Positions 1 to 64,000 of a stretch of 64,000 nt of DNA are shown here, one piece after another; within the stretch, counting starts at the first letter, position 1; every line of letters starts with the position of its first letter. A model generated the notes under the pieces. It ran no database searches. It saw nothing but the letters and a program-made list of their open reading frames with translations, and was not told the origin of the DNA. The stretch comes from Thioclava sp. ES.031. GTDB lineage: Bacteria; Pseudomonadota; Alphaproteobacteria; Rhodobacterales; Rhodobacteraceae. The position numbers and the translations under genes were made by a program. Location of the stretch: NCBI RefSeq assembly GCF_002563775.1, contig NZ_PDJO01000001.1, positions 2,916,501-2,980,500 of the forward strand, written 5' to 3'.

Positions 1-386
1 TCGATGAGCGGCGACATGTGATGGTTCGGCGCCGCACCGGTATAGATGACGTTGGTCGAGCTCTCGAAGCCTTCGTAATGCGTCGGATACCACAACAGCG
101 CGTCATGCTTCTCGAAGAGCGGGATCACTTCCTTGCGGCTCGACGAGGTGTAGCAGCCGCAGATATGACGGATGCCGCGATCGAACATGCTCTGAACCGC
201 CGGCGCGTATCTGTGCAGATCGCTCTCGGGGTCGATATGGATGGGATGGAAAGTGACCGCCGCGCTCGGGTCCGCATTGATCTCGTCGCAGGCAAGCTGC
301 GCGCCGTTGAGCTGCGTATGCGCGACTCTACCGTATGCGCCGGTGGTCGAGAAAAGCAGGCCGATCTGTAGGTCGAGACGTGTCAT
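1..386 (-). CDS. AmiC/UrtA-like substrate-binding protein, N-terminal part only
   Basis: The reverse strand reads open from ATG at 386-384 to the window edge, giving the first 128 residues. They include IGLLFSTTGAYG near the start, then GCYTSSSRKEVIPLFEKHDALLWYP and FESSTNVIYTGAAPN (each quoted in part). This is the periplasmic-binding-protein type I fold of UrtA and of the Pseudomonas amide sensor AmiC. There is no signal peptide: the fold begins at residue 6. A cytoplasmic AmiC-like sensor is therefore more likely than a transporter receptor. The ESS.NV.YTGAAPN stretch also matches UrtA encoded at 28448-29752. Truncated by the window, so its regulatory partner is unseen. Confidence 0.8.
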   Translation of the reverse strand, partial: MTRLDLQIGLLFSTTGAYGRVAHTQLNGAQLACDEINADPSAAVTFHPIHIDPESDLHRYAPAVQSMFDRGIRHICGCYTSSSRKEVIPLFEKHDALLWYPTHYEGFESSTNVIYTGAAPNHHMSPLI

Positions 387-758
387 TTTCGATCTTCCAA
401 CGACAAAAACCCCCAGAAGCAGAAACTGCTTTGGAGGCGGAATTGCCGACATATCTGAGGGTTCAACGCGCCATGACGAGCACATTTGCTCGGCGCTTAC
501 CTCACGCTAGGGAATCGTTCACGAACCTGTCAATAGGCTTGTGACTTCGCCGTGACCGCCCCCGTCTTGAGCCCACACATGCACGTTATTGAAGCTGTTC
601 CCAAAGCGGACTGCCCGCAAATTGAGCGCAACCCGGATGCTCAGACAGGTCTCGCCTTCCCTGAAGCTGCGATGTCCGGAGAGTGAGCGATCATCCCCTG
701 CGGACGGAGGCATCGCCGGCGTGCGACGGGGTCGTTCTTGGGCATGGAAGCGATGCTC
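387..758. other. Intergenic stretch without a supported gene
   Basis: This 372-bp gap lies between the AmiC-like gene and tRNA-Ser. It must contain the promoter of the AmiC-like gene (transcribed leftward) and the end of the tRNA transcript. Short open frames on both strands lack ribosome binding sites and recognisable protein content. The only structure I note is a small dyad, AGCAG-AAA-CTGCT, at 418-430 about 35 bp upstream of the AmiC-like start. It could be an operator but is too short to rely on. Confidence 0.5.
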
Positions 759-848
759 TGGCGGAGGAGGTGGGATTCGAACCCACGGTAGGCTTTCACC
801 TACGTCGGTTTTCAAGACCGGTGCATTAAACCACTCTGCCACTCCTCC
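759..848 (-). tRNA. tRNA-Ser (anticodon UGA)
   Basis: Read on the reverse strand, the acceptor arms GGAGGAG and CTCCTCC pair. The T arm is GTGGG-TTCGAAT-CCCAC and there is a long variable arm (GTAGG..CCTAC). The anticodon stem-loop CGGT-CTTGAAA-ACCG gives anticodon TGA. Discriminator G and an encoded CCA end at 759. The long variable arm and 90-nt length are typical of serine tRNA. Confidence 0.97.
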
Positions 849-1030
849 GACCGGCTTCGCTTAGACCGCTTCACGCGATTCTGAAAGTCTTGCGCGCCGA
901 TTTCCGCGCGTGGGCGTTGGGGCAGCTTTTCACGGGCTCTGCAAATCGCTAGGATCGCGCGTAACGCATGGCGCAAGCGGTGCAGACGCGCAGGCAAGAG
1001 GCGGGCAAACCGCGCGAAGAGGGGCACAGG

Positions 1031-1996
1031 ATGACTGAGCAGAAGAAGATGACGCGCAAGCGGGTGACGGGCTTTGCCCTGATGCTGGGCGCGGGGATCG
1101 CGCTGGCAGGCTGTCAGGAAAGCGGCGGCTCCCCGTTCGGGATGTTCAAGAAGAAACCTGCGGACGAGACCGCAAGCCCCGGCGACGCCGAGACCGTCAC
1201 CGAAAACGGCCAGAAGATGATCGAGCGCGACGTCGAAGCGCCGCAGGTCTTCTCGGTCGATGAAAAGGGCCTGTGGGACGGGCGTCCCTCGCTGGGCGGC
1301 GTCTGGGTCGCACATCCGGACGTCAAAGACCCCGAGCGGGTGATCATCCGCAACCCGTCGAACGGCAAATTCGTCATCGGCGCGCTGTTCAAGCGCGAGA
1401 CCGACAATCCCGGGCCGAAACTGCAGGTCAGCTCGGACGCGGCCGATGCGCTGGGGCTGCTGGCGGGCGCGCCGACCGAGCTCTCCGTCGTGGCGCTGCG
1501 CCGCGAGACGGTGCCGGTCAAGGAAGACAAGCCCGCGCCGCTCGTCGACAAGCCGGTGATCGCAGCCCCCGAAACGGTCGAGCAGAAGTCGCTCGACGAG
1601 GTGACCGCAACCGCCGAAGCGGGCATCGCGAAGGCGCAAGGCACGCCGAAACCCACGGCGAAACCGGTCAAGCCCGCAATCGGCGCGGCCCCTGCCCCGG
1701 CGCCCGCCCCCGCAGCCCCGGTGGCTTCGGCGGCTCCGCAGCCGAGCACGCCGAAAATGAGCACCGGCGCAGGCTATATCCAGATCGGCATCTTCTCCGT
1801 CGAGGCGAATGCGAAACGCGCCCAGAGCCAGATGGCCAAGGCGGGCGTGATCGCCGAGATCAGGAAGGAACAAAGCCATTCCAAGACCTTCTGGCGCGTG
1901 ATCGCGGGCCCCGCGCCCACGAAATCCGACCTCGACGCGCTCAAGACCAAAATTCACGGGCTGGGCTATCCCGACGCCTACCCCGTCTCGAAATAG
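1031..1996 (+). CDS. SPOR-domain lipoprotein
   Basis: A 321-residue exported lipoprotein. From ATG 1031 a basic N-terminus is followed by a hydrophobic stretch ending in the lipobox LAGC (Cys28). An in-frame ATG 63 bp upstream would bury this signal, and AGAGGGG just before 1031 is a fitting ribosome binding site. The middle (about residues 195-245) is Ala/Pro/Lys-rich and disordered. The last 75 residues (YIQIGIFSVEANAKRAQSQM ... WRVIAGP) form a SPOR domain, which binds denuded septal peptidoglycan. It precedes dacA by 15 bp, suggesting one envelope transcript. Confidence 0.9.
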   Translation: MTEQKKMTRKRVTGFALMLGAGIALAGCQESGGSPFGMFKKKPADETASPGDAETVTENGQKMIERDVEAPQVFSVDEKGLWDGRPSLGGVWVAHPDVKDPERVIIRNPSNGKFVIGALFKRETDNPGPKLQVSSDAADALGLLAGAPTELSVVALRRETVPVKEDKPAPLVDKPVIAAPETVEQKSLDEVTATAEAGIAKAQGTPKPTAKPVKPAIGAAPAPAPAPAAPVASAAPQPSTPKMSTGAGYIQIGIFSVEANAKRAQSQMAKAGVIAEIRKEQSHSKTFWRVIAGPAPTKSDLDALKTKIHGLGYPDAYPVSK

Positions 1997-2011
1997 GACT
2001 ACGCAGAAGAT

Positions 2012-3187
2012 ATGACCTTCATTCGCCTGATCGCCGCCACGCTTGCAGCTTGCCTGTTCGCCCTGCCCGCCGCCGCCTTCGACACCAAGGCCCATGCGGC
2101 TTGGGTCTATGACCTGTCGACCAAGACCGTCCTGATGGCGAAGAACGCGGATATCCCGCTGCCCCCGGCCTCGATGTCGAAACTGATGACGCTCGATCTG
2201 CTGTTCGAGGCGCTGGAAGATGGCCGGGTCACGATGGACACGACCTTCCCGGTCTCGGAACATGCGCAGTCGATGGGCGGCTCGACGATGTTCCTCAACA
2301 CGACCGATCGGCCTACCGTGCGCGACCTGATCCAGGGCATCATCATCAACTCGGGCAACGACGCCTGCGTCGTGGTGGCCGAGGGGCTGGCGGGCTCCGA
2401 GTCCTCCTTCGCCGATCTGATGACCGAGCGCGCGCATGAGCTGGGCATGAAGAACTCGATGTTCGCCAACTCGAACGGCTGGCCCGACCCCGGCCAGCGC
2501 ATGTCGGTCCATGATCTCGGCATCGTCGCAAGCCGGATCATCACCCATTTCCCGCAATATTATCACTTCTTCAGCGAGACCCATTTCAACTACAAGGACC
2601 GCGCCCCGGCCAATGCCGAGAACCGCAATCCGCTGCTGGACATCCGCGCCGCCGACTGGAAGGCCGATGGCATGAAGACCGGCCACACGCAGGAAGCGGG
2701 CTACGGTCTCGTGGGCTCCGCCGTGATGGGCGAGCGCCGCATCGTCTTCGTGCTGGCAGGCATGCCCTCCGAGCAGGCGCGCCGGTCGGAAGGCGAAGCG
2801 GTCGCGAACTGGGCCTTCCGTCAGTTCGTGATGAAGGACGTCGCGAAGGCGGGCACCCAGCTCGCCGAAGCGCCGGTCTGGCTGGGCGGCAAATCGACCG
2901 TCGGCCTTGCGCCGAAAACCGATCTGTCGCTGCTGGTCCCTGCGGGCGCGAAGGACAAGGTGACCGCCGAGGCCGTGTTCAAAGGCCCGCTGCAGGCCCC
3001 GATCAAGCAAGGTCAGGAAGTCGGCAAGCTGGTGATCACCGTGCCGGGCCTCGACAATGCCAATGAAGTGCCGCTCGTCGCCACCGAGGACGTCAAGAAA
3101 GGCGGCTTTGTCGTGCGCGTGAAAGCGGCGCTGGCGCGGCTGTCGGGCAAGGCGTTCGAGGCCGCGATGGAACGGGTGAACAGCTAA
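2012..3187 (+). CDS. dacA: D-alanyl-D-alanine carboxypeptidase (PBP5/6 family)
   Basis: A 391-residue periplasmic serine peptidase that removes the terminal D-Ala from peptidoglycan stem peptides. It has an N-terminal signal peptide (cleavage near AAA-FD, residue 22). The three penicillin-binding motifs are visible: S54-M-S-K57, SGN (in INSGNDACV) and KTG (in MKTGHT). A C-terminal PBP5 beta domain follows at about residues 285-380. It lies between the SPOR lipoprotein and tmk, six bases from tmk. Length and motif spacing are normal, so it should be active. Confidence 0.95.
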   Translation: MTFIRLIAATLAACLFALPAAAFDTKAHAAWVYDLSTKTVLMAKNADIPLPPASMSKLMTLDLLFEALEDGRVTMDTTFPVSEHAQSMGGSTMFLNTTDRPTVRDLIQGIIINSGNDACVVVAEGLAGSESSFADLMTERAHELGMKNSMFANSNGWPDPGQRMSVHDLGIVASRIITHFPQYYHFFSETHFNYKDRAPANAENRNPLLDIRAADWKADGMKTGHTQEAGYGLVGSAVMGERRIVFVLAGMPSEQARRSEGEAVANWAFRQFVMKDVAKAGTQLAEAPVWLGGKSTVGLAPKTDLSLLVPAGAKDKVTAEAVFKGPLQAPIKQGQEVGKLVITVPGLDNANEVPLVATEDVKKGGFVVRVKAALARLSGKAFEAAMERVNS

Positions 3188-3193
3188 GCGCGC

Positions 3194-3808
3194 ATGTTCA
3201 TCAGCTTCGAGGGGATCGACGGATCGGGTAAATCCACACAGGCGCGGATGCTGGCCGAAACCCTGCGGGACGCGGGGCGCGAGGTCGTTCTGACACGCGA
3301 ACCCGGCGGCTCCCCGGGGGCCGAGGAAATCCGTCGTCTGGTGCTTGAGGGCGATCCCGACCGCTGGTCCGCAGAGACCGAGATCCTTCTGTTCACCGCC
3401 GCACGCCGCGACCATCTGGAGCGTGTGATCGAACCGGCGCTCGCCGCTGGCAAAGTGGTGATCTGCGACCGTTTCGCGGATTCGACCCGGATGTATCAGG
3501 GCCTCTCGCGCGGCAATCTGCGCGCCGTGGTCGATCAGCTGCACACCCTGATGATCGGGCGCGAGCCGGACCTGACCGTCCTGATCGACATCGACCCGGC
3601 CACCGGCCTCGCCCGCGCCAAGGGGCGTCAGGGCACCGAGGAGCGGTTCGAGGATTTCGGCGTCGGGTTGCAGGAAAAGATGCGCGCGGGTTTCCTGTCC
3701 TTGGCCGAGGAATTCGCACCCCGCTTCCGGGTAATCGACGGTGCGCGCGAGGCCGACGCGATTGCCGCCGATGTGCTGAGCGCCGTGCAGGCAGAACTGC
3801 AGAGCTAA
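3194..3808 (+). CDS. tmk: Thymidylate kinase
   Basis: A 204-residue kinase converting dTMP to dTDP with ATP. The P-loop FEGIDGSGKST occupies residues 4-14, followed by TREPGGSPGAEEIR, the catalytic DR-type CDRFADST motif and an Arg-rich lid region (GRQGTEERFE). It starts six bases after dacA and is followed by a 215-bp spacer before holB. The dacA-tmk-holB-tatD order is common in Rhodobacterales. Confidence 0.96.
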   Translation: MFISFEGIDGSGKSTQARMLAETLRDAGREVVLTREPGGSPGAEEIRRLVLEGDPDRWSAETEILLFTAARRDHLERVIEPALAAGKVVICDRFADSTRMYQGLSRGNLRAVVDQLHTLMIGREPDLTVLIDIDPATGLARAKGRQGTEERFEDFGVGLQEKMRAGFLSLAEEFAPRFRVIDGAREADAIAADVLSAVQAELQS

Positions 3809-4023
3809 GGGCGGCGCCAGACCCTCGGGTGGGCGCTTCGCTACGTTGGTGGCTTGGCGTTTTATCTCTAAAGCCCAGGAAAACCAGCGTGCCTGCGATG
3901 TCATCGCCAATGCGCCCTCCCGGTGGGAGGGTCGGGCGCGGCCCGGGGCTGGTCGCCCCGCGCCAACAGCCTTCCGCAAAAACCCCGCTGGAAACCGCCC
4001 GCGCGCGCAACTAGAGTGCCGCC
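3809..4023 (+). other. tmk-holB spacer with GC-rich hairpins
   Basis: No coding sequence. Two hairpins are clear: CCCTCCC-GGT-GGGAGGG at 3915-3931, then GGGGC-TGGTC-GCCCC at 3945-3959 with outer GGCGC/GCGCC arms at 3935-3939 and 3960-3964. No T-run follows, so intrinsic termination is doubtful. They may mark the 3' end or stabilise tmk mRNA. The holB promoter, if separate, would also lie here. Confidence 0.5.
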
Positions 4024-5148
4024 ATGAGCCTCGCCGACCTTCCCGATCCAACCCTTGCGCCCGGTGCGCGACACCCGCGCGACACGCTGCGTCTGGTCGG
4101 TCAGACGCGGGCCGAAGAGGATTTCCTCGACGCGTTCAACATGGGGCGGCTGCATCACGGCTGGCTGCTGACCGGGCCGCGCGGCGTGGGCAAGGCGACG
4201 CTGGCTTGGCGGATTACGCGCTTCCTGATGACACGGCCCGAGGACGACGGGCCGGGCCTGTTCGGCGAGCCGGAACAGCCCACCAGCCTCGATCCCGATC
4301 CGAACCACCCGGCGCTCAGCCGCATCCACGCCGGATCGGAGCCCGGCATCTTCGTGCTCAAGCGTGGCGCCAACGCCACCGAATCCGCGCTGTCGCAGGA
4401 CATTCGCGTCGATGAGGTGCGCAAGCTGCGCTCCTTCCTGCATCTGTCTGCCGCCGAGGGCGGACGGCGCGTGGTGATCATCGACGCCGCCGACGAGATG
4501 AATACCCAGGCCGCCAACGCGGTGCTGAAACTGCTCGAAGAGCCGCCGCCGCGCGTGACCTTCCTGCTGATCGCGCATCAGCCGGCGCGGCTCCTGCCGA
4601 CGATCCGCTCGCGCTGTCGCGAATTGCGTCTGGGCACGCTCACGCCTGATCAGATGGAAGCCGCCATCGCCGCCGCCGAAGAGGAAGGCGAGCCGCCGGA
4701 GCTCGACCACCACGCGCTGGCCGCGCTGTCGGGTGGCTCCGTCGGCGCCGCGATCCGGCTGATCAATCAGGACGGCATGACCACCTATGCCAAGCTCGTC
4801 GATCTGATGGGCACCCTGCCCCGGCTCGACCGTCTGAGCGCGCTGGCGCTGGCCGAAAGCTGCGTGGGCAAGGCGAATGAGAACCGCTTTATCCTCGTGC
4901 TCAACCTGATCGACCTGTTTCTGTCGCGTGCCGCGCGCGCAGGCGTCATGGGTCCGCCCCATCCCGAGGCGGCCCCCGGCGAGGCGCAGCTTCTCGCACG
5001 ATTGTCGCCTGACGATCAGGCAGCGATGAAATGGGCTGCCCTCCATCAGAGCATGGGCGCGCGGGCAGCCCACGGCCGGGCGGTCAACCTTGACCCTGCC
5101 GCGCTCGTGATGGATATCGTCTTGGAGATCACAGCCGCCGCCTCCTGA
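4024..5148 (+). CDS. holB: DNA polymerase III subunit delta'
   Basis: A 374-residue AAA+ clamp-loader subunit. It carries a P-loop-like TGPRGVGKATL at about residues 49-59. The conserved LLKLLEEPP and IRSRC (SRC arginine-finger) motifs lie around residues 170-200. A C-terminal helical collar domain follows. The long N-terminal lead and the absence of gamma/tau extensions fit delta' rather than DnaX. It is followed 22 bp later by tatD, a usual neighbour. Confidence 0.93.
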   Translation: MSLADLPDPTLAPGARHPRDTLRLVGQTRAEEDFLDAFNMGRLHHGWLLTGPRGVGKATLAWRITRFLMTRPEDDGPGLFGEPEQPTSLDPDPNHPALSRIHAGSEPGIFVLKRGANATESALSQDIRVDEVRKLRSFLHLSAAEGGRRVVIIDAADEMNTQAANAVLKLLEEPPPRVTFLLIAHQPARLLPTIRSRCRELRLGTLTPDQMEAAIAAAEEEGEPPELDHHALAALSGGSVGAAIRLINQDGMTTYAKLVDLMGTLPRLDRLSALALAESCVGKANENRFILVLNLIDLFLSRAARAGVMGPPHPEAAPGEAQLLARLSPDDQAAMKWAALHQSMGARAAHGRAVNLDPAALVMDIVLEITAAAS

Positions 5149-5170
5149 TGCGGCGCGAAAGGAGCCGATT

Positions 5171-5989
5171 TTGACCCTCCCGCCCGAGATCACAGACAGC
5201 CATTGCCATCTCGATTTCCCCGATTTCGACGGTGAGCGCGACGACATCATCGCCCGCGCCAATGCCGCCGGGGTGACGCGGATGGTGACGATCTGCACCA
5301 AGCTGAAGAACGAGCCCTCCGTGCGTGCCATCGCCGAGGCGCATCGCGGCGTCTTCTACGCGGCAGGCACGCACCCGATGAGCGTCGCCGAAGAACCGAT
5401 GGCCACGGTGGACGAACTGGTGGCGCTGGCGAAGCACCCGAAATTCGTAGGGCTGGGCGAGACTGGGCTCGACTATCACTACACCGCCGAGAGCGCCGAG
5501 GTTCAGAAAACCTCGCTGCGCCTGCATATCGAAGCCGCCCAGGAAACCGGCCTGCCGCTGATCATCCATTCGCGCGATGCCGACGAGGACATGGAAGCGA
5601 TCCTGACCGAGGGCATGAAGGCCAAGCCCTATTCCTGCGTCATGCATTGCTATTCGTCGGGGCCGCGCCTCGCGCAGGTCTCGGTCGATCTGGGCTTTTA
5701 CCTGTCGATGTCCGGCATCGCGACCTTCCCGAAATCGCAGGAAGTGCGCGACATCTTCGCCGCCGCACCGCTCGACCGGATCCTCGTGGAAACCGACAGC
5801 CCCTATCTCGCGCCGCCGCCCTATCGCGGCAAGCGCAACGAGCCCGCCTACACGGCCCACACCGCCAAGGTCGGCGCCGATGTCTTCGGCCTGCCGCTGG
5901 AGGAATTCGCCGCCGCGACGCAGGCCAATTTCGACCGCCTGTTCTGGAAAGCCGCCGAGCATGGCGAGCGGGGGAGCATCGCTGCATGA
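5171..5989 (+). CDS. tatD: TatD-family metal-dependent hydrolase
   Basis: A 272-residue TIM-barrel amidohydrolase-like enzyme; family members act as DNases or on tRNA ends. Metal ligands are recognisable: DSHCH near the N-terminus (HxH), Glu in GLGETGLDYHY, His in IIHSRDAD, His in VMHCYSSG and Asp in VETDSPYLAP. The start is TTG at 5171: AAAGGAG lies at 5158-5164 with correct spacing, and no ATG precedes the HxH motif. Its stop overlaps the next start (ATGA, 5986-5989), so the two are probably translationally coupled. Confidence 0.93.
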   Translation: MTLPPEITDSHCHLDFPDFDGERDDIIARANAAGVTRMVTICTKLKNEPSVRAIAEAHRGVFYAAGTHPMSVAEEPMATVDELVALAKHPKFVGLGETGLDYHYTAESAEVQKTSLRLHIEAAQETGLPLIIHSRDADEDMEAILTEGMKAKPYSCVMHCYSSGPRLAQVSVDLGFYLSMSGIATFPKSQEVRDIFAAAPLDRILVETDSPYLAPPPYRGKRNEPAYTAHTAKVGADVFGLPLEEFAAATQANFDRLFWKAAEHGERGSIAA

Positions 5990-6789
5990 GTCGGATGCGC
6001 TTCACGATCCTCGGCTGCGGCTCCTCGGGGGGCGTGCCGCGCATCGGCAACAATTGGGGCGACTGCGACCCGGCGAACCCGAAGAACCACCGGCTGCGCT
6101 GTTCGATGCTGGTCGAGCGGGTCGCCCAGTCGGGCACCACGCGGGTGCTGATCGACACCACGCCCGACATGCGCCAGCAACTGCTGACCGCGGGCGTGGG
6201 CGAGCTGGATGCGGTGGTCTACACCCACAGCCATGCCGATCACGTCCACGGGCTCGACGATCTGCGCCAGATCGTCTTCAACATGCGCACCCGCCTGCCC
6301 GTCTGGGCCGATGCCGATACCGAGGCCGCCCTTCTGGACCGCTTCGCCTATGCCTTCGTCCAGCCCTCGGACAGCAATTACAAACCGATTTGCGAGCTGA
6401 AATCGATCCATCGCGAGCGCCCCTTCCAGATTACCGGTGCGGGCGGCTCGATCGAGTTTCAGCCCTTTCAGGTCGAGCATGGCAATATCGACGCGCTCGG
6501 CTTCCGGATCGGCGGGCTGGCCTATCTGCCGGACGTCTCGGACATTCCCGAAGAGGCCTGGGCCTATCTCGAAGGCCTCGATTGCTGGGTGCTCGACGCG
6601 CTGCGCCGCACGCCGCACCCCACCCATGCGCATCTGGCCCGCGCGCTGGAATGGATCGAGCGCGCACAGCCCGCAAGCGCGGTACTGACCAACATGCATA
6701 TCGACCTCGACCACGACACGGTCGCCGAGGAAACCCCGGATCACATTCGCCCTGCCCATGACGGGATGGTTCTGGATTTCGGCCTCTAA
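5986..6789 (+). CDS. PhnP-like MBL-fold phosphodiesterase/hydrolase
   Basis: A 267-residue metallo-beta-lactamase fold protein starting at the ATGA overlap with tatD. Key features are GCGSSGGVPRIG near the N-terminus, the metal-binding HSHADHVHGLDD at about residues 81-92, a later VEHGN and the C-terminal NMHIDLDHD. The N-terminal glycine motif and spacing match PhnP-type cyclic phosphodiesterases, but no C-P lyase genes are nearby. A general nucleotide or phosphodiester function is likelier than phosphonate use. The stop shares one base with the following start. Confidence 0.88.
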   Translation: MSRMRFTILGCGSSGGVPRIGNNWGDCDPANPKNHRLRCSMLVERVAQSGTTRVLIDTTPDMRQQLLTAGVGELDAVVYTHSHADHVHGLDDLRQIVFNMRTRLPVWADADTEAALLDRFAYAFVQPSDSNYKPICELKSIHRERPFQITGAGGSIEFQPFQVEHGNIDALGFRIGGLAYLPDVSDIPEEAWAYLEGLDCWVLDALRRTPHPTHAHLARALEWIERAQPASAVLTNMHIDLDHDTVAEETPDHIRPAHDGMVLDFGL

Positions 6790-7736
6790 TGAGCGTTCTG
6801 ATCGACGTCATCCTGCCGGTCTTTCTGGTGATCGGCTTCGGCTACGTCGTGGCCTGGCGCGGGTTGTTCTCCGAGGGCGCGATCGACGGGCTGATGCGCT
6901 TCGCGCAGAACTTCGCGGTGCCGGTGCTTCTGGCGCGCTCGATCGCCAATCTCGACCTGACGCAGAGCTATAACTGGGCGATGATGGCGGCGTTCTACGC
7001 AGGCGCGCTGATCTCCTTCGCGATCGGGATCACCGGCGCGCGCGCGATGGGGCGCAACGGGCCGGAGAGCGTCGCCATCGGCTTTGCCTGCCTGTTCTCG
7101 AATTCGCTTCTGCTGGGCGTGCCGATCACCGAACGCGCCTATGGCACCGATGCGCTGTCGGGCAATTTCGCGATCATCTCGGTGCATTCGCCCTTCCTCT
7201 ACACGATCGGCATCCTCGCGATGGAGATGGTGCGCTCGTCGGGCACCGGCACGTCGCTTGGGCGCGTCGGGCTCAACGCGCTGATCGGCGTGCTGCGGAC
7301 CCCGCTGGTGATCGGTATCCTGACGGGCTTTGCGATCAAGATTCTCACCACGCTGACCGGCCAGCCCCTGCCCCATCCGATCCGCGAGGGGATGGACATG
7401 ATGGCGCGCGCGGCGCTGCCTGCGGCGCTGTTCGGGCTGGGCGGCGTGCTCTATCGCTATCGTCCCGAGGGCGATGCGAAGGCCATCGCGATGGTCACGG
7501 GCCTGTCGCTGATGCTGCATCCGGCGATCACCTATGGGCTCGCGCATTTCGCCTTCAAGGTGGACACGACCGCGCTGCGTTCGGCCACGCTGACGGCGGC
7601 GATGGCGCCGGGGGTCAACGCCTATCTCTTCGCGAATATCTACGGGGTGGCGCGCAGAGTCGCAGCCTCTGCCGTGCTGATCGCAACGGCGCTGTCGATT
7701 CTGACGATCTGGGGCTGGCTCGCGATCCTGCCGTGA
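6789..7736 (+). CDS. AEC (auxin efflux carrier)-family transporter
   Basis: A 315-residue integral membrane protein with about ten hydrophobic segments. The N-terminal VILPVFLVIGFGYVVAWRG and the central LFSNSLLLGVPI helix break are typical of the AEC/MleP family. Substrates in this family are organic anions such as malate or malonate, and none can be assigned here. It overlaps the MBL gene by one base (TAATG), so it is probably the last gene of the dacA-tatD run. A 3' repeat element follows and the next gene is convergent. Confidence 0.88.
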   Translation: MSVLIDVILPVFLVIGFGYVVAWRGLFSEGAIDGLMRFAQNFAVPVLLARSIANLDLTQSYNWAMMAAFYAGALISFAIGITGARAMGRNGPESVAIGFACLFSNSLLLGVPITERAYGTDALSGNFAIISVHSPFLYTIGILAMEMVRSSGTGTSLGRVGLNALIGVLRTPLVIGILTGFAIKILTTLTGQPLPHPIREGMDMMARAALPAALFGLGGVLYRYRPEGDAKAIAMVTGLSLMLHPAITYGLAHFAFKVDTTALRSATLTAAMAPGVNAYLFANIYGVARRVAASAVLIATALSILTIWGWLAILP

Positions 7737-7737
7737 G

Positions 7738-7850
7738 GTTCGGGGGCTCTGCCCCCCGTCGCCGGAGGGCGACAAGACTGACGTATCGAGGGGCTCTGCC
7801 CCTTTGGCCTACGGCCATTCACCCCGGGATATTTTCGCCAAGAGGAAGCG
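7738..7850 (-). repeat. Dispersed 3'-UTR element, copy A (downstream of irr)
   Basis: In the irr transcript direction, the stop is followed within 16 bases by CTTCCTCTTGGCG, then AAAATATCCCGGGG (7823-7836). Four perfect hairpins come next: TGGCC/GGCCA (7805-7817), AGGGGC/GCCCCT (7789-7803), GTCGCC/GGCGAC (7758-7773) and GGGGGC/GCCCCC (7742-7756). Because the AEC gene converges, the hairpins could end both transcripts. Related copies lie at 26336-26390, 39069-39145 and 46173-46222. Confidence 0.8.
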
Positions 7851-7854
7851 GCAA

Positions 7855-8280
7855 TCAGGCCTTGCGGACGCGGATCACCACGTCGACGCGGGTGATCTCG
7901 GCGCCTTCGGGGGCCTGCGGGATCGAGGCGAGCTTCAACTCCTCGGCCGGGGCATCCGACAAGCGGTTGTCGTCTTCCCAGAAGAAGTGCGGGTGATCGT
8001 CCATGCGCGTGTCGAAATAGCTGCGCGCGCCATCGACCGTTATCTCATGCATCAGCCCGGCGTCGCAGAACGCCTTGAGCGTGTTGTAGACGGTTGCGAG
8101 CGAGACTTTCTCGCCCGCATCGCAGGCGGCCGCATATAGGCTTTCGGCCGTGACATGACGATTTTCCCCATCGCCCACGAGCAATGTGGCCAGCGCCAGT
8201 CGCTGACGGGTGGGGCGCAGCCCGCCACGGCTCAGCCAGTCCTGCCCGCGGCGCTGTTCGGTCGAATTCGTCACAGCCAT
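7855..8280 (-). CDS. irr: Iron response regulator Irr (Fur family)
   Basis: A 141-residue Fur-family repressor. The helix-turn-helix lies around residues 20-75 (RPTRQRLALATLL ... ATVYNTLKAFCDAGL). The metal/haem region DDHPHFFWEDDN at about 93-104 matches the His-rich site of Irr rather than the HHDH site of Fur. No N-terminal haem-regulatory CP motif is present, as in other Rhodobacterales Irr proteins. GAGGAG precedes the ATG. It is divergent from fabA, a conserved pairing in this order, and it ends in repeat copy A. Confidence 0.88.
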   Translation of the reverse strand: MAVTNSTEQRRGQDWLSRGGLRPTRQRLALATLLVGDGENRHVTAESLYAAACDAGEKVSLATVYNTLKAFCDAGLMHEITVDGARSYFDTRMDDHPHFFWEDDNRLSDAPAEELKLASIPQAPEGAEITRVDVVIRVRKA

Positions 8281-8431
8281 GTCATGTCTCCTCGGTACCT
8301 ATATGAGACTTTTCCACTCAGGTTTCAATGCAACCGCGCAGGGGCGCGGCCTGTCACCGTCGCCCTTGCGCCACGCGGCCACGCGGTGATAGAGGGATGC
8401 AAAAGCACGCCAAAACCGGGAAGGAGCGCCG
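8281..8431. promoter_or_regulatory. irr/fabA divergent promoter region
   Basis: This 151-bp spacer must hold both divergent promoters. I searched for an iron-control (ICE) dyad of the TTTAGAA-N3-TTCTAAA type and did not find one. The sequence near 8300-8335 is the most AT-rich part and is where promoter elements are most plausible. No specific site is claimed. Confidence 0.4.
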
Positions 8432-8941
8432 ATGGCTGGGTTTCCGACGAGCTTCGGGAAAGAAGATCTTCTGAAATGTGCACGCGGGGAGCTGTTTGGC
8501 CCCGGCAATGCACAGCTTCCGGCGCCGCCGATGCTGATGATGGACCGCATCACCGACATCTCGGGCGATGGCGGCAAGCACGGCAAGGGCCACGTTGTCG
8601 CCGAGTTCGACATCACCCCCGACCTGTGGTTCTTCGAATGCCATTTCCCCGGCAATCCGATCATGCCGGGCTGCCTCGGCCTCGACGGGTTGTGGCAGCT
8701 TACCGGCTTCAACCTCGGGTGGCGTGGCTGGCAGGGTCGCGGCTATGCGCTTGGCGTGGGCGAAGTTAAGCTCACCGGCATGGTCCGCCCCGATCGTAAA
8801 ATGCTGACCTACAAGGTCGATTTCACCAAGGCCATTCAGACCCGTCGCCTGACCATGGGTGTCGCCGACGGGATCGTCGAGGCCGACGGTGACGTGATCT
8901 ACGAGGTCAAGGACATGAAGGTCGCGCTCTCCGAGAGCTGA
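8432..8941 (+). CDS. fabA: 3-hydroxydecanoyl-ACP dehydratase/isomerase
   Basis: A 169-residue hot-dog-fold enzyme that dehydrates 3-hydroxydecanoyl-ACP and isomerises trans-2- to cis-3-decenoyl-ACP, the entry to anaerobic unsaturated fatty acid synthesis. The catalytic His71 lies in [18 protein letters not shown] and Asp85 follows, matching the His70/Asp84 pair of the E. coli enzyme. GGAG lies a short way upstream. fabB starts 31 bp downstream, so fabA-fabB-fabI form one operon. Confidence 0.97.
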
Positions 8942-8972
8942 CCCCCATAGACAGACAAGACAGGAGGCCCGC

Positions 8973-10202
8973 ATGCGCCGCGTCGTCATCACCGGTTTGG
9001 GCATCGTCTCGCCCATCGGCAACAATGCCGAAGAAGTCACCGCCAGCCTGAAGGCCGGCAAATCCGGCATCGTATTCGCCGAGGATTACGCCGAGCGCGG
9101 CTTCCGCAGCCAGGTCAAAGGCCAGCCGAAGATCACGCTCGAGGACCATATCGACAAGCGCAACCTGCGCTTCATGGGTCCGGGCGCGGCCTATAACTTC
9201 ATCGCGATGGAGCAGGCTCTGGCCGATAGCGGTCTGGAAGAGAGCGACATCTCGAACCCGCGCAGCGGCCTGATCATGGGCTCGGGCGGTCCGTCGACCT
9301 CGAACTTCTTCGAGGCGCATCGCATCGTCATGGAAAAGGGCTCGCCCAAGCGGATGGGGCCGTTCATGGTCACCCGCTGCATGAGCTCGACGAACTCGGC
9401 CTGTCTGGCCACGCCGTTCAAGATCAAGGGCGTAAACTACTCGATCACCTCGGCCTGCTCGACCTCGGCGCATTGCATCGGCAACGGCACCGAGCTGATC
9501 CAGATGGGCAAGCAGGACATCGTCTTCGCTGGCGGTGGCGAGGAACTTGACTGGACGCTGAGCTGTCTGTTCGACGCGATGGGCGCGATGTCGTCGAAAT
9601 ATAACGACACGCCCGAGCTGGCCTCGCGCGCCTTCGACGCAACCCGCGACGGGTTCGTCATCGCAGGCGGCGGCGGCGTCGTCGTGCTGGAGGAACTCGA
9701 GCACGCCAAGGCGCGCGGCGCGAAAATCTACGCGGAAGTCACCGGCTACGGCGCGACCTCGGACGGCCACGACATGGTGGCGCCGTCGGGCGAAGGCGGC
9801 GAGCGGTCGATGAAGCTCGCGGTCGGCACCCTGCCCGAAGGCCGCAAGGTTTCCTACATCAACGCGCATGGCACCTCGACGCCCGCGGGCGACGTGACCG
9901 AAGTGCAGGCCGTACGCCGCGTCTTCGGCGAGGAAAACGTGCCGAAGATCTCCTCGACCAAATCGCTCACCGGGCACTCGCTCGGCGCGACCGGCGTGCA
10001 TGAGGCGATCTATTCCCTCCTGATGATGCAGAACAATTTCATCACGGCCTCGGCCAACATCACCGAGCTCGACCCGGCGATCAAACCCGAAGAGATCGCG
10101 ATGGAGCGGATCGACAATGTCGATTTCGACTCAGTCCTGTCGAACAGCTTCGGCTTCGGCGGCACCAACGCGTCGCTCGTGATGAGCAAATATTTGGACT
10201 AA
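8973..10202 (+). CDS. fabB: Beta-ketoacyl-ACP synthase I
   Basis: A 409-residue thiolase-fold condensing enzyme that elongates unsaturated acyl-ACPs. Cys162 lies in [11 protein letters not shown]. The two catalytic His motifs are [11 protein letters not shown] (about residue 300) and [12 protein letters not shown] (about 335). The C-terminal [13 protein letters not shown] is typical. Position directly after fabA supports FabB over FabF. An AGGAGG ribosome binding site precedes ATG 8973. Confidence 0.97.
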
Positions 10203-10230
10203 CGAATTTAAAACGGCGGCAGGGACGGGA

Positions 10231-11019
10231 ATGGCGGAACTGATGAAGGGTAAGCGCGGCCTCGTGATGGGGGTCGCCAACGAGCGCTCAATCGCTTGGG
10301 GGATCGCGAAGGCACTGGCCGAGCAAGGCGCGGAACTGGCGTTCTCCTATCAGGGCGAAGCCTTCGGCAAGCGGGTCGAACCGCTGGCCGAAAGCGTGGG
10401 CTGCAGCTTCCTGCTGGATGTGGACGTGAATGACGACGCCTCGATGGACGCCGCCTTCGCCAAGCTGAAAGAGGAATGGGGTTCGATCGATTTCGTCGTT
10501 CACGCCATCGCCTATTCCGACAAGTCCGAGCTTGCGGGCCGGTTCATCAACACCACCCGCGAGAACTTCAAGAACTCGCTGACGATCTCCTGCTACAGCT
10601 TCATCGACGTGGCCAAGCGCGCCTCGGAACTGATGAACGAAGGCGGCTCGATGATCACGCTGACCTATATGGGCTCGCAGCGCGTGACGCCCTATTACAA
10701 CGTGATGGGCGTGGCCAAGGCGGCGCTGGAATCGGCCGTGCGCTATCTGGCAGCCGATCTGGGCCCCGACGGCATCCGCGTGAACGCGATCTCGCCCGGC
10801 CCGATGAAGACGCTGGCCGGTGCTGCAATCGGCGGCGCGCGCAAGACCTTCCGCCACACGGAGCACAATTCGCCCCTGCGCCACAACGCGACGCTGGAAG
10901 CGATCGGCGGCACGGCCGTCTATCTGCTCTCGGATTACGGCGCGTGCACCTCCGGCGAGATCATCTCGGTCGATAGCGGCTATCACGTCATGGGCATGCC
11001 CGCGGCGGAGAACCTGTAA
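10231..11019 (+). CDS. fabI: Enoyl-ACP reductase (NADH)
   Basis: A 262-residue short-chain dehydrogenase that reduces trans-2-enoyl-ACP. It has a GVANERSIAWGIA cofactor loop and the FabI-type active site Tyr-x6-Lys (YNVMGVAK). A SPGPMKTLA substrate-loop motif lies around residue 190. It follows fabB by 28 bp and ends the fabAB-fabI operon. This pathway step is the target of triclosan-type inhibitors in this family. Confidence 0.96.
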   Translation: MAELMKGKRGLVMGVANERSIAWGIAKALAEQGAELAFSYQGEAFGKRVEPLAESVGCSFLLDVDVNDDASMDAAFAKLKEEWGSIDFVVHAIAYSDKSELAGRFINTTRENFKNSLTISCYSFIDVAKRASELMNEGGSMITLTYMGSQRVTPYYNVMGVAKAALESAVRYLAADLGPDGIRVNAISPGPMKTLAGAAIGGARKTFRHTEHNSPLRHNATLEAIGGTAVYLLSDYGACTSGEIISVDSGYHVMGMPAAENL

Positions 11020-11269
11020 GAAACGTCGAGCGCAATCCGCGCCCGGAACGCGGCGAAGCCGCAGGGCGCGCGCCGGCCCGTCCCGACGGGCTGGCGCATT
11101 GACACCCGCGCACACAGCCCAAACGACAGAGGTATGTGGCTGGGATAAAGCGTCCAGCCCCAAAGTCATGGCGCGCCACCCCACGGGCCGCCGCGCGCCC
11201 TGCTTACTCCCTCCCTTCCCCCATCCCCTGCCCCGCGTTAGGCTTTCCCGAACACGCAGGGAGGTGCGC
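11020..11269. other. Spacer after fabI with a hairpin
   Basis: A 250-bp non-coding spacer. A strong hairpin occurs at 11072-11095: GCCCGTC-CC-GACGGGC extended by GCC/GGC arms. It has no T-run, so it may be a Rho-dependent or stabilising 3' end of the fab operon. The promoter for the ProC-like gene should lie in 11110-11255, but no convincing -35/-10 pair stands out. Confidence 0.45.
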
Positions 11270-12049
11270 ATGGCACTCGATTTCTCCATCGGCATTATCG
11301 GTTCAGGGATGCTCGGCGCGGCGATCGCCGAGGCGCTCTGGCGCGCGGAACCCAGATCGCTTCTGATGGCCAACCGCTCCGGCGCGCGGCCTGACATTGA
11401 CGGCTTCCCGCCGGAGAACGTGCTGACCGATCCGCAGGCGCTGGCGGAGGCTTGCAACGTGGTGATCCTCTGCGTGCCGCCCGCGGCCGCCCGGACCCTC
11501 ACGATCGACGCGAAAGACAAGCTGGTGATCTCCGTCATGGCGGGCGTGCCGCTCGCCGACCTCACCCGCATCAGCGCCAGCCCCCGCGTGATCCGCGCCA
11601 TGTCGAGCCCGGCGGCCGCAAAGGGCCTCGCCTATAGCCCATGGATCGCGAGCGATGCCGTGACCGAAGACGACCGCGCCCGCACCCGGGCCCTGTTTGA
11701 GGCCTGCGGGCAGACAGACGAACTCACCGACGAGGCGCAGATCGACCTCTTCACCGCCATGACCGGCCCGGTGCCGGGCTTCGTCGCCGCCTGCGCCGCC
11801 GCAATGGCGCGCCACGCCGAAGAGCAAGGCGTCCCGCCCGAGATCGCCGATCGCGCGGTGCGGCAGCTGTTCCTCTCGGCCGGGCAGATGATGGCCGAGG
11901 GCCCGACCCCTCAGGCCCATGTGCAGGAGATGATCGACTATGCGGGCACGACGGCCAAGGGCCTGACGACGCTGCGCGACAATGGCTTTGCCGAGCGTCT
12001 GGCCGAAGGGCTTCGCGCCGCCACGCAAGCCTCGTGCGAGATCTACTGA
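11270..12049 (+). CDS. Pyrroline-5-carboxylate reductase-like protein
   Basis: A 259-residue protein. The N-terminal Rossmann motif GIIGSGMLGAAIA is at residues 8-20. The C-terminal ProC dimerisation region includes AMTGPVPGFVAA and GTTAKGLTTLRDNGF. GGGAGG precedes ATG 11270. The family reduces pyrroline-5-carboxylate to proline. This copy is divergent in the middle and stands alone, so it could be a paralogue with another imine substrate. Upstream in-frame codons lack a ribosome binding site and are not used. Confidence 0.8.
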   Translation: MALDFSIGIIGSGMLGAAIAEALWRAEPRSLLMANRSGARPDIDGFPPENVLTDPQALAEACNVVILCVPPAAARTLTIDAKDKLVISVMAGVPLADLTRISASPRVIRAMSSPAAAKGLAYSPWIASDAVTEDDRARTRALFEACGQTDELTDEAQIDLFTAMTGPVPGFVAACAAAMARHAEEQGVPPEIADRAVRQLFLSAGQMMAEGPTPQAHVQEMIDYAGTTAKGLTTLRDNGFAERLAEGLRAATQASCEIY

Positions 12050-12100
12050 CCCTTGCACCCGGCCCCGCCGACGCTAGGCTGTGGCCCGGGAGGAAATATC

Positions 12101-12772
12101 ATGTCCATTCAGCTTTGCGTCTTCGACGCCTACGGCACGCTTTTCGACGTCGACGCTGCCGCGCGCAATCTGGCCGCCGAGGAGCCGCGCCTGACCGAGA
12201 TCTGGCCGCGCCTTGCTGCCGATTGGCGGCGCAAGCAGCTCGAATATAGCTGGCTGCGCGAGGTGATGGGCGATTACGTCGATTTCTGGCAGCTGACCCG
12301 CGACGGGCTCGATTGGGCGATGGCCGCGCAGAATCTCGACGATCCCGATCTGGCCGAGCGGCTGATGGCGCTTTACCGCGAATTGCCCGCCTTCCCCGAA
12401 GTGCCCGCGATGCTCGACGCGCTGCACCATCGCGGCGTCGGGCGCGCGATCTTGTCGAACGGCGCGCCGGAGATGCTGGGCGCTGCGGTCCATGCGGCAG
12501 GCGTGGGACACCTGCTCGACGAGGTGCTCTCGATCCACGAGATCGGCCATTACAAGCCCCGCGCCGCCGTCTACGAGATGATCGCCCAGAAGATGGGCGT
12601 CGAACCGGAGAAAACCTGTTTCATCTCGTCGAACGGCTGGGATGCGGCGGGGGCGGCCAAGGCGGGCTTCCGGGTGCTGTGGGTCAACCGCGCGGGCGCC
12701 CCGGTCGAGCGGCTGCCCTATAAACCCGCGGCGATCCTGACGGACCTGCGCGCGGTGCCCGACCACCTCTGA
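12101..12772 (+). CDS. Haloacid dehalogenase type II
   Basis: A 223-residue HAD-superfamily hydrolase. The nucleophile motif FDAYGTLFDV is near the N-terminus. Motif II is ILSNGAPEML, the Lys motif is GHYKPRAAVYE, and the acidic motif is replaced by ISSNGWDAAGAAKAGF, which is diagnostic of L-2-haloacid dehalogenases. CGGGAGG lies seven bases before ATG 12101, so the in-frame ATG 48 bp upstream is rejected. It is seven bases from a convergent gene. The physiological substrate may be a halogenated or ordinary 2-substituted acid. Confidence 0.88.
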   Translation: MSIQLCVFDAYGTLFDVDAAARNLAAEEPRLTEIWPRLAADWRRKQLEYSWLREVMGDYVDFWQLTRDGLDWAMAAQNLDDPDLAERLMALYRELPAFPEVPAMLDALHHRGVGRAILSNGAPEMLGAAVHAAGVGHLLDEVLSIHEIGHYKPRAAVYEMIAQKMGVEPEKTCFISSNGWDAAGAAKAGFRVLWVNRAGAPVERLPYKPAAILTDLRAVPDHL

Positions 12773-12779
12773 GCCGCGC

Positions 12780-13370
12780 TCACTCCTTCATCTCGCGCAG
12801 CGCGCGCCGCAGCCGCATCGTCTGCGCCTGAAACCCTTCCGCATCCGTGTATTCCACGAAATTGCGATAGCGCAGATGCGCCCCCTTCACCCGGTGCGCG
12901 TGCTTGATCGGGCACCAGAATTGCTCGGTCCGGCCCGCGATCTCGCGGACATAGCTCAGAAGCCCGTTGCAATAGCCGCAATAGACGCAGTTCAGCTTCT
13001 GCAGCGCGTTGAGATAGGCCAGATGCTGACGGTCGATCACGATATGATCGGCGCGCTTCACCTTGGCGATGCGGTAGATCGGAAAACAGATCGCCTGATA
13101 GAGGCTCACGAAAAGGTCGAGCAGCACGAAGGGCACGATCAGCGAATAGATCACCGGGGCGGTCAGAATGACCATCGGGCGCGCATAGGACAGGAAGCGA
13201 AACAGCCCCACCCGCGCGCGCCGATGCGCATCGCGTACGCCCGCCTCGAAGACCACCCGGTTATGGTCGAGCCGGAACGCCATCTTGTCCCGTCTGCGCT
13301 CCCATTCCGCTTCGATCTCGTCTTCGAGCGCACTCAGTTTTTCGTGTAATCTATCCAGCGTGTCAGCCAT
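12780..13370 (-). CDS. Membrane protein with cysteine cluster, unknown function
   Basis: 196 residues. The first 40 are a charged predicted helix. One long hydrophobic region at about 64-95 (VILTAPVIYSLIVPFVLLDL) suggests a membrane hairpin. A soluble C-terminal half carries CVYCGYC (about residues 128-134) and later CPIKHAH. The Cys/His arrangement suggests metal or iron-sulfur binding. GGGAG precedes the ATG. It is divergent from the hydrolase gene over 63 bp containing a palindrome. I know of no characterised homologue. Confidence 0.75.
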   Translation of the reverse strand: MADTLDRLHEKLSALEDEIEAEWERRRDKMAFRLDHNRVVFEAGVRDAHRRARVGLFRFLSYARPMVILTAPVIYSLIVPFVLLDLFVSLYQAICFPIYRIAKVKRADHIVIDRQHLAYLNALQKLNCVYCGYCNGLLSYVREIAGRTEQFWCPIKHAHRVKGAHLRYRNFVEYTDAEGFQAQTMRLRRALREMKE

Positions 13371-13394
13371 GGCGATCTCCCTCTAAGGCACTAT

Positions 13395-13416
13395 GATCGC
13401 TGACAGGTCAGCAATC
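13395..13416. promoter_or_regulatory. Palindromic operator candidate
   Basis: A dyad with perfect arms GCTGAC-AG-GTCAGC (13399-13412), extended after one mismatch by GAT/ATC. It sits in the 63-bp space between two divergent genes (12780-13370 and 13434-14255). A dyad in that place suggests one regulator controlling both. No regulator gene is adjacent. Confidence 0.45.
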
Positions 13417-13433
13417 TAGAGAGGAGCGGCGTA

Positions 13434-14255
13434 ATGGAGTTCTTTACCGCGGATGATGGCGCGAAGATCGCGTATAGCGACAGTGGCAGCGGCATGCCGA
13501 TCTTGGCTTTGTCCGGTCTGACGCGGAACACCCACGATTACGACTATGTCGCGCCGCATCTCAAGGGCGTGCGGTTCATCTGCATGGATTACCGCGGGCG
13601 CGGCGAGAGCGACTGGTCCGGCGGGGACACCTATACCGTGCCGCGCGAAGCGGCCGATGCGCTGCAACTGCTCGATCATCTGGGGCTCGAGAAGGCCGCG
13701 ATCCTCGGCACCTCGCGTGGCGGCCTCGTCGGGATGTTCATTGCACTGACCGCGAAAGACCGGCTGACCGGGCTCGCGCTGAATGATATCGGGCCCGTCC
13801 TCGAAGAAGAGGGGCTGAACAAGATCTTCGACTATATCGGGCGCAACCCGGCGGCGAAGACCTATGCGGAAATGGCCGAGAAGCTGCCCGAGGCGATGAT
13901 CGGCTTCGACAAGGTGCCGCCCAACCGCTGGGCCATGGAGGTGCGCCACCATTACGTCGAGACCGAGGACGGGCTGAAGATCAATTACGACCCGGCCCTG
14001 CGCGAGGCGTTTATCGGCGCCTTCAAGGGCCTGGAGCCGGCCTGGCCGCTCTTCGAGGCGACCGAGGGGCTGCCGCTGGCGCTGATCCACGGCGTGAATT
14101 CCGATCTGTTGAGCGACGCCACCGCAGAAGAGATGCAACGCCGCCGCCCGGACATGATCTATGCCCGCGTCGCCGACCGCGCCCATATCCCCTTCCTCGA
14201 CGAACCCGAGGCGCTGGCCGCCCTCGAGGCGTGGATCGAGCGGATCAAAGGGTGA
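13434..14255 (+). CDS. Alpha/beta hydrolase
   Basis: A 273-residue alpha/beta-hydrolase fold enzyme. The nucleophile elbow GTSRGG is at about residues 98-103. The oxyanion strand is ILALSGLTRN near residue 23, and the C-terminal His lies in RAHIPFLDEPEA. GAGGAG precedes the ATG. The fold does not tell the substrate (ester, lactone or epoxide). The stop overlaps the following EamA start (GTGA at 14252-14255), so the two are probably co-translated. Confidence 0.88.
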   Translation: MEFFTADDGAKIAYSDSGSGMPILALSGLTRNTHDYDYVAPHLKGVRFICMDYRGRGESDWSGGDTYTVPREAADALQLLDHLGLEKAAILGTSRGGLVGMFIALTAKDRLTGLALNDIGPVLEEEGLNKIFDYIGRNPAAKTYAEMAEKLPEAMIGFDKVPPNRWAMEVRHHYVETEDGLKINYDPALREAFIGAFKGLEPAWPLFEATEGLPLALIHGVNSDLLSDATAEEMQRRRPDMIYARVADRAHIPFLDEPEALAALEAWIERIKG

Positions 14256-15142
14256 GCGAGGCCCGTGTCACCCTTGTCGCCAGCGCGATCACGCTGATCA
14301 CTGGCGCGCTCTGGGGGCTTTATTGGCTCCCGGTGCGCGCGCTGGACGGGCACGGTCTGGCGGGCGCGTGGGGCACGGTTGCGATCACATTGGTCGCCTG
14401 CGTGGCCCTCGCACCCATCGCCTGGGCCAAGCGCTACGAACTCGCTACCGCCACGCCGGCCGCGCTGATCTCGGTCGCGCTTGGCGGGGCGGCCTTCGCG
14501 CTCTATTCGATCGGCTTTCTCTATGGCCGCGTCGCGCTGGTGATCCTGCTGTGGTTTCTCACCCCGGTCTGGTCGGTGCTGATCGGACGGTTCGTGCTCG
14601 GCTGGCCGGTCTCGCGCCTGCGACTGGCCGCGATTGTGATCGGCCTGTCGGGGCTCGGCCTGATGCTGGGCGCGAGCGGTGGCCTGCCCCTCCCCAGCAG
14701 CTTGGGCGAATGGATGACGCTCGTAGGCGGCGTGATCTGGTCGGTCGCGACCACGGGGATGCGCACCAGATCGACGCTCTCCCCCGGCCCCGCCACCTTC
14801 GTCTTCGCGGCGGGCGCGGCCCTCACCGCGCTTTGCCTCGCGCCGTTCCTTGCGCCGCTCCCCTCGAGCGGGATCGATTGGCCCGCAGCACTCGGCCTGA
14901 CCCTCTCCGCCGGGGTGTTCTGGTGGGGCGCTGCGACCGCGGCGCTGATGTGGGCGACCGTGCGGCTCGAACCGGCGCGGATCGGGATCTTGCTGATGAG
15001 CGAGGTGCTGGTCGGCGCGGTCTCCGCCGCGCTGATCGCGGGCGAACGGCTCGCCGCGCTGGAAATCGCAGGCGGCGCGCTGGTGTTGGGTGCAGGGCTG
15101 CTGGAGGTCTGGCCCGCGCGCCCCACGCAGCGCCCCGCCTGA
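14252..15142 (+). CDS. EamA/DMT-family permease
   Basis: A 296-residue membrane protein with ten predicted helices in two EamA repeats. The first (ITLITGALWGLYWLP) begins at residue 12 and the second (LSAGVFWWGAATAALMWATV) begins near 215. The GTG at 14252, overlapping the hydrolase stop, is preferred over a GTG seven codons earlier. Substrate is unknown: family members export metabolites or amino acids. It converges on efp, with an intrinsic terminator between. Confidence 0.85.
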   Translation: MSEARVTLVASAITLITGALWGLYWLPVRALDGHGLAGAWGTVAITLVACVALAPIAWAKRYELATATPAALISVALGGAAFALYSIGFLYGRVALVILLWFLTPVWSVLIGRFVLGWPVSRLRLAAIVIGLSGLGLMLGASGGLPLPSSLGEWMTLVGGVIWSVATTGMRTRSTLSPGPATFVFAAGAALTALCLAPFLAPLPSSGIDWPAALGLTLSAGVFWWGAATAALMWATVRLEPARIGILLMSEVLVGAVSAALIAGERLAALEIAGGALVLGAGLLEVWPARPTQRPA

Positions 15143-15160
15143 CCCACCCCATCCGCAAAC

Positions 15161-15186
15161 AAAAAAGGCGCCCCGCAGGGCGCCTT
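15161..15186 (-). terminator. Intrinsic terminator of efp
   Basis: Stem GGCGCCC-CGCA-GGGCGCC (15167-15184) with AA/TT extensions. On the reverse strand it is followed by a run of six T. It lies 22 bases past the efp stop and can also serve the convergent EamA gene. Confidence 0.85.
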
Positions 15187-15208
15187 CTCCATAAGATCGC
15201 GGCGAGGA

Positions 15209-15778
15209 TCAGTCCTTCGCGCGCTCCACATAGGTCGTGTCTTCGGTGTTGATCACGATGCGGGTGCCCACGCCGATATGCGGCGGCACCATCACGCGAA
15301 TCCCGCCGGTGCAGAGCGAGGGCTTGTAGCTCGACGAGGCGGTCTGACCCTTCACGACCGGCTCGGTCTCTTCGACCTCGACGGTGACTTTCTGCGGCAG
15401 GTCGATCGCGATCGCGTTCTCCTGGAAGGTCTTGAGGTGGACGCGGATACCGTCGCGCAGGAACACCTTCGCATCGCCGATCACGTCTTCCTGCACCGCG
15501 AGCTGCTCATAGGTCTCGGGGTCCATGAAGTGATAGCCTTCGCCATCCTCGTACAGGAAATCGTATTCGCGCTCTTCGACATGGGCACGCTCGACCTGCT
15601 CGGTCGTGCGCCAGCGCTCCGACACCTTCGTGCCGTCCGAGATGCGGCGCATATCGACCTGCGTGACAGGCGTGCCCTTGCCGGGATGGATGTTCTGCGC
15701 GGTGATCACGACGTAGAGCTTGTCGTCGATTTCAAGCACGTTGCCCTTGCGGACAGAGGAAGCGATGACTTTCGCCAT
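15209..15778 (-). CDS. efp: Elongation factor P
   Basis: A 189-residue factor that rescues ribosomes stalled at polyproline. The three OB/KOW domains are all present. Lys34 lies in the IHPGKGTP tip, the position that is beta-lysylated in EpmA-using bacteria. The modifying enzyme gene epmA starts 99 bp away on the other strand, which fits this lysine being a substrate. An AAGG box precedes ATG 15778, and an intrinsic terminator follows. Confidence 0.97.
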
Positions 15779-15877
15779 GAAAGGACCCCTTTGAATTCGG
15801 ATGAAACAGGCTCTGGCGCCCGGGTTGCTGGTCGCCTAAACCATTTGCGCCCCGATTTCCAGCCTGAAAGGCCTGTC

Positions 15878-16918
15878 ATGCCCCCGTTCTGGACGCCCGA
15901 GCGCCACGCCGACCGCCGCCCCGCCCTTCTCGCGCGCAACCGCATTCAGGCGGCGATCCGCGGCTGGCTGGCGGCAGAGGATTTCGTCGAGGTCGATCCC
16001 TGTGCGCTTCAGGTCTCGCCCGGTAACGAGGCGCATCTGCACGCCTTCGCCACCGAGATGATCGACAATGACGGTGAGGCGCGGCGGATGTATCTGCACA
16101 CCTCGCCCGAATTCGCGATGAAGAAGCTGCTGGCCGCGGGCGAGCCGCGCATCGCCGCCTTCGCCCATGTCTGGCGCAACCGCGAGGCGGGCAAGCGCCA
16201 TTCGCCCGAATTCACCATGCTGGAATGGTATCGCGCGGGCGAAGACTATACCGCGCTGATGGCCGATTGCGCGGCGATGCTGCGGCTGGCAGCCGAAGCC
16301 GCGGGATCGTCGGTGCTGCGCTATGGCACCGCCGAATGCGACCCCTTCGCCGAACCCGAGCGCCTGTGGGTGGCCGACGCCTTCCAGCGCCATGCCGGGA
16401 TCGACCTGCTCGCCACCTGCGACGGGGCCAAGACCGACGCGGAAGCCCTGCGCGCGCAATGCGAGGCGATCGGCTTTGCAGTGGCCGAGGCGGACAGCTG
16501 GTCGGACATCGTCTCGAAACTGCTGGTAGCGAAGGTCGAGCCGCATCTGGGCCATGGCCGCGCGACGATTCTGGATCGCTATCCGCTGGCCGAGGCTGCG
16601 CTGGCCCGCCCGGCCCCGGATGACGCCCGCGTCGCCGAACGGTTCGAGCTTTACGCCTGCGGGGTCGAACTCGCGAACGGCTTTGGCGAGCTGACCGATC
16701 CGGCCGAACAGCGCCGCCGTTTCGAGGGCGATATGGATCTGAAGGAAGAGCTTTACGGCGAGCGTTACCCGATCGACGAAGATTTCCTCGCCGCGCTCGA
16801 GATCATGCCCGAGGCGTCGGGCATCGCGCTTGGCTTCGACCGGCTGGTGATGCTCGCGACCAGCGCGCCGAAGATCGAGGATGTGCTCTGGGTGCCGGTG
16901 GGCGGCGCGACGGGCTGA
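15878..16918 (+). CDS. epmA: EF-P lysine lysyltransferase (GenX/PoxA)
   Basis: A 346-residue class II lysyl-tRNA synthetase homologue without the N-terminal anticodon-binding domain. Motif 2 is visible in FRNREAGKRHSPEFTMLEWY-like sequence (residues 102-118) and motif 3 in ASGIALGFDRLVM near the C-terminus. It activates (R)-beta-lysine and attaches it to EF-P Lys34. It starts at ATG 15878: the upstream in-frame sequence overlaps efp. The mutase EpmB is not in this window. It converges with the DUF2237 gene at a 3-bp gap. Confidence 0.93.
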   Translation: MPPFWTPERHADRRPALLARNRIQAAIRGWLAAEDFVEVDPCALQVSPGNEAHLHAFATEMIDNDGEARRMYLHTSPEFAMKKLLAAGEPRIAAFAHVWRNREAGKRHSPEFTMLEWYRAGEDYTALMADCAAMLRLAAEAAGSSVLRYGTAECDPFAEPERLWVADAFQRHAGIDLLATCDGAKTDAEALRAQCEAIGFAVAEADSWSDIVSKLLVAKVEPHLGHGRATILDRYPLAEAALARPAPDDARVAERFELYACGVELANGFGELTDPAEQRRRFEGDMDLKEELYGERYPIDEDFLAALEIMPEASGIALGFDRLVMLATSAPKIEDVLWVPVGGATG

Positions 16919-16921
16919 GCC

Positions 16922-17311
16922 TCAGCCCTTCCCGCCCTTCTTCTCGGCGGCATGATCGGCCAGCATCTTGAACGGCACCACCCGCAGGGCATCGCGATGG
17001 GTCGAGGCCAGCATCACCTCGGGCGCGCAGCCCTCCTGCACCGCCTGCAAGAAGCGCGAGGCGCACAGGCACCATTGGTCGCCCGGTTTCAGCCCCGGAA
17101 AATCATATTCCGGGCGCGGCGTGCTCAGATCGTTGCCGAGATATTTCGAGAATGCGAGAAACTCCGCCGTCATCACCGCGCAGACCGTATGGGAGCCGCT
17201 ATCCTCCCAGCAGGTATTGCAGCTGCCATCGCGGAAGAACCCGGTGCGGGGCTTGAGGGAACAGGGCTGCAAGGCGCCGCCCAGCACGTTGATCGCCTCA
17301 TACATCTGCAT
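16922..17311 (-). CDS. DUF2237 family protein
   Basis: 129 residues with conserved cysteines: LQPCS, DGSCNTCWEDSGSHTVCAVM and QWCLCASR. The pattern matches the DUF2237 family, of unknown function. The start at 17311 is chosen because GGGAGGG lies eight bases upstream and the family begins near NVLGG. It starts 16 bp after the serine hydrolase stop, so the two genes form a small operon. Conserved C and W positions suggest a compact metal-binding or redox fold, but this is inference. Confidence 0.85.
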   Translation of the reverse strand: MQMYEAINVLGGALQPCSLKPRTGFFRDGSCNTCWEDSGSHTVCAVMTAEFLAFSKYLGNDLSTPRPEYDFPGLKPGDQWCLCASRFLQAVQEGCAPEVMLASTHRDALRVVPFKMLADHAAEKKGGKG

Positions 17312-17327
17312 CGCGCGGCCCTCCCTG

Positions 17328-18500
17328 TCAGGAAACCTCTGCGATGCGGCGCAACATGGCAAGGTTTTCCTCCTCGACGCCCTCGTCCTTGAAACGCCAG
17401 TCGGCGGCGTTGAGCGCGATCACCGTGTCGGTCGCGGGGCTGACATAGATATGCTGGCCATAGATGCCGCGCGCGAAATAATCGCCGCCGTGATCCGCCG
17501 TATCGACGGGCACCCACCACTGATAGCCGTAGCCCTCGCCTTTCGGCGCCTGCAGCGCGGTCGATTGCGCAACCCAGTCCTCGGGCACGATCTGGCGCCC
17601 GTTCCAGAAGCCCTTTTGCAGGAACATCTGACCGAAACGCGCATAGTCCCGCGTCCGCAGGTTCAGCCCGCCAAGGACGAAGCTGACGCCCAGCCCGTCG
17701 GTCAACATTACCGGCGCGGCCTCCAGCCCCATCGGCGCGATCAGCAATTCGCGCATCACCTCCGCCGGATCAGCCCCGGTCGCACCCGCGATCACCATCC
17801 CCAGAACATGCGTGTCGATCGAGACATAGAGCATCCGCGCGCCCGGCTCCGCCTCGCGGATCTTGAGCGAAGCGGCGAAGGCGTCCATCGACCGTCCCAT
17901 CGCGAGAACTCGGCCCATCTTGTTGATATCCGAATGGAAATCCAGATAGTCCTCGTTGAAGGCCACGCCCGAGGACATCACCAGCGCATCGCGGATCGTC
18001 ACGCCCTCATAGCCCGAGCCTTTAAGCTGCGGCGCGAACCGGGTGAGCGGCGCATCGAGATCAGGGATCACGCCCTGATGGTGCAGGATGCCCAGCGTGG
18101 CCGAGAGGAAGCTCTTCGCCATCGACCAGGAAATGCGCAGATCGTCCGGCGCGGTCCCGCGGAAATAGCGTTCATGGGTGATCTGGCCGTGGCGCAGCTT
18201 CACCAGCGCGGTGACCCAGCGCCGGTCGATCCAATCCTCGACGCCCTCGGGCAGCGCCTCCTCCGCGCCGCGGGCCAAGTCCGACACCGGCCCGTCGCCA
18301 CGTGCGATCTCGCGCGAATGGAACAGCGCGGGCATGTTGGAGAAATTGCCGACGATCCGGTCGGGCTCGAACAGCCGGTTCACCGCGCGCAGCCGCGCGA
18401 TCTCGTCGCGCTTCCACCATGCGAGCCCCGCAATCGGCAGCGCCGCCGCCATGCCGACCCGGATCGCCCCCCGCATCGCCTTTTGACCAAGCTGTTTCAT
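17328..18500 (-). CDS. Serine hydrolase (class C beta-lactamase fold)
   Basis: A 390-residue protein with an N-terminal membrane anchor or signal (GMAAALPIAGLAWW). The SxxK motif is SMAK in RISWSMAKSF. The downstream YVS (LYVSIDTH) fits the Tyr-containing second motif, and DHGGDYFARGIYGQ occupies the KTG-equivalent region. The layout resembles 6-aminohexanoate-dimer hydrolases and esterases rather than true beta-lactamases. It shares a transcript with the DUF2237 gene. Confidence 0.88.
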   Translation of the reverse strand: MKQLGQKAMRGAIRVGMAAALPIAGLAWWKRDEIARLRAVNRLFEPDRIVGNFSNMPALFHSREIARGDGPVSDLARGAEEALPEGVEDWIDRRWVTALVKLRHGQITHERYFRGTAPDDLRISWSMAKSFLSATLGILHHQGVIPDLDAPLTRFAPQLKGSGYEGVTIRDALVMSSGVAFNEDYLDFHSDINKMGRVLAMGRSMDAFAASLKIREAEPGARMLYVSIDTHVLGMVIAGATGADPAEVMRELLIAPMGLEAAPVMLTDGLGVSFVLGGLNLRTRDYARFGQMFLQKGFWNGRQIVPEDWVAQSTALQAPKGEGYGYQWWVPVDTADHGGDYFARGIYGQHIYVSPATDTVIALNAADWRFKDEGVEEENLAMLRRIAEVS

Positions 18501-18603
18501 CGCGTGCCCCCTCCCCGCATATCGTCACGGCAAGGAAGCACGCCCCACGCCGTTGCGGCAAGGAGAACCGGGCGTCATCGCGCAAACGCGACCTGCGCAA
18601 GGG

Positions 18604-19113
18604 TCAGTAGATATAGCGGATCTGGTCGGTCCAGTAGCGCTCCATCCGGCGCAGCGTGTGGTTCATCTCCTCCATCGCGTCGAAGGTGATGACGCCGCGC
18701 GTCTCCATCCCGCAGGCGTGACGCTCGAACAGGGTCGCCACGTTCTCGCGCAGCTCGCGCCCCTTCGCGGTCAGGCGCACCCGCACCGAGCGGCGATCGA
18801 TCTCGCAGCGCTGATGGTGCATGTAGCCCGCCTCCACCAGCTTCTTGAGATTGTAGGAGACGTTGGAGCCCTGATAATAGCCGCGGGTCTTCAGCTCCCC
18901 CGCGGTTACCTCGTTCTCGCCCACGTTGAACAGCAAAAGCGCCTGCACCGGGTTGATCTCGAGGATGCCCAGCCGCTCGAACTCGTCCTTGATGACGTCG
19001 AGCAGCAAGCGATGCAGCCGCTCCAGCAGCGAGAGGCTGTCCAAGTATCCCGCCATCAGCCCCGGCGTCGCCGGGACGGGCGTCATGTCGCTTGCAGATT
19101 TCTGCACGGTCAT
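18604..19113 (-). CDS. MarR-family winged-helix regulator (LdtR-like)
   Basis: 169 residues. The winged helix spans about 50-125, with recognition region GYYQGSNVSYNLKKLVEAGY followed by the wing DRRSVRVRLTAKG. That recognition helix matches the LdtR group of alphaproteobacterial MarR proteins, which control an L,D-transpeptidase. No such gene is adjacent. A dyad CGAATT-N7-AATTCG at 19188-19206, 75 bp upstream of the start, could be an autoregulatory site. Confidence 0.85.
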   Translation of the reverse strand: MTVQKSASDMTPVPATPGLMAGYLDSLSLLERLHRLLLDVIKDEFERLGILEINPVQALLLFNVGENEVTAGELKTRGYYQGSNVSYNLKKLVEAGYMHHQRCEIDRRSVRVRLTAKGRELRENVATLFERHACGMETRGVITFDAMEEMNHTLRRMERYWTDQIRYIY

Positions 19114-19187
19114 AGCATTCTCCGCCAGTTTCGCTGCCCCTGACGCAAGACAGTGGCGGGAAATGGCAAAGATACCGTTAAGCGGCC

Positions 19188-19206
19188 CGAATTCTCCGAA
19201 AATTCG
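19188..19206. promoter_or_regulatory. Dyad upstream of the MarR gene
   Basis: Perfect 6-bp arms CGAATT and AATTCG separated by seven bases, between sdhE and the MarR-family gene. Position fits an operator for autoregulation. No binding consensus is known to me for comparison. Confidence 0.35.
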
Positions 19207-19244
19207 CGCAAAACCCTATGAATTCCGGGGCTTCCGCGCCGTTT

Positions 19245-19519
19245 TCAGGTTTTTGTAATGTGGCGCTCGCGGGCGAATTGGCCGATTACGGAGAGCAGAT
19301 CGAGGTATTTCGGCGGGCAAGGCTGCGCGCCCGAGACCCACGGATACAGGTCCTGATCGTTCTCTTCGAGAAGCTCGTCATAGAGATCGAGAGTGGCGGC
19401 ATCCAGATCGGGCAGGCACGCATCGGCGTAAGGCCCGAGGATCAGGTCCATTTCCTTGATCCCGCGCCGCCAGCTGCGCATCTTCATCCGTTTCAGCCGC
19501 GCCTCTCGCGTCTCTGTCA

Positions 19520-19523
<4 letters not shown>
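19245..19523 (-). CDS. sdhE: FAD assembly factor SdhE
   Basis: A 92-residue factor that promotes covalent flavinylation of the succinate dehydrogenase flavoprotein. The diagnostic RGxxE motif is in SWRRGIKEMDLILG (residues 17-30), and the acidic YDELLEENDQDLYPWV segment follows. The start overlaps the xre stop by four bases (19520-19523), so translation is probably coupled. No sdh genes are in the window. Confidence 0.92.
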
Positions 19524-21183
<1,660 letters not shown>

Positions 21184-21210
21184 GGCGGAACGGCCGAGGG
21201 AGACTGGCGA

Positions 21211-21612
21211 ATGACTGACTTGCCCGAGTATTACTTCCGGGTGAAGGAAAACGGCGCGACGGTGTTTCGCGTCGATACCGAGAACCGTCAGCGCCGGATC
21301 GAGATGGACCCGATCGCCAATATCAACATCCGCAACGGCGAGATCAAACCGCAGGGCGACCGGGTTCTGACCGAGGACGATCGCGCCGAGATCGAGGCGT
21401 GGATGGCGCATCGCCGCGAGGTGCTCGCCCAGCGCGATGTGGACGACATCCTGCGCGCGGTCGATCACCTCAATCTCGTCGCGCAATGGGCGCAGTCGAA
21501 GGCGACCGATGCGCAGCTCGAAGAGATCACGGATACGCTGTTGCTGACGATGCACGACCTGCGCAGCGTTCTGGTGCGCAAGAAGGCCGAGCGGCTGACC
21601 AGCGAGGGCTGA
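21211..21612 (+). CDS. Conserved small protein of unknown function
   Basis: 133 residues, soluble, no signal peptide. The N-terminus has beta character (YYFRVKENGATVFRVDTENR) and the remainder is mainly helical and charged (EDDRAEIEAWMAHRREVLAQ). A GGGAGA box precedes ATG 21211 and the gene starts 27 bp after aspC, so it is likely co-transcribed. I do not recognise a characterised family, and the linkage to aspC does not fix a role. Confidence 0.75.
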   Translation: MTDLPEYYFRVKENGATVFRVDTENRQRRIEMDPIANINIRNGEIKPQGDRVLTEDDRAEIEAWMAHRREVLAQRDVDDILRAVDHLNLVAQWAQSKATDAQLEEITDTLLLTMHDLRSVLVRKKAERLTSEG

Positions 21613-21630
21613 GCCCGCGCCCCTTAGGCC

Positions 21631-22194
21631 TCAGCCTTTCGAGATGAACCCGGTGATCGGATAGACGCGGCCCAGCGCGCCGGGATTGCTCATGACGCGC
21701 ACGCGGCTCCAGTCGTTCTTTTCCGAGACGTCCACGACGACCATGTCGAGCGACACCTTGTTGCGCTCCCAATTCGCATGATCGACGCGAATCTGACGCG
21801 GCGAGTCGACGCCCGAGACCACCGCGATATGCCCCAGTGGATTGCGGCTGGTCGCCGAGAACGCCATCACCGAGCCGACCTTCGGCTGATGACCGCGCGC
21901 ATAGAGCCCCTTGGCCTGCGACCACCACGTCTTGGCATTGCCGCGAATGTCGATGCCCGAGGCATTGCGCGCAAACGGCACGCACCAGACACGTTGGCGC
22001 TTGGCGCGCATCTGCTTGGCCACTTCGACCGCATAGGCGCGACGCTCGAGATTGACCGCACCCGCCTGATCGCGCGCGCTGGCAAAGCCCATCCTGTCGC
22101 CGCTCGTCGGGGTGCAGGCCGAGACGGTCAGCACCGCGATCAAAACAAGCGAGAGAGGGGCCGCACGGCCCGCAAGATCAGAGATGGAGAGCAT
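21631..22194 (-). CDS. CHAP-domain lipoprotein
   Basis: 187 residues. A signal with lipobox VSAC (Cys27) predicts an outer-membrane or periplasmic lipoprotein. The CHAP amidase/peptidase core has Cys71 in WCVPFARNASGI, followed by GNAKTWWSQA and the catalytic His in LGHIAVVSGV, then a DHANW motif. CHAP enzymes cut peptidoglycan peptides or amides. The gene is convergent with the aspC-linked gene and has its own 165-bp upstream region. Confidence 0.88.
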   Translation of the reverse strand: MLSISDLAGRAAPLSLVLIAVLTVSACTPTSGDRMGFASARDQAGAVNLERRAYAVEVAKQMRAKRQRVWCVPFARNASGIDIRGNAKTWWSQAKGLYARGHQPKVGSVMAFSATSRNPLGHIAVVSGVDSPRQIRVDHANWERNKVSLDMVVVDVSEKNDWSRVRVMSNPGALGRVYPITGFISKG

Positions 22195-22359
22195 GGGCGA
22201 TCACTGTCGATGTCGAATTGTTGCGTCTTCGTTACCACCTCCATAGCCGCGAATACCCCCTTCGCCGAAGGAGAATTTCACCGCGCGTCAGCGGGTTGGC
22301 AACAATCCGCTTACAGAAATGTAATGTAGGGAACCCTGTCGGATCTCACGATGCGCGTT

Positions 22360-22857
22360 CTACGGGTGACGGTCCGAGGGACAGCGCGCATGCAGGTAGA
22401 TTTCGGCCCAGGCGAAGCCCGGATCAATCCCCCGCTCGGCCAGCCACGCCTCCTGCAACCGGTAGGCCTCCGGCTCGGCCGCCGCCGGACAGGGCCAGTC
22501 GCGCGCGTGGAACTGCGCGCGGTGGATCAACTCATGCAGCAGCGAGGAAAGCCGCATCGGATCGTCTTCGGACCACGGCCCGACAAGGAAGATTCGATCC
22601 TCCATCAGATCATAGGCCGCGCGCAGATCGGGATCGACCAGAAGGTCATGCCCCTCATAGGTGATGACCTCCCCGCTCTGGCACATGAAGATCGCAGGCG
22701 CGCCCTGAGGCACCGTATAGTCGCTATGCGACTCGATCCACGCGGCGAGCGCTTCTGTCACCGCATCGGGCACAGACATCGGCAGCGGCGCGGGACAGGC
22801 CCCGCCCGCTGCCGGACATAACAGTGCAAGCCCTATGACGATGGCTCGGATCATCAC
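22360..22857 (-). CDS. Secreted protein with HExxH-type motif
   Basis: 165 residues. A cleavable signal peptide ends near residue 20 (AAGGA). HELIH at 108-112, in LSSLLHELIHRAQF, resembles a zincin metallopeptidase helix, and a downstream acidic residue lies in EPEAYRLQEAWL, similar to gluzincin layouts. Four or more cysteines suggest disulfides. Substrate is unknown and activity is not proven by a motif alone. Confidence 0.72.
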   Translation of the reverse strand: MMIRAIVIGLALLCPAAGGACPAPLPMSVPDAVTEALAAWIESHSDYTVPQGAPAIFMCQSGEVITYEGHDLLVDPDLRAAYDLMEDRIFLVGPWSEDDPMRLSSLLHELIHRAQFHARDWPCPAAAEPEAYRLQEAWLAERGIDPGFAWAEIYLHARCPSDRHP

Positions 22858-22943
22858 GCCTCCTTCCCTGACAGGATAGCAGGTGCGTGCGGATCACGAA
22901 AATGACGCCGGTCATAAGGGCCGATGGCGCAAGCCGCGCCGCC

Positions 22944-23417
22944 CTAGTTCGGCATCATTGGCGGCGCCATCACGATATAGGGCGTCGTGGGGGCCTCCCC
23001 GGGCGGCAAGGCCTCGGGCATCGGCTCCCCCGGGTCTCCGAGCGATTTGATATACTGGCAGAGCGAGCGCAGATCGCTCTCGGGCATCGCATGCACGTTG
23101 TAGAACGGCATCGGCGGCTTGGCGTCGAAGGTCTGCGCGTATTTCACGAAACCGTCCTCGTCCATGTCCTTGATCTCATCGCGCAGATTGACCGCATAGG
23201 TCGTGCCCCACGGCCCCTGCCAGCCAAGCGGCACGCCTTTGAGCGCCGCCTCCGGGTCGATCTTGCCGCCGGACTCGTTGTAACCGGCCGTATGGCAGTC
23301 GTGGCACCCCGAGGTGATCGAGACCAGTTTGCCCCGCTCCACCGAGACTTCCTGAGCCACAACAGCCGAAGAGCTGGCCAGCGCGCCAAGCGCGGCCAGA
23401 ATAAGAACGCGTTTCAT
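22944..23417 (-). CDS. Periplasmic c-type cytochrome
   Basis: 157 residues. A signal peptide is cleaved near VVAQ. One CxxCH haem site (Cys38, Cys41, His42) lies in SGCHDCHTAG, and a probable Met ligand in PPMPFYNVHAM or nearby MPESDL. The C-terminal tail is Pro-rich. It is a mono-haem class I cytochrome whose redox partner is not evident. It lies downstream of urtE, but a 195-bp gap argues against operon membership. Confidence 0.85.
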   Translation of the reverse strand: MKRVLILAALGALASSSAVVAQEVSVERGKLVSITSGCHDCHTAGYNESGGKIDPEAALKGVPLGWQGPWGTTYAVNLRDEIKDMDEDGFVKYAQTFDAKPPMPFYNVHAMPESDLRSLCQYIKSLGDPGEPMPEALPPGEAPTTPYIVMAPPMMPN

Positions 23418-23612
23418 GGGTTTCTCCCTCCCTAACAGACGCGCCCCTCCCGGCCCGTCTCTCCCTGAGGTCCGGCCTTACGTCCAAACAGACCTGACCT
23501 TGCGGAAAGGATGCGCCCACAGGGGCGAGTCGGGCAATTAGAAAAAAGATGGACCCTCGCAGCCATGTTCAGGCGACGGAAAGCAATCGCGGAGCGGGCC
23601 GCGCCCTGCACC

Positions 23613-24335
23613 TCAGACGCTGACCACCTCGCGCAATGCCTCGCGCGTCAGGGTCTCTTTCGTGCCCTCCATCGCGACCGCGCCGCGTTTGAGCACGTAG
23701 AAGCTATCGCCCAGATCATGCGCGAAGTCGAAATACTGCTCGACCAGCACGATCGCCATATCGCCCTTCTCGCGCAGGTAGGAGATCACCCGCCCGATCT
23801 GCTGGATGATGTTGGGCTGAATGCCCTCGGTGGGCTCGTCCAAGAGCAGCAGCTTCGGCTTCATCAGCATCGCGCGGGCAATCGCCAATTGCTGCTGCTG
23901 CCCGCCCGAGAGGTCCCCGCCCCGGCGATTGAGAAAGTCCTTCAGGATCGGGAAAAGCTCGTAGATCTCGTCCGGGATGACATGCTCGGATTTCGGAAGG
24001 CAGGCAAAAGCCGTCTCCATATTCTCGCGCACGGTCAGCAGCGGGAAGATCATCCGGCCCTGCGGCACATAGCCCAAGCCCGCCTTCGCCATCGCCTGCG
24101 GCGGCACCCGGCCCATCTCGGCGCCATCGAGCGTGACAGACCCACCCGAGCGCAGATGCGTCCCCGAGATCGCCTTCAGCAACGAGGTCTTGCCCACCCC
24201 GTTGGTGCCCATGATGCAGGTCACCTCGCCCGCACGCGCCACCATGTCGATCCCGTGCAGGATCTGGCTGCCCCCGTAATGGAGCGTCAGCCCCTCGGTC
24301 TTCAGCATCGCGGGTTTTGTCAGATCAGCGGCCAA
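23613..24335 (-). CDS. urtE: Urea ABC transporter ATPase UrtE
   Basis: A 240-residue LivF-type ATPase. Walker A GTNGVGKTS, signature LSGGQQQQLAIARA, Walker B LLLLDEPTEGI. With UrtD it powers urea import through UrtBC. It overlaps urtD by 11 bases. The initial ATG at 24335 is kept because it gives coupling, although a second Met nine residues later is possible. Last gene of urtABCDE. Confidence 0.95.
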   Translation of the reverse strand: MAADLTKPAMLKTEGLTLHYGGSQILHGIDMVARAGEVTCIMGTNGVGKTSLLKAISGTHLRSGGSVTLDGAEMGRVPPQAMAKAGLGYVPQGRMIFPLLTVRENMETAFACLPKSEHVIPDEIYELFPILKDFLNRRGGDLSGGQQQQLAIARAMLMKPKLLLLDEPTEGIQPNIIQQIGRVISYLREKGDMAIVLVEQYFDFAHDLGDSFYVLKRGAVAMEGTKETLTREALREVVSV

Positions 24336-25095
24336 GATACACCTCGATCACGCGTTTGTCGGCGGTCACATGGTCAAGCGAGCCTTCCGCCAGAACCGAC
24401 CCCTCATGCAGCACCGTCACCTTGCAGTTCAGACGGCGCACGAATTCCATATCGTGCTCGACCACGACCACGGCATGATCGCGCGCCAGATCGACCAGCA
24501 GCGCGGTGGTCTGCTCGCGCTCGGCCAAGGTCATCCCGGCGGCGGGTTCGTCGACCAAGAGCAGCTTTGGCTCCTGCGCCAAGAGCATCCCGATCTCGAG
24601 CCATTGCTTCTGCCCGTGGCTCAGCTCGCCCGATTTGCGCGGCAGTTGATCGGCAAGCCCCACCTGCGCCGCGATCTCTTCGACGCGCGCCCGATCGGCA
24701 GCCCCCGCCTTCCAGCCCAGCACCGCAAAGGGGCTGCGATTGGCCTTGAGCGCCATCATCAGGTTCTCGGTCACGGTCTGATCCTCGAAGACGGTGGGCT
24801 TCTGGAATTTTCGCCCGATCCCGATCCGCGCGATCTTCGCCTCGTTGAGCCGCAGCAGGTTGGTCGAGCTTTCCCCCCACAGCACCGAGCCCTCATCGGG
24901 CCGGGTCTTGCCGGTCACGATATCCATGAAGGTCGTCTTGCCCGCCCCGTTCGGCCCGATCACCGCGCGCAGCTCGGTCGGGCCGATATTGAAGCTGAGA
25001 TTGTTGATCGCCTTGAACCCGTCGAAGCTGACGGAGATGCCGGAGACCTCCAGCAGGGTCTGCACCCCCGCTCCCGGTTTGACCGCCGTCGTCAT
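24325..25095 (-). CDS. urtD: Urea ABC transporter ATPase UrtD
   Basis: A 256-residue LivG-type ATPase. Walker A GPNGAGKTTF, signature LSHGQKQWLEIGMLL (the SHGQKQWLEI variant is typical of UrtD), Walker B LLLVDEPAAGMT. It overlaps urtC by four bases (ATGA) and urtE by 11. The variant signature plus synteny with urease separates it from amino acid transporters. Confidence 0.95.
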   Translation of the reverse strand: MTTAVKPGAGVQTLLEVSGISVSFDGFKAINNLSFNIGPTELRAVIGPNGAGKTTFMDIVTGKTRPDEGSVLWGESSTNLLRLNEAKIARIGIGRKFQKPTVFEDQTVTENLMMALKANRSPFAVLGWKAGAADRARVEEIAAQVGLADQLPRKSGELSHGQKQWLEIGMLLAQEPKLLLVDEPAAGMTLAEREQTTALLVDLARDHAVVVVEHDMEFVRRLNCKVTVLHEGSVLAEGSLDHVTADKRVIEVYLGR

Positions 25096-26315
25096 TCCTG
25101 CGCCTCCTCTTCCCGGAAGGAGCCCTTATCGGGTCCGAGCGGTGCGCCGTGGCGGTTCGGACGGCGAATGCCCTCGAAGAGATCGACAAGCCCCGACAGC
25201 CCCTTCGGTGCGAACAAGGTCACCAGCACGAAGGCGAGCCCCAGCAGCACCTGCCACCAATCGACCCAGTCGATCGTGTAGAAGCCCAGCGGCAGATCGG
25301 GCACGCGCCCCCCGGTGAACCAGCTCGACACGATCGAGACGAAGGCCGCCCCCATCACCGCGCCATAGAGCCGCCCGCGCCCGCCGATCGCGACCCAGAC
25401 CGCGAGGTAGATCGACGCGATGGGCGCCATCTCGCCCGGGTTGATGATCCCCGCCTGCGGGTAATAGAGCGCCCCCGCAATGGCCGCGATCACCGCCGTC
25501 AGGGTGAAGACGAACAGCTTGTAGCCCTCGACCGAATACCCAAGAAAGCGCACCCGCGCCTCGTCATCGCGGATACCGCGAATGACCGAGCCGAACTTGC
25601 CCGAGACGATCAGCGACGCCGCGATATAGCCCAGCCCCAGCGCCAAAGCCGAGGCCCAGAGGAACCAGATCGACAGATGATCCTGCCCCGCGCTTACGCC
25701 CGGAATGTTCTGCAGCCCCGAAAGCCCGTTATTGCCGCGCAGCCCGCTCTCGTTCTGGAACAGGTAGAGCGACAGCGCCAGCGTCATCGCCTGCGTCAGG
25801 ATCGACAGATACACGCCCGTGACGCGAGACCGAAACGCGAGCCAGCCGAAGATCAGCGCCAAGAGCCCCGGCACCAGCACCACGAACAGAAGCTGCATCG
25901 GCAGGTTGCCCGCGAAGGTCCAGATCGCGGGCAGATCGGACCCGCCGACCACGCCGAAAATCTGCGTGCCGATGGCGTCATTGACCTCCTGCGGCGTCAT
26001 CGGGAACTCGCCTGCGGATTTCAGCACGATGTCGCGTGTGCGCTCATACATGAGCCACATGCCGATCATGTAGCCGCCCAGCCCGAAGAAGGCGAAATGG
26101 CCGAGCGACAAGATGCCCGTATAACCCCAGACCAGATCCATCGCGATGGCGATCAGGCACAGGCACAGCGTCTTGCCCAGCGTCTTGACCATCGAGGTCG
26201 AGATCGCCCCCGGCCCGTAGGCATGGGAGAGGAAGGTGACGCCCAGCGTGAAGACCGCGAGGATCAGCAGGAACCACAAGACCGACGGGTTCTTGGCGAG
26301 GAAACCGGATTTCAT
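25092..26315 (-). CDS. urtC: Urea ABC transporter permease UrtC
   Basis: A 407-residue LivM-type permease with about ten membrane segments. A periplasmic insertion after helix three (about residues 95-145) carries TPQEVNDAIGTQIFG. The EAA-like cytoplasmic loop is GSVIRGIRDDEARVRFLGY. The start at 26315 is preferred: GAGGTG lies just upstream, and the longer frame would translate the repeat element in the spacer. It pairs with UrtB. Confidence 0.94.
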   Translation of the reverse strand: MKSGFLAKNPSVLWFLLILAVFTLGVTFLSHAYGPGAISTSMVKTLGKTLCLCLIAIAMDLVWGYTGILSLGHFAFFGLGGYMIGMWLMYERTRDIVLKSAGEFPMTPQEVNDAIGTQIFGVVGGSDLPAIWTFAGNLPMQLLFVVLVPGLLALIFGWLAFRSRVTGVYLSILTQAMTLALSLYLFQNESGLRGNNGLSGLQNIPGVSAGQDHLSIWFLWASALALGLGYIAASLIVSGKFGSVIRGIRDDEARVRFLGYSVEGYKLFVFTLTAVIAAIAGALYYPQAGIINPGEMAPIASIYLAVWVAIGGRGRLYGAVMGAAFVSIVSSWFTGGRVPDLPLGFYTIDWVDWWQVLLGLAFVLVTLFAPKGLSGLVDLFEGIRRPNRHGAPLGPDKGSFREEEAQE

Positions 26316-26335
26316 ATCTGCACCTCGCGTCCAAG

Positions 26336-26390
26336 CTGGGGGGCCAGCCCCCCAGACCCCCCGGGATATTTCAGGCAATTGGAAGGAATA
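26336..26390 (-). repeat. Dispersed 3'-UTR element, copy B (downstream of urtB)
   Basis: After the urtB stop, the transcript reads CTTCCAATTGCCTG, then AAATATCCCGGGGGG (26358-26372). A perfect hairpin CTGGGGGG-CTGG-CCCCCCAG follows (26336-26355). It lies inside the urt operon just before urtC. It may therefore reduce rather than end transcription, or act on mRNA stability. Confidence 0.75.
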
Positions 26391-26406
26391 AGGGTCTGTC
26401 TCATGC

Positions 26407-28389
26407 TCAATCCCCCGCGGCCCGGCCCTTGAGCGCGATGATGCCGCGCGGGCGGAACTGGATGAAGATGATGATGAAGAGGATCATGTAGGTCTGCGCC
26501 GCGAGCGTATTCGACGGGTTCAGCCATTCGATGCCCTTCTGCAGCACGCCGATCAGGGTCGCACCCGCGAGCGTGCCGAAGATCGAGCCGACGCCGCCGA
26601 CCACGACCGTCATGAAGCTCTGCACGATATAGTCCTGCCCCATCTCGGAGGTGACTTTCGCGAAAAGCCCGATGGCCACGCCCGCGATCCCGGCGATGCC
26701 CGACCCAAACCCGAAGGCGAGCATGTTGATGCGATCCGGGTTGATGCCCATCGAAGCCGCCATCGACGGGTTCTGCGTGACCGCGCGGACCTCCAGCCCG
26801 AGGCGCGTCTTGCGCATCACCCAAAGGTAGAGGGCGAGGAATACGAGCGCCAAGACGAAGATCGCGATGCGAATATTGCTGATCGACACCACGTCGTTGA
26901 GCGTCCACGCACCTTCCAGCCACGGCGGCGAGGTCAGCGGACGGGCTTGCGTGCCGAAGATATTCTTGAACAGCTGCTGCAGCGCGATGGAGATGCCGAA
27001 CGTGGCCAGCAGCGTCTCCAGCGGACGTTTGTAGAGGTACCGGATCACCAGCCGCTCCATTGCGACGCCAGCCCCGAAGGTGATCGCAAATGCCAGAGGC
27101 AGCGCGATCAGGATCGACAGCGTATAATCGGGCACGAAAAGCTGCACGACATAGCCCGTATAGGCGCCCATCGTGATGAACTCGCCATGCGCCATGTTGA
27201 TCACGCCCATCACCCCGAAGGTGATCGCCAGCCCGATGGCGGCGAGGAAATAGATCGAGGCCAGCGAGAGCGCATCGAGGCCGAGATCGACCGTCTGCAT
27301 CCCCGCCACCGTGCGGCTCACGCGGGTCAGCGCGGCTTCGGCGGCGGCGGTCACCTCCGGGTCGCGCTCGGCATAGATATCGGCGAATTGGTGATCGGCG
27401 ACGAGCGCCGCGGCCTCTGCGTCGGTCAGCCGCTGCGGCACCTCGCCGGCAGCAGCCAGCGTCGCATAGGCCTCTTCGCGCTTGGCCGGATCGGACATCG
27501 TGGCCAGCGGCAGCCCGCCCACCTGACCGTTCTCGACATGCGCGGCCAAAGCCTGCTGCATCTGAGAGGCCGATATCCGCGCGGGCGCCAAATCGGCGCT
27601 TACCAGCTTCGCATAGGCCTCATCCTCGGAGATATCGCGGCCCGGCTTGAGCGTTTCCGCGACATTGCCCTCGGGCGCGCCTTCGAACACCTTGCGGGTC
27701 GTCGCCACCAGCGGGTTCAGCGTCGCGCGGAAATCCAGCCCCAGATCGGCCCCGAAACTGTCGATCGCCGCGACGCGCTCTTCGGCATCCTTGCCGAAGC
27801 GGATCGTCAGCAGGCGTTCCAGCCGCTGTTTTTCCGCCTTGATCGCGGGATCGGGCTCGTCGGGGATCGAGGCGCGCAGCGGCTCCAGATGCGAGGCCTC
27901 GCCGTTGCGGTCGATCGCGGTCAGCGCCTCGCGGCGTTTCTTCGGATCGGGATCGCTCAGCAGAAACCGCACCAGCGCCACGCCGATCTCTGCCCGAACG
28001 CCGGAATTCGGCTTCACTTCCTTGATGTCGGATTTCGGCGCGGTGCCGGCGGGCTCCCCGGTGACCGGATCGCTCAGCTCGTATTCGCTGCCGGATTTCT
28101 TCACGATGAAGAAGGCGCCGTCGCTTTCGCGCAGCCCAACGCGCTTGTCGGACCAGGCCTGCAGGAAGCGCGAGGCCCCCTCACCCGACGCCGCGATCGC
28201 CTCGATCACCGGGCCGATGGTGCGGCGCGACGGCTTGGCGACCTGCTTGGCATAGTCCTGAAGAACGGCGCGCAGCCCCGTGGCTTCGCTTTGCGTGACC
28301 TCCGCCTGCGGCGCGCTGCCCGCGTCCTGCGCCAGCCCCGGCACGGCCAATGCCAGCACAATCCCGAGCGCGATCAAAAACTTGCGCAT
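26407..28389 (-). CDS. urtB: Urea ABC transporter permease UrtB with long N-terminal domain
   Basis: 660 residues. A signal peptide (ALGIVLALAVPGLAQ) is followed by about 325 residues of helical, extracytoplasmic sequence containing repeated LR/LE-type helices and DPDPKKRREALTAI. A LivH-type permease of some 300 residues begins near 345 (LGLDALSLASIYFLAAIGLA). The EAA-like loop VRAVTQNPSMAASMGIN is normal. The front domain presumably sits in the periplasm near UrtA. The gene is separated from urtA by a hairpin and from urtC by repeat copy B. Confidence 0.93.
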   Translation of the reverse strand: MRKFLIALGIVLALAVPGLAQDAGSAPQAEVTQSEATGLRAVLQDYAKQVAKPSRRTIGPVIEAIAASGEGASRFLQAWSDKRVGLRESDGAFFIVKKSGSEYELSDPVTGEPAGTAPKSDIKEVKPNSGVRAEIGVALVRFLLSDPDPKKRREALTAIDRNGEASHLEPLRASIPDEPDPAIKAEKQRLERLLTIRFGKDAEERVAAIDSFGADLGLDFRATLNPLVATTRKVFEGAPEGNVAETLKPGRDISEDEAYAKLVSADLAPARISASQMQQALAAHVENGQVGGLPLATMSDPAKREEAYATLAAAGEVPQRLTDAEAAALVADHQFADIYAERDPEVTAAAEAALTRVSRTVAGMQTVDLGLDALSLASIYFLAAIGLAITFGVMGVINMAHGEFITMGAYTGYVVQLFVPDYTLSILIALPLAFAITFGAGVAMERLVIRYLYKRPLETLLATFGISIALQQLFKNIFGTQARPLTSPPWLEGAWTLNDVVSISNIRIAIFVLALVFLALYLWVMRKTRLGLEVRAVTQNPSMAASMGINPDRINMLAFGFGSGIAGIAGVAIGLFAKVTSEMGQDYIVQSFMTVVVGGVGSIFGTLAGATLIGVLQKGIEWLNPSNTLAAQTYMILFIIIFIQFRPRGIIALKGRAAGD

Positions 28390-28410
28390 CCCGTCCCCTT
28401 AGGATGAAAC

Positions 28411-28438
28411 GGCCGGGAGAGGCGCACCCCTCCCGGCC
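28411..28438 (-). terminator. Stem-loop between urtA and urtB
   Basis: Perfect 9-bp arms GGCCGGGAG and CTCCCGGCC around a 10-base loop, nine bases past the urtA stop and 21 before the urtB start. No T-run. Such stem-loops after binding-protein genes usually stabilise the upstream mRNA so the receptor is made in excess. Confidence 0.7.
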
Positions 28439-28447
28439 CAGACACGA

Positions 28448-29752
28448 TCAGTAGTTCGATTTCTTCTGAACGCAGGTTTCGGTCTCGGTGTTGTACATGC
28501 CGCAATCGAGACCCGGCCAATCCGACTTGAGCACCGCCGATTCCGGCAGGAAGTCGGTCCAGGCGTCGCCCGGCACGGGGTCGGTCTGCGAGATGATGTC
28601 GAACTGACCGTCTTCCATGATCTCGCCGATCAGAACCGGCTTGGTCAGGTGGTGGTTCGGCAGCATCTTCGCGGTGGAGCCGGTGAGGTTCGGGAATTCC
28701 TGCCCCGGCATCGCGGCGATGACTTCGTCGACATCGGTGGAGCCGACCTGCTCGACCGCCTGCACCCACATGTTGAAGCCGATATAGGTGGCTTCCATCG
28801 GGTCGTTGGTCACGCGGCTGTCGTCGCCGGTGAAGGCGTGCCACTGCTCGATGAAGGCCGCGTTTTCCGGCGTATCGGCGCTCTCGAAGTAGTTCCACGC
28901 GGCCAGCTGACCGACGAGGTTCTTGAGATCCGCCTCACCCAGACCCGACAGTTCCTCTTCGCCGACCGAGAAGGCCACGACGGGGATGTCCTCGGCGGTG
29001 ATGCCCGAGGCTGCGAGTTCCTTGTAGAAGCCGATATTCGCGTCGCCGTTGATCGTCGAGATCACGCCGACCTTCTTGCCGTCCGCGCCCAGCGCCTTCA
29101 CGTCGGAGACGATTTTCGACCAGTCCGACTGACCGAAGGGCGTGTAGTTCACGAAGATATCTTCCTTCGCGATGCCCTTGTCCTGCAGATAGGCTTCGAG
29201 AATGTTGTTCGTGGTGCGCGGATAGACATAGTCGGTGCCCAGCAGCGCGAATTTCTCGACGCCAAGCTCTTCGAGGAAGTAATCCACCGCCGGGATCGCC
29301 TGCTGGTTCGGGGCCGCACCGGTGTAGAACACGTTGCGCGAGCTTTCCTCGCCCTCGTATTGCACCGGGTAGAACAGCAGACCGTTGAGTTCTTCCAGCA
29401 CCGGCAGCACCGATTTACGCGACACCGAGGTCCAGCACCCGAAGATCACGTCGACATTGTCCACGGTGATCAGCTCGCGCGCCTTTTCGGCAAACAGCGG
29501 CCAGTCGGAGGCCGGGTCGACCACGACCGCCTCGAGCATCTTGCCGTTGATGCCGCCTTTCTTGTTCTGCTCTTCGACCAGCATCAGGACCGTGTCCTTC
29601 AGCGTGGTTTCCGAGATCGCCATCGTGCCCGACAGCGAGTGCAGAACGCCAACTTTGATCTTGTCGTCCTCCTGCGCGAAGGCGAGGCCCCCGCTCATCG
29701 ACATGGCCCCGGCCAGAGCCGCAGACATCATAAGTTTACGCCGATTGATCAT
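28448..29752 (-). CDS. urtA: Urea ABC transporter substrate-binding protein
   Basis: 434 residues. A signal peptide with twin Arg (NRRKLMMSAALAGA) suggests Tat or Sec export, cleaved near AFAQ. The mature protein begins with IKVGVLHSLSGTMAIS and contains FGCWTSVSRKSVLPV, YEGEESSRNVFYTGAAPNQQ and GDDSRVTNDPMEATYIGF, all typical of UrtA. First gene of the urt operon, with GAGGG before the ATG. Urea specificity rests on homology and on the urease genes next door. Confidence 0.96.
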   Translation of the reverse strand: MINRRKLMMSAALAGAMSMSGGLAFAQEDDKIKVGVLHSLSGTMAISETTLKDTVLMLVEEQNKKGGINGKMLEAVVVDPASDWPLFAEKARELITVDNVDVIFGCWTSVSRKSVLPVLEELNGLLFYPVQYEGEESSRNVFYTGAAPNQQAIPAVDYFLEELGVEKFALLGTDYVYPRTTNNILEAYLQDKGIAKEDIFVNYTPFGQSDWSKIVSDVKALGADGKKVGVISTINGDANIGFYKELAASGITAEDIPVVAFSVGEEELSGLGEADLKNLVGQLAAWNYFESADTPENAAFIEQWHAFTGDDSRVTNDPMEATYIGFNMWVQAVEQVGSTDVDEVIAAMPGQEFPNLTGSTAKMLPNHHLTKPVLIGEIMEDGQFDIISQTDPVPGDAWTDFLPESAVLKSDWPGLDCGMYNTETETCVQKKSNY

Positions 29753-30016
29753 TTCATTTCCCTCGTTAGCGTCGACCCTGCGCGGCCCTTGATGGGCTCA
29801 TTCTGCAGGTGCCGAACCTCCACTATTGGCAACGGTCGAGGCCATTCCTCCGACCAGGGCGCACAGCCGGGCGCCTCCGATATCCAAGCCCTCATGCTGC
29901 GACGCGGCAAAAAATTCCGGCACCACGCAGCAAAAAACCCGCCGAATGGGCGGGTCTGCCGAAGTTTTCGCACAAATTGTGAGTTTTCGCCCAATAAACG
30001 GGCAACTATTTCGTGA
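29753..30016 (-). promoter_or_regulatory. urtA promoter region and ureG 3' region
   Basis: A 264-bp spacer. The left 180 bp should hold the urtA promoter (transcribed leftward) and the right part the urease operon end. I checked for a -24/-12 sigma-54 promoter (GG-N10-GC) and did not find one with correct spacing. No clear NtrC-like dyad is visible here. Confidence 0.4.
29932..29955 (-). terminator. Intrinsic terminator after ureG
   Basis: Reverse-strand stem ACCCGCC-CATTC-GGCGGGT followed by six T. It lies about 60 bases past the ureG stop and separates the urease genes from the urt operon, so the two are independent transcripts. Confidence 0.85.
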
Positions 30017-30643
30017 TCACGCTGGAATCGGTTTCAGCGCCAAACCACCCTCACGCTCGAGAAATGCGACGATCTCCTCGATGCCCGCACCTTGGCGCAG
30101 CCGCGCCATGACATAGGGCTTCGACCCGCGCGCGCTTTGCGTATCGGCCTCCAGCTGCGCCAGATCGACGCCGACATGCGGCGCGAGATCCACCTTGTTC
30201 ACCACCAGAAGGTCGGACTTCGTCAGCCCCGGACCGCGCTTGCGCGGAATGTCCTGCCCCGCCGCCGTGTCGATCACGTAGATCGTCAGATCGGCCAGCT
30301 CGGGCGAGAAGGTCGCGGCCAGATTGTCGCCGCCGCTCTCGATCAGCACCAGTTCCAGATCGGGGAGCTTCGCGGTCAGATCGGCGATGGCCGCGAGGTT
30401 GATCGACGCATCCTCGCGGATCGCCGTATGCGGGCAGCCGCCCGTCTCGACCCCGCGAATTCGCTCGCCCGGCAGCACCTGGGCGCGCATCAGCGCCTCG
30501 GCATCCTCGCGCGTATAGATGTCGTTTGTCACCACCGCCATCGACACGCGCGACGCCAAAGCCCGCGCCAGCTGCTCGGTCAGCGTGGTCTTGCCCACGC
30601 CCACCGGTCCGCCAATTCCCACGCGCAAAGGTCCGTTGCCCAT
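30017..30643 (-). CDS. ureG: Urease accessory GTPase UreG
   Basis: A 208-residue SIMIBI GTPase that delivers nickel to urease. P-loop [11 protein letters not shown] near residue 10, the metal-linked [17 protein letters not shown] motif (CPH) at about 65-80, and [17 protein letters not shown] and [12 protein letters not shown] for switch and base recognition. It follows ureF by nine bases. Terminator directly downstream. Confidence 0.97.
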
Positions 30644-30652
30644 ATCCTCACC

Positions 30653-31291
30653 TCAAGTCTTGAAGAGACGCACATCGAGCGTCTCGTGTTTCATGGCCGA
30701 GACCTCGGCGCGAAAGGCGCTGAAGCTCAGCTCCGTCAGTTCCGCCTGCGCCGCGCGTGCCGCGATCTCGGCGATTTTTCCGTGCAGGTCGCTCAGAACC
30801 GTTTGTCCCGCGATTTGCCCCAAAGGGACAAGCCGGATCGCCGCAGAGACGAGGTTCGACGCAAAGGAATGCTGGAAGAGGGAAATCACCTGCGCGGCCG
30901 GCATGTCCAGATCGCGCGCCGCCTCGGCTAGCGCGACCGGCAAGATCCGCGGCGGCAGCTCGACGCCCCGCAACCCCGCCTGCGCCAGCGTGAAGGCCGC
31001 GCCCTGTTCCGCCGTCTCGCGCAGCCGCTCGGCCGAACCCGCCATCGCACGGCCCAGCGCGTCCAGCTCGTCGAGATCGCCACCGCGCAGCCCGCAGGCC
31101 AGCAGCACCGCATCGGACCAGCCCGCGCCATGCTCCAGCACATCCCCCAGCCAAATCGCGAACCCCGCCGCATCGCCGATCTCGCCCGCCGCCACTGCCT
31201 GCTCCAGCCCATGCGAATAGGCGAACGCCCCGGTCGGAAAGGCCGGGGAGAGCCATTGCATCAGCGAGAGGGAGGCGGTCGGATCAGGCAT
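30653..31291 (-). CDS. ureF: Urease accessory protein UreF
   Basis: A 212-residue all-helical protein linking UreD and UreG in the urease activation complex. Conserved SPAFPTGAFAYSHGLEQAV (starting at residue 13) and a C-terminal region QAELTELSFSAFRAEVSAMKHETL. The start at 31291 is used: it overlaps the ureE end by eight bases, and the longer frame would read the His-rich ureE tail in another frame. Confidence 0.95.
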   Translation of the reverse strand: MPDPTASLSLMQWLSPAFPTGAFAYSHGLEQAVAAGEIGDAAGFAIWLGDVLEHGAGWSDAVLLACGLRGGDLDELDALGRAMAGSAERLRETAEQGAAFTLAQAGLRGVELPPRILPVALAEAARDLDMPAAQVISLFQHSFASNLVSAAIRLVPLGQIAGQTVLSDLHGKIAEIAARAAQAELTELSFSAFRAEVSAMKHETLDVRLFKT

Positions 31292-31814
31292 GGTCGTGAT
31301 GATGGTCGTGGCTGTGCGAATGGTCGTGGTCATGCGAATGGGAATGCCCATGGCCATGCGAATGCCCGTGCTCATGCCCCATCGTGCGCCCCATCCCATA
31401 GGCGCCGCCCTCGGGTTGGAAGGTCTCGACTGCGGGCGACACCTCCGCGCCCAACTGCTTCAGCATCGCTTCCAGCACATGATCGGCCCGGATAACCAGC
31501 CGCTCCGCCTCGATCTGGCACGGCGTGTGACGGTTGCCGATATGCCAGGCCAGCCGCGTCAGATCGCCCGTCACAACCAGCACCGGCTCCAGCGCCGGGC
31601 GCACCTCGATGAAGCGACCGTCCTCCAGCACGAAGGCCTCGCCGCCCGTGAGGTTCGTCACCTCCGGCAGATCCACGAGAAATCCCGCGCCCGAGCCCGC
31701 AACCAGCCGCTTGCGGCGCAGGAAACGCCCCTCGTAATCCAGCGCCACATAGTCGACCGCCGCCTGCCAGGCGCCCTTCGGCGCTACTTTTTCGGCCTTG
31801 GGATAATCGCTCAT
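31284..31814 (-). CDS. ureE: Urease accessory nickel chaperone UreE
   Basis: 176 residues. An N-terminal peptide-binding domain (about 1-75) and a ferredoxin-like metal domain with LAWHIGNRHTPCQIE around residue 95. The last 30 residues are a His/Asp/Gly/Ser tail with some 16 histidines for nickel storage. GGGGAG precedes ATG 31814. The in-frame upstream extension lacks a ribosome binding site and runs into the opposite-strand gene. Confidence 0.95.
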   Translation of the reverse strand: MSDYPKAEKVAPKGAWQAAVDYVALDYEGRFLRRKRLVAGSGAGFLVDLPEVTNLTGGEAFVLEDGRFIEVRPALEPVLVVTGDLTRLAWHIGNRHTPCQIEAERLVIRADHVLEAMLKQLGAEVSPAVETFQPEGGAYGMGRTMGHEHGHSHGHGHSHSHDHDHSHSHDHHHDHA

Positions 31815-31884
31815 TCTCTCGGCTCCCCTTAACGCTTTCTCAAACCTCCGACCGCAGACTGCTCTGCAGCAAAGGAGTCTTTCA

Positions 31885-32235
31885 ATGTTCCACCATTGCT
31901 TCGAACCGCGCACTCCCGCGGACGAGCTGGCCCAGATCCGCGCGCAGATCGCACAGCTCAAACGCCGCGAGGCAGAGCTGCGCGAAGCCTATCTTACCCA
32001 GCCCGACATGCCCTGTCTCGGCCGCTGGACGAAAGTGGAGATCGTCACCAGCCGCCGCCAGGTGCTGGAGCCGCGCCTGCTGCCGCCCGAGATCCGCTCC
32101 GACCCGGCCTTTCAGCGCGAGAAAGTGACCCGCACGCTGCAGACGCGACCGCATGATCCGACCAGACATAGCCTGCCCGAACTCGTCCGGGACAGACCCG
32201 TCAACGTCGGGCTGCGCCTCGTATCCGGCGGCTGA
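31885..32235 (+). CDS. Small opposite-strand gene within the urease cluster
   Basis: 116 residues, charged, no signal peptide. Residues 10-36 (PADELAQIRAQIAQLKRREA) are a predicted coiled coil. The second half is Arg/Pro-rich (EPRLLPPEIRSDPAFQREKV). A strong AAAGGAG lies eight bases before ATG 31885, supporting real translation. It is divergent from ureE and converges on ureC with an 8-bp gap. I do not recognise the family, and a link to urease is only positional. Confidence 0.7.
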   Translation: MFHHCFEPRTPADELAQIRAQIAQLKRREAELREAYLTQPDMPCLGRWTKVEIVTSRRQVLEPRLLPPEIRSDPAFQREKVTRTLQTRPHDPTRHSLPELVRDRPVNVGLRLVSGG

Positions 32236-32243
32236 CGCCATCC

Positions 32244-33949
<1,706 letters not shown>

Positions 33950-33950
<1 letters not shown>

Positions 33951-34255
33951 CAGAGCGCCCCCATAACTTTCTGATTGAATCCATAGACTTCACGCGAGCC
34001 GCGATAGGGCACCAGCCGCACTTCGCGGCTCTGGCCCGGCTCGAACCGCACCGCCGTTCCGGCTGCGATGTCCAGACGGTAGCCGCGCGCGGCGTCCCGG
34101 TCGAACTCCAACCCCGGATTGGTCTCCGCGAAATGGTAATGCGAGCCGACCTGCACCGGGCGGTCGCCGGTATTGGCGACCATCAGCGTGATCGCCTCGC
34201 AGCCCTCATTCAGCGTGATCTCGCCCGCTGCGGGCAGGATTTCTCCGGGGATCAT
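33950..34255 (-). CDS. ureB: Urease subunit beta
   Basis: The 101-residue structural subunit beginning [13 protein letters not shown], with the conserved [17 protein letters not shown] and [17 protein letters not shown]. The start at 34255 matches the family: 17 extra in-frame codons upstream would overlap the small membrane-protein gene. It shares its stop with the ureC start. Confidence 0.97.
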
Positions 34256-34259
34256 CGGC

Positions 34260-34439
34260 TCACTCCTTGTTGCGGCGCAGCGCGCGCGCCAGTTCGGGCC
34301 CGACATAGGCGACCGCTGCGAGCGCGAGCAGCCCGATCAGCGGACCGTCGTGGAAGAACCATGTGCTCCCCGCGCTGTGGCCGGGATGGGCCAGCGCGGC
34401 AGTGGGTGCGAGGAAGGCGAGAGCAGCTACAAATTTCAT
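34260..34439 (-). CDS. Small signal/TM protein between ureA and ureB
   Basis: 59 residues. A signal peptide ([16 protein letters not shown]) is followed at once by [14 protein letters not shown], then one transmembrane helix ([16 protein letters not shown]) and a basic tail. AAAGG precedes ATG 34439; an upstream ATG five codons earlier is weaker. The HPGH start resembles the mature N-terminus of HupE/UreJ nickel permeases, but the rest of that protein is missing. It may bind metal at the periplasmic face. Four bases from ureB. Confidence 0.72.
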
Positions 34440-34498
34440 CGGACGGCCTTTCATTAGAAAAACTTATTTCGGGTCAGTCTGTATAAGCTGAACTTATC

Positions 34499-34801
34499 TC
34501 AGCGGATCGGATGATGGACGGTGACGAGCTTCGTGCCGTCCGGGAAGGTCGCTTCGACCTGAATGGAATGGATCATCTCGGGGATGCCCTCCATGCATTG
34601 ATCGGCCGAGATCACCCCTGCCCCCGCCTCCATCAGATCGGCGACGGAGCGCCCCTCGCGGGCCCCTTCGACGACGAAATCCGAAATGATTGCAATGGCT
34701 TCGGGGTGATTGAGCTTCACGCCGCGTTCCAGCCGGTTGCGCGCGACCATCGCAGCAACGCTGATCAGCAGCTTGTCCTTTTCCCTCGGTGTCAGGTTCA
34801 T
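34499..34801 (-). CDS. ureA: Urease subunit gamma
   Basis: The 100-residue structural subunit: [14 protein letters not shown] at the start, [40 protein letters not shown] and a VTVHHPI end. Near-canonical in length and sequence. It follows ureD by nine bases. Confidence 0.98.
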
Positions 34802-34810
34802 CGTATTCCC

Positions 34811-35635
34811 TCAGATCTGCCACACGCGCGGCGCCGCTTCACCGCGTCGCAACGTATTGAAAAGTCGTAGAATTTGTCGCCGCATCGGCCAACCGTCCCG
34901 CGCGAGCAGGCGAATGACGCATTTCCCGTCGAACCCCGAAGCCGCCCCTTCGACGCCCGGCTCATCGAGCACCGCTCGCAGGGGCTCCACCGCGTCTTCC
35001 GCACCTTGCTGGCACAGAACGAGCGTCGCGAAAGCGCGCGCCTCGCCCAGAACCGCATTGCGCGCGCCCTTGGCCAAAATGTTGGAATTCAGCAAGAAGG
35101 GCTCGAAAAACACAGGTTTTCCGGCGCGATCGATCCGGCGCATGTCGAAAAACTGCAAGTCCTGAACCCGCTCGCCCATTGCGATCCGGCCCAGAACCAC
35201 CGCCTCGAGCATCAGGCAGGACGCATCGGCGGCCAGCGAAATCGTCGTGTCGCGCGCAAGTTTCGAGCGATCGAAGAGGATCGTCTCTTGCGGCAGCCAA
35301 TCGAGATGGCACCCGGCGCCGACATTGTGATGTACCTCGACCTGCGCCTGATCACCATCGGCGCGATAGGCGCGCTCGGCGGCCTGGGTCGTCGCCACGA
35401 GCTTCGCGCCATCTTCCAGATCGGTCTTGTAGGAAAGCCGGTCCCCAGAGGCCAAACCACCGGAAGTATTCAGGAAAACCACTTCTGCCGCGCCCGGAAC
35501 GCGCGGCAGAATGGCTTTCGCGGACCCGCTTTGATGGAGGCCGGTCAGCCGTGCACCGGAAAAGGCGGCCCGCGCCACGCCGCGCGAACGCTGCATCTCG
35601 ACTGCAGCCGTAGTCTGTATTTTCGCGTCGAACAT
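34811..35635 (-). CDS. ureD: Urease accessory protein UreD
   Basis: A 274-residue chaperone that binds apo-urease and channels nickel from UreG via UreF. Conserved VFLNTSGGLASGDRL, TTQAAERAYR, DWLPQETILFDRSKL and LMLEAVVLGRIAMGE. GGGAGG precedes ATG 35635, so the longer frame is rejected. First gene of the urease operon, downstream of two Lrp-type regulator genes and of a dyad at 35726-35746. Confidence 0.95.
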   Translation of the reverse strand: MFDAKIQTTAAVEMQRSRGVARAAFSGARLTGLHQSGSAKAILPRVPGAAEVVFLNTSGGLASGDRLSYKTDLEDGAKLVATTQAAERAYRADGDQAQVEVHHNVGAGCHLDWLPQETILFDRSKLARDTTISLAADASCLMLEAVVLGRIAMGERVQDLQFFDMRRIDRAGKPVFFEPFLLNSNILAKGARNAVLGEARAFATLVLCQQGAEDAVEPLRAVLDEPGVEGAASGFDGKCVIRLLARDGWPMRRQILRLFNTLRRGEAAPRVWQI

Positions 35636-35725
35636 GGGTCCCTCCCTCCCAATCCAAAACCGCACCAACGAAGCGGTCCATGCCTTGCTCGCGCAGATTT
35701 GGCTTTGACCAAAGCACAACGGCAG

Positions 35726-35746
35726 CTGCGCCCATTTCACGCGCAG
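35726..35746. promoter_or_regulatory. Dyad upstream of ureD
   Basis: Perfect 6-bp arms CTGCGC and GCGCAG with a 9-base spacer, 90 bp upstream of ureD. Spacing and the TGC/GCA ends are of the kind seen in NtrC-type sites, so nitrogen control is a possibility. Lrp binding is another, given the adjacent regulators. Confidence 0.4.
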
Positions 35747-35773
35747 TTTGCCCAATTTTTCAACTGTAATGAA

Positions 35774-36231
35774 TCAACCCAAGGGGCCGGGACGACGTTC
35801 TTCGTTGAGCAGCACATTCGCCTCGACCTGCCCGACACCGGGCAAGGTCATGATCCGACGCCGCAAAACCCGTTCGAAATCGGGCAAATCGCGCGCAGTG
35901 ACGCGCAGCCGGTAATCGAAGAGCCCGAGGACGTGCTGCACGAGCTGCACCTCGGGGATCGCGGTCACTGCGCGTTCGAAATCCTCAAGGCTGACGCGAC
36001 CTTTCGCGGCGAGCTTCACGCCCAGAAAGACCGTCACGCCGAACCCCAGCGCCTCGGGATCGACGATCACGCGGCGCCCCGCGATCACGCCCGCCTCCTG
36101 CATCCGGCGGATTCGGCGCCATGTCGCGGGCTGAGAGAGCCCGAGCTTGCGCCCCAACGCGCCCGCGCTCTGTGTGGAATCGCGGCTCAGCGCCCGCAGC
36201 AGCAGGCGGTCGAAATCGTCGAGATCGAGGC

Positions 36232-36235
<4 letters not shown>
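35774..36235 (-). CDS. Lrp/AsnC-family regulator (second of a pair)
   Basis: 153 residues. N-terminal winged HTH (LDDFDRLLLRALSRDSTQSA ... TWRRIRRMQEAGVI), then a RAM/AsnC ligand domain (VTVFLGVKLAAKG ... VQLVQHVLGLFDYRLRV). Its start overlaps the preceding Lrp gene stop by four bases. Lrp proteins sense amino acids. Together with ilvC across the divergent promoter, a branched-chain amino acid signal is plausible. Confidence 0.9.
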
Positions 36236-37838
<1,603 letters not shown>

Positions 37839-37862
37839 TCTGCACGACAGCGACGAGATTGG

Positions 37863-37894
37863 ACCCCCGGCCTATGCGCCGGGGGTTCTTTTTT
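37863..37894 (+). terminator. Intrinsic terminator after ilvC
   Basis: Perfect 9-bp stem ACCCCCGGC/GCCGGGGGT with a 6-base loop, then TCTTTTTT. It starts 25 bases past the ilvC stop. Confidence 0.95.
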
Positions 37895-37901
37895 GGCGTG
37901 G

Positions 37902-38507
37902 TTACACCCAGTAGCTCGCGCCGTTGGCCATGTTCATCGTCACGCCCCAGGCGAGGTAGAACAGCCACACGCCGGTCAGCAGCTGGAACACGCCGCCCGC
38001 TTTTTCCGCCGTCTCGCTATTGGTCCAGCGCGCGCCGAATTCGGCGAGATAGATCAGCATGAGGCCGATGAAGAGGATCGCGGCGGGGATGTCGCCATTG
38101 CCCCAGAACGAGATCGTACCCATCGCGCTCAACCCGAACAGCGGGATCGCCATCCATGCCTCGGGCCCGGGATCGGAATGGGTGTAGCGACGCAGGCCGA
38201 TGACGAACCAGTGGATGCCGTAGAGCGAGAAGGCGACAGCCGCCATGTAGAGCGGCGCGGCATTGGCGAAGACCGGAAACCAAGTCAGGCCGACCATCAG
38301 GTAGATGCCGGTCAGAAGCTGGCCGAACCCGCCGAGGAAGACGCCCCAGAGCCCCAAGGTGCGCTCCTGCGCCAGCGGGTCGCCGGACCAGCTCGGGCCC
38401 TTCGCGACGGCCGCGCCGCCCTGGACGAAATAGTTGATCGAGAGCGATAGGAAGCCGATCGCGAGCGGCCAGAAATCTGATGTGGGAAAAATGGATGATT
38501 GGTCCAT
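37902..38507 (-). CDS. AmiS/UreI-family urea/amide channel
   Basis: A 201-residue membrane protein with six to seven predicted helices. LAIGFLSLSINYFVQGGAAV at the start, LGLWGVFLGGFGQLLTGIYL, and GIHWFVIGLRRY are typical of AmiS/UreI. Family members pass urea or short amides without energy input. GGAGGTG precedes ATG 38507. Placement near urease favours urea or amide uptake. It converges with ilvC across the terminator. Confidence 0.88.
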   Translation of the reverse strand: MDQSSIFPTSDFWPLAIGFLSLSINYFVQGGAAVAKGPSWSGDPLAQERTLGLWGVFLGGFGQLLTGIYLMVGLTWFPVFANAAPLYMAAVAFSLYGIHWFVIGLRRYTHSDPGPEAWMAIPLFGLSAMGTISFWGNGDIPAAILFIGLMLIYLAEFGARWTNSETAEKAGGVFQLLTGVWLFYLAWGVTMNMANGASYWV

Positions 38508-38668
38508 GACGCACCTCCGGTAAATATCGCCCCTCCATTGCTCCAAAGCGGCGGAAGGCCTTGAAGTTCAGTCACGTTTTGGTCACTCCAGACGCTGACC
38601 GCGGCAGCGCGTCGCCTTGCGGGGCTACGGGTTTCTTGTCACAGTTCCGCGAATTGAAAGGGAAGCAG

Positions 38669-39061
38669 ATGGCCGAACCCGACCACGAGGAACTCGAAGC
38701 GATCTTCGAGGAGCGCGCAAAATTCTTCACCCCGAAATGGTTCGGCGATCTCTTCGCCGGGCGACTCGCGCCGGGAGATACGTTCTGGGCGGGCAATTAC
38801 GGGCCCGCGCTGGTGGTGGTGCCGTTGATCGTGATCTTTGCGCTGTTCACCGCGCTGATCTCGCCGGGCCATCTTGGTGCGTTCTTCGGAAGCTTCGCCG
38901 TGGCCGCCGGGGTCTACCGGATCGCGGTGCTGATCGGTCTGACCGGCTCGGTCTGGCGCGCAGAGGCCGGCCCGACTTTCTGGCGCTGGGTCGGCGTGCT
39001 CTGGACCGTGTTCGAAGCGGTCGCCCTGATCTGGCTGGGGCTGCGGCTCTACGGCGGGTAA
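38669..39061 (+). CDS. Small membrane protein of unknown function
   Basis: 130 residues. A soluble 35-residue acidic front (EELEAIFEERAKFFTPKWFG) is followed by three hydrophobic segments near 50-66, 72-93 and 108-125. GAAAGGGA precedes ATG 38669; a longer in-frame frame starting at 38561 lacks a ribosome binding site. Divergent from the AmiS/UreI gene. I recognise no family. It is followed by repeat copy C. Confidence 0.72.
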   Translation: MAEPDHEELEAIFEERAKFFTPKWFGDLFAGRLAPGDTFWAGNYGPALVVVPLIVIFALFTALISPGHLGAFFGSFAVAAGVYRIAVLIGLTGSVWRAEAGPTFWRWVGVLWTVFEAVALIWLGLRLYGG

Positions 39062-39068
39062 GCAAAAA

Positions 39069-39145
39069 GGGGGCGCGCGCCCCCTGCTTCGCTCTTTCAA
39101 AATATCCCGGGAGTGAATGGCGAAGCCAGAGGGGGCAGAGCCCCC
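39069..39145 (+). repeat. Dispersed 3'-UTR element, copy C
   Basis: After the stop of the small membrane protein comes a perfect palindrome GGGGGCGCGCGCCCCC (39069-39084). Then GCTCTTTC and AAAATATCCCGGG (39099-39111), GTGAATGGC, and the hairpin GGGGGC-AGA-GCCCCC (39134-39148 region). GTGAATGGC and the hairpin match copy A in the same order. Confidence 0.8.
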
Positions 39146-39146
39146 C

Positions 39147-40486
<1,340 letters not shown>

Positions 40487-40490
<4 letters not shown>

Positions 40491-41515
40491 TCCTCAAAAC
40501 CTCTTTTGATCGCGTCCCAGAGCCGGATGCCTTGGGCGATCTCGGCCACATCGTGGACGCGGTGAATTTGAATGCCCTGATCGAGCCCGGCGAGCGTCAC
40601 GGCCAAAGTGCCGGGGGCGCGGCTATCGGCCTCCTCGGCACCGCCCACTGCCCCGATGAAGCGCTTGCGCGACACGCCGAGCAGGACCGGGCAGCCCAGC
40701 CCGTGAAACAGGCTGAGACCGCGGATCAGGGCGAGATTGTGCTGCGCGGTCTTGCCGAAGCCGATCCCGGGGTCGGCGATGATCGCCTCGCGCGCGATGC
40801 CGTAATCCTCGGCCAGCGCGATGCGGTCTTCGAGATAGTCGTAGACGTCGAGCAGAACATCCGTGTAGCGCGGATCGTCCTGCATCGTCTCGGGCAGGCC
40901 CTGCGCATGCATCAGGCAGATCGGCGCGCCGGAGACCTGCGCCACCTCGACCATCGCCGGATCGAATTCCATCGCGGAGACGTCGTTGAGCATCGCGGCC
41001 CCCGCCTCCAGCGCCTGATCGGCGACCAGCGACTTGCGGGTGTCGATGGAGATCGGCGCGTCGAAATCGGCATCGCGCAGCGCCGCGATCACCGGCGCGG
41101 TGCGGGCGATCTCTTCGTCTTCCTCAACTTCCGTAGCGCCGGGACGCGTCGACTCGCCACCGATGTCGAGAATGTCGGCGCCCATCTTGCGCAGCGCGAC
41201 GGCGCGCTCGATCGCGGCGTCCTCAACGTCGAAGCGCCCGCCATCGGAGAAGCTGTCGGGGGTAACGTTCAGGATGCCCATGATCCGGGGCGCGTCGAGC
41301 GTGATCCCGGCGACCGGGGTGCGCGGATTGCAAAGCCGCTCCATCACCTCTTCGGGCAGATGGGCCGCGGGGATGATCTCGGGCTCGCCATCGCGGCGCA
41401 GAATCTCCACCTCATCGAACCAGCACCAGCCCCCGGCGAGGGTCAGGGCCGTATCGGGACGGGCGGAGTCGGTTCGGGCGACGGGTCGATAATAGAGCTT
41501 CTCCATGCGCACCAT
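40487..41515 (-). CDS. folP: Dihydropteroate synthase
   Basis: A 342-residue TIM-barrel enzyme joining dihydropterin pyrophosphate and p-aminobenzoate, the sulfonamide target. [14 protein letters not shown] and [11 protein letters not shown] are the two signatures, with SIDTRKS, MLNDVSA and GVSRKRFIG downstream. The first 75 residues precede the usual catalytic core and are an alphaproteobacterial extension. It overlaps glmM and follows folB by 31 bp. An internal ATG three codons later is an alternative start. Confidence 0.96.
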
Positions 41516-41546
41516 TCACCCGATTGCGCCCGAGAGTTCAAGCCGT

Positions 41547-42467
41547 TCAGAGCGGGCGCACCTCGACCGGCACGCGGCTTCCTGCCGGGGCTGAAACAGT
41601 CCCGTGAACTTCCAGCCGGGTCGCGGCCATCTGCTCGGCCAGCCACAGCGCCAACGCCATCGCGTCGCGCGCGGGGCTTTTCGGGCCGTCGGTCGCGTCC
41701 AGCACGATCTTGGAAGGGGCCCAGACGACCATCTGGCCGTGGCGCATCGCCCAGTCGATCTCGGTGCGGGTCGCCACCACAACGCAGCGCGGATCGCGGG
41801 CCGCGAGCCGCCATGCGTTCTGCTCGATCGCGAGAAGGTCGATGCGACGCTGCGTGGGCCCCTGCCCGCTTTCGGGCACGGCGCTATCGGGCAGCCCCAC
41901 GGCAAGGATCACCGGATGGCCCGTCTCCTGCAGCACGTCGAGCCGCGCCGCGAGGTCGGGCGCGTCGATGGCCGCGTTCGACAGATAGGCGACGACCGGG
42001 TGCAGGCTTTCCTCCACCCCGCTCTCATCGACGCTTTTCACCGGGACGGAGGCACGGGAGCGCACGATCTCGACGCCGAGCGCACCGGGGCCGCGGTCGA
42101 GCTTTTCGATCCGCACGAAGACGCGCATCGCCTGCGGGCTGGCGAGGATACGCTCGGCCACGCCGGCTGCGAGTGTCTCCAGCAGGTTCACCCGCTCCTC
42201 GGCCAGCTCCGCCGCGATCGCCTCGGTGATCCGGTCATAGGAGAGGATGCGATCCACATCGTCCTCGAGCGGCTCCGGCGTGGGCCGGACCTCCACCACG
42301 ACATTGAATTGCAGGCGCTGCGTATGGCCGCGCTCCTGCTGGAAGGCGCCGATATCGGCCTCCACCACATGGTCGCGCAGCGAGATGCGATCCCGGGGGT
42401 CGGTGGGCGCAGAGGCCGCCGCCCGCGCTTCGGGATGCGAAAAGGCGAGGGAAATATCGGAACTCAT
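41547..42467 (-). CDS. folB: Dihydroneopterin aldolase with extra C-terminal domain
   Basis: 306 residues, more than twice the usual ~120 of FolB. Residues about 25-145 are the aldolase: ISLRDHVVEADIGAFQQERG, VDRILSYDRITEAI and VNLLETLAAGVAERIL. The last 160 (from SLHPVVAYLSNAAIDAPD on) form a separate alpha/beta-like region (VILAVGLPDSAV, CVVVATRTEIDWA) with no family I can name. FolK is not in the window. GAGG precedes ATG 42467. Confidence 0.88.
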   Translation of the reverse strand: MSSDISLAFSHPEARAAASAPTDPRDRISLRDHVVEADIGAFQQERGHTQRLQFNVVVEVRPTPEPLEDDVDRILSYDRITEAIAAELAEERVNLLETLAAGVAERILASPQAMRVFVRIEKLDRGPGALGVEIVRSRASVPVKSVDESGVEESLHPVVAYLSNAAIDAPDLAARLDVLQETGHPVILAVGLPDSAVPESGQGPTQRRIDLLAIEQNAWRLAARDPRCVVVATRTEIDWAMRHGQMVVWAPSKIVLDATDGPKSPARDAMALALWLAEQMAATRLEVHGTVSAPAGSRVPVEVRPL

Positions 42468-42504
42468 GCGCGCCTCGAGAATTTTTCAGTCATGTCGAGC
42501 ATAG

Positions 42505-42529
42505 AAAAAGGGCGGACCGAAGCCCACCC
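42505..42529 (-). terminator. Intrinsic terminator after the cell wall hydrolase gene
   Basis: Reverse-strand stem GGGTGGGC-TTCG-GTCCGCCC followed by TTTTT. The C(UUCG)G tetraloop is the extra-stable type. It lies 52 bases past the stop at 42582. Confidence 0.9.
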
Positions 42530-42581
42530 TCAACCGTCATTTCATCGCCTGCCCGCGACGCGGGCCCCTGAAAGCGCGGCC

Positions 42582-43262
42582 TCAGTTCGAGGCGGTGCGC
42601 ATCGGGTTGGCGTAGAAGATGTGATGGCCGATCGACGCGGTTTTCGCGAAGCGGCGCGACCAGCTCGGGCGCACGGCGTGCGTGTGGAAGTAGGTCGCCC
42701 CGTCGGTCAGCGAGCGCGGCGCGCCGTCGATCATCGCCCGGGCGACTTTCGCGACTTCGGCGTAGGCGCTCTTGTTGCGGACGGTGTCGGAGCGACCGTC
42801 GCAATACCAGCTGAACTGGCAGGCGCGCGAGTTGCCCTGATGGACAACGCCGCAGATCGAACCGGGGAAGCGCGGATCGTCGACACGGTTCAGGATGACC
42901 TCGGCGACGGCCTGCTGGCCCTTCACGCCTTCGCCACGCGCTTCAAAGTAAAGCGCCTGCGAGAGGCATTGGAACTGCTCGCCACCCTTGGCAGCGGGTT
43001 GCGCGGACAGCCACTTGGCAGACAGGACTTCCGGCATGGTCGCTTGTTTCCTGGACCGTTCCGGCGCCATGGTGAGCGCGGTGACGCGTCGCTTGTCGAT
43101 CGCGCTCATCGCGGAGCGCTCCGTCCACAGGACCGACATCAGTCCTTGTTCGGCGACCTCGGTGGGGTCGTTCGACTGGCTTACCGTGACTTCGGCACGC
43201 AAGCCTCCGGCGAGGGCGAGGAGGATGGCAGCACCCCCCGTCCAGCTTTTCAGCAGTGACAT
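42582..43262 (-). CDS. Cell wall hydrolase (SleB-like)
   Basis: 226 residues. A signal peptide ends near GGLRAE. The C-terminal Hydrolase_2 domain (about 90-220) begins CLSQALYFEARGEGVKGQQA and has EVILNRVDDPRFPGSICGVV and CQFSWYCDG. The catalytic Glu is expected in YFEARGE, and conserved Cys pairs fit periplasmic disulfides. Related SleB/CwlJ proteins are lytic transglycosylases of spore cortex; in non-spore-formers they act on ordinary peptidoglycan. Monocistronic with its own terminator. Confidence 0.88.
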   Translation of the reverse strand: MSLLKSWTGGAAILLALAGGLRAEVTVSQSNDPTEVAEQGLMSVLWTERSAMSAIDKRRVTALTMAPERSRKQATMPEVLSAKWLSAQPAAKGGEQFQCLSQALYFEARGEGVKGQQAVAEVILNRVDDPRFPGSICGVVHQGNSRACQFSWYCDGRSDTVRNKSAYAEVAKVARAMIDGAPRSLTDGATYFHTHAVRPSWSRRFAKTASIGHHIFYANPMRTASN

Positions 43263-43358
43263 GGTTTTCTTCCGATAAGGTCAATCGCCGCGCACCCCCC
43301 ATTGAGCCGCGACGGCGCACCGCTTACCGGACGAAGCTATCCATGTCTAGGTTTTCAC

Positions 43359-43386
43359 GAAAAAATGCGCGACTCCCTACGGAGTC
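43359..43386 (-). terminator. Possible terminator after the PPDK-like gene
   Basis: Stem GACTCC-GTAG-GGAGTC on the reverse strand, followed after five bases by six T. It lies 133 bases past the stop at 43519. The gap between stem and T-run weakens the case. The remaining spacer (43263-43518) holds the cell wall hydrolase promoter and no supported gene. Confidence 0.45.
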
Positions 43387-43518
43387 ACGGCGGAATCTTG
43401 CCAAAATGCACGGTGATTTGCGTGCGATGTCCCTGTCGAATCGCATAGCGCGACGCGCGCCGATTTGCCAATGGTATTTGAGAAAAACGGCCAAAATTCC
43501 GCCTCTGTGACCTTACCT

Positions 43519-46059
43519 CTAGGGAAAGGATCGTCCACGCGGCGCAAGGAGTGCGAAATGGGCAGCGGCGAGACGGGCGACCGGCACCCGGAAAGGCGAA
43601 CAGGAGACATAATCGAATCCCGCAGCCCGGCAGAAGGCGATTGATTCGGGGTTTCCACCATGCTCGCCACAGACCGAGATCGTGACATCGGGCCGGGCGG
43701 AGCGTCCGCGCGCAGCCCCGATCAGCAGCAACTCCCCTACCCCTTCGACGTCGAGGATATGGAACGGGTCTTCGCTATAGACCTGCTGGTTCACATAGGT
43801 CGACATGAAGCGGCCCGCATCGTCGCGTGAGAGCCCATAGGTCATCTGCGTGAGGTCATTGGTCCCGAAGGACAGGAAGGCCGCGTGTTCGGCGATCTCA
43901 CCGGCGCGCAGGGCCGCACGGGGCGTCTCCACCATCACGCCGAGGCGGTAGGTGAAATCTTCCTTGGTCTCGGTGCGCACGGCGGCGGCGACCGCATCGA
44001 CCCGGGTTTTCACGATCTCCACCTCGCGCGAGGCAGAAACGAGCGGGATCATGATCTCCGGCACCACCTCGGCGCCCCGGCGGAGCGCCTCCACGGTGGC
44101 CTCGAAGATCGCGCGGGCCTGCATGTCGTAGATCTCGGGCACGGTCACGCCCAAGCGCACGCCGCGCATCCCCAGCATCGGATTGAACTCGGACAGGGCC
44201 TCCACCCGGCGCGTGACCTCGGACAGCGGGCGGTCCAGCGCCTCGGCCAGTTCGCGCATCCCCTCGCGGTCATGCGGCAGGAATTCGTGCAGCGGCGGGT
44301 CGAAGAGACGGATGCAGACCGGCTCCCCCTTCATCAGCTCGAACAGCGCCCCGAAATCGTCCCGCTGCATCGGCAGCAGCCGGTCGAGGGCCGCACGGCG
44401 ATCTTCCGGCCCGTCGGCGAAGATCATCTCGCGCATCACCGTCAGGCGGTCTTCATCGAAGAACATATGCTCGGTCCGGCACAGCCCGATCCCGTCGGCC
44501 TCGAACATCAGCGCGGTGCGCGCATCCTCGGGCGTGTCGGCATTGGCGCGGATGCCGATATCGCGCACCAGATCGGCCCAGCTCAGAAGCGTGCGGAACC
44601 CGTCATCCAGCGCGGGCGCGAGCATCTCCGCCGTCCCCACCAGCACCTCGCCATTGGTCCCGTCGAGCGTGACCGTATCGCCCTCGCGGAACAGCCGCCC
44701 CTTGGGGCCGCGGAACTGGCGCTCGCGGCTGTTGATCTCGATCTCGGCGCCGACGATGCAGGGCAGGCCCAGACCGCGCGCGATTACCGCCGCGTGGGAG
44801 GTCATCCCGCCACGCTCGGTCAGCACGGCGACGGCGGCATGCATCCCGCGGATATCCTCGGGCGAGGTTTCGCGGCGCACGAGGATACAGGGCTCGTCGC
44901 GCGCCGCAGAGGCCTGCGCGGCGGCCGCAGAGAACACGATCTTGCCGGTCGCCGCCCCCGGAGAGGCCGCGATCCCGCGCGCCAGCACGTCGCGCGGCGC
45001 ACGCGGATCGACCTGATAGTGCAGAAGCTCGGTGATGGCGCGCGGCTCGACCCGCAGCAGCGCATCCTCGCGTGAGATCACATCGTCATTGGCCAGCGCC
45101 ACCGCGATACGCACGGCAGCCCGCGACGAGCGCGGCACCCGCACCGCATCGATCACATGGACCTTGCCGCTCTCGATGGTGAACTCGATCTGCATCTCTT
45201 CGCGCAGCTTCACCCGGCAGCGCGCGCCGTAATCCTTCAGCGTGTCGAAGACGCGGCCATCCGCCTCTTCGAGCGAGGCCCCGCGCGGGTCGCACGTTAG
45301 ATAGAGCGTCTCGACCGCGCTGGTGCGACCTTGGCTCTGGCCGCGGAACCGCCCGGTGATCTGCGGCGCGCCAGTGACGCTATCGACGAATTGCATCGTG
45401 CCCGAGCCCGACAGGCCCGGCCCGATCCCCAGCGCCATCTCCTGCACCAGAAGCCCCAGCACCGCATCGGGCGGCGCGCCCTTGGCCTGCCGCAGGAGCC
45501 GCGCCGTCGTGCCCTCCCAGGCCCGCGCCATGGAGCGCAGCACCTCGGCCAGCTGTTGGGCGCCCGATTGCGGGAACCGCTCGTCGGTTTCCTCTTCATA
45601 GGCATCGAGCGCGGCTTCCAGCGCGCCCGGCCCGGGCTCCTGCTGGAACATATCCGGATCGAGCCGCGCCACATGGAGCGAGTAGAGCTGCACGAAGCGC
45701 AGATAGAGCGCGTCGGCGGCCTCGCTGCCATGCGTGTTCGACAGCACCGCATGCATGTCGTCATTCATGCCGACATTGAGCACCGTGCCCGGCCCGCCCC
45801 ATTCGGGATTTTCCGGGCTCGGTCGGACCGAGACCAGCATCTCCGGCCCGAAGCAATCCGCGATCGCGGCCATGTCGAAAACCTGTCCCGAGGCGATCGC
45901 GCGCACGGTTTCGGCGGGCAGAGCGACGGTTTTCGGGACGGGAAGTTCGAGCCGGATCAGCCGCTGAAGGCATTTCGCGCGCCAGCCGTGACGCGCCTTA
46001 TCGACCGAGGCCGAAGGCGTAAGTGTCACAAAATCAGCGTTTTCAACGGGTTTCTGCAT
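43519..46059 (-). CDS. Pyruvate phosphate dikinase-like protein with degenerate ATP domain
   Basis: 846 residues. The phospho-His domain is intact (His422 in GGMTSHAAVIARG). The PEP/pyruvate barrel is intact too: RLFDPPLHEFLP, NPMLGMRGVRLG, SFGTNDLTQMTYG and the catalytic Cys in YVSCSPFRVPVARL. The N-terminal ATP domain is not: the GGKGANLAEM lysine segment is absent, and IEFTIESGKVHVIDAVRVPR replaces the usual Gln/Arg-containing LQTR end. It is shorter than normal PPDK (about 880). It lies downstream of glyS. A true dikinase function is doubtful. Confidence 0.8.
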   Translation of the reverse strand: MQKPVENADFVTLTPSASVDKARHGWRAKCLQRLIRLELPVPKTVALPAETVRAIASGQVFDMAAIADCFGPEMLVSVRPSPENPEWGGPGTVLNVGMNDDMHAVLSNTHGSEAADALYLRFVQLYSLHVARLDPDMFQQEPGPGALEAALDAYEEETDERFPQSGAQQLAEVLRSMARAWEGTTARLLRQAKGAPPDAVLGLLVQEMALGIGPGLSGSGTMQFVDSVTGAPQITGRFRGQSQGRTSAVETLYLTCDPRGASLEEADGRVFDTLKDYGARCRVKLREEMQIEFTIESGKVHVIDAVRVPRSSRAAVRIAVALANDDVISREDALLRVEPRAITELLHYQVDPRAPRDVLARGIAASPGAATGKIVFSAAAAQASAARDEPCILVRRETSPEDIRGMHAAVAVLTERGGMTSHAAVIARGLGLPCIVGAEIEINSRERQFRGPKGRLFREGDTVTLDGTNGEVLVGTAEMLAPALDDGFRTLLSWADLVRDIGIRANADTPEDARTALMFEADGIGLCRTEHMFFDEDRLTVMREMIFADGPEDRRAALDRLLPMQRDDFGALFELMKGEPVCIRLFDPPLHEFLPHDREGMRELAEALDRPLSEVTRRVEALSEFNPMLGMRGVRLGVTVPEIYDMQARAIFEATVEALRRGAEVVPEIMIPLVSASREVEIVKTRVDAVAAAVRTETKEDFTYRLGVMVETPRAALRAGEIAEHAAFLSFGTNDLTQMTYGLSRDDAGRFMSTYVNQQVYSEDPFHILDVEGVGELLLIGAARGRSARPDVTISVCGEHGGNPESIAFCRAAGFDYVSCSPFRVPVARLAAAHFALLAPRGRSFP

Positions 46060-46172
46060 TGCAGCGCGCCTTCTCTCTCGACGCAGGATAGGCTGATTCC
46101 CCGCCCTCGCAAGTGTGACATTCGGACAGGATACGCCGCGTCACACGCCCGCCCTGTCCCACCCCCGCGACA

Positions 46173-46222
46173 GGAGGCGCCGTGCGGGCGCCTCCGGCGG
46201 GGATATTTTCACCAAGAGGAAG
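46173..46222 (-). repeat. Dispersed 3'-UTR element, copy D (downstream of glyS)
   Basis: In the glyS direction, the stop (46225) is followed by CTTCCTCTTGGTG, AAAATATCC (46202-46210), CCGCC, then a perfect hairpin GGAGGCGCC-CGCAC-GGCGCCTCC (46173-46195). CTTCCTCTTGG and AAAATATCC match copy A almost exactly. Confidence 0.8.
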
Positions 46223-46224
46223 GA

Positions 46225-48492
46225 TCAGCCTTCGATCTTGGTGAGGTCGGCCACATCGAGACAGATCTGCCGGATGCGCGAAAGCAGGTTCAGACGGTTG
46301 CGCCGCAGGATCGGGTTGTCGGCGTTGATCTGCACCGCCTCAAAGAAGGCGTCGATCGGCGCGCGCAGGTCGGCCATCGCGGACATCGCGGCGGCGAAAT
46401 CTTCGTCTGCCATCGCCGGGGAGATCTTGGCTTCGGCGGCGTCGAGCGCGGCGAATAGGGCTTTTTCCTCGTCCGTTTCCGCGAATTTCGGATCGGCGCC
46501 GAAGCTGTATTCCACCCCGTCCTTTTCCTCGGCCTGCGTGAGAATGTTGTTCGCGCGCTTGAAGCCCTGGATCAGGTTCTCGCCATCGTCGGTCTTGAAG
46601 AAGTCCGACAGCGCCTCGGCCCGCTTCACCACGAGGGTGAGATCGTCGCTGCCCGGCATGGCCAGCACGGCATCGATCACGTCGTGACGAATACCCGCAT
46701 CGCGCAGGTGGACCTTGAGGCGGTCGTGGAAGAAGGAGAGGAGGTTCTTGGCCAACTCAAACAGGTTCAACAAGCGCTCCAACCGTTCACGCTGCGCGCT
46801 CGTCTCGGCCGATTGCTCCGCCTCTAGGCTCGCCAATAGTTGATGCGCATACTCTTCTGGAAGAAAGCCAGCCTCGAATGCGGAAAACAGACCCTCGGCC
46901 TTTTTCGACCTAAATTGCTGAGTGGATGTTTCTTGATCCAAATCTTCGGCGCTCACGCCAAGATGCTCAGCAAGTTGAACAGGCAACCACAACTTTAAAC
47001 TCAGACGCAGCTCATTCGCCAGCACCAACCGGATCACCCCCAATGCCGCGCGACGCAGCGCGAAGGGGTCTTTGCTCCCCGTGGGCTTCTCGTCGATCGC
47101 CCAGAAGCCGGTCAGCGTGTCGATCTTGTCGGCGAGCGCGACTGCGACCGAGACGGGCTCGGACGGCACAGCATCGGACGGACCCAGCGGCGCGTAGTGG
47201 TCGCGGCAGGCATCCGCGACGGCGTCGGACAGCCCGGCCTTTTGTGCGTAGTAGCGGCCCATCACGCCCTGCAGTTCCGGGAATTCATAGACCATTTCCG
47301 AGCGCAGGTCGGACTTGGCGACGCGGGCGGCCTCGGCGGCGAGGTCCGGCTTCGCGTCGACCATCTGCGCGATGTCGCGCGCGAGGTTTTCGATGCGGCG
47401 GATACGGTCGCCTTGGCTGCCCAGCTTGTTGTGGAAGGTCACGGCGTCGAGCCCCGCGCCCATCCCTTCCAGCCCATGGGCCTGAACGGTGCGCAGGTCG
47501 TTTTCCCAGAAGAACTTGGCGTCCGACAGACGCGCCGAGAGCACCTTCTGGTTGCCCGCGAGGATGGTCGCGCCGTGATCGGCGGTCTCGCGGTTGGCCA
47601 CGGTCACGAAACCCTCGATCCGGCCGGTCTTGGGGTTCTTCACCGAGAAGAATTTCTGATGCTCTTTCATCGAGGTCTGCAGCACCTCGGGCGGCAGGTC
47701 GAGGAATTCGCCGTCGATCTCGCCCATCAGCGTGACGGGCCATTCAACGAGGCCCGAGACCTCGGCCAGAAGGCCCTTGTCCGGCACCACTTCCCAGCCC
47801 TTGGCGAAGGCCATCTGCGCGGCGTCGTGGTCGATCGCCTCGGCACGCTCATTGGGGTCGAGCATGACCTTGGCGGCTTTCAACTGTTTGGCGTAGCTCT
47901 CGTAGCCCGAGACCTGAAGCACATCGGGCGCCATGAAGCGGTGGCCGCGCGTGGTGTCGCCCGCCTCGATCCCGTCCACGTCGAGCGGCACGACGGTCGC
48001 GCCGGCCTCGTCGGTCAGGATCGCGAGGATCGAATGCAGCGGGCGGACCCAGCGCAAGCTGCCCTCGCCCCAGCGCATCGATTTCGGCCAGGGGAAGTTG
48101 CGGATCGTTTTCTCCAGCACCTCGGCCACGATCTCGGTCGCGGGGCGGCCCGGCTTTTCGATCACGGCGAAATAGACCTGCCCCTTCTTGTCGTCGCGCG
48201 CCTCGAGCTGATCCATGCTCAGCCCGGTCGAGCGCAGGAAGCCCTCGATCGCCTTCTCGGGCGCGTCGGTGCGCGGGCCCTTGCGCTCTTCGCGAAGCGT
48301 CGGCGAGTTGGCGGTCAGCCCTTCGACGGTCAGCGTCAGGCGGCGCGGGGTCGAGAAAGCGCCGGCGGAGGCATAGGTCAGACCTGCCTCGACAACGCCA
48401 TCGGTGATCAGTTTCTTCAGATCCTCACGGGCCTTCGGCTGCATCCGCGCGGGGATTTCTTCGGAGAACAGTTCAATCAGAAGATCGGGCAT
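46225..48492 (-). CDS. glyS: Glycyl-tRNA synthetase beta subunit
   Basis: A 755-residue beta subunit of the alpha2beta2 enzyme, with N-terminal PDLLIELFSEEIPARMQPKA, the core VEWPVTLMGEID, PPEVLQTSMKEHQKFF and GFVTVANRE, an HD-like middle, and the C-terminal tRNA-binding helices. Residues about 485-585 (46740-47040) have clearly lower GC and different codon choice than the rest. It starts one base after the preceding small gene and ends in repeat copy D. Confidence 0.96.
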   Translation of the reverse strand: MPDLLIELFSEEIPARMQPKAREDLKKLITDGVVEAGLTYASAGAFSTPRRLTLTVEGLTANSPTLREERKGPRTDAPEKAIEGFLRSTGLSMDQLEARDDKKGQVYFAVIEKPGRPATEIVAEVLEKTIRNFPWPKSMRWGEGSLRWVRPLHSILAILTDEAGATVVPLDVDGIEAGDTTRGHRFMAPDVLQVSGYESYAKQLKAAKVMLDPNERAEAIDHDAAQMAFAKGWEVVPDKGLLAEVSGLVEWPVTLMGEIDGEFLDLPPEVLQTSMKEHQKFFSVKNPKTGRIEGFVTVANRETADHGATILAGNQKVLSARLSDAKFFWENDLRTVQAHGLEGMGAGLDAVTFHNKLGSQGDRIRRIENLARDIAQMVDAKPDLAAEAARVAKSDLRSEMVYEFPELQGVMGRYYAQKAGLSDAVADACRDHYAPLGPSDAVPSEPVSVAVALADKIDTLTGFWAIDEKPTGSKDPFALRRAALGVIRLVLANELRLSLKLWLPVQLAEHLGVSAEDLDQETSTQQFRSKKAEGLFSAFEAGFLPEEYAHQLLASLEAEQSAETSAQRERLERLLNLFELAKNLLSFFHDRLKVHLRDAGIRHDVIDAVLAMPGSDDLTLVVKRAEALSDFFKTDDGENLIQGFKRANNILTQAEEKDGVEYSFGADPKFAETDEEKALFAALDAAEAKISPAMADEDFAAAMSAMADLRAPIDAFFEAVQINADNPILRRNRLNLLSRIRQICLDVADLTKIEG

Positions 48493-48493
48493 G

Positions 48494-48970
48494 TCATTTC
48501 TCCGCTTCGTCGTTCAGTTGGTGCCAGACATAGGCCCGGCCATCGGGATAAAGAGCCACGACGCGGTCAACGCCGGGGTGGATGTTGTGTTGCGACAGGA
48601 AGGCCACCGCGCGGCCTGCCTCGAGGTCCGCGCCGATGGTTTTCGCATCATAGCAGTCGAACCATTTCGGGCCGATCAGCGGGGTCGGTCGGTCATAGAC
48701 CTCATAGGTCTCGGTCGCCGTTGCAATCGACAGGTCGGTGTCGAAGCAGGCCCGGTAGCGCAGGGGCGAGCTGTCCGCGTCGATCCCCTTGTAGCCCTCG
48801 GCCTGCAACGGGTCCTGCGTCGTGCCGTCCAGCTCCATCAACGAGACTTTCGCCGCGTCGGAGCCCGGCGCGATCTCGTCGTAATAGCCGTATTCCTGCG
48901 AATAATAGACCACCGCGCCGAAGACGAGCGCGATTACCACGATGCCGCCTCCGATGAGCTTACCATTCAC
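48494..48970 (-). CDS. Anchored protein of unknown function between glyQ and glyS
   Basis: 158 residues. One N-terminal membrane anchor ([19 protein letters not shown]), then a periplasmic domain with two cysteines (YRACFDT and WFDCYDA) likely to form a disulfide, and [14 protein letters not shown] near the end. It overlaps the glyQ stop by four bases and ends one base before glyS, so it is translated within the synthetase operon. Function unknown. Confidence 0.78.
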
Positions 48971-49914
48971 GCGACAGCCTCGTTGGCTTCAGTCTGCGAG
49001 GCCCCGCCCGCTTCGGTCTGCACGAAAGCGTCGGCGCAGGCCTTGGCCAGCGCGCGGACCCGGCCGATATAGGCCTGACGCTCGGTGACCGAGATCACGC
49101 CGCGTGCGTCGAGCAGGTTGAAGAGGTGCGACGCCTTGATGCACTGGTCGTAGGCCGGATGCGCCATGATGATCTTGCGGCCCGCATCGTCGGCTTCGGG
49201 CGAGGCGAGGATACGTTCGCATTCGGCCTCGGCATCCTCGAAATGGCGCAGCAGCGTCTCGGTGTCGGCCACGTCGAAATTCCAGCGCGAATATTCCTGC
49301 TCGGTCTGGCGGAACACGTCGCCGTATTTCAGCGCGATCGGCGCGGACGGGTCGTTATAGGGCATATCCATCACGTGATCGATGCCCAGCACATACATCG
49401 CCAGACGCTCGAGCCCGTAGGTCAGTTCGCCCGAGACCGGCTTGCAATCATGGCCGCCGACCTGCTGGAAATAGGTGAACTGGCTGACTTCCATACCGTC
49501 GCACCAGACCTCCCAGCCAAGCCCCCACGCACCGAGCGTCGGGCTTTCCCAGTCGTCTTCCACGAAGCGGATATCGTGCAGTTCGGTGTCGATCCCGATC
49601 GCGCGGAGCGAGCCGAGATAGAGCTCCTGCAGGTCCGGCGGGCTCGGTTTGATGAGCACCTGATACTGATAGTAGTGCTGCAGGCGGTTCGGGTTCTCGC
49701 CATAGCGGCCATCGGTCGGACGGCGCGAGGGCTGGACATAGGCGGCCGCCCAGGGCTTGGAGCCGAGCGCGCGCAGCGTCGTCGCCGGGTGGAAGGTGCC
49801 TGCCCCCACTTCCATGTCATAAGGCTGCATCACCGCGCAGCCTTTCGAGGCCCAATAGCTCATCAGGCGCAGGATGATTTCCTGAAAGGATTTCGGGGCG
49901 TCCGGGTTTGCCAT
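48967..49914 (-). CDS. glyQ: Glycyl-tRNA synthetase alpha subunit
   Basis: The 315-residue catalytic subunit. [80 protein letters not shown] and [10 protein letters not shown] are all canonical class II motifs. ATG 49914 follows GGAAGG. The longer upstream frame runs through the promoter. First gene of glyQ-orf-glyS. Confidence 0.97.
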
Positions 49915-50136
49915 ATTTCGCACCTTCCGTTGAAGCGCCTTCTCTCTAGGCAAGGGGCACGGGGGCGTCAACGCCCTGCAAGGATTAGGGCGGACGATCT
50001 GCGCCACTCGACGGGCAAAGCTGAGGCCCCCGCCCCACAACGGCGGATTTCATGACCCGGTCGGGGGCGTTTGGGGGGTGACCTCGCCCCTCGTTGCGCT
50101 AAGGTCGAGGGAAAAGCAGGTATTACGGGGGCAGCA
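49915..50136. promoter_or_regulatory. glyQ / pseudo-protease divergent region
   Basis: 222 bp between divergent genes. It must hold both promoters. A GGGGGC box precedes the ATG at 50137. I see no riboswitch-like structure and no coding potential with a ribosome binding site. Confidence 0.4.
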
Positions 50137-52056
50137 ATGCGGGCAATTTCACGGACAGTTTCGATCGTCGTCGGCGCCAGCCTCACCGGTATGCTCTGGA
50201 CCGGCACGGCCTGGGCCGAAGCCTGGGTGCAGATCGAGGCGAAAAGCTCGCTCGCCCAAGCCGAAGCGCGCGCCCGCGACTGGGCGGGCATGTTCCCCGA
50301 CACGACCGGTTTCCGGCTCGATTCCGGCTGGTACGCGATCGCTCTTGGCCCCTTTGCCGATGATGCGGAGGCGAATGCGCGCCGCCGGGTTCTGCGCCGC
50401 GAGGGGCTGATCCCGCGCGACAGTTTCGTGGCCGATGGCAACAATTTCCGCCAGCAGTTCTGGCCGGTCGGCGCAACCTTGAACGCCCCCGCGCAGGCGC
50501 CCGAACAGCCCGTCCCGCAAGCCGACACTCAAAGCGACGTGCGCGGCGCGCCGATGCCTGCCCCGATCGACGTGGAGCCGTTGGACGGGCCGGATGCGAC
50601 CGCGCAATCGGATGGCCAGACCACGCCCCCGGATACGTCCGCCCAAGACACCGCCACCGCGCCTGAGCCGGTGAGCCCCGGCACCACAGCCGCCGCCGCC
50701 CCGCAGGAGGTCACCCCCGCGCCGGAACCGGTCGAGACGCTGCGGGACTCGCGCCGACTGGAGGCTGCGCTCGATCCGCAGACCAAGCGCGACATCCAGA
50801 CCGCGCTGGAATGGGAAGGCAGCTATCAGGGCGCGATCGACGGGATTTTCGGCCGCGGCACCCGCAGTTCGATCGCCGACTGGCAGATGAAGAACGATTA
50901 CGAGCCGACCGGCGTGCTGTCCTCGACCCAGCAGGCGGCGCTTCTGGACGAGGTCGCCTCCGAGCGCGCGGCGCTGGGGCTGCAGACCGTGACCGAAGAT
51001 CAGGCCGGCATCCGGATCGACCTGCCGATGGGGCTGGTGAAATTCGACCGCTACAACGCGCCCTTCGTGAATTACACGCCCAAGGATGGCAGCGGCGTGC
51101 AGGTTCTGCTGATCTCGCAGCCCGGCGATGCGGCCCGGCTGCGCGGCCTCTATGACGCGATGCAGACGCTCGAAATCGTACCGACGGGGGGCGAGCGCAA
51201 CATCCGCGGCAACAGCTTCACCATCGAAGGCCAGAACAGCGCGGTGCAGTCCTACACCCATGCGGAACTCTCGCGCGGGCAGATCAAGGGTTTCACGCTG
51301 GTCTGGCCCGCCGGGGACGACAAGCGCAGAGCTCGCGTGCTCGACGCGATGAAAAAGAGCTTCACGCCCATCGGCACCTCGTCGCTCGACGCGACGCTCG
51401 GCCAGCCGATGTCGGTGACGCGGGCCGCCCTGATGGCGGGCATCGAGAAGCGCGCGCCGATCTTCTCGCGCTCGGGCTTCTTCATCGATGCCGATGGCCA
51501 TGTGCTGACTGCCGCCGAGGGGCTCGACCAATGCGGGCGGATCACCATCGAGGATCACCCCGCCTCGCTCAGCTTCGACGGCGGCGCCAAGGGCTATGCG
51601 GTTCTGACCCCGAATGACACGCTGGCGCCCAAGGAGGTAGCGAAGTTCAACCCCGATGCCCCGATGGCCGGGAGCAAGGTGGCGGTGGCGGGCTTCTCCT
51701 ATCCCGAAGCGCTCTCCGCGCCGGTGCTGAATTTCGGCACGCTCTCCGCTCTCAAGGGGCTGGAAGGGCAAGACAATCAGGCCCGGATCGAGGCGCAGAC
51801 CCGCGCGGGCGATGTGGGCGGACCGGTTCTCGACGGCTCCGGCGCGGTCGTGGGGATGTTGCTGCCTTCGAATGACAACGCCAATCGCGTGCTGCCCGAC
51901 AACCTGACCGTTGCGCTGCAGGCGAAGGCAATGGCGCCGGGCCTGTCGGACAATGGCTTTACCCCGAAAGCGGCAGGTATCTCGGTCAATCGCGACCCCG
52001 AAGACCTGCAGCAGATCGCGGATGGGATGGTGGTGCAGATTTCCTGCTGGAAGTGA
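50137..52056 (+). CDS. Exported SPOR / peptidoglycan-binding pseudo-serine protease
   Basis: 639 residues. Signal peptide cleaved near WAEA. A SPOR-like fold spans about 28-105 (AWVQIEAKSSLAQAEARARD ... SGWYAIALGPF). A Pro/Ala/Thr linker follows at 115-205. A PG_binding_1 domain lies near 215-275 (GAIDGIFGRGTRSSIADWQM), and a trypsin-like domain occupies the last 190. In that domain the His position reads LTAAEGL rather than TNAHV, and the Ser position reads GDVGGPVL rather than GDSGGP. It probably binds wall and does not cut. Confidence 0.82.
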   Translation: MRAISRTVSIVVGASLTGMLWTGTAWAEAWVQIEAKSSLAQAEARARDWAGMFPDTTGFRLDSGWYAIALGPFADDAEANARRRVLRREGLIPRDSFVADGNNFRQQFWPVGATLNAPAQAPEQPVPQADTQSDVRGAPMPAPIDVEPLDGPDATAQSDGQTTPPDTSAQDTATAPEPVSPGTTAAAAPQEVTPAPEPVETLRDSRRLEAALDPQTKRDIQTALEWEGSYQGAIDGIFGRGTRSSIADWQMKNDYEPTGVLSSTQQAALLDEVASERAALGLQTVTEDQAGIRIDLPMGLVKFDRYNAPFVNYTPKDGSGVQVLLISQPGDAARLRGLYDAMQTLEIVPTGGERNIRGNSFTIEGQNSAVQSYTHAELSRGQIKGFTLVWPAGDDKRRARVLDAMKKSFTPIGTSSLDATLGQPMSVTRAALMAGIEKRAPIFSRSGFFIDADGHVLTAAEGLDQCGRITIEDHPASLSFDGGAKGYAVLTPNDTLAPKEVAKFNPDAPMAGSKVAVAGFSYPEALSAPVLNFGTLSALKGLEGQDNQARIEAQTRAGDVGGPVLDGSGAVVGMLLPSNDNANRVLPDNLTVALQAKAMAPGLSDNGFTPKAAGISVNRDPEDLQQIADGMVVQISCWK

Positions 52057-53514
52057 TCAGCCCCGCCAGAAGCGCGGCAGCAGCAGCACGAGCACGCTCA
52101 TCAGTTCGAGCCGCCCGATACACATTGCCGCACTCATCAGCCATTTCGCGCTGTCCGGGAAATCCGCGACCGAGCCGTTCGCGGTGATCTCCGGCCCCCA
52201 TGCAGGGCCGATATTCGCAATCGAGGTCCAGGCGGCGGTCATCGCGGTCTCGGTCCCGAGGCCGGTGAAGGTCAGCGCGATGATCAGCATCCCGAAAATC
52301 AGGATGAACAACGAGAAGAACGCCATCACCGAGTTGACCACGCTATCCTCGACCGGGCGGCCGTCATATTGCACCTTCAGCAGACGGTGCGGCGAGTAGA
52401 GCCGCTGGATCTGCGCCTTGATCGCTTCGAGAAGGATCAGGTAGCGGAACACCTTGACCGAACAGGCGGTGGAGGCCGTGCAGCCCCCGATCAGCCCGGA
52501 AATCAGCAGGATCGTGAAGGCCAGATGCCCCCATTGGGTCACGTCCTCCGAGGCATAGCCCGTGCCGGTGAAGGTCGAGACCACGTTGAACGTCACCTCG
52601 CGCAGCGTCGGCCAGAAGGACGCCTCGTGGCGGATCATCCGGTAAAGCACGATGATCGCGATCGCATAGCCCATCCAGCGCAGGAAGGCGCGCACCTGCG
52701 GGTCGCGCCAGAGCGGCATCGTGTCGCCGCGCATCACCTGCACGAAGCGGATGAACGGCATCGCGGCCAGCGCCATGAAGACCGAGGCCGCGTATTCCGG
52801 CGCGCCCTTATAGGTGGCGAAGCTGGCGTCGTAATTGGAAAACCCGCCGGTGCTCATCGTGGTGAGCGCATGCATGATCGCGTCGAACCCCTTCATCCCG
52901 AGCCCGAGATAGGTCAGCGCGCAGGCGATGGTCAGCCCGACATAGATGCGGATCAGCGCGGTCGAGATATCCATCGCGCGCGGCAGGATTTTCCCAAGCG
53001 TATCAAACCCTTCCGAACGGAAGAACTGCATCCCGCCGACCTTCATCACCGGCAGGAAGATCATCGCGACGATGATGATCCCCAGACCGCCCAGCCATTG
53101 CAGCAGCCCGCGCCAGAGGTTCACCCCCGGCGGCAACCCGTCGAGATGCGGAATCGCGGTAGTGCCGGTCGTGGTCAGCCCCGACATCGCCTCGAAATAG
53201 GCATCGACCAGCGACAGATGCGGCGCACCCAGCATGAAAGGCAGCGCCCCGAAGAAGGGCAGCGTCAGCCAGACGAGCGAGGTCAGCAGAAAGCTTTGAT
53301 GGATCGACAGCGTCCGGGCCAGCCCGTCACGCGAGGCCAGCGCCAGCAGCGCCCCCGCCGTGGTCGTCAGCACCGCGCTTTCGACGAAAACCAGCCAATG
53401 CGCTGCGCCATATCCCAAATCCACCGCTGCGGGGATAAGCATCGTCAGCCCCAGCACGGATGTCAGCATTCCGATGATATATCCAACCGGGCGCAGATCG
53501 ATCATGCGCCCCAC
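52057..53514 (-). CDS. trkH: TrkH-family potassium uptake protein
   Basis: A 485-residue membrane protein with four M1-P-M2 repeats. Selectivity-loop segments such as MSGLTTTGTT, TMSTGGFSNYD, FTGTGYAS and TSIANIGPAWG are visible. It moves K+ (with Na+ or H+) and needs TrkA, which is not in the window. Its stop abuts the stop of the pseudo-protease with no spacer. Confidence 0.94.
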   Translation of the reverse strand: MGRMIDLRPVGYIIGMLTSVLGLTMLIPAAVDLGYGAAHWLVFVESAVLTTTAGALLALASRDGLARTLSIHQSFLLTSLVWLTLPFFGALPFMLGAPHLSLVDAYFEAMSGLTTTGTTAIPHLDGLPPGVNLWRGLLQWLGGLGIIIVAMIFLPVMKVGGMQFFRSEGFDTLGKILPRAMDISTALIRIYVGLTIACALTYLGLGMKGFDAIMHALTTMSTGGFSNYDASFATYKGAPEYAASVFMALAAMPFIRFVQVMRGDTMPLWRDPQVRAFLRWMGYAIAIIVLYRMIRHEASFWPTLREVTFNVVSTFTGTGYASEDVTQWGHLAFTILLISGLIGGCTASTACSVKVFRYLILLEAIKAQIQRLYSPHRLLKVQYDGRPVEDSVVNSVMAFFSLFILIFGMLIIALTFTGLGTETAMTAAWTSIANIGPAWGPEITANGSVADFPDSAKWLMSAAMCIGRLELMSVLVLLLPRFWRG

Positions 53515-53695
53515 CTTGCCCAGAGCGCCGGTCTAGTCAATCCCAGACGGGCCGGGACGGACTTGCAGTGGCGCAGCGTGACTTTGCAAACCCGAGCGGT
53601 TTGGTCAGTAAATTTGCCCAACTTTGCAGGTAGGCCCTTGCGCTGCGGCGCGGCAACGCTACCGTAGCGCCACTTTCGACAACAGGGAGAACGCT

Positions 53696-56600
53696 ATGTT
53701 CAACAAGATCCTCGTGGCCAACCGTGGCGAGATCGCCATCCGAGTGATGCGCGCCGCCAACGAGCTCGGCAAAAAGACGGTCGCCGTCTATGCCGAAGAG
53801 GACAAGTTGGGCCTGCACCGTTTCAAGGCCGATGAAGCGTATCGCATTGGCGAAGGGCTCTCCCCCGTCGGCGCCTATCTCTCGATCGAGGAAATCATCC
53901 GCGTCGCCAAGGAAAGCGGCGCCGATGCGATCCATCCGGGCTATGGCCTGCTGTCGGAAAACCCCGATTTCGTCGAAGCCTGCGACGCCGCCGGCATCAC
54001 TTTCATCGGCCCGAAGGCCGAAACGATGCGCGCGCTCGGCGACAAGGCCTCGGCGCGCCGGGTTGCGATAAAGGCCGACGTGCCGGTCATCCCCGCGACC
54101 GAGGTGCTGGGCGAAGATTTCGACGCGATCAAGAAAGAGGCCGCAGAGATCGGCTACCCGCTGATGCTGAAAGCCAGCTGGGGCGGCGGCGGGCGCGGCA
54201 TGCGCCCGATCCTCGGCGAGGACGAACTGGTCGAGAAGGTCCGCGAGGGCCGTCGCGAAGCCGAGGCCGCTTTCGGCAATGGCGAGGGCTATCTCGAGAA
54301 GATGATCATCCGCGCGCGCCACGTCGAGGTGCAGCTGCTGGGCGACACGCATGGCAATCTCTATCACCTCTACGAGCGCGACTGCACCGTGCAGCGCCGC
54401 AACCAGAAGGTCGTCGAACGCGCCCCTGCCCCGTATCTCTCGGACGAACAGCGCGAAGAGGTCTGCCAGCTCGCGCTGAAGATCGGTCAGGCGGTCGGCT
54501 ATGAATGCGCCGGCACGGTCGAATTCCTGATGGATATGGACTCGGACAAGTTCTACTTCATCGAGGTCAACCCGCGCGTTCAGGTCGAGCATACCGTGAC
54601 CGAAGAGGTCACCGGCATCGACATCGTGCAGGCCCAGATCAAGATCGCCGAGGGCGCGACGCTGGCCGAGGCCACCCGCGCCAAATCTCAGGACGAGATC
54701 GAACTGTCGGGCCACGCGCTGCAATGCCGTGTGACCACCGAGGATCCGCAGAACAACTTCATCCCCGATTACGGCCGCCTGACCGCCTATCGCTCGGCGA
54801 CCGGCAACGGCATCCGCCTCGACGGCGGCACCGCCTATGCAGGCGGCGTCATCACCCGCTACTACGACTCGCTTCTGGTGAAAGTCACAGCCTGGGCGCA
54901 GGACCCCGATCAGGCGATCCGCCGGATGGACCGCGCCCTGCGCGAATTCCGTATCCGCGGGGTGAGCACGAATATCGACTTCGTCATCAACCTGCTCAAG
55001 CACCCGACCTTCCTCGACATGAGCTACACGACGAAGTTCATCGACACGACGCCGGAGCTGTTCGACTTCAAGCAGCGCCGCGACCGGGGCACCAAGATCC
55101 TGACCTATATCGCGGATATCACCGTGAACGGTCACCCCGAGACCGCGGGCCGCAACAAACCCCATGCCGAGGCGAAACCGCCGCGCCTGCCCGCCTTCAG
55201 GGATGAGGCAAAATCGGGCAGCCGGAACCTGCTGGAGAAGGAAGGCGCGAAGGCGGTCGCCGATTGGATGAAGGCGCAGAAGAAGCTTCTGCTGACCGAC
55301 ACCACGATGCGCGACGGCCACCAGTCGCTGCTGGCGACCCGGATGCGCTCGATCGACATGATCAAGGCAGCCCCCGCCTATGCCTCGAACCTCAGTGACC
55401 TGTTCTCGGTCGAATGCTGGGGCGGCGCGACCTTCGACGTGGCTTACCGCTTCTTGCAGGAATGCCCGTGGCAGCGCCTGCGCGACATCCGCGAGGAAAT
55501 GCCCAACATCCTGACGCAGATGCTGCTGCGTGCCTCGAACGGCGTGGGCTATACGAACTACCCCGACAACGTGGTGCAGTTCTTCGTTAAGCAGGCGGCG
55601 GAGAGCGGCGTCGACGTGTTCCGCGTCTTCGACTCGCTGAACTGGGTCGAGAACATGCGCGTCGCGATGGATGCGGTGATCGAGAGCGGCAAGATCTGCG
55701 AAGGCACGATCTGCTACACCGGCGATATCCTCGATCCCGACCGCGCCAAGTATGACCTGAAATACTATATCGGCATGGCGAAGGAGCTGGAGGCCGCGGG
55801 CGCGCATGTGCTGGGTCTCAAGGATATGGCGGGCCTGCTGAAACCCGCCGCCGCCCGCAAGCTGATCGCGGCGCTGAAGGAAGAGGTCGATATCCCGATC
55901 CACTTCCACACCCATGACACGAGCGGAATCGCGGGCGCGACCATTCTCGCAGCCGCCGATGCAGGCGTCGACGCGGTGGATGCGGCGATGGACGCCTTCT
56001 CGGGCGGCACCTCGCAGCCCTGTCTCGGCTCGATCGTGGAGGCGCTGGCCCATACCGAGCGCGATACCGGCCTCGATATCCACGCGATCCGGATGATGTC
56101 GAACTATTGGGAGGCCGTGCGCCACCAATATGCAGCCTTCGAGAGCGGCCTCGAAGCCCCGGCCTCCGAGGTCTATCTCCACGAGATGCCCGGCGGCCAG
56201 TTCACCAACCTCAAGGCGCAGGCGCGCTCGCTGGGGCTGGAAGAGCGCTGGCACGAGGTGGCCCAGGCCTATGCCGACGCCAACCAGATCTTCGGCGATA
56301 TCGTGAAGGTCACGCCGTCCTCGAAAGTCGTGGGCGACATGGCGCTGATGATGGTCGCGCAGGGGCTGTCGAAGGAAGACGTGCTCGACCCGGCCAAGGA
56401 TGTCTCCTTCCCGGATTCGGTCATCGACATGATGCGCGGCAATCTCGGCCAACCGCCCGGCGGCTGGCCCGAGGGGGTTGTGAAGAAGGTGCTCAAGGGC
56501 GAGCATCCCTCGACCGAGCGCCCCGGCAAGAACCTGCCCCCGGTCGATCTGGAAGCCGCCCGCAAGGAGGTCTCCGAGCAGCTCGACGGGCGTGAAATCG

Positions 56601-57130
56601 ACAATGAGGATCTCGCGGGATACCTGATGTATCCCAAGGTCTTCACCGATTACGCGAGCCGCCACGAAGCCTATGGGCCGGTGCGCACCCTGCCCACCCC
56701 GGTCTTCTTCTACGGGATGGAGCCGCAGGACGAGATCTCCGCCGAGATCGACCCCGGCAAGACGCTGGAGATCCGCTATCTCACCACCGGCGAGACCGAC
56801 GAGCTGGGCGAGGTGAAGGTCTATTTCGAACTCAACGGCCAGCCCCGCGCCGTGCGCGTCCCGAACCGCGCGGTGAAGGCGACGACGGCGGCGAAGCCGA
56901 AGGCCGAAGCGGGCAACCCGAACCATATCGGCGCGCCGATGCCGGGCTCGATCGCCTCGATCGCGGTCAATGTCGGCCAGAAGGTGAAGCCGGGTGATAT
57001 GCTCCTGACCATCGAAGCGATGAAGATGGAGACGGGCATCCATTCCGACCGCGAAGCCACGGTGAAGGCGATCCATGTCTCGCCGGGTGCCCAGATCGAC
57101 GCGAAGGATCTGCTGATCGAACTGGAGTAA
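53696..57130 (+). CDS. pyc: Pyruvate carboxylase
   Basis: A 1144-residue single-chain enzyme making oxaloacetate from pyruvate and bicarbonate. The biotin carboxylase domain (about 1-450) begins MFNKILVANRGEIAIRVMRA and has KASWGGGGRGMR and EVNPRVQVEHTVTEE. The carboxyltransferase barrel (about 530-800) has TTMRDGHQSLLATRMR, GGATFDVAYRFL and HFHTHDTSG. The C-terminal carrier has biotin Lys1110 in EAMKMET. AGGGAGA precedes ATG 53696. Confidence 0.98.
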   Translation: MFNKILVANRGEIAIRVMRAANELGKKTVAVYAEEDKLGLHRFKADEAYRIGEGLSPVGAYLSIEEIIRVAKESGADAIHPGYGLLSENPDFVEACDAAGITFIGPKAETMRALGDKASARRVAIKADVPVIPATEVLGEDFDAIKKEAAEIGYPLMLKASWGGGGRGMRPILGEDELVEKVREGRREAEAAFGNGEGYLEKMIIRARHVEVQLLGDTHGNLYHLYERDCTVQRRNQKVVERAPAPYLSDEQREEVCQLALKIGQAVGYECAGTVEFLMDMDSDKFYFIEVNPRVQVEHTVTEEVTGIDIVQAQIKIAEGATLAEATRAKSQDEIELSGHALQCRVTTEDPQNNFIPDYGRLTAYRSATGNGIRLDGGTAYAGGVITRYYDSLLVKVTAWAQDPDQAIRRMDRALREFRIRGVSTNIDFVINLLKHPTFLDMSYTTKFIDTTPELFDFKQRRDRGTKILTYIADITVNGHPETAGRNKPHAEAKPPRLPAFRDEAKSGSRNLLEKEGAKAVADWMKAQKKLLLTDTTMRDGHQSLLATRMRSIDMIKAAPAYASNLSDLFSVECWGGATFDVAYRFLQECPWQRLRDIREEMPNILTQMLLRASNGVGYTNYPDNVVQFFVKQAAESGVDVFRVFDSLNWVENMRVAMDAVIESGKICEGTICYTGDILDPDRAKYDLKYYIGMAKELEAAGAHVLGLKDMAGLLKPAAARKLIAALKEEVDIPIHFHTHDTSGIAGATILAAADAGVDAVDAAMDAFSGGTSQPCLGSIVEALAHTERDTGLDIHAIRMMSNYWEAVRHQYAAFESGLEAPASEVYLHEMPGGQFTNLKAQARSLGLEERWHEVAQAYADANQIFGDIVKVTPSSKVVGDMALMMVAQGLSKEDVLDPAKDVSFPDSVIDMMRGNLGQPPGGWPEGVVKKVLKGEHPSTERPGKNLPPVDLEAARKEVSEQLDGREIDNEDLAGYLMYPKVFTDYASRHEAYGPVRTLPTPVFFYGMEPQDEISAEIDPGKTLEIRYLTTGETDELGEVKVYFELNGQPRAVRVPNRAVKATTAAKPKAEAGNPNHIGAPMPGSIASIAVNVGQKVKPGDMLLTIEAMKMETGIHSDREATVKAIHVSPGAQIDAKDLLIELE

Positions 57131-57149
57131 TCCGCAATCCCCAAAACAA

Positions 57150-57192
57150 AAACGCGCGCCGAGGCCCTGCCCCGGCGCGCGTTTCGTTTATT
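57150..57192 (+). terminator. Intrinsic terminator after pyc
   Basis: Perfect 12-bp stem AAACGCGCGCCG/CGGCGCGCGTTT with an 11-base loop, then CGTTTATT, 19 bases past the pyc stop. Confidence 0.9.
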
Positions 57193-57240
57193 GGCCAGAT
57201 CAGACCCTGAACGTCGTTGGCGACACGGAGGCCCCTGTTT

Positions 57241-57272
57241 CTTGTCGACGCCCTACCGGCAGCGTTGACAAG
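57241..57272. promoter_or_regulatory. Long dyad upstream of the asparagine-synthetase-like gene
   Basis: Arms CTTGTCGACGC and GCGTTGACAAG match at 10 of 11 positions, separated by 10 bases. It lies 77 bp before ATG 57349 and 57 bp past the pyc terminator T-run, so it belongs to the next gene. It may be an operator or an mRNA stem. Confidence 0.5.
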
Positions 57273-57348
57273 ACCGTCCGGGATTATAGGATCGTAACGA
57301 ATTTTACCGGCATCTTAATCTATTCATTATTTTCAGAAAGATTTGTGA

Positions 57349-58938
57349 ATGACGACGATTAGAGCGGAGTCCGACTGCGCGAAAGCAGGAGTCAATTTCG
57401 AAAGAATCTCGCGCTGGCAATATCTCCTGACAAAACGTGAGATTACGGACACGATCCTGAAGCGTTTCAGTTTCGGCGGCTGGCACCTTCATGTCGGCGA
57501 CGGTGTGTGCGTTTCGCAGCTGGAAGATGCCAATGGCCGTGCGCTCGGCCTTTTCATCGGTATCGGCGTCGATAACGCGACCTTGGTGAAGGGCACCCAC
57601 AAAATCGCGTCACTGGATTTGGATCGCAAAAGCTTCTTCGAGGATTTCGAAGACTGGCTCTTTTACGTTTCCGGTCGGTATAATGTGTTTATTGCCAAAG
57701 GCGATTCAAAACGATTTTACAGTGACGCAGTCGGTATGAATGGCATGGTCTATGACCGTGAAGAGCGACAGGTCGCTTCAAGCCTTGCCCTTTGCATCGA
57801 GCGCGATGCGGCACCCCATCCGCTATACGACCATTCTCTCATCGCGCGCGGCGAAGGCAATTACAGCCTGTTCCACACTTACGATAAGGATGTCCGCCGC
57901 GGTAATCCGAATTTCTATCTCGATCTGAATGACTTTTCCGAAACTCGCTTTTGGCCGCGCGACGAGGATTTCACGACAGATCGATCGCATGACGAAATTT
58001 ACGAAGAAATAATTCAACGAACCTCGAAGGTTATCGGAGAGATTAACGCCAATTTCAAAACTGCGCTCCCGTTATCGGGAGGGCAGGATAGCCGCTTACT
58101 CGCTTCGATATCGCGCACGAACCTCGCGGGCTTCGATCAATTTTTCACGCATATCCATAACTACGCGAGCAGGATCGACGCAACGATCGCTGGAACACTC
58201 GCGAAGGTCCTGCAGGTCGACCATGAAATCCACGACAAGCGGAATATCAAGGTCTCTGAGGAGGATGTTTCGCGGTTCGAAGCCGAATTCCATGCCGCGC
58301 TCGGGTTCAAGAAAAAGCTGACCCGAGAAGTCGCTCATGGGCTGCATGAATGCCTCGAGGATAGAATGGTAATCCTGCGTGGCCACCAAACCGACTTGTT
58401 GCGTGCCGTGTTCATCGACAAATTGGGCGAGGACGGACGAAATAACCTGCGCTGGCAAGTCAAACGACTGCTGATCGTTCCGGGCAAAGCGTTCGACCGC
58501 AAGACATACAGGACGTTTCTACCCGAATATCAGAACTGGGTCGAAACGCTTCCGGAAAACGCTGCGAAACGCCAAGTCGATCTTATGTTCCTCGAAATAT
58601 ACTACAGCTCGACAATCGGGCTCATTTTCCCCGCGCTTACGCGAAATTTCTTCATGTCGCCCTTCAACAGTCGACATCTGATATCTCTGTCTCTTTCAAT
58701 CGAAGAAGGCTATCGCAAAAACAGCTTTGCGGTTAACGATATTATCTTCCAAGTCGATCCTGAACTTCACGACGTGCCCTTCGATTATGAATTCGGCGGT
58801 GCCGATCTCGGGCGCATCGACGACCAACAGGCGATGGCGGAGCTGACAGCCGCGCGCCGAAAAGCCAGCGAAACGCGCGTCGCACTCAGGACGCGGCACC
58901 CAGATTTGGCGGCGTCCGAGGACGTCCTTGTGCCCTGA
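57349..58938 (+). CDS. Asparagine-synthetase-like PP-loop protein, probably acquired
   Basis: 529 residues. The C-terminal half has the PP-loop ATP pyrophosphatase motif SGGQDS (243-248, in ALPLSGGQDSRLLAS). The N-terminal half resembles a glutaminase fold (YVSGRYNVFIAKGD ... FYSDAVGMNGMVYD) but has no Cys at position 2, so glutamine hydrolysis is unlikely. GC falls to roughly 37-55 percent in sampled 60-base blocks against 60-68 percent around it, and codons differ. Such proteins amidate or adenylate metabolites or polysaccharide precursors. No operon partner. Confidence 0.75.
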   Translation: MTTIRAESDCAKAGVNFERISRWQYLLTKREITDTILKRFSFGGWHLHVGDGVCVSQLEDANGRALGLFIGIGVDNATLVKGTHKIASLDLDRKSFFEDFEDWLFYVSGRYNVFIAKGDSKRFYSDAVGMNGMVYDREERQVASSLALCIERDAAPHPLYDHSLIARGEGNYSLFHTYDKDVRRGNPNFYLDLNDFSETRFWPRDEDFTTDRSHDEIYEEIIQRTSKVIGEINANFKTALPLSGGQDSRLLASISRTNLAGFDQFFTHIHNYASRIDATIAGTLAKVLQVDHEIHDKRNIKVSEEDVSRFEAEFHAALGFKKKLTREVAHGLHECLEDRMVILRGHQTDLLRAVFIDKLGEDGRNNLRWQVKRLLIVPGKAFDRKTYRTFLPEYQNWVETLPENAAKRQVDLMFLEIYYSSTIGLIFPALTRNFFMSPFNSRHLISLSLSIEEGYRKNSFAVNDIIFQVDPELHDVPFDYEFGGADLGRIDDQQAMAELTAARRKASETRVALRTRHPDLAASEDVLVP

Positions 58939-59119
58939 GCGACAAGCTTGCGCATGAAGCTCGAGGGACAAAGGTCACTGTCGACGGCTTGACCTCTCAC
59001 TCGCGGCGGCGCAACAGGTCTCCGCGCGTGTCCGGTCTTGAGACGTCGTCATTTGCGTGATGCGCCACCGACAACCGGCTGCACGTCTTGCAGATGGCGA
59101 AGGAGGTGCCCCCCTCTTT
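58939..59119. other. Spacer without a recognised feature
   Basis: 181 bp between convergent genes. GC returns to the genome level. I see no strong hairpin with a T-run and no gene. Confidence 0.4.
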
Positions 59120-59611
59120 TTACGATCTCTTGTCGCAATTCGGCTGCGAAGAGGCGGCGCCCCCTGCCCCGGCCTGGATCGTCTGAACCGGCTTGCAGGA
59201 GCCCCAGGCCGTTTCGACCCGATACCCCTGCGGGCGCATCGAAATCGACGCCTGGCGATTGGACTTGAGGAGGGTCACGCGAAATTCGATCCGCGGTGCG
59301 TAATGGTTCACCTTCGACTCGAGCCTCTTGACCGTCCAACCGAAGGTCGTGCGCTTCGGATTGTCGACCATGACCTGAACCGACTGCGGCTTCAGGTGGT
59401 AATAGTTGAGGAACTGATCGAAGACCTGCCAATCCTGCCCGGGCTCACGAAACAGGTCGAGGTGGTGCGGCGTCGAAGTCGACAAGTGGCCTGTGTTGAA
59501 CAGGCAGTCGACCAGCTCCGTGCCGCCCGGCAGTTTTAGCTGCGTATTCTGGGCCAGAACCGGGCCGCTAAGACAGATTGCGCAAAGAGAAAGAGAGAAG
59601 AAACGGAGCAT
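59120..59611 (-). CDS. Secreted protein of unknown function
   Basis: 163 residues. Signal peptide FFSLSLCAICLSGPVLAQ, cleaved after residue 20. The mature part has two cysteines (VDCLFNTG and GSCKPVQ), suggesting one disulfide, plus His/Tyr-rich stretches (HHLDLF, NYYHLKPQ). A GAGG box precedes ATG 59611. It is 63 bp downstream of soxG but has its own start signals. No family recognised. Confidence 0.7.
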   Translation of the reverse strand: MLRFFSLSLCAICLSGPVLAQNTQLKLPGGTELVDCLFNTGHLSTSTPHHLDLFREPGQDWQVFDQFLNYYHLKPQSVQVMVDNPKRTTFGWTVKRLESKVNHYAPRIEFRVTLLKSNRQASISMRPQGYRVETAWGSCKPVQTIQAGAGGAASSQPNCDKRS

Positions 59612-59674
59612 GTGGCCTCGAAAAATGACACGGGCGCAGCACCGCCCGCATCATACGAAACCACTGGCCTGAGA

Positions 59675-60226
59675 TTAAAATAGATCGCTGCCCTCGCGGG
59701 CGGAAACTTCAAGCAATCCCATAACATAGCCGGCAACTGAGCGGAAAGACACAAGCGAGAGAGCATCCTCGTCCGACCGCCAGAACGCGGCCGCGACCTG
59801 CGCCGTGCGGGAGCGGCGGATCTCGCCTGCGGGCAGGGTCGCGATATCGGCGGGCGAGAGCTTCATCACCACCTGATCCGCCTTAGGGCCGCGGATGGTG
59901 AACATCGCGCGGGCGTCGGAGACGTTGACGACCAGCGCGTGATCCCCGGCAAGCGCCTTGGCCAGCCGGTCGGTCAGCGCGGACGCCTCGTCATGAGCGC
60001 AGATCAGCAACAGCTCATCGGGGCTCATCCACGCGATGGAGCGCCCGTTTGCGGTCTCGATCCGGCGCGGGCCGGGGACGGGCAGCCCCTCGGCTTTGAG
60101 CGCCTTGGCGAGCCCCTTGGCCGATAGATCGGAGCGGATCGAGATCATGCCCACCAGCCCGGCCTCGGACACGGTGACGAAACCTTCGTGGGTCTGGCCC
60201 GAAAGGGCGCTGACGGCCTCAGACAT
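59675..60226 (-). CDS. soxG: Sarcosine oxidase subunit gamma
   Basis: A 183-residue structural subunit of heterotetrameric sarcosine oxidase. GLVGMISIRSDLSAKGLAKA, SIAWMSPDELLLIC, VVNVSDARAMFTIRGPKAD and VMKLSPADIATLPAGEIRRS are typical. It overlaps soxA by eight bases. It has no cofactor itself and caps the alpha subunit. Confidence 0.93.
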   Translation of the reverse strand: MSEAVSALSGQTHEGFVTVSEAGLVGMISIRSDLSAKGLAKALKAEGLPVPGPRRIETANGRSIAWMSPDELLLICAHDEASALTDRLAKALAGDHALVVNVSDARAMFTIRGPKADQVVMKLSPADIATLPAGEIRRSRTAQVAAAFWRSDEDALSLVSFRSVAGYVMGLLEVSAREGSDLF

Positions 60227-63173
60227 TCTGCTTCTCCCCGTCCTTGTCGTAGAAGACCGGATCGACGATCCGCGCCTTGACCATTTCCTCGCCTTCGCCG
60301 GTGAACTCGATCACCTCGCCCATCCGGTCGGGCCCGTTCAGCACCAGCCCCATCGCGATCCCCTTGCCGATCGTCGGCGAGTAATAGGTCGAGGTGACGC
60401 GGCCTTGCGTGTTGCGCTGGCCGTTGGCGTTGAACCCATCGGCGGGCGCGTGGCTGCCATCGGGGATCACCGATCCGTCGAGCGTCTCGAGGCCGACCAG
60501 CTTCCAGCGGTTCGGGTCGGTCATGTGGCTGCGCTCTTGCGCGCGCTTGCCCAGATAGTCGGTCTTCTTCTTCGAGAGCGCCCAGTTCAGCCCCAGATCC
60601 TGCGGGATCACCGTGCCGTCGGTCTCGTCGCCGATCATGATGAAGCCCTTCTCGGCGCGCATCACATGCAGCGCCTCGGTGCCGTAGGGCATCACGCCAA
60701 GCGCCTCGCCCTCGGCCATGAGCGCCTTCCACAGCGCGAGGCCCTGGCTCGCGGGCACCGCGATCTCGTAGCTCAGCTCGCCCGAGAAGGAGATGCGGAA
60801 GATGCGCGCGTCGAAAGCACCCAGCTTGCCCTCGGTCCATTTCATGAAGGGCAGCGCGTCTTTCGAGAGGTCCATGCCGCCCAAACGCTCCAGCAGCTCG
60901 CGCGATTTCGGACCGACGACGGCGATCTGGGCGTATTGCTCGGTCAGGTTCGCGGTATAGACCTTCCAGTCCCACCACTCGCATTGCAGCCAGTCTTCCA
61001 TCCAGCCGTGGATGTGATCGGCCCCGCCCGAGGTCGTGTGGCACAGCCATGTATCCTCGTCGAGCCGCGCCACGACGCCGTCATCCATCAGGAAGCCGTT
61101 CTCGTTGCACATCAGCCCGTAGCGGCATTTGCCCACCGGCAGGGTCGACATCATGTTGGTGTAGAGCATGTCGAGGAATTTCCCCGCATCGGGCCCTTTC
61201 ACCACGATCTTGCCCAGCGTCGAGGCGTCGAGCATGCCCACATTCTTGCGGGTATTGGTGATCTCGCGATTGACCGCGTCGCGATGGCTCTCGCCCGATT
61301 TCGGGTAGCAATAGGGGCGACGCCAATGGCCGACCGGCTCCCAATGCGCGCCCTTGGCCTCGTGCCAGGACTGGATCGGGGTGCGGCGCAGCGGCTGGAA
61401 CAGCTCGCCTTTGGCCTCCGCCGTCACAGCGCCGAGCGAGATCGGCGTGTAGGGCGGGCGGAAGGTGGTCGTACCCGTGGCCGGGATCGGTTGACCAAGC
61501 GCGTCCGAGAGGATCGCGAGCCCGTTGATATTGCTCAGTTTCCCCTGATCGGTCGCCATGCCGAGCGTGGTGTAGCGTTTGGTGTGTTCCACCGACTCGT
61601 AGCCCTCGCGGGCGGCGAGTTGCACGTCGGAGACCTTCACGTCGTTCTGGTAGTCGAGGAAGCTCTTGAAGCGCAGCGCGTCGGGCGCGCCCGCGGGCAT
61701 CATCCAGACGGGGGCGAGCGGCGCTTCTTCCTCGGAAGCTGCGCCGATGCCCAGACCGCCCATCGCTTCGGAGAGCGTCAGATCGCCATTGGCGGCCCCC
61801 ACGACCGTCGCCATGCCGGTCCCATCCGCGCCGGTCGGCGGACGGTTGGGATCGGGACGGAACATCGCGCGCGCATCGTCCCAGGTCAGCTTGCCGCCGC
61901 AATGGGACCACAGGTGCACGACCGGCGACCAGCCGCCCGACATCGCGACGCAATCGCAGTCGATCATCTCGACCGCACCGCCCTCGCCCGCCTGTGCGCA
62001 GATCTCGACGCCGGAGACGCCCTTGCGGCCCAGCACTTTCGCGATGCCGCGCCCTTCGAGCACGCGCACGCCGCGCGCCTTCACGGCTTCGGGCAGCGCG
62101 CCATGGGTTTCCTCGCGCGCATCGACCACGGCCGAGACCGTCAGCCCCGCATCGAGGATCGCGAGCGCCGTGCGATAGGCGTCGTCATTGTTGGTCACGA
62201 GCACCGTGCGATCGCCGGGCGAAACCGCCCAGTTCACGATGTAATCGCGCACCGCCGAGGCCAGCATCACGCCGGGCACGTCGTTGCCAGCGAAGGCAAG
62301 GGGACGTTCGATCGCGCCGGTCGCGGTGATCGTGTGGCCCGCACGGATGCGCCAGAGACGGTGGCGCGGACGGCCATCGCCGGGGGTGGTGTCGGCGAGG
62401 TTCTCGTAGCCGATGACATAGCCATGATCGTGCAGACCCGCCGCCATCAGGCGGGTGCGCATCGTGACATTCTCCATCGAGGACAGCTCGACCAGCGCGC
62501 TGTCGATCCAGTTCTGCGCGTCGTGACCGTCGATCTGACCGCCATCGACCGGCGTACGCCCGCCCCAGTTCGGGGTCTGCTCGATCAGCCAGACTCGCTT
62601 GCCCGCGCGGCCCTCTTTCAGCGCTGCGGCAAGGCCCGCCACACCGCCGCCCACGACGAGCACGTCGCAATGGGCGTAGACCTGTTCGTAGCGATCGGGG
62701 TCGGCCTCTTTCGGCACGCCGCCAAGACCTGCGGACTTGCGGATGATCGGCTCGAACAGATGCTTCCACGCAGCCCGCGGCGCCATGAAGGTCTTGTAGT
62801 AGAAACCCGCGGGCAGGAATTTGTAGAAAGTGTTGTTGATCTCGCCGATATCGAAGTCGAGCGACGGCCAGTGGTTCTGGCTGGTGGTCTCGGCCCCCTC
62901 GAACAGCTCGGTCGTGGTGGTGCGTTGATCGGGCTCGAACCGCGCGTTACGGCCCAGACCGACGAGCGCGTTCGGCTCTTCCGCGCCAGACGCCACGATG
63001 CCGCGCGGGCGGTGATACTTGAACGACCGGCCCACCATGACCTGACCGCCGCCCAAGAGCGCCGAGGCCAGCGTATCGCCCGCAAAGCCGCGCATCGGCT
63101 TGCCGTTGAAGGTGAAGGCGAGCGGTTTCGCGCGGTCGATCAGACGACCACCCTTGGAAAGACGCGTGCTCAT
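60219..63173 (-). CDS. soxA: Sarcosine oxidase subunit alpha
   Basis: 984 residues. N-terminal Fer2_4-like domain (FTFNGKPMRGFAGDTLASAL). FAD/NAD Rossmann motif CDVLVVGGGVAGLAAAL near 170, a second dinucleotide part around 300-400, and a C-terminal aminomethyltransferase (GcvT-like) domain from about 600 (GMLDASTLGKIVVKGPDAGK, SFSGELSYEIAVP). The C-terminal domain transfers the methyl carbon to tetrahydrofolate. Overlaps soxD by four and soxG by eight bases. Confidence 0.97.
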   Translation of the reverse strand: MSTRLSKGGRLIDRAKPLAFTFNGKPMRGFAGDTLASALLGGGQVMVGRSFKYHRPRGIVASGAEEPNALVGLGRNARFEPDQRTTTTELFEGAETTSQNHWPSLDFDIGEINNTFYKFLPAGFYYKTFMAPRAAWKHLFEPIIRKSAGLGGVPKEADPDRYEQVYAHCDVLVVGGGVAGLAAALKEGRAGKRVWLIEQTPNWGGRTPVDGGQIDGHDAQNWIDSALVELSSMENVTMRTRLMAAGLHDHGYVIGYENLADTTPGDGRPRHRLWRIRAGHTITATGAIERPLAFAGNDVPGVMLASAVRDYIVNWAVSPGDRTVLVTNNDDAYRTALAILDAGLTVSAVVDAREETHGALPEAVKARGVRVLEGRGIAKVLGRKGVSGVEICAQAGEGGAVEMIDCDCVAMSGGWSPVVHLWSHCGGKLTWDDARAMFRPDPNRPPTGADGTGMATVVGAANGDLTLSEAMGGLGIGAASEEEAPLAPVWMMPAGAPDALRFKSFLDYQNDVKVSDVQLAAREGYESVEHTKRYTTLGMATDQGKLSNINGLAILSDALGQPIPATGTTTFRPPYTPISLGAVTAEAKGELFQPLRRTPIQSWHEAKGAHWEPVGHWRRPYCYPKSGESHRDAVNREITNTRKNVGMLDASTLGKIVVKGPDAGKFLDMLYTNMMSTLPVGKCRYGLMCNENGFLMDDGVVARLDEDTWLCHTTSGGADHIHGWMEDWLQCEWWDWKVYTANLTEQYAQIAVVGPKSRELLERLGGMDLSKDALPFMKWTEGKLGAFDARIFRISFSGELSYEIAVPASQGLALWKALMAEGEALGVMPYGTEALHVMRAEKGFIMIGDETDGTVIPQDLGLNWALSKKKTDYLGKRAQERSHMTDPNRWKLVGLETLDGSVIPDGSHAPADGFNANGQRNTQGRVTSTYYSPTIGKGIAMGLVLNGPDRMGEVIEFTGEGEEMVKARIVDPVFYDKDGEKQNV

Positions 63174-63493
63174 TTATAGCCCTCCCAGTCGGGGCGTTTC
63201 GCTTTGATCTTCGCGATCACATCGGCGGGGGGCTCGGTGGTCTGCGCCTTGTAGGTGGTGAAAACCTCGAGCGTGTTGGTGTCGCGCGCAGCCAGGAACC
63301 ACTTGCCGCAGCCATAGGCATGCCGCCAGCGTTCGAAATGGACGCCTTTCGGGTTCTTGCGGGCGAACAGGTAGCCCTCGAACTCGTCATCCGACGAGCC
63401 CGGGCCGAAGCGCTTGAGATGCGCCTCGCCGCCCGGGGCGAATTCGGTTTCCTCGGCGGTGACGCCGCAGCAGGGACAGGTGAGGGTCAGCAT
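63170..63493 (-). CDS. soxD: Sarcosine oxidase subunit delta
   Basis: A 107-residue zinc subunit. TLTCPCCGVTAEETEF gives two Cys ligands, and FERWRHAYGCGKWF supplies His and Cys. The start at 63493 is used: GAGGTG lies nine bases upstream, and the family begins MLTLTCP. Its start overlaps the end of a 25-codon ORF. Confidence 0.95.
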   Translation of the reverse strand: MLTLTCPCCGVTAEETEFAPGGEAHLKRFGPGSSDDEFEGYLFARKNPKGVHFERWRHAYGCGKWFLAARDTNTLEVFTTYKAQTTEPPADVIAKIKAKRPDWEGYK

Positions 63494-63564
63494 TTGGGAT
63501 GCACCTCGCAGTTGGAGAGCGCCGGGAGGGATTTGCAGCAGGTCGAAAGGGAGGTCGTCTTCAT
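63487..63564 (-). CDS. Candidate 25-codon cysteine-rich micro-ORF between soxB and soxD
   Basis: ATG at 63564-63562 overlaps the soxB stop as TGATG. The frame runs 25 codons and ends TGA at 63489-63487, seven bases inside soxD. It encodes a peptide with four cysteines (STCCKS, SNCEV, final C) and a basic start. It fills the whole 70-bp gap, unlike the other tight sox junctions. Either a real coupled small protein or a relay keeping ribosomes moving into soxD. Confidence 0.4.
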   Translation of the reverse strand: MKTTSLSTCCKSLPALSNCEVHPKC

Positions 63565-64000
63565 CAGTGCGCCACCCCTGCGGCAACGCTTTCGTCGATG
63601 AAGCGGCCTTCCTTGAAACGGTCGAGCCCGAATTGGTCGGTCAGCGGCGAGTGGCCGCGTGCGATCAGCTCGGCCATGCCATAGCCCGAGCCCGGGATCG
63701 CCTTGAACCCGCCCGTGCCCCAGCCGCAATTGACGAAGATGCCCTCGACCGGCGTTTTCGACAGGATGGGCGAGCGGTCGCCGGTCATGTCCACGATGCC
63801 GCCCCATTGGCGCAGCATCTTGAGGCGCGAGATGATCGGGAAGGTCTCGACCAGCGCCCGGGTGGTTTCCTCGACATGGTGCCACGAGCCGCGTTGGGTG
63901 TAGTTGTTGAACCCGTCCGTGCCGCCGCCGATCACCATCTCGCCCTTGTCGGATTGCGACATGTAGCCGTGCACGGTGTTGGCCATCACGACCACGTCCA
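63564..64000 (-). CDS. soxB: Sarcosine oxidase subunit beta, C-terminal part
   Basis: The last 145 residues, open to the window edge. HGYMSQSDKGEMVIGGGTDG, SPILSKTPVEGIFVNCGWGT and GMAELIARGHSPLTDQFGLD are typical of the FAD/FMN-binding beta subunit that oxidises sarcosine. The GWGTGGFKAIPGSG part contacts the flavin. First sox gene in transcription order; its beginning lies outside. Confidence 0.93.
   Translation of the reverse strand, partial: DVVVMANTVHGYMSQSDKGEMVIGGGTDGFNNYTQRGSWHHVEETTRALVETFPIISRLKMLRQWGGIVDMTGDRSPILSKTPVEGIFVNCGWGTGGFKAIPGSGYGMAELIARGHSPLTDQFGLDRFKEGRFIDESVAAGVAH

Follow-up and report, generated by a model that had tools for sequence, protein, structure and literature searches.

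The closest described counterparts of the repeat analysed here are the GTAG-tagged, RAYT-linked REP and REPIN sequences, which, according to the available text of two reports (PMC3733652, PMC3116915), are likewise short, intergenic and hairpin-forming, exceed 100 copies, form head-to-head pairs and lie mostly in gaps between convergent or unidirectional open reading frames (ORFs). The Thioclava element differs from them by the lack of the GTAG tag and of a linked RAYT detectable in our searches, by a free stem and by some 16 conserved bases that form a motif separate from the hairpin. The CGTC-tagged REPs, frequent in Alphaproteobacteria, resemble it in having no dedicated transposase, in their head-to-head dimers and in their placement at gene ends, but possess consensus stems (available text of PMC3733652), whereas the Thioclava element carries no CGTC or TGTC tag and its stems vary copy by copy. 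A GTAG tag within 6 nt was present at 1 of 171 hairpins, and a CGTC/TGTC tag at one stem-loop end likewise at 1 of 171. Rho-independent terminators share the GC hairpin after stop codons; however, the element is conserved outside the hairpin, is found in either orientation and, in 32 of 145 listed copies, belongs to a short type whose mini-hairpin has a stem of 3 bp. Many copies, species-specific spellings and inverted pairs at gene ends are also combined in the DNA uptake sequences of Neisseria and Pasteurellaceae. In contrast to these, the element amounts to some 150 copies at least, few of them in genes (3 of 148 listed). Among the matches listed in the literature searched, judged mostly by titles and the beginnings of abstracts, no description of the repeat was found. 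In Rhodobacter sphaeroides, which may or may not carry the element, RNA 3' ends that depend on PNPase are described as lacking a motif (available text of PMC7866481).

The element was recognized in a window of 64,000 nucleotides, the whole stretch of DNA analysed, which corresponds to positions 2916501-2980500 of C1, the single 4,019,144-base contig of genome G000. The four copies reported there by the initial annotation (A–D, Table 1) are present upon inspection of the sequence and belong to a family with at least 150 copies in the 4.02-Mb genome, as counted with R1, a 27-position sequence model built from 56 copies. Genome-wide, the strict pattern YTTCNNNTTGRNNNAAATATCCC matches 113 times compared with 0 times for the reversed control, and GAAAATATCCC with up to one mismatch 99 times compared with once; 96 of these 99 matches were inspected and three left out. 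Inside the window alone, AAAATATCC (up to one mismatch) does not rise above chance, with 5 occurrences found versus 3.5 expected. All further counts refer to the 150 listed R1 matches, of which two were left out and 148 placed; predicted ORFs contain 3 of these, which characterizes the repeat as extragenic and many-copy and leaves 145 listed non-coding copies. Phage records gave no match to the element and viral contigs none to an exact 22-mer, while plasmid records gave six partial matches (five from Thioclava, one from Paracoccus). A crude split into genome halves, made without locating the origin, yielded 83 versus 67 listed copies (p = 0.22) and thus no replication polarity. At gathering score, Rfam 15 detected only tRNA and RF02514 in the window, neither of them at any of the four copies. 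The RF02514 match (5' ureB sRNA; 33510-33797, + strand, 90 bits) lies opposite the predicted gene 32244-33950 and perhaps represents coding similarity read as RNA.

The initial annotation had proposed a shared order for the four copies. The core AAATATCC is indeed common to all of them, and A and C additionally share TGAATGGC and the hairpin GGGG(G)C-AGA-GCCCC(C); the likeness does not extend further to B and D, which lack both. A GNA-type loop follows the core in A (GTA), C (GAA) and D (GGA), and B has none. Between the tail of copy A and the stop of the convergent gene 6789-7736 there are 53 nt, which contain an extra hairpin module, and the glmM stop lies 1 nt beyond the tail of copy C. The gene 38654-39061, convergent with glmM, encodes a 135-aa protein without NCBIfam match at E 1e-10.

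Table 1. Copies of the element, accompanying hairpins and neighbouring genes in the window
Feature	Position	Strand	Description or basis
Copy A, after irr	7786..7848	-	head CTTC-CTC-TTGG 7848-7838, spacer CGA, core AAATATCC; R1 match G000:2924322-2924348
Copy A hairpins	7817-7805; 7802-7790	-	TGGCC-GTA-GGCCA; GGGGC-AGA-GCCCC; sequence
Extra module beside copy A	7741..7775	.	GGGGGCTCTGCCCCCC + GTCGCC/GGCGAC hairpin, after stop of convergent gene 6789-7736
Copy B, between urtB and urtC	26338..26385	-	head CTTC-CAA-TTGC, core, GGGGGG/CCCCCC arms without GNA loop; R1 match 2942859-2942885
Copy C, between 38654-39061 gene and glmM	39086..39145	+	head CTTCGCTCTTT; core AAATATCC 39100-39107
Copy C hairpins	39118-39128; 39131-39145	+	TGGC-GAA-GCCA; GGGGGC-AGA-GCCCCC; sequence
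GC hairpin upstream of copy C head	39069..39084	.	separate, outside repeat
Copy D, after glyS, short type	46190..46222	-	head CTTC-CTC-TTGG, spacer TGA, core, mini-hairpin GCC-GGA-GGC; R1 match 2962698-2962722
irr	7855..8280	-	NF045678/NF045677 above cut-off
urtB	26407..28389	-	TIGR03409 above cut-off
urtC, next after urtB	25092-26315		TIGR03408 above cut-off
glmM	39147..40490	-	TIGR01455 above cut-off
glyS	46225..48492	-	TIGR00211 above cut-off

The general layout of the element is YTTC-NNN-TTGG-NNN-AAATATCC, usually followed by a hairpin with a free stem and a GNA or GNNA loop and often by GGGGGC-AGM-GCCCCC. Aligned on the core, the 145 listed non-coding copies use few classes of the first NNN (GGC 34, CTC 28, GCC 27, TTC 12, others), such that the heads split into several classes rather than a single one. 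TTGG is exact in 113 of the 145 and is separated from AAATATCC by three nearly free bases. The column entropy in the same copies amounts to 0–0.16 bits in the core, a value biased downward by the derivation of the search model from conserved copies, and to 1.92 and 1.84 bits at the spacer positions adjoining the core and 1.47 bits at the third.

The tails are more diverse and comprise, among the 145 listed copies, 93 with a G-rich hairpin GGGGGC-AGC/AGA-GCCCCC or similar, the 32 short ones, 5 long ones and 15 others. The mini-hairpin of the short type reads GCC-GGA-GGC or CGC-GGA-GCG, with one changed base in a single copy. At least 10 bases precede the G-rich hairpin in 83 of the 93 copies, and 78 of the 93 form a separate first hairpin of at least 4 bp. 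While the second hairpin is common to many copies, the first one is nearly copy-specific, with 73 distinct forms in 83 listed copies and no shared palindromic consensus; its mean stem length is 4.9 compared with 2.8 in base shuffles. The loops of the 78 first hairpins (stem at least 4 bp) are of the type G..A in 62 cases and T..C in none, and 69 have a C-G closing pair, the shuffle control covering stem length and not loop type. A G..A loop was also found in 25 of 28 hairpins from other species, Thioclava included. Between G000 and the relative G014 the loop changes from GGA to GCA at 1500693 with an unchanged stem and at 1339830 with one changed stem base. Loops of the C(GNA)G and C(GNNA)G type are very stable in DNA, the four-base type also in RNA.

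The position of the element with respect to genes was evaluated with calls from a simple codon-usage caller, for which starts are uncertain and small genes may be missed. On this basis, the 125 listed loci of G000 are distributed over 53 convergent, 66 same-strand and 6 divergent gaps. Compared to reference gaps in 400 kb of G014 (30 convergent, 146 same-strand, 49 divergent), the 125 listed loci are depleted in divergent (p = 2e-7) and enriched in convergent gaps (p = 1e-15). The link to gene 3' ends put forward in the initial annotation is therefore well founded, as 119 of the 125 listed loci occupy convergent or same-strand gaps. The same gap placement is described for published REPs in the available text of PMC3733652 and PMC3116915. 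Most copies are single, and the 104 single non-coding listed copies comprise 44 in convergent gaps, 34 same-strand antisense, 21 same-strand sense and 5 in divergent gaps. Head-to-head pairs with a spacer of 4–19 nt were found 21 times among the 148 placed listed copies, in 9 convergent, 11 same-strand and 1 divergent gaps. For same-strand gaps, the mean free distance between copy and stop is 38 nt, compared with 76 nt for randomly placed copies, and 0 of 20,000 draws gave a value as small. The median distance to the stop in these gaps is 9 nt for sense copies and 14 nt for antisense copies, the latter on the assumption that the tail spans 35 nt; the next start is farther away than the stop, with medians of 79 and 82.5 nt. 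Copies hug stop codons in either direction. Stop-near placement in combination with either orientation indicates that the preference for gene ends is real and that the sense rule is not.

This sense rule had been derived in the initial annotation from the observation that all four window copies point the same way, and had led to the suggestion of a role in the mRNA. The observation is informative only for copies B (urtB-urtC) and D (glyS), since A and C reside between convergent genes where either orientation counts. When the bias toward the upstream gene, on which the annotation had itself made its claim depend, was checked genome-wide, the listed single copies in same-strand gaps comprised 21 sense and 34 antisense ones, an outcome that speaks against the claim. 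In 400 kb of G014, at largely the same sites as in G000, 12 copies are same-strand (5 sense, 7 antisense), 5 convergent and none divergent. A further set from other species comprises 54 loci, 15 of them from Thioclava and some repeating sites of G000; 42 were scored, after exclusion of 11 close to an end and 1 located within an ORF. Its single copies are convergent in 15, antisense in 11, sense in 4 and divergent in 0 cases, and the 12 copies with a partner are convergent in 6, antisense in 4, sense in 1 and divergent in 1. A hand count outside Thioclava gave 4 sense and 7 antisense same-strand single copies. Pooling results in 25 sense of 70 copies, which deviates in the opposite direction (p = 0.02, the pooled sets being not fully independent). 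An element of the mRNA 3' end, carried in sense by the upstream transcript for termination, stability or small RNA binding, would agree with heads starting so shortly past the stop in sense copies of same-strand gaps and with the sense orientation of the glyS and urtB copies in those relatives that carry them. However, antisense copies make up 34 of 55 same-strand singles listed in G000, 11 of 15 in other species and 7 of 12 in G014, 32 of the 145 listed copies provide a mere mini-hairpin, and the conserved bases reside in the unpaired motif and not in the hairpin stems, so that we consider a sense-strand role highly improbable. As loop polarity is fixed within the element and its orientation to genes is not, the polarity presumably belongs to the element and not to the transcript.

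The absence of a sense rule could be reconciled with a bidirectional intrinsic terminator or a block to 3' exonucleases, whose GC hairpins serve whichever gene ends there. Such a function is in line with the favoured convergent gaps, with the proximity to stops in both orientations and with the GGGGGC-NNN-GCCCCC-type hairpin of 93/145 listed copies; moreover, hairpin clusters without U-tracts may terminate, according to the available text of PMC8355165. However, the conserved part is the unpaired motif and not the stems, a generic terminator or exonuclease block needs no such motif, and copy B is positioned inside the urtB-urtC run. Terminators defined as a stem of at least 6 bp followed by a U-tract on the sense strand of the gene were detected at 5 of 22 convergent gene ends with the element versus 13 of 66 without it, and at 4 of 22 versus 24 of 222 same-strand ends. 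As they are about equally frequent with and without the element, it does not seem to replace one. We judge a terminator or exonuclease block to be an unlikely primary function.

The comparison between G000 and G014 is the one test that escapes most of the conserved-copy bias of the search model. For this purpose, 34 G000 copies in two syntenic blocks were sought in G014, whose own sequence played no part in their choice; 30 could be mapped, of which 29 have the motif, and the exception (2792763) was lost or gained as a pair partner. The core differs at 2/232 positions and the inner spacer at 13/86 (p = 1e-6), with YTTC (6/116), TTGG (4/116), the first NNN (5/87) and the six bases after the core (2/173) in addition; the 60 bases upstream of the copies have a mean identity of 0.90. 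Four of the 29 mapped copies combine a swapped head with a kept tail, and without those the values are 1/200 for the core and 6/74 for the spacer (p = 0.002). The head is swapped together with the spacer (irr, 2987073, 2855791), which points to an exchange of modules. The much lower divergence of the core suggests that the copies are kept by selection; sequence exchange between copies could also homogenise parts of the element.

These data also bear on the view that the family is a purely selfish REP- or MITE-type repeat, tolerated after stop codons and otherwise neutral. Its dispersal, the 21 head-to-head pairs (spacers 4–19 nt, listed copies), the clade-specific spellings and a placement like that of known REPs (available text of PMC3733652) would all be expected of such a repeat. 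However, neutral copies should decay evenly, whereas the divergence of the spacer exceeds that of the core more than tenfold, G014 has an element at 29 of the 30 mapped sites, the nearly saturated spacer and stems make the copies look old, and no linked transposase was found at the two Y1 loci of G000 or, by searches for Y1 and Y2, in most of 15 carrier genomes. We therefore assign a low probability to pure selfishness. Specifically, 12 of the 15 carrier genomes, mostly draft assemblies, gave no match to the Y1 transposase (PF01797), while the same search matched 5 of 14 control genomes; Y1 matches amount to one each in G009 and G014 and two in G000. No Y2 match was obtained in 13 of the 15 carriers, again mostly drafts, nor in the control genomes. 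An origin from RAYT or IS200-605 was considered and rejected, as the two Y1 genes of G000 are of the IS605 type with tnpB, no core is present in their 3.35-kb loci, and 12 of 15 carriers gave no Y1 match. The two IS605-type elements (tnpA + tnpB; L091 and L092) are similar to each other and located at 770 kb and 589 kb of G000.

The spelling of the element varies among relatives. Of the 15 other genus genomes, 10 have it after glyS, as does G018, which belongs to another genus; it was not found there in G004, G007, G010, G011 and G013 (5 of the 15) nor in G016 and G017. The glyS copy of G002, G005 and G008 is spelled AAATACTCCCGCCGGAGGC; a 26-base version of it, with at most 3 mismatches allowed, has 33, 34 and 28 copies in these genomes and 0 in G000, and the exact 19-mer AAATACTCCCGCCGGAGGC occurs in 24 of 61 family genomes and likewise not in G000. 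In G018 the glyS copy reads AAATATCCGCGCCGCAGGC, with 19 copies in this genome, one in G043 and none in 16 other genomes searched. Thus, three spellings are all found at the glyS 3' end, each in its own genomes. Heads also differ by genome: ATT accounts for 15 of 16 in G052, GAA or GAG for 7 of 7 in G050, and a mixture led by ATC and ACA is found in G053. R1 at E 5e-6 detected no copy in 5 of the 15 other genus genomes nor in 25 relatives outside the genus, and 36 of the 61 family genomes match neither exact pattern (YTTCNNNTTGRNNNAAATATCCC, AAATACTCCCGCCGGAGGC), which implies that the family is not universal at these spellings. Element positions turn over between genomes. The irr site carries the element in four near relatives, in unchanged orientation and in three of them with a clearly different head; 11 of the 15 other genus genomes lack it there, and in G018 its orientation is reversed. 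Between urtB and urtC, the element is retained by G002, G003 and G014, with different heads and tails in G002 and G003, and the site of copy C has an ortholog in G014, a head-to-head pair in G003 and none in G002.

Taken together, we tentatively propose, with a confidence somewhat short of even, that the element serves as a REP-like site, located at gene ends and recognized by a candidate host factor, and that termination or mRNA protection is at most secondary. In a neutral relic, the core should not outlast the spacer; in a generic terminator, the stem rather than an unpaired motif should be retained; and a RAYT-driven repeat depends on a Y1 enzyme, for which 12 of 15 carriers gave no match. 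The best fit is a factor recognizing the motif and perhaps also the loop. Classification of the family as REP-like intergenic elements of Rhodobacteraceae with clade-specific variants of AAATATCC appears to us nearly as probable as not. The putative factor would recognize the motif as DNA, probably in one of the two strands, and might mark or insulate the ends of transcription units by acting on topology, on 3' end formation or on both, while the spelling of the motif would drift together with the factor. Effects on termination or mRNA 3' stability would then likely arise incidentally from the GC hairpins. We favour a role in supercoiling or as a boundary because orientation to transcription does not matter, and termination may still contribute because GC hairpins follow stops.

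A more specific candidate would be gyrase or another supercoiling or nucleoid protein. REP clusters of E. coli have been reported as binding sites of such proteins, positive supercoils collect at the ends of transcription units, and a placement there irrespective of orientation would suit such a site. However, a double-strand site has no need for the strand polarity of the loop, and we regard a gyrase or nucleoid-protein site as distinctly unlikely. Returning to a motif-reading host factor, its most far-reaching version is possible but rather doubtful: an undescribed genome-wide recognition system of Rhodobacteraceae, composed of a bipartite site and a sequence-free GNA-loop hairpin at transcription-unit ends, with a reader outside both the Y1 and the Y2 HUH transposases and a species-dependent specificity, the copies at the same genes being respelled together. 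If true, this would amount to a code for gene boundaries that has dialects. The common explanations of REP-like repeats are that they are remnants of RAYT transposition or act as terminators; the present family largely preserves its own placement and motif, with no transposase detected in most carriers, changes its spelling by clade, and retains the loop type with a free stem. It would also supply markers for gene ends and annotation across a large and ecologically important family.

Two minor observations concern sequences that accompany the element. The module at 7741-7775 beside copy A consists of the GTCGCC/GGCGAC hairpin between GGGGCAGAGCCCC repeats and is absent at the same site in G014. 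A similar module occurs in G014 at two other sites, those of copy C and 3028717, which suggests gain and loss between short direct repeats. In addition, a longer shared tail with a CCTTCCNGTGGAAGG-like palindrome is found in G000 at 339818, 364186, 370202, 515510, 2153079 and 2987073 (six by eye, five by pattern).
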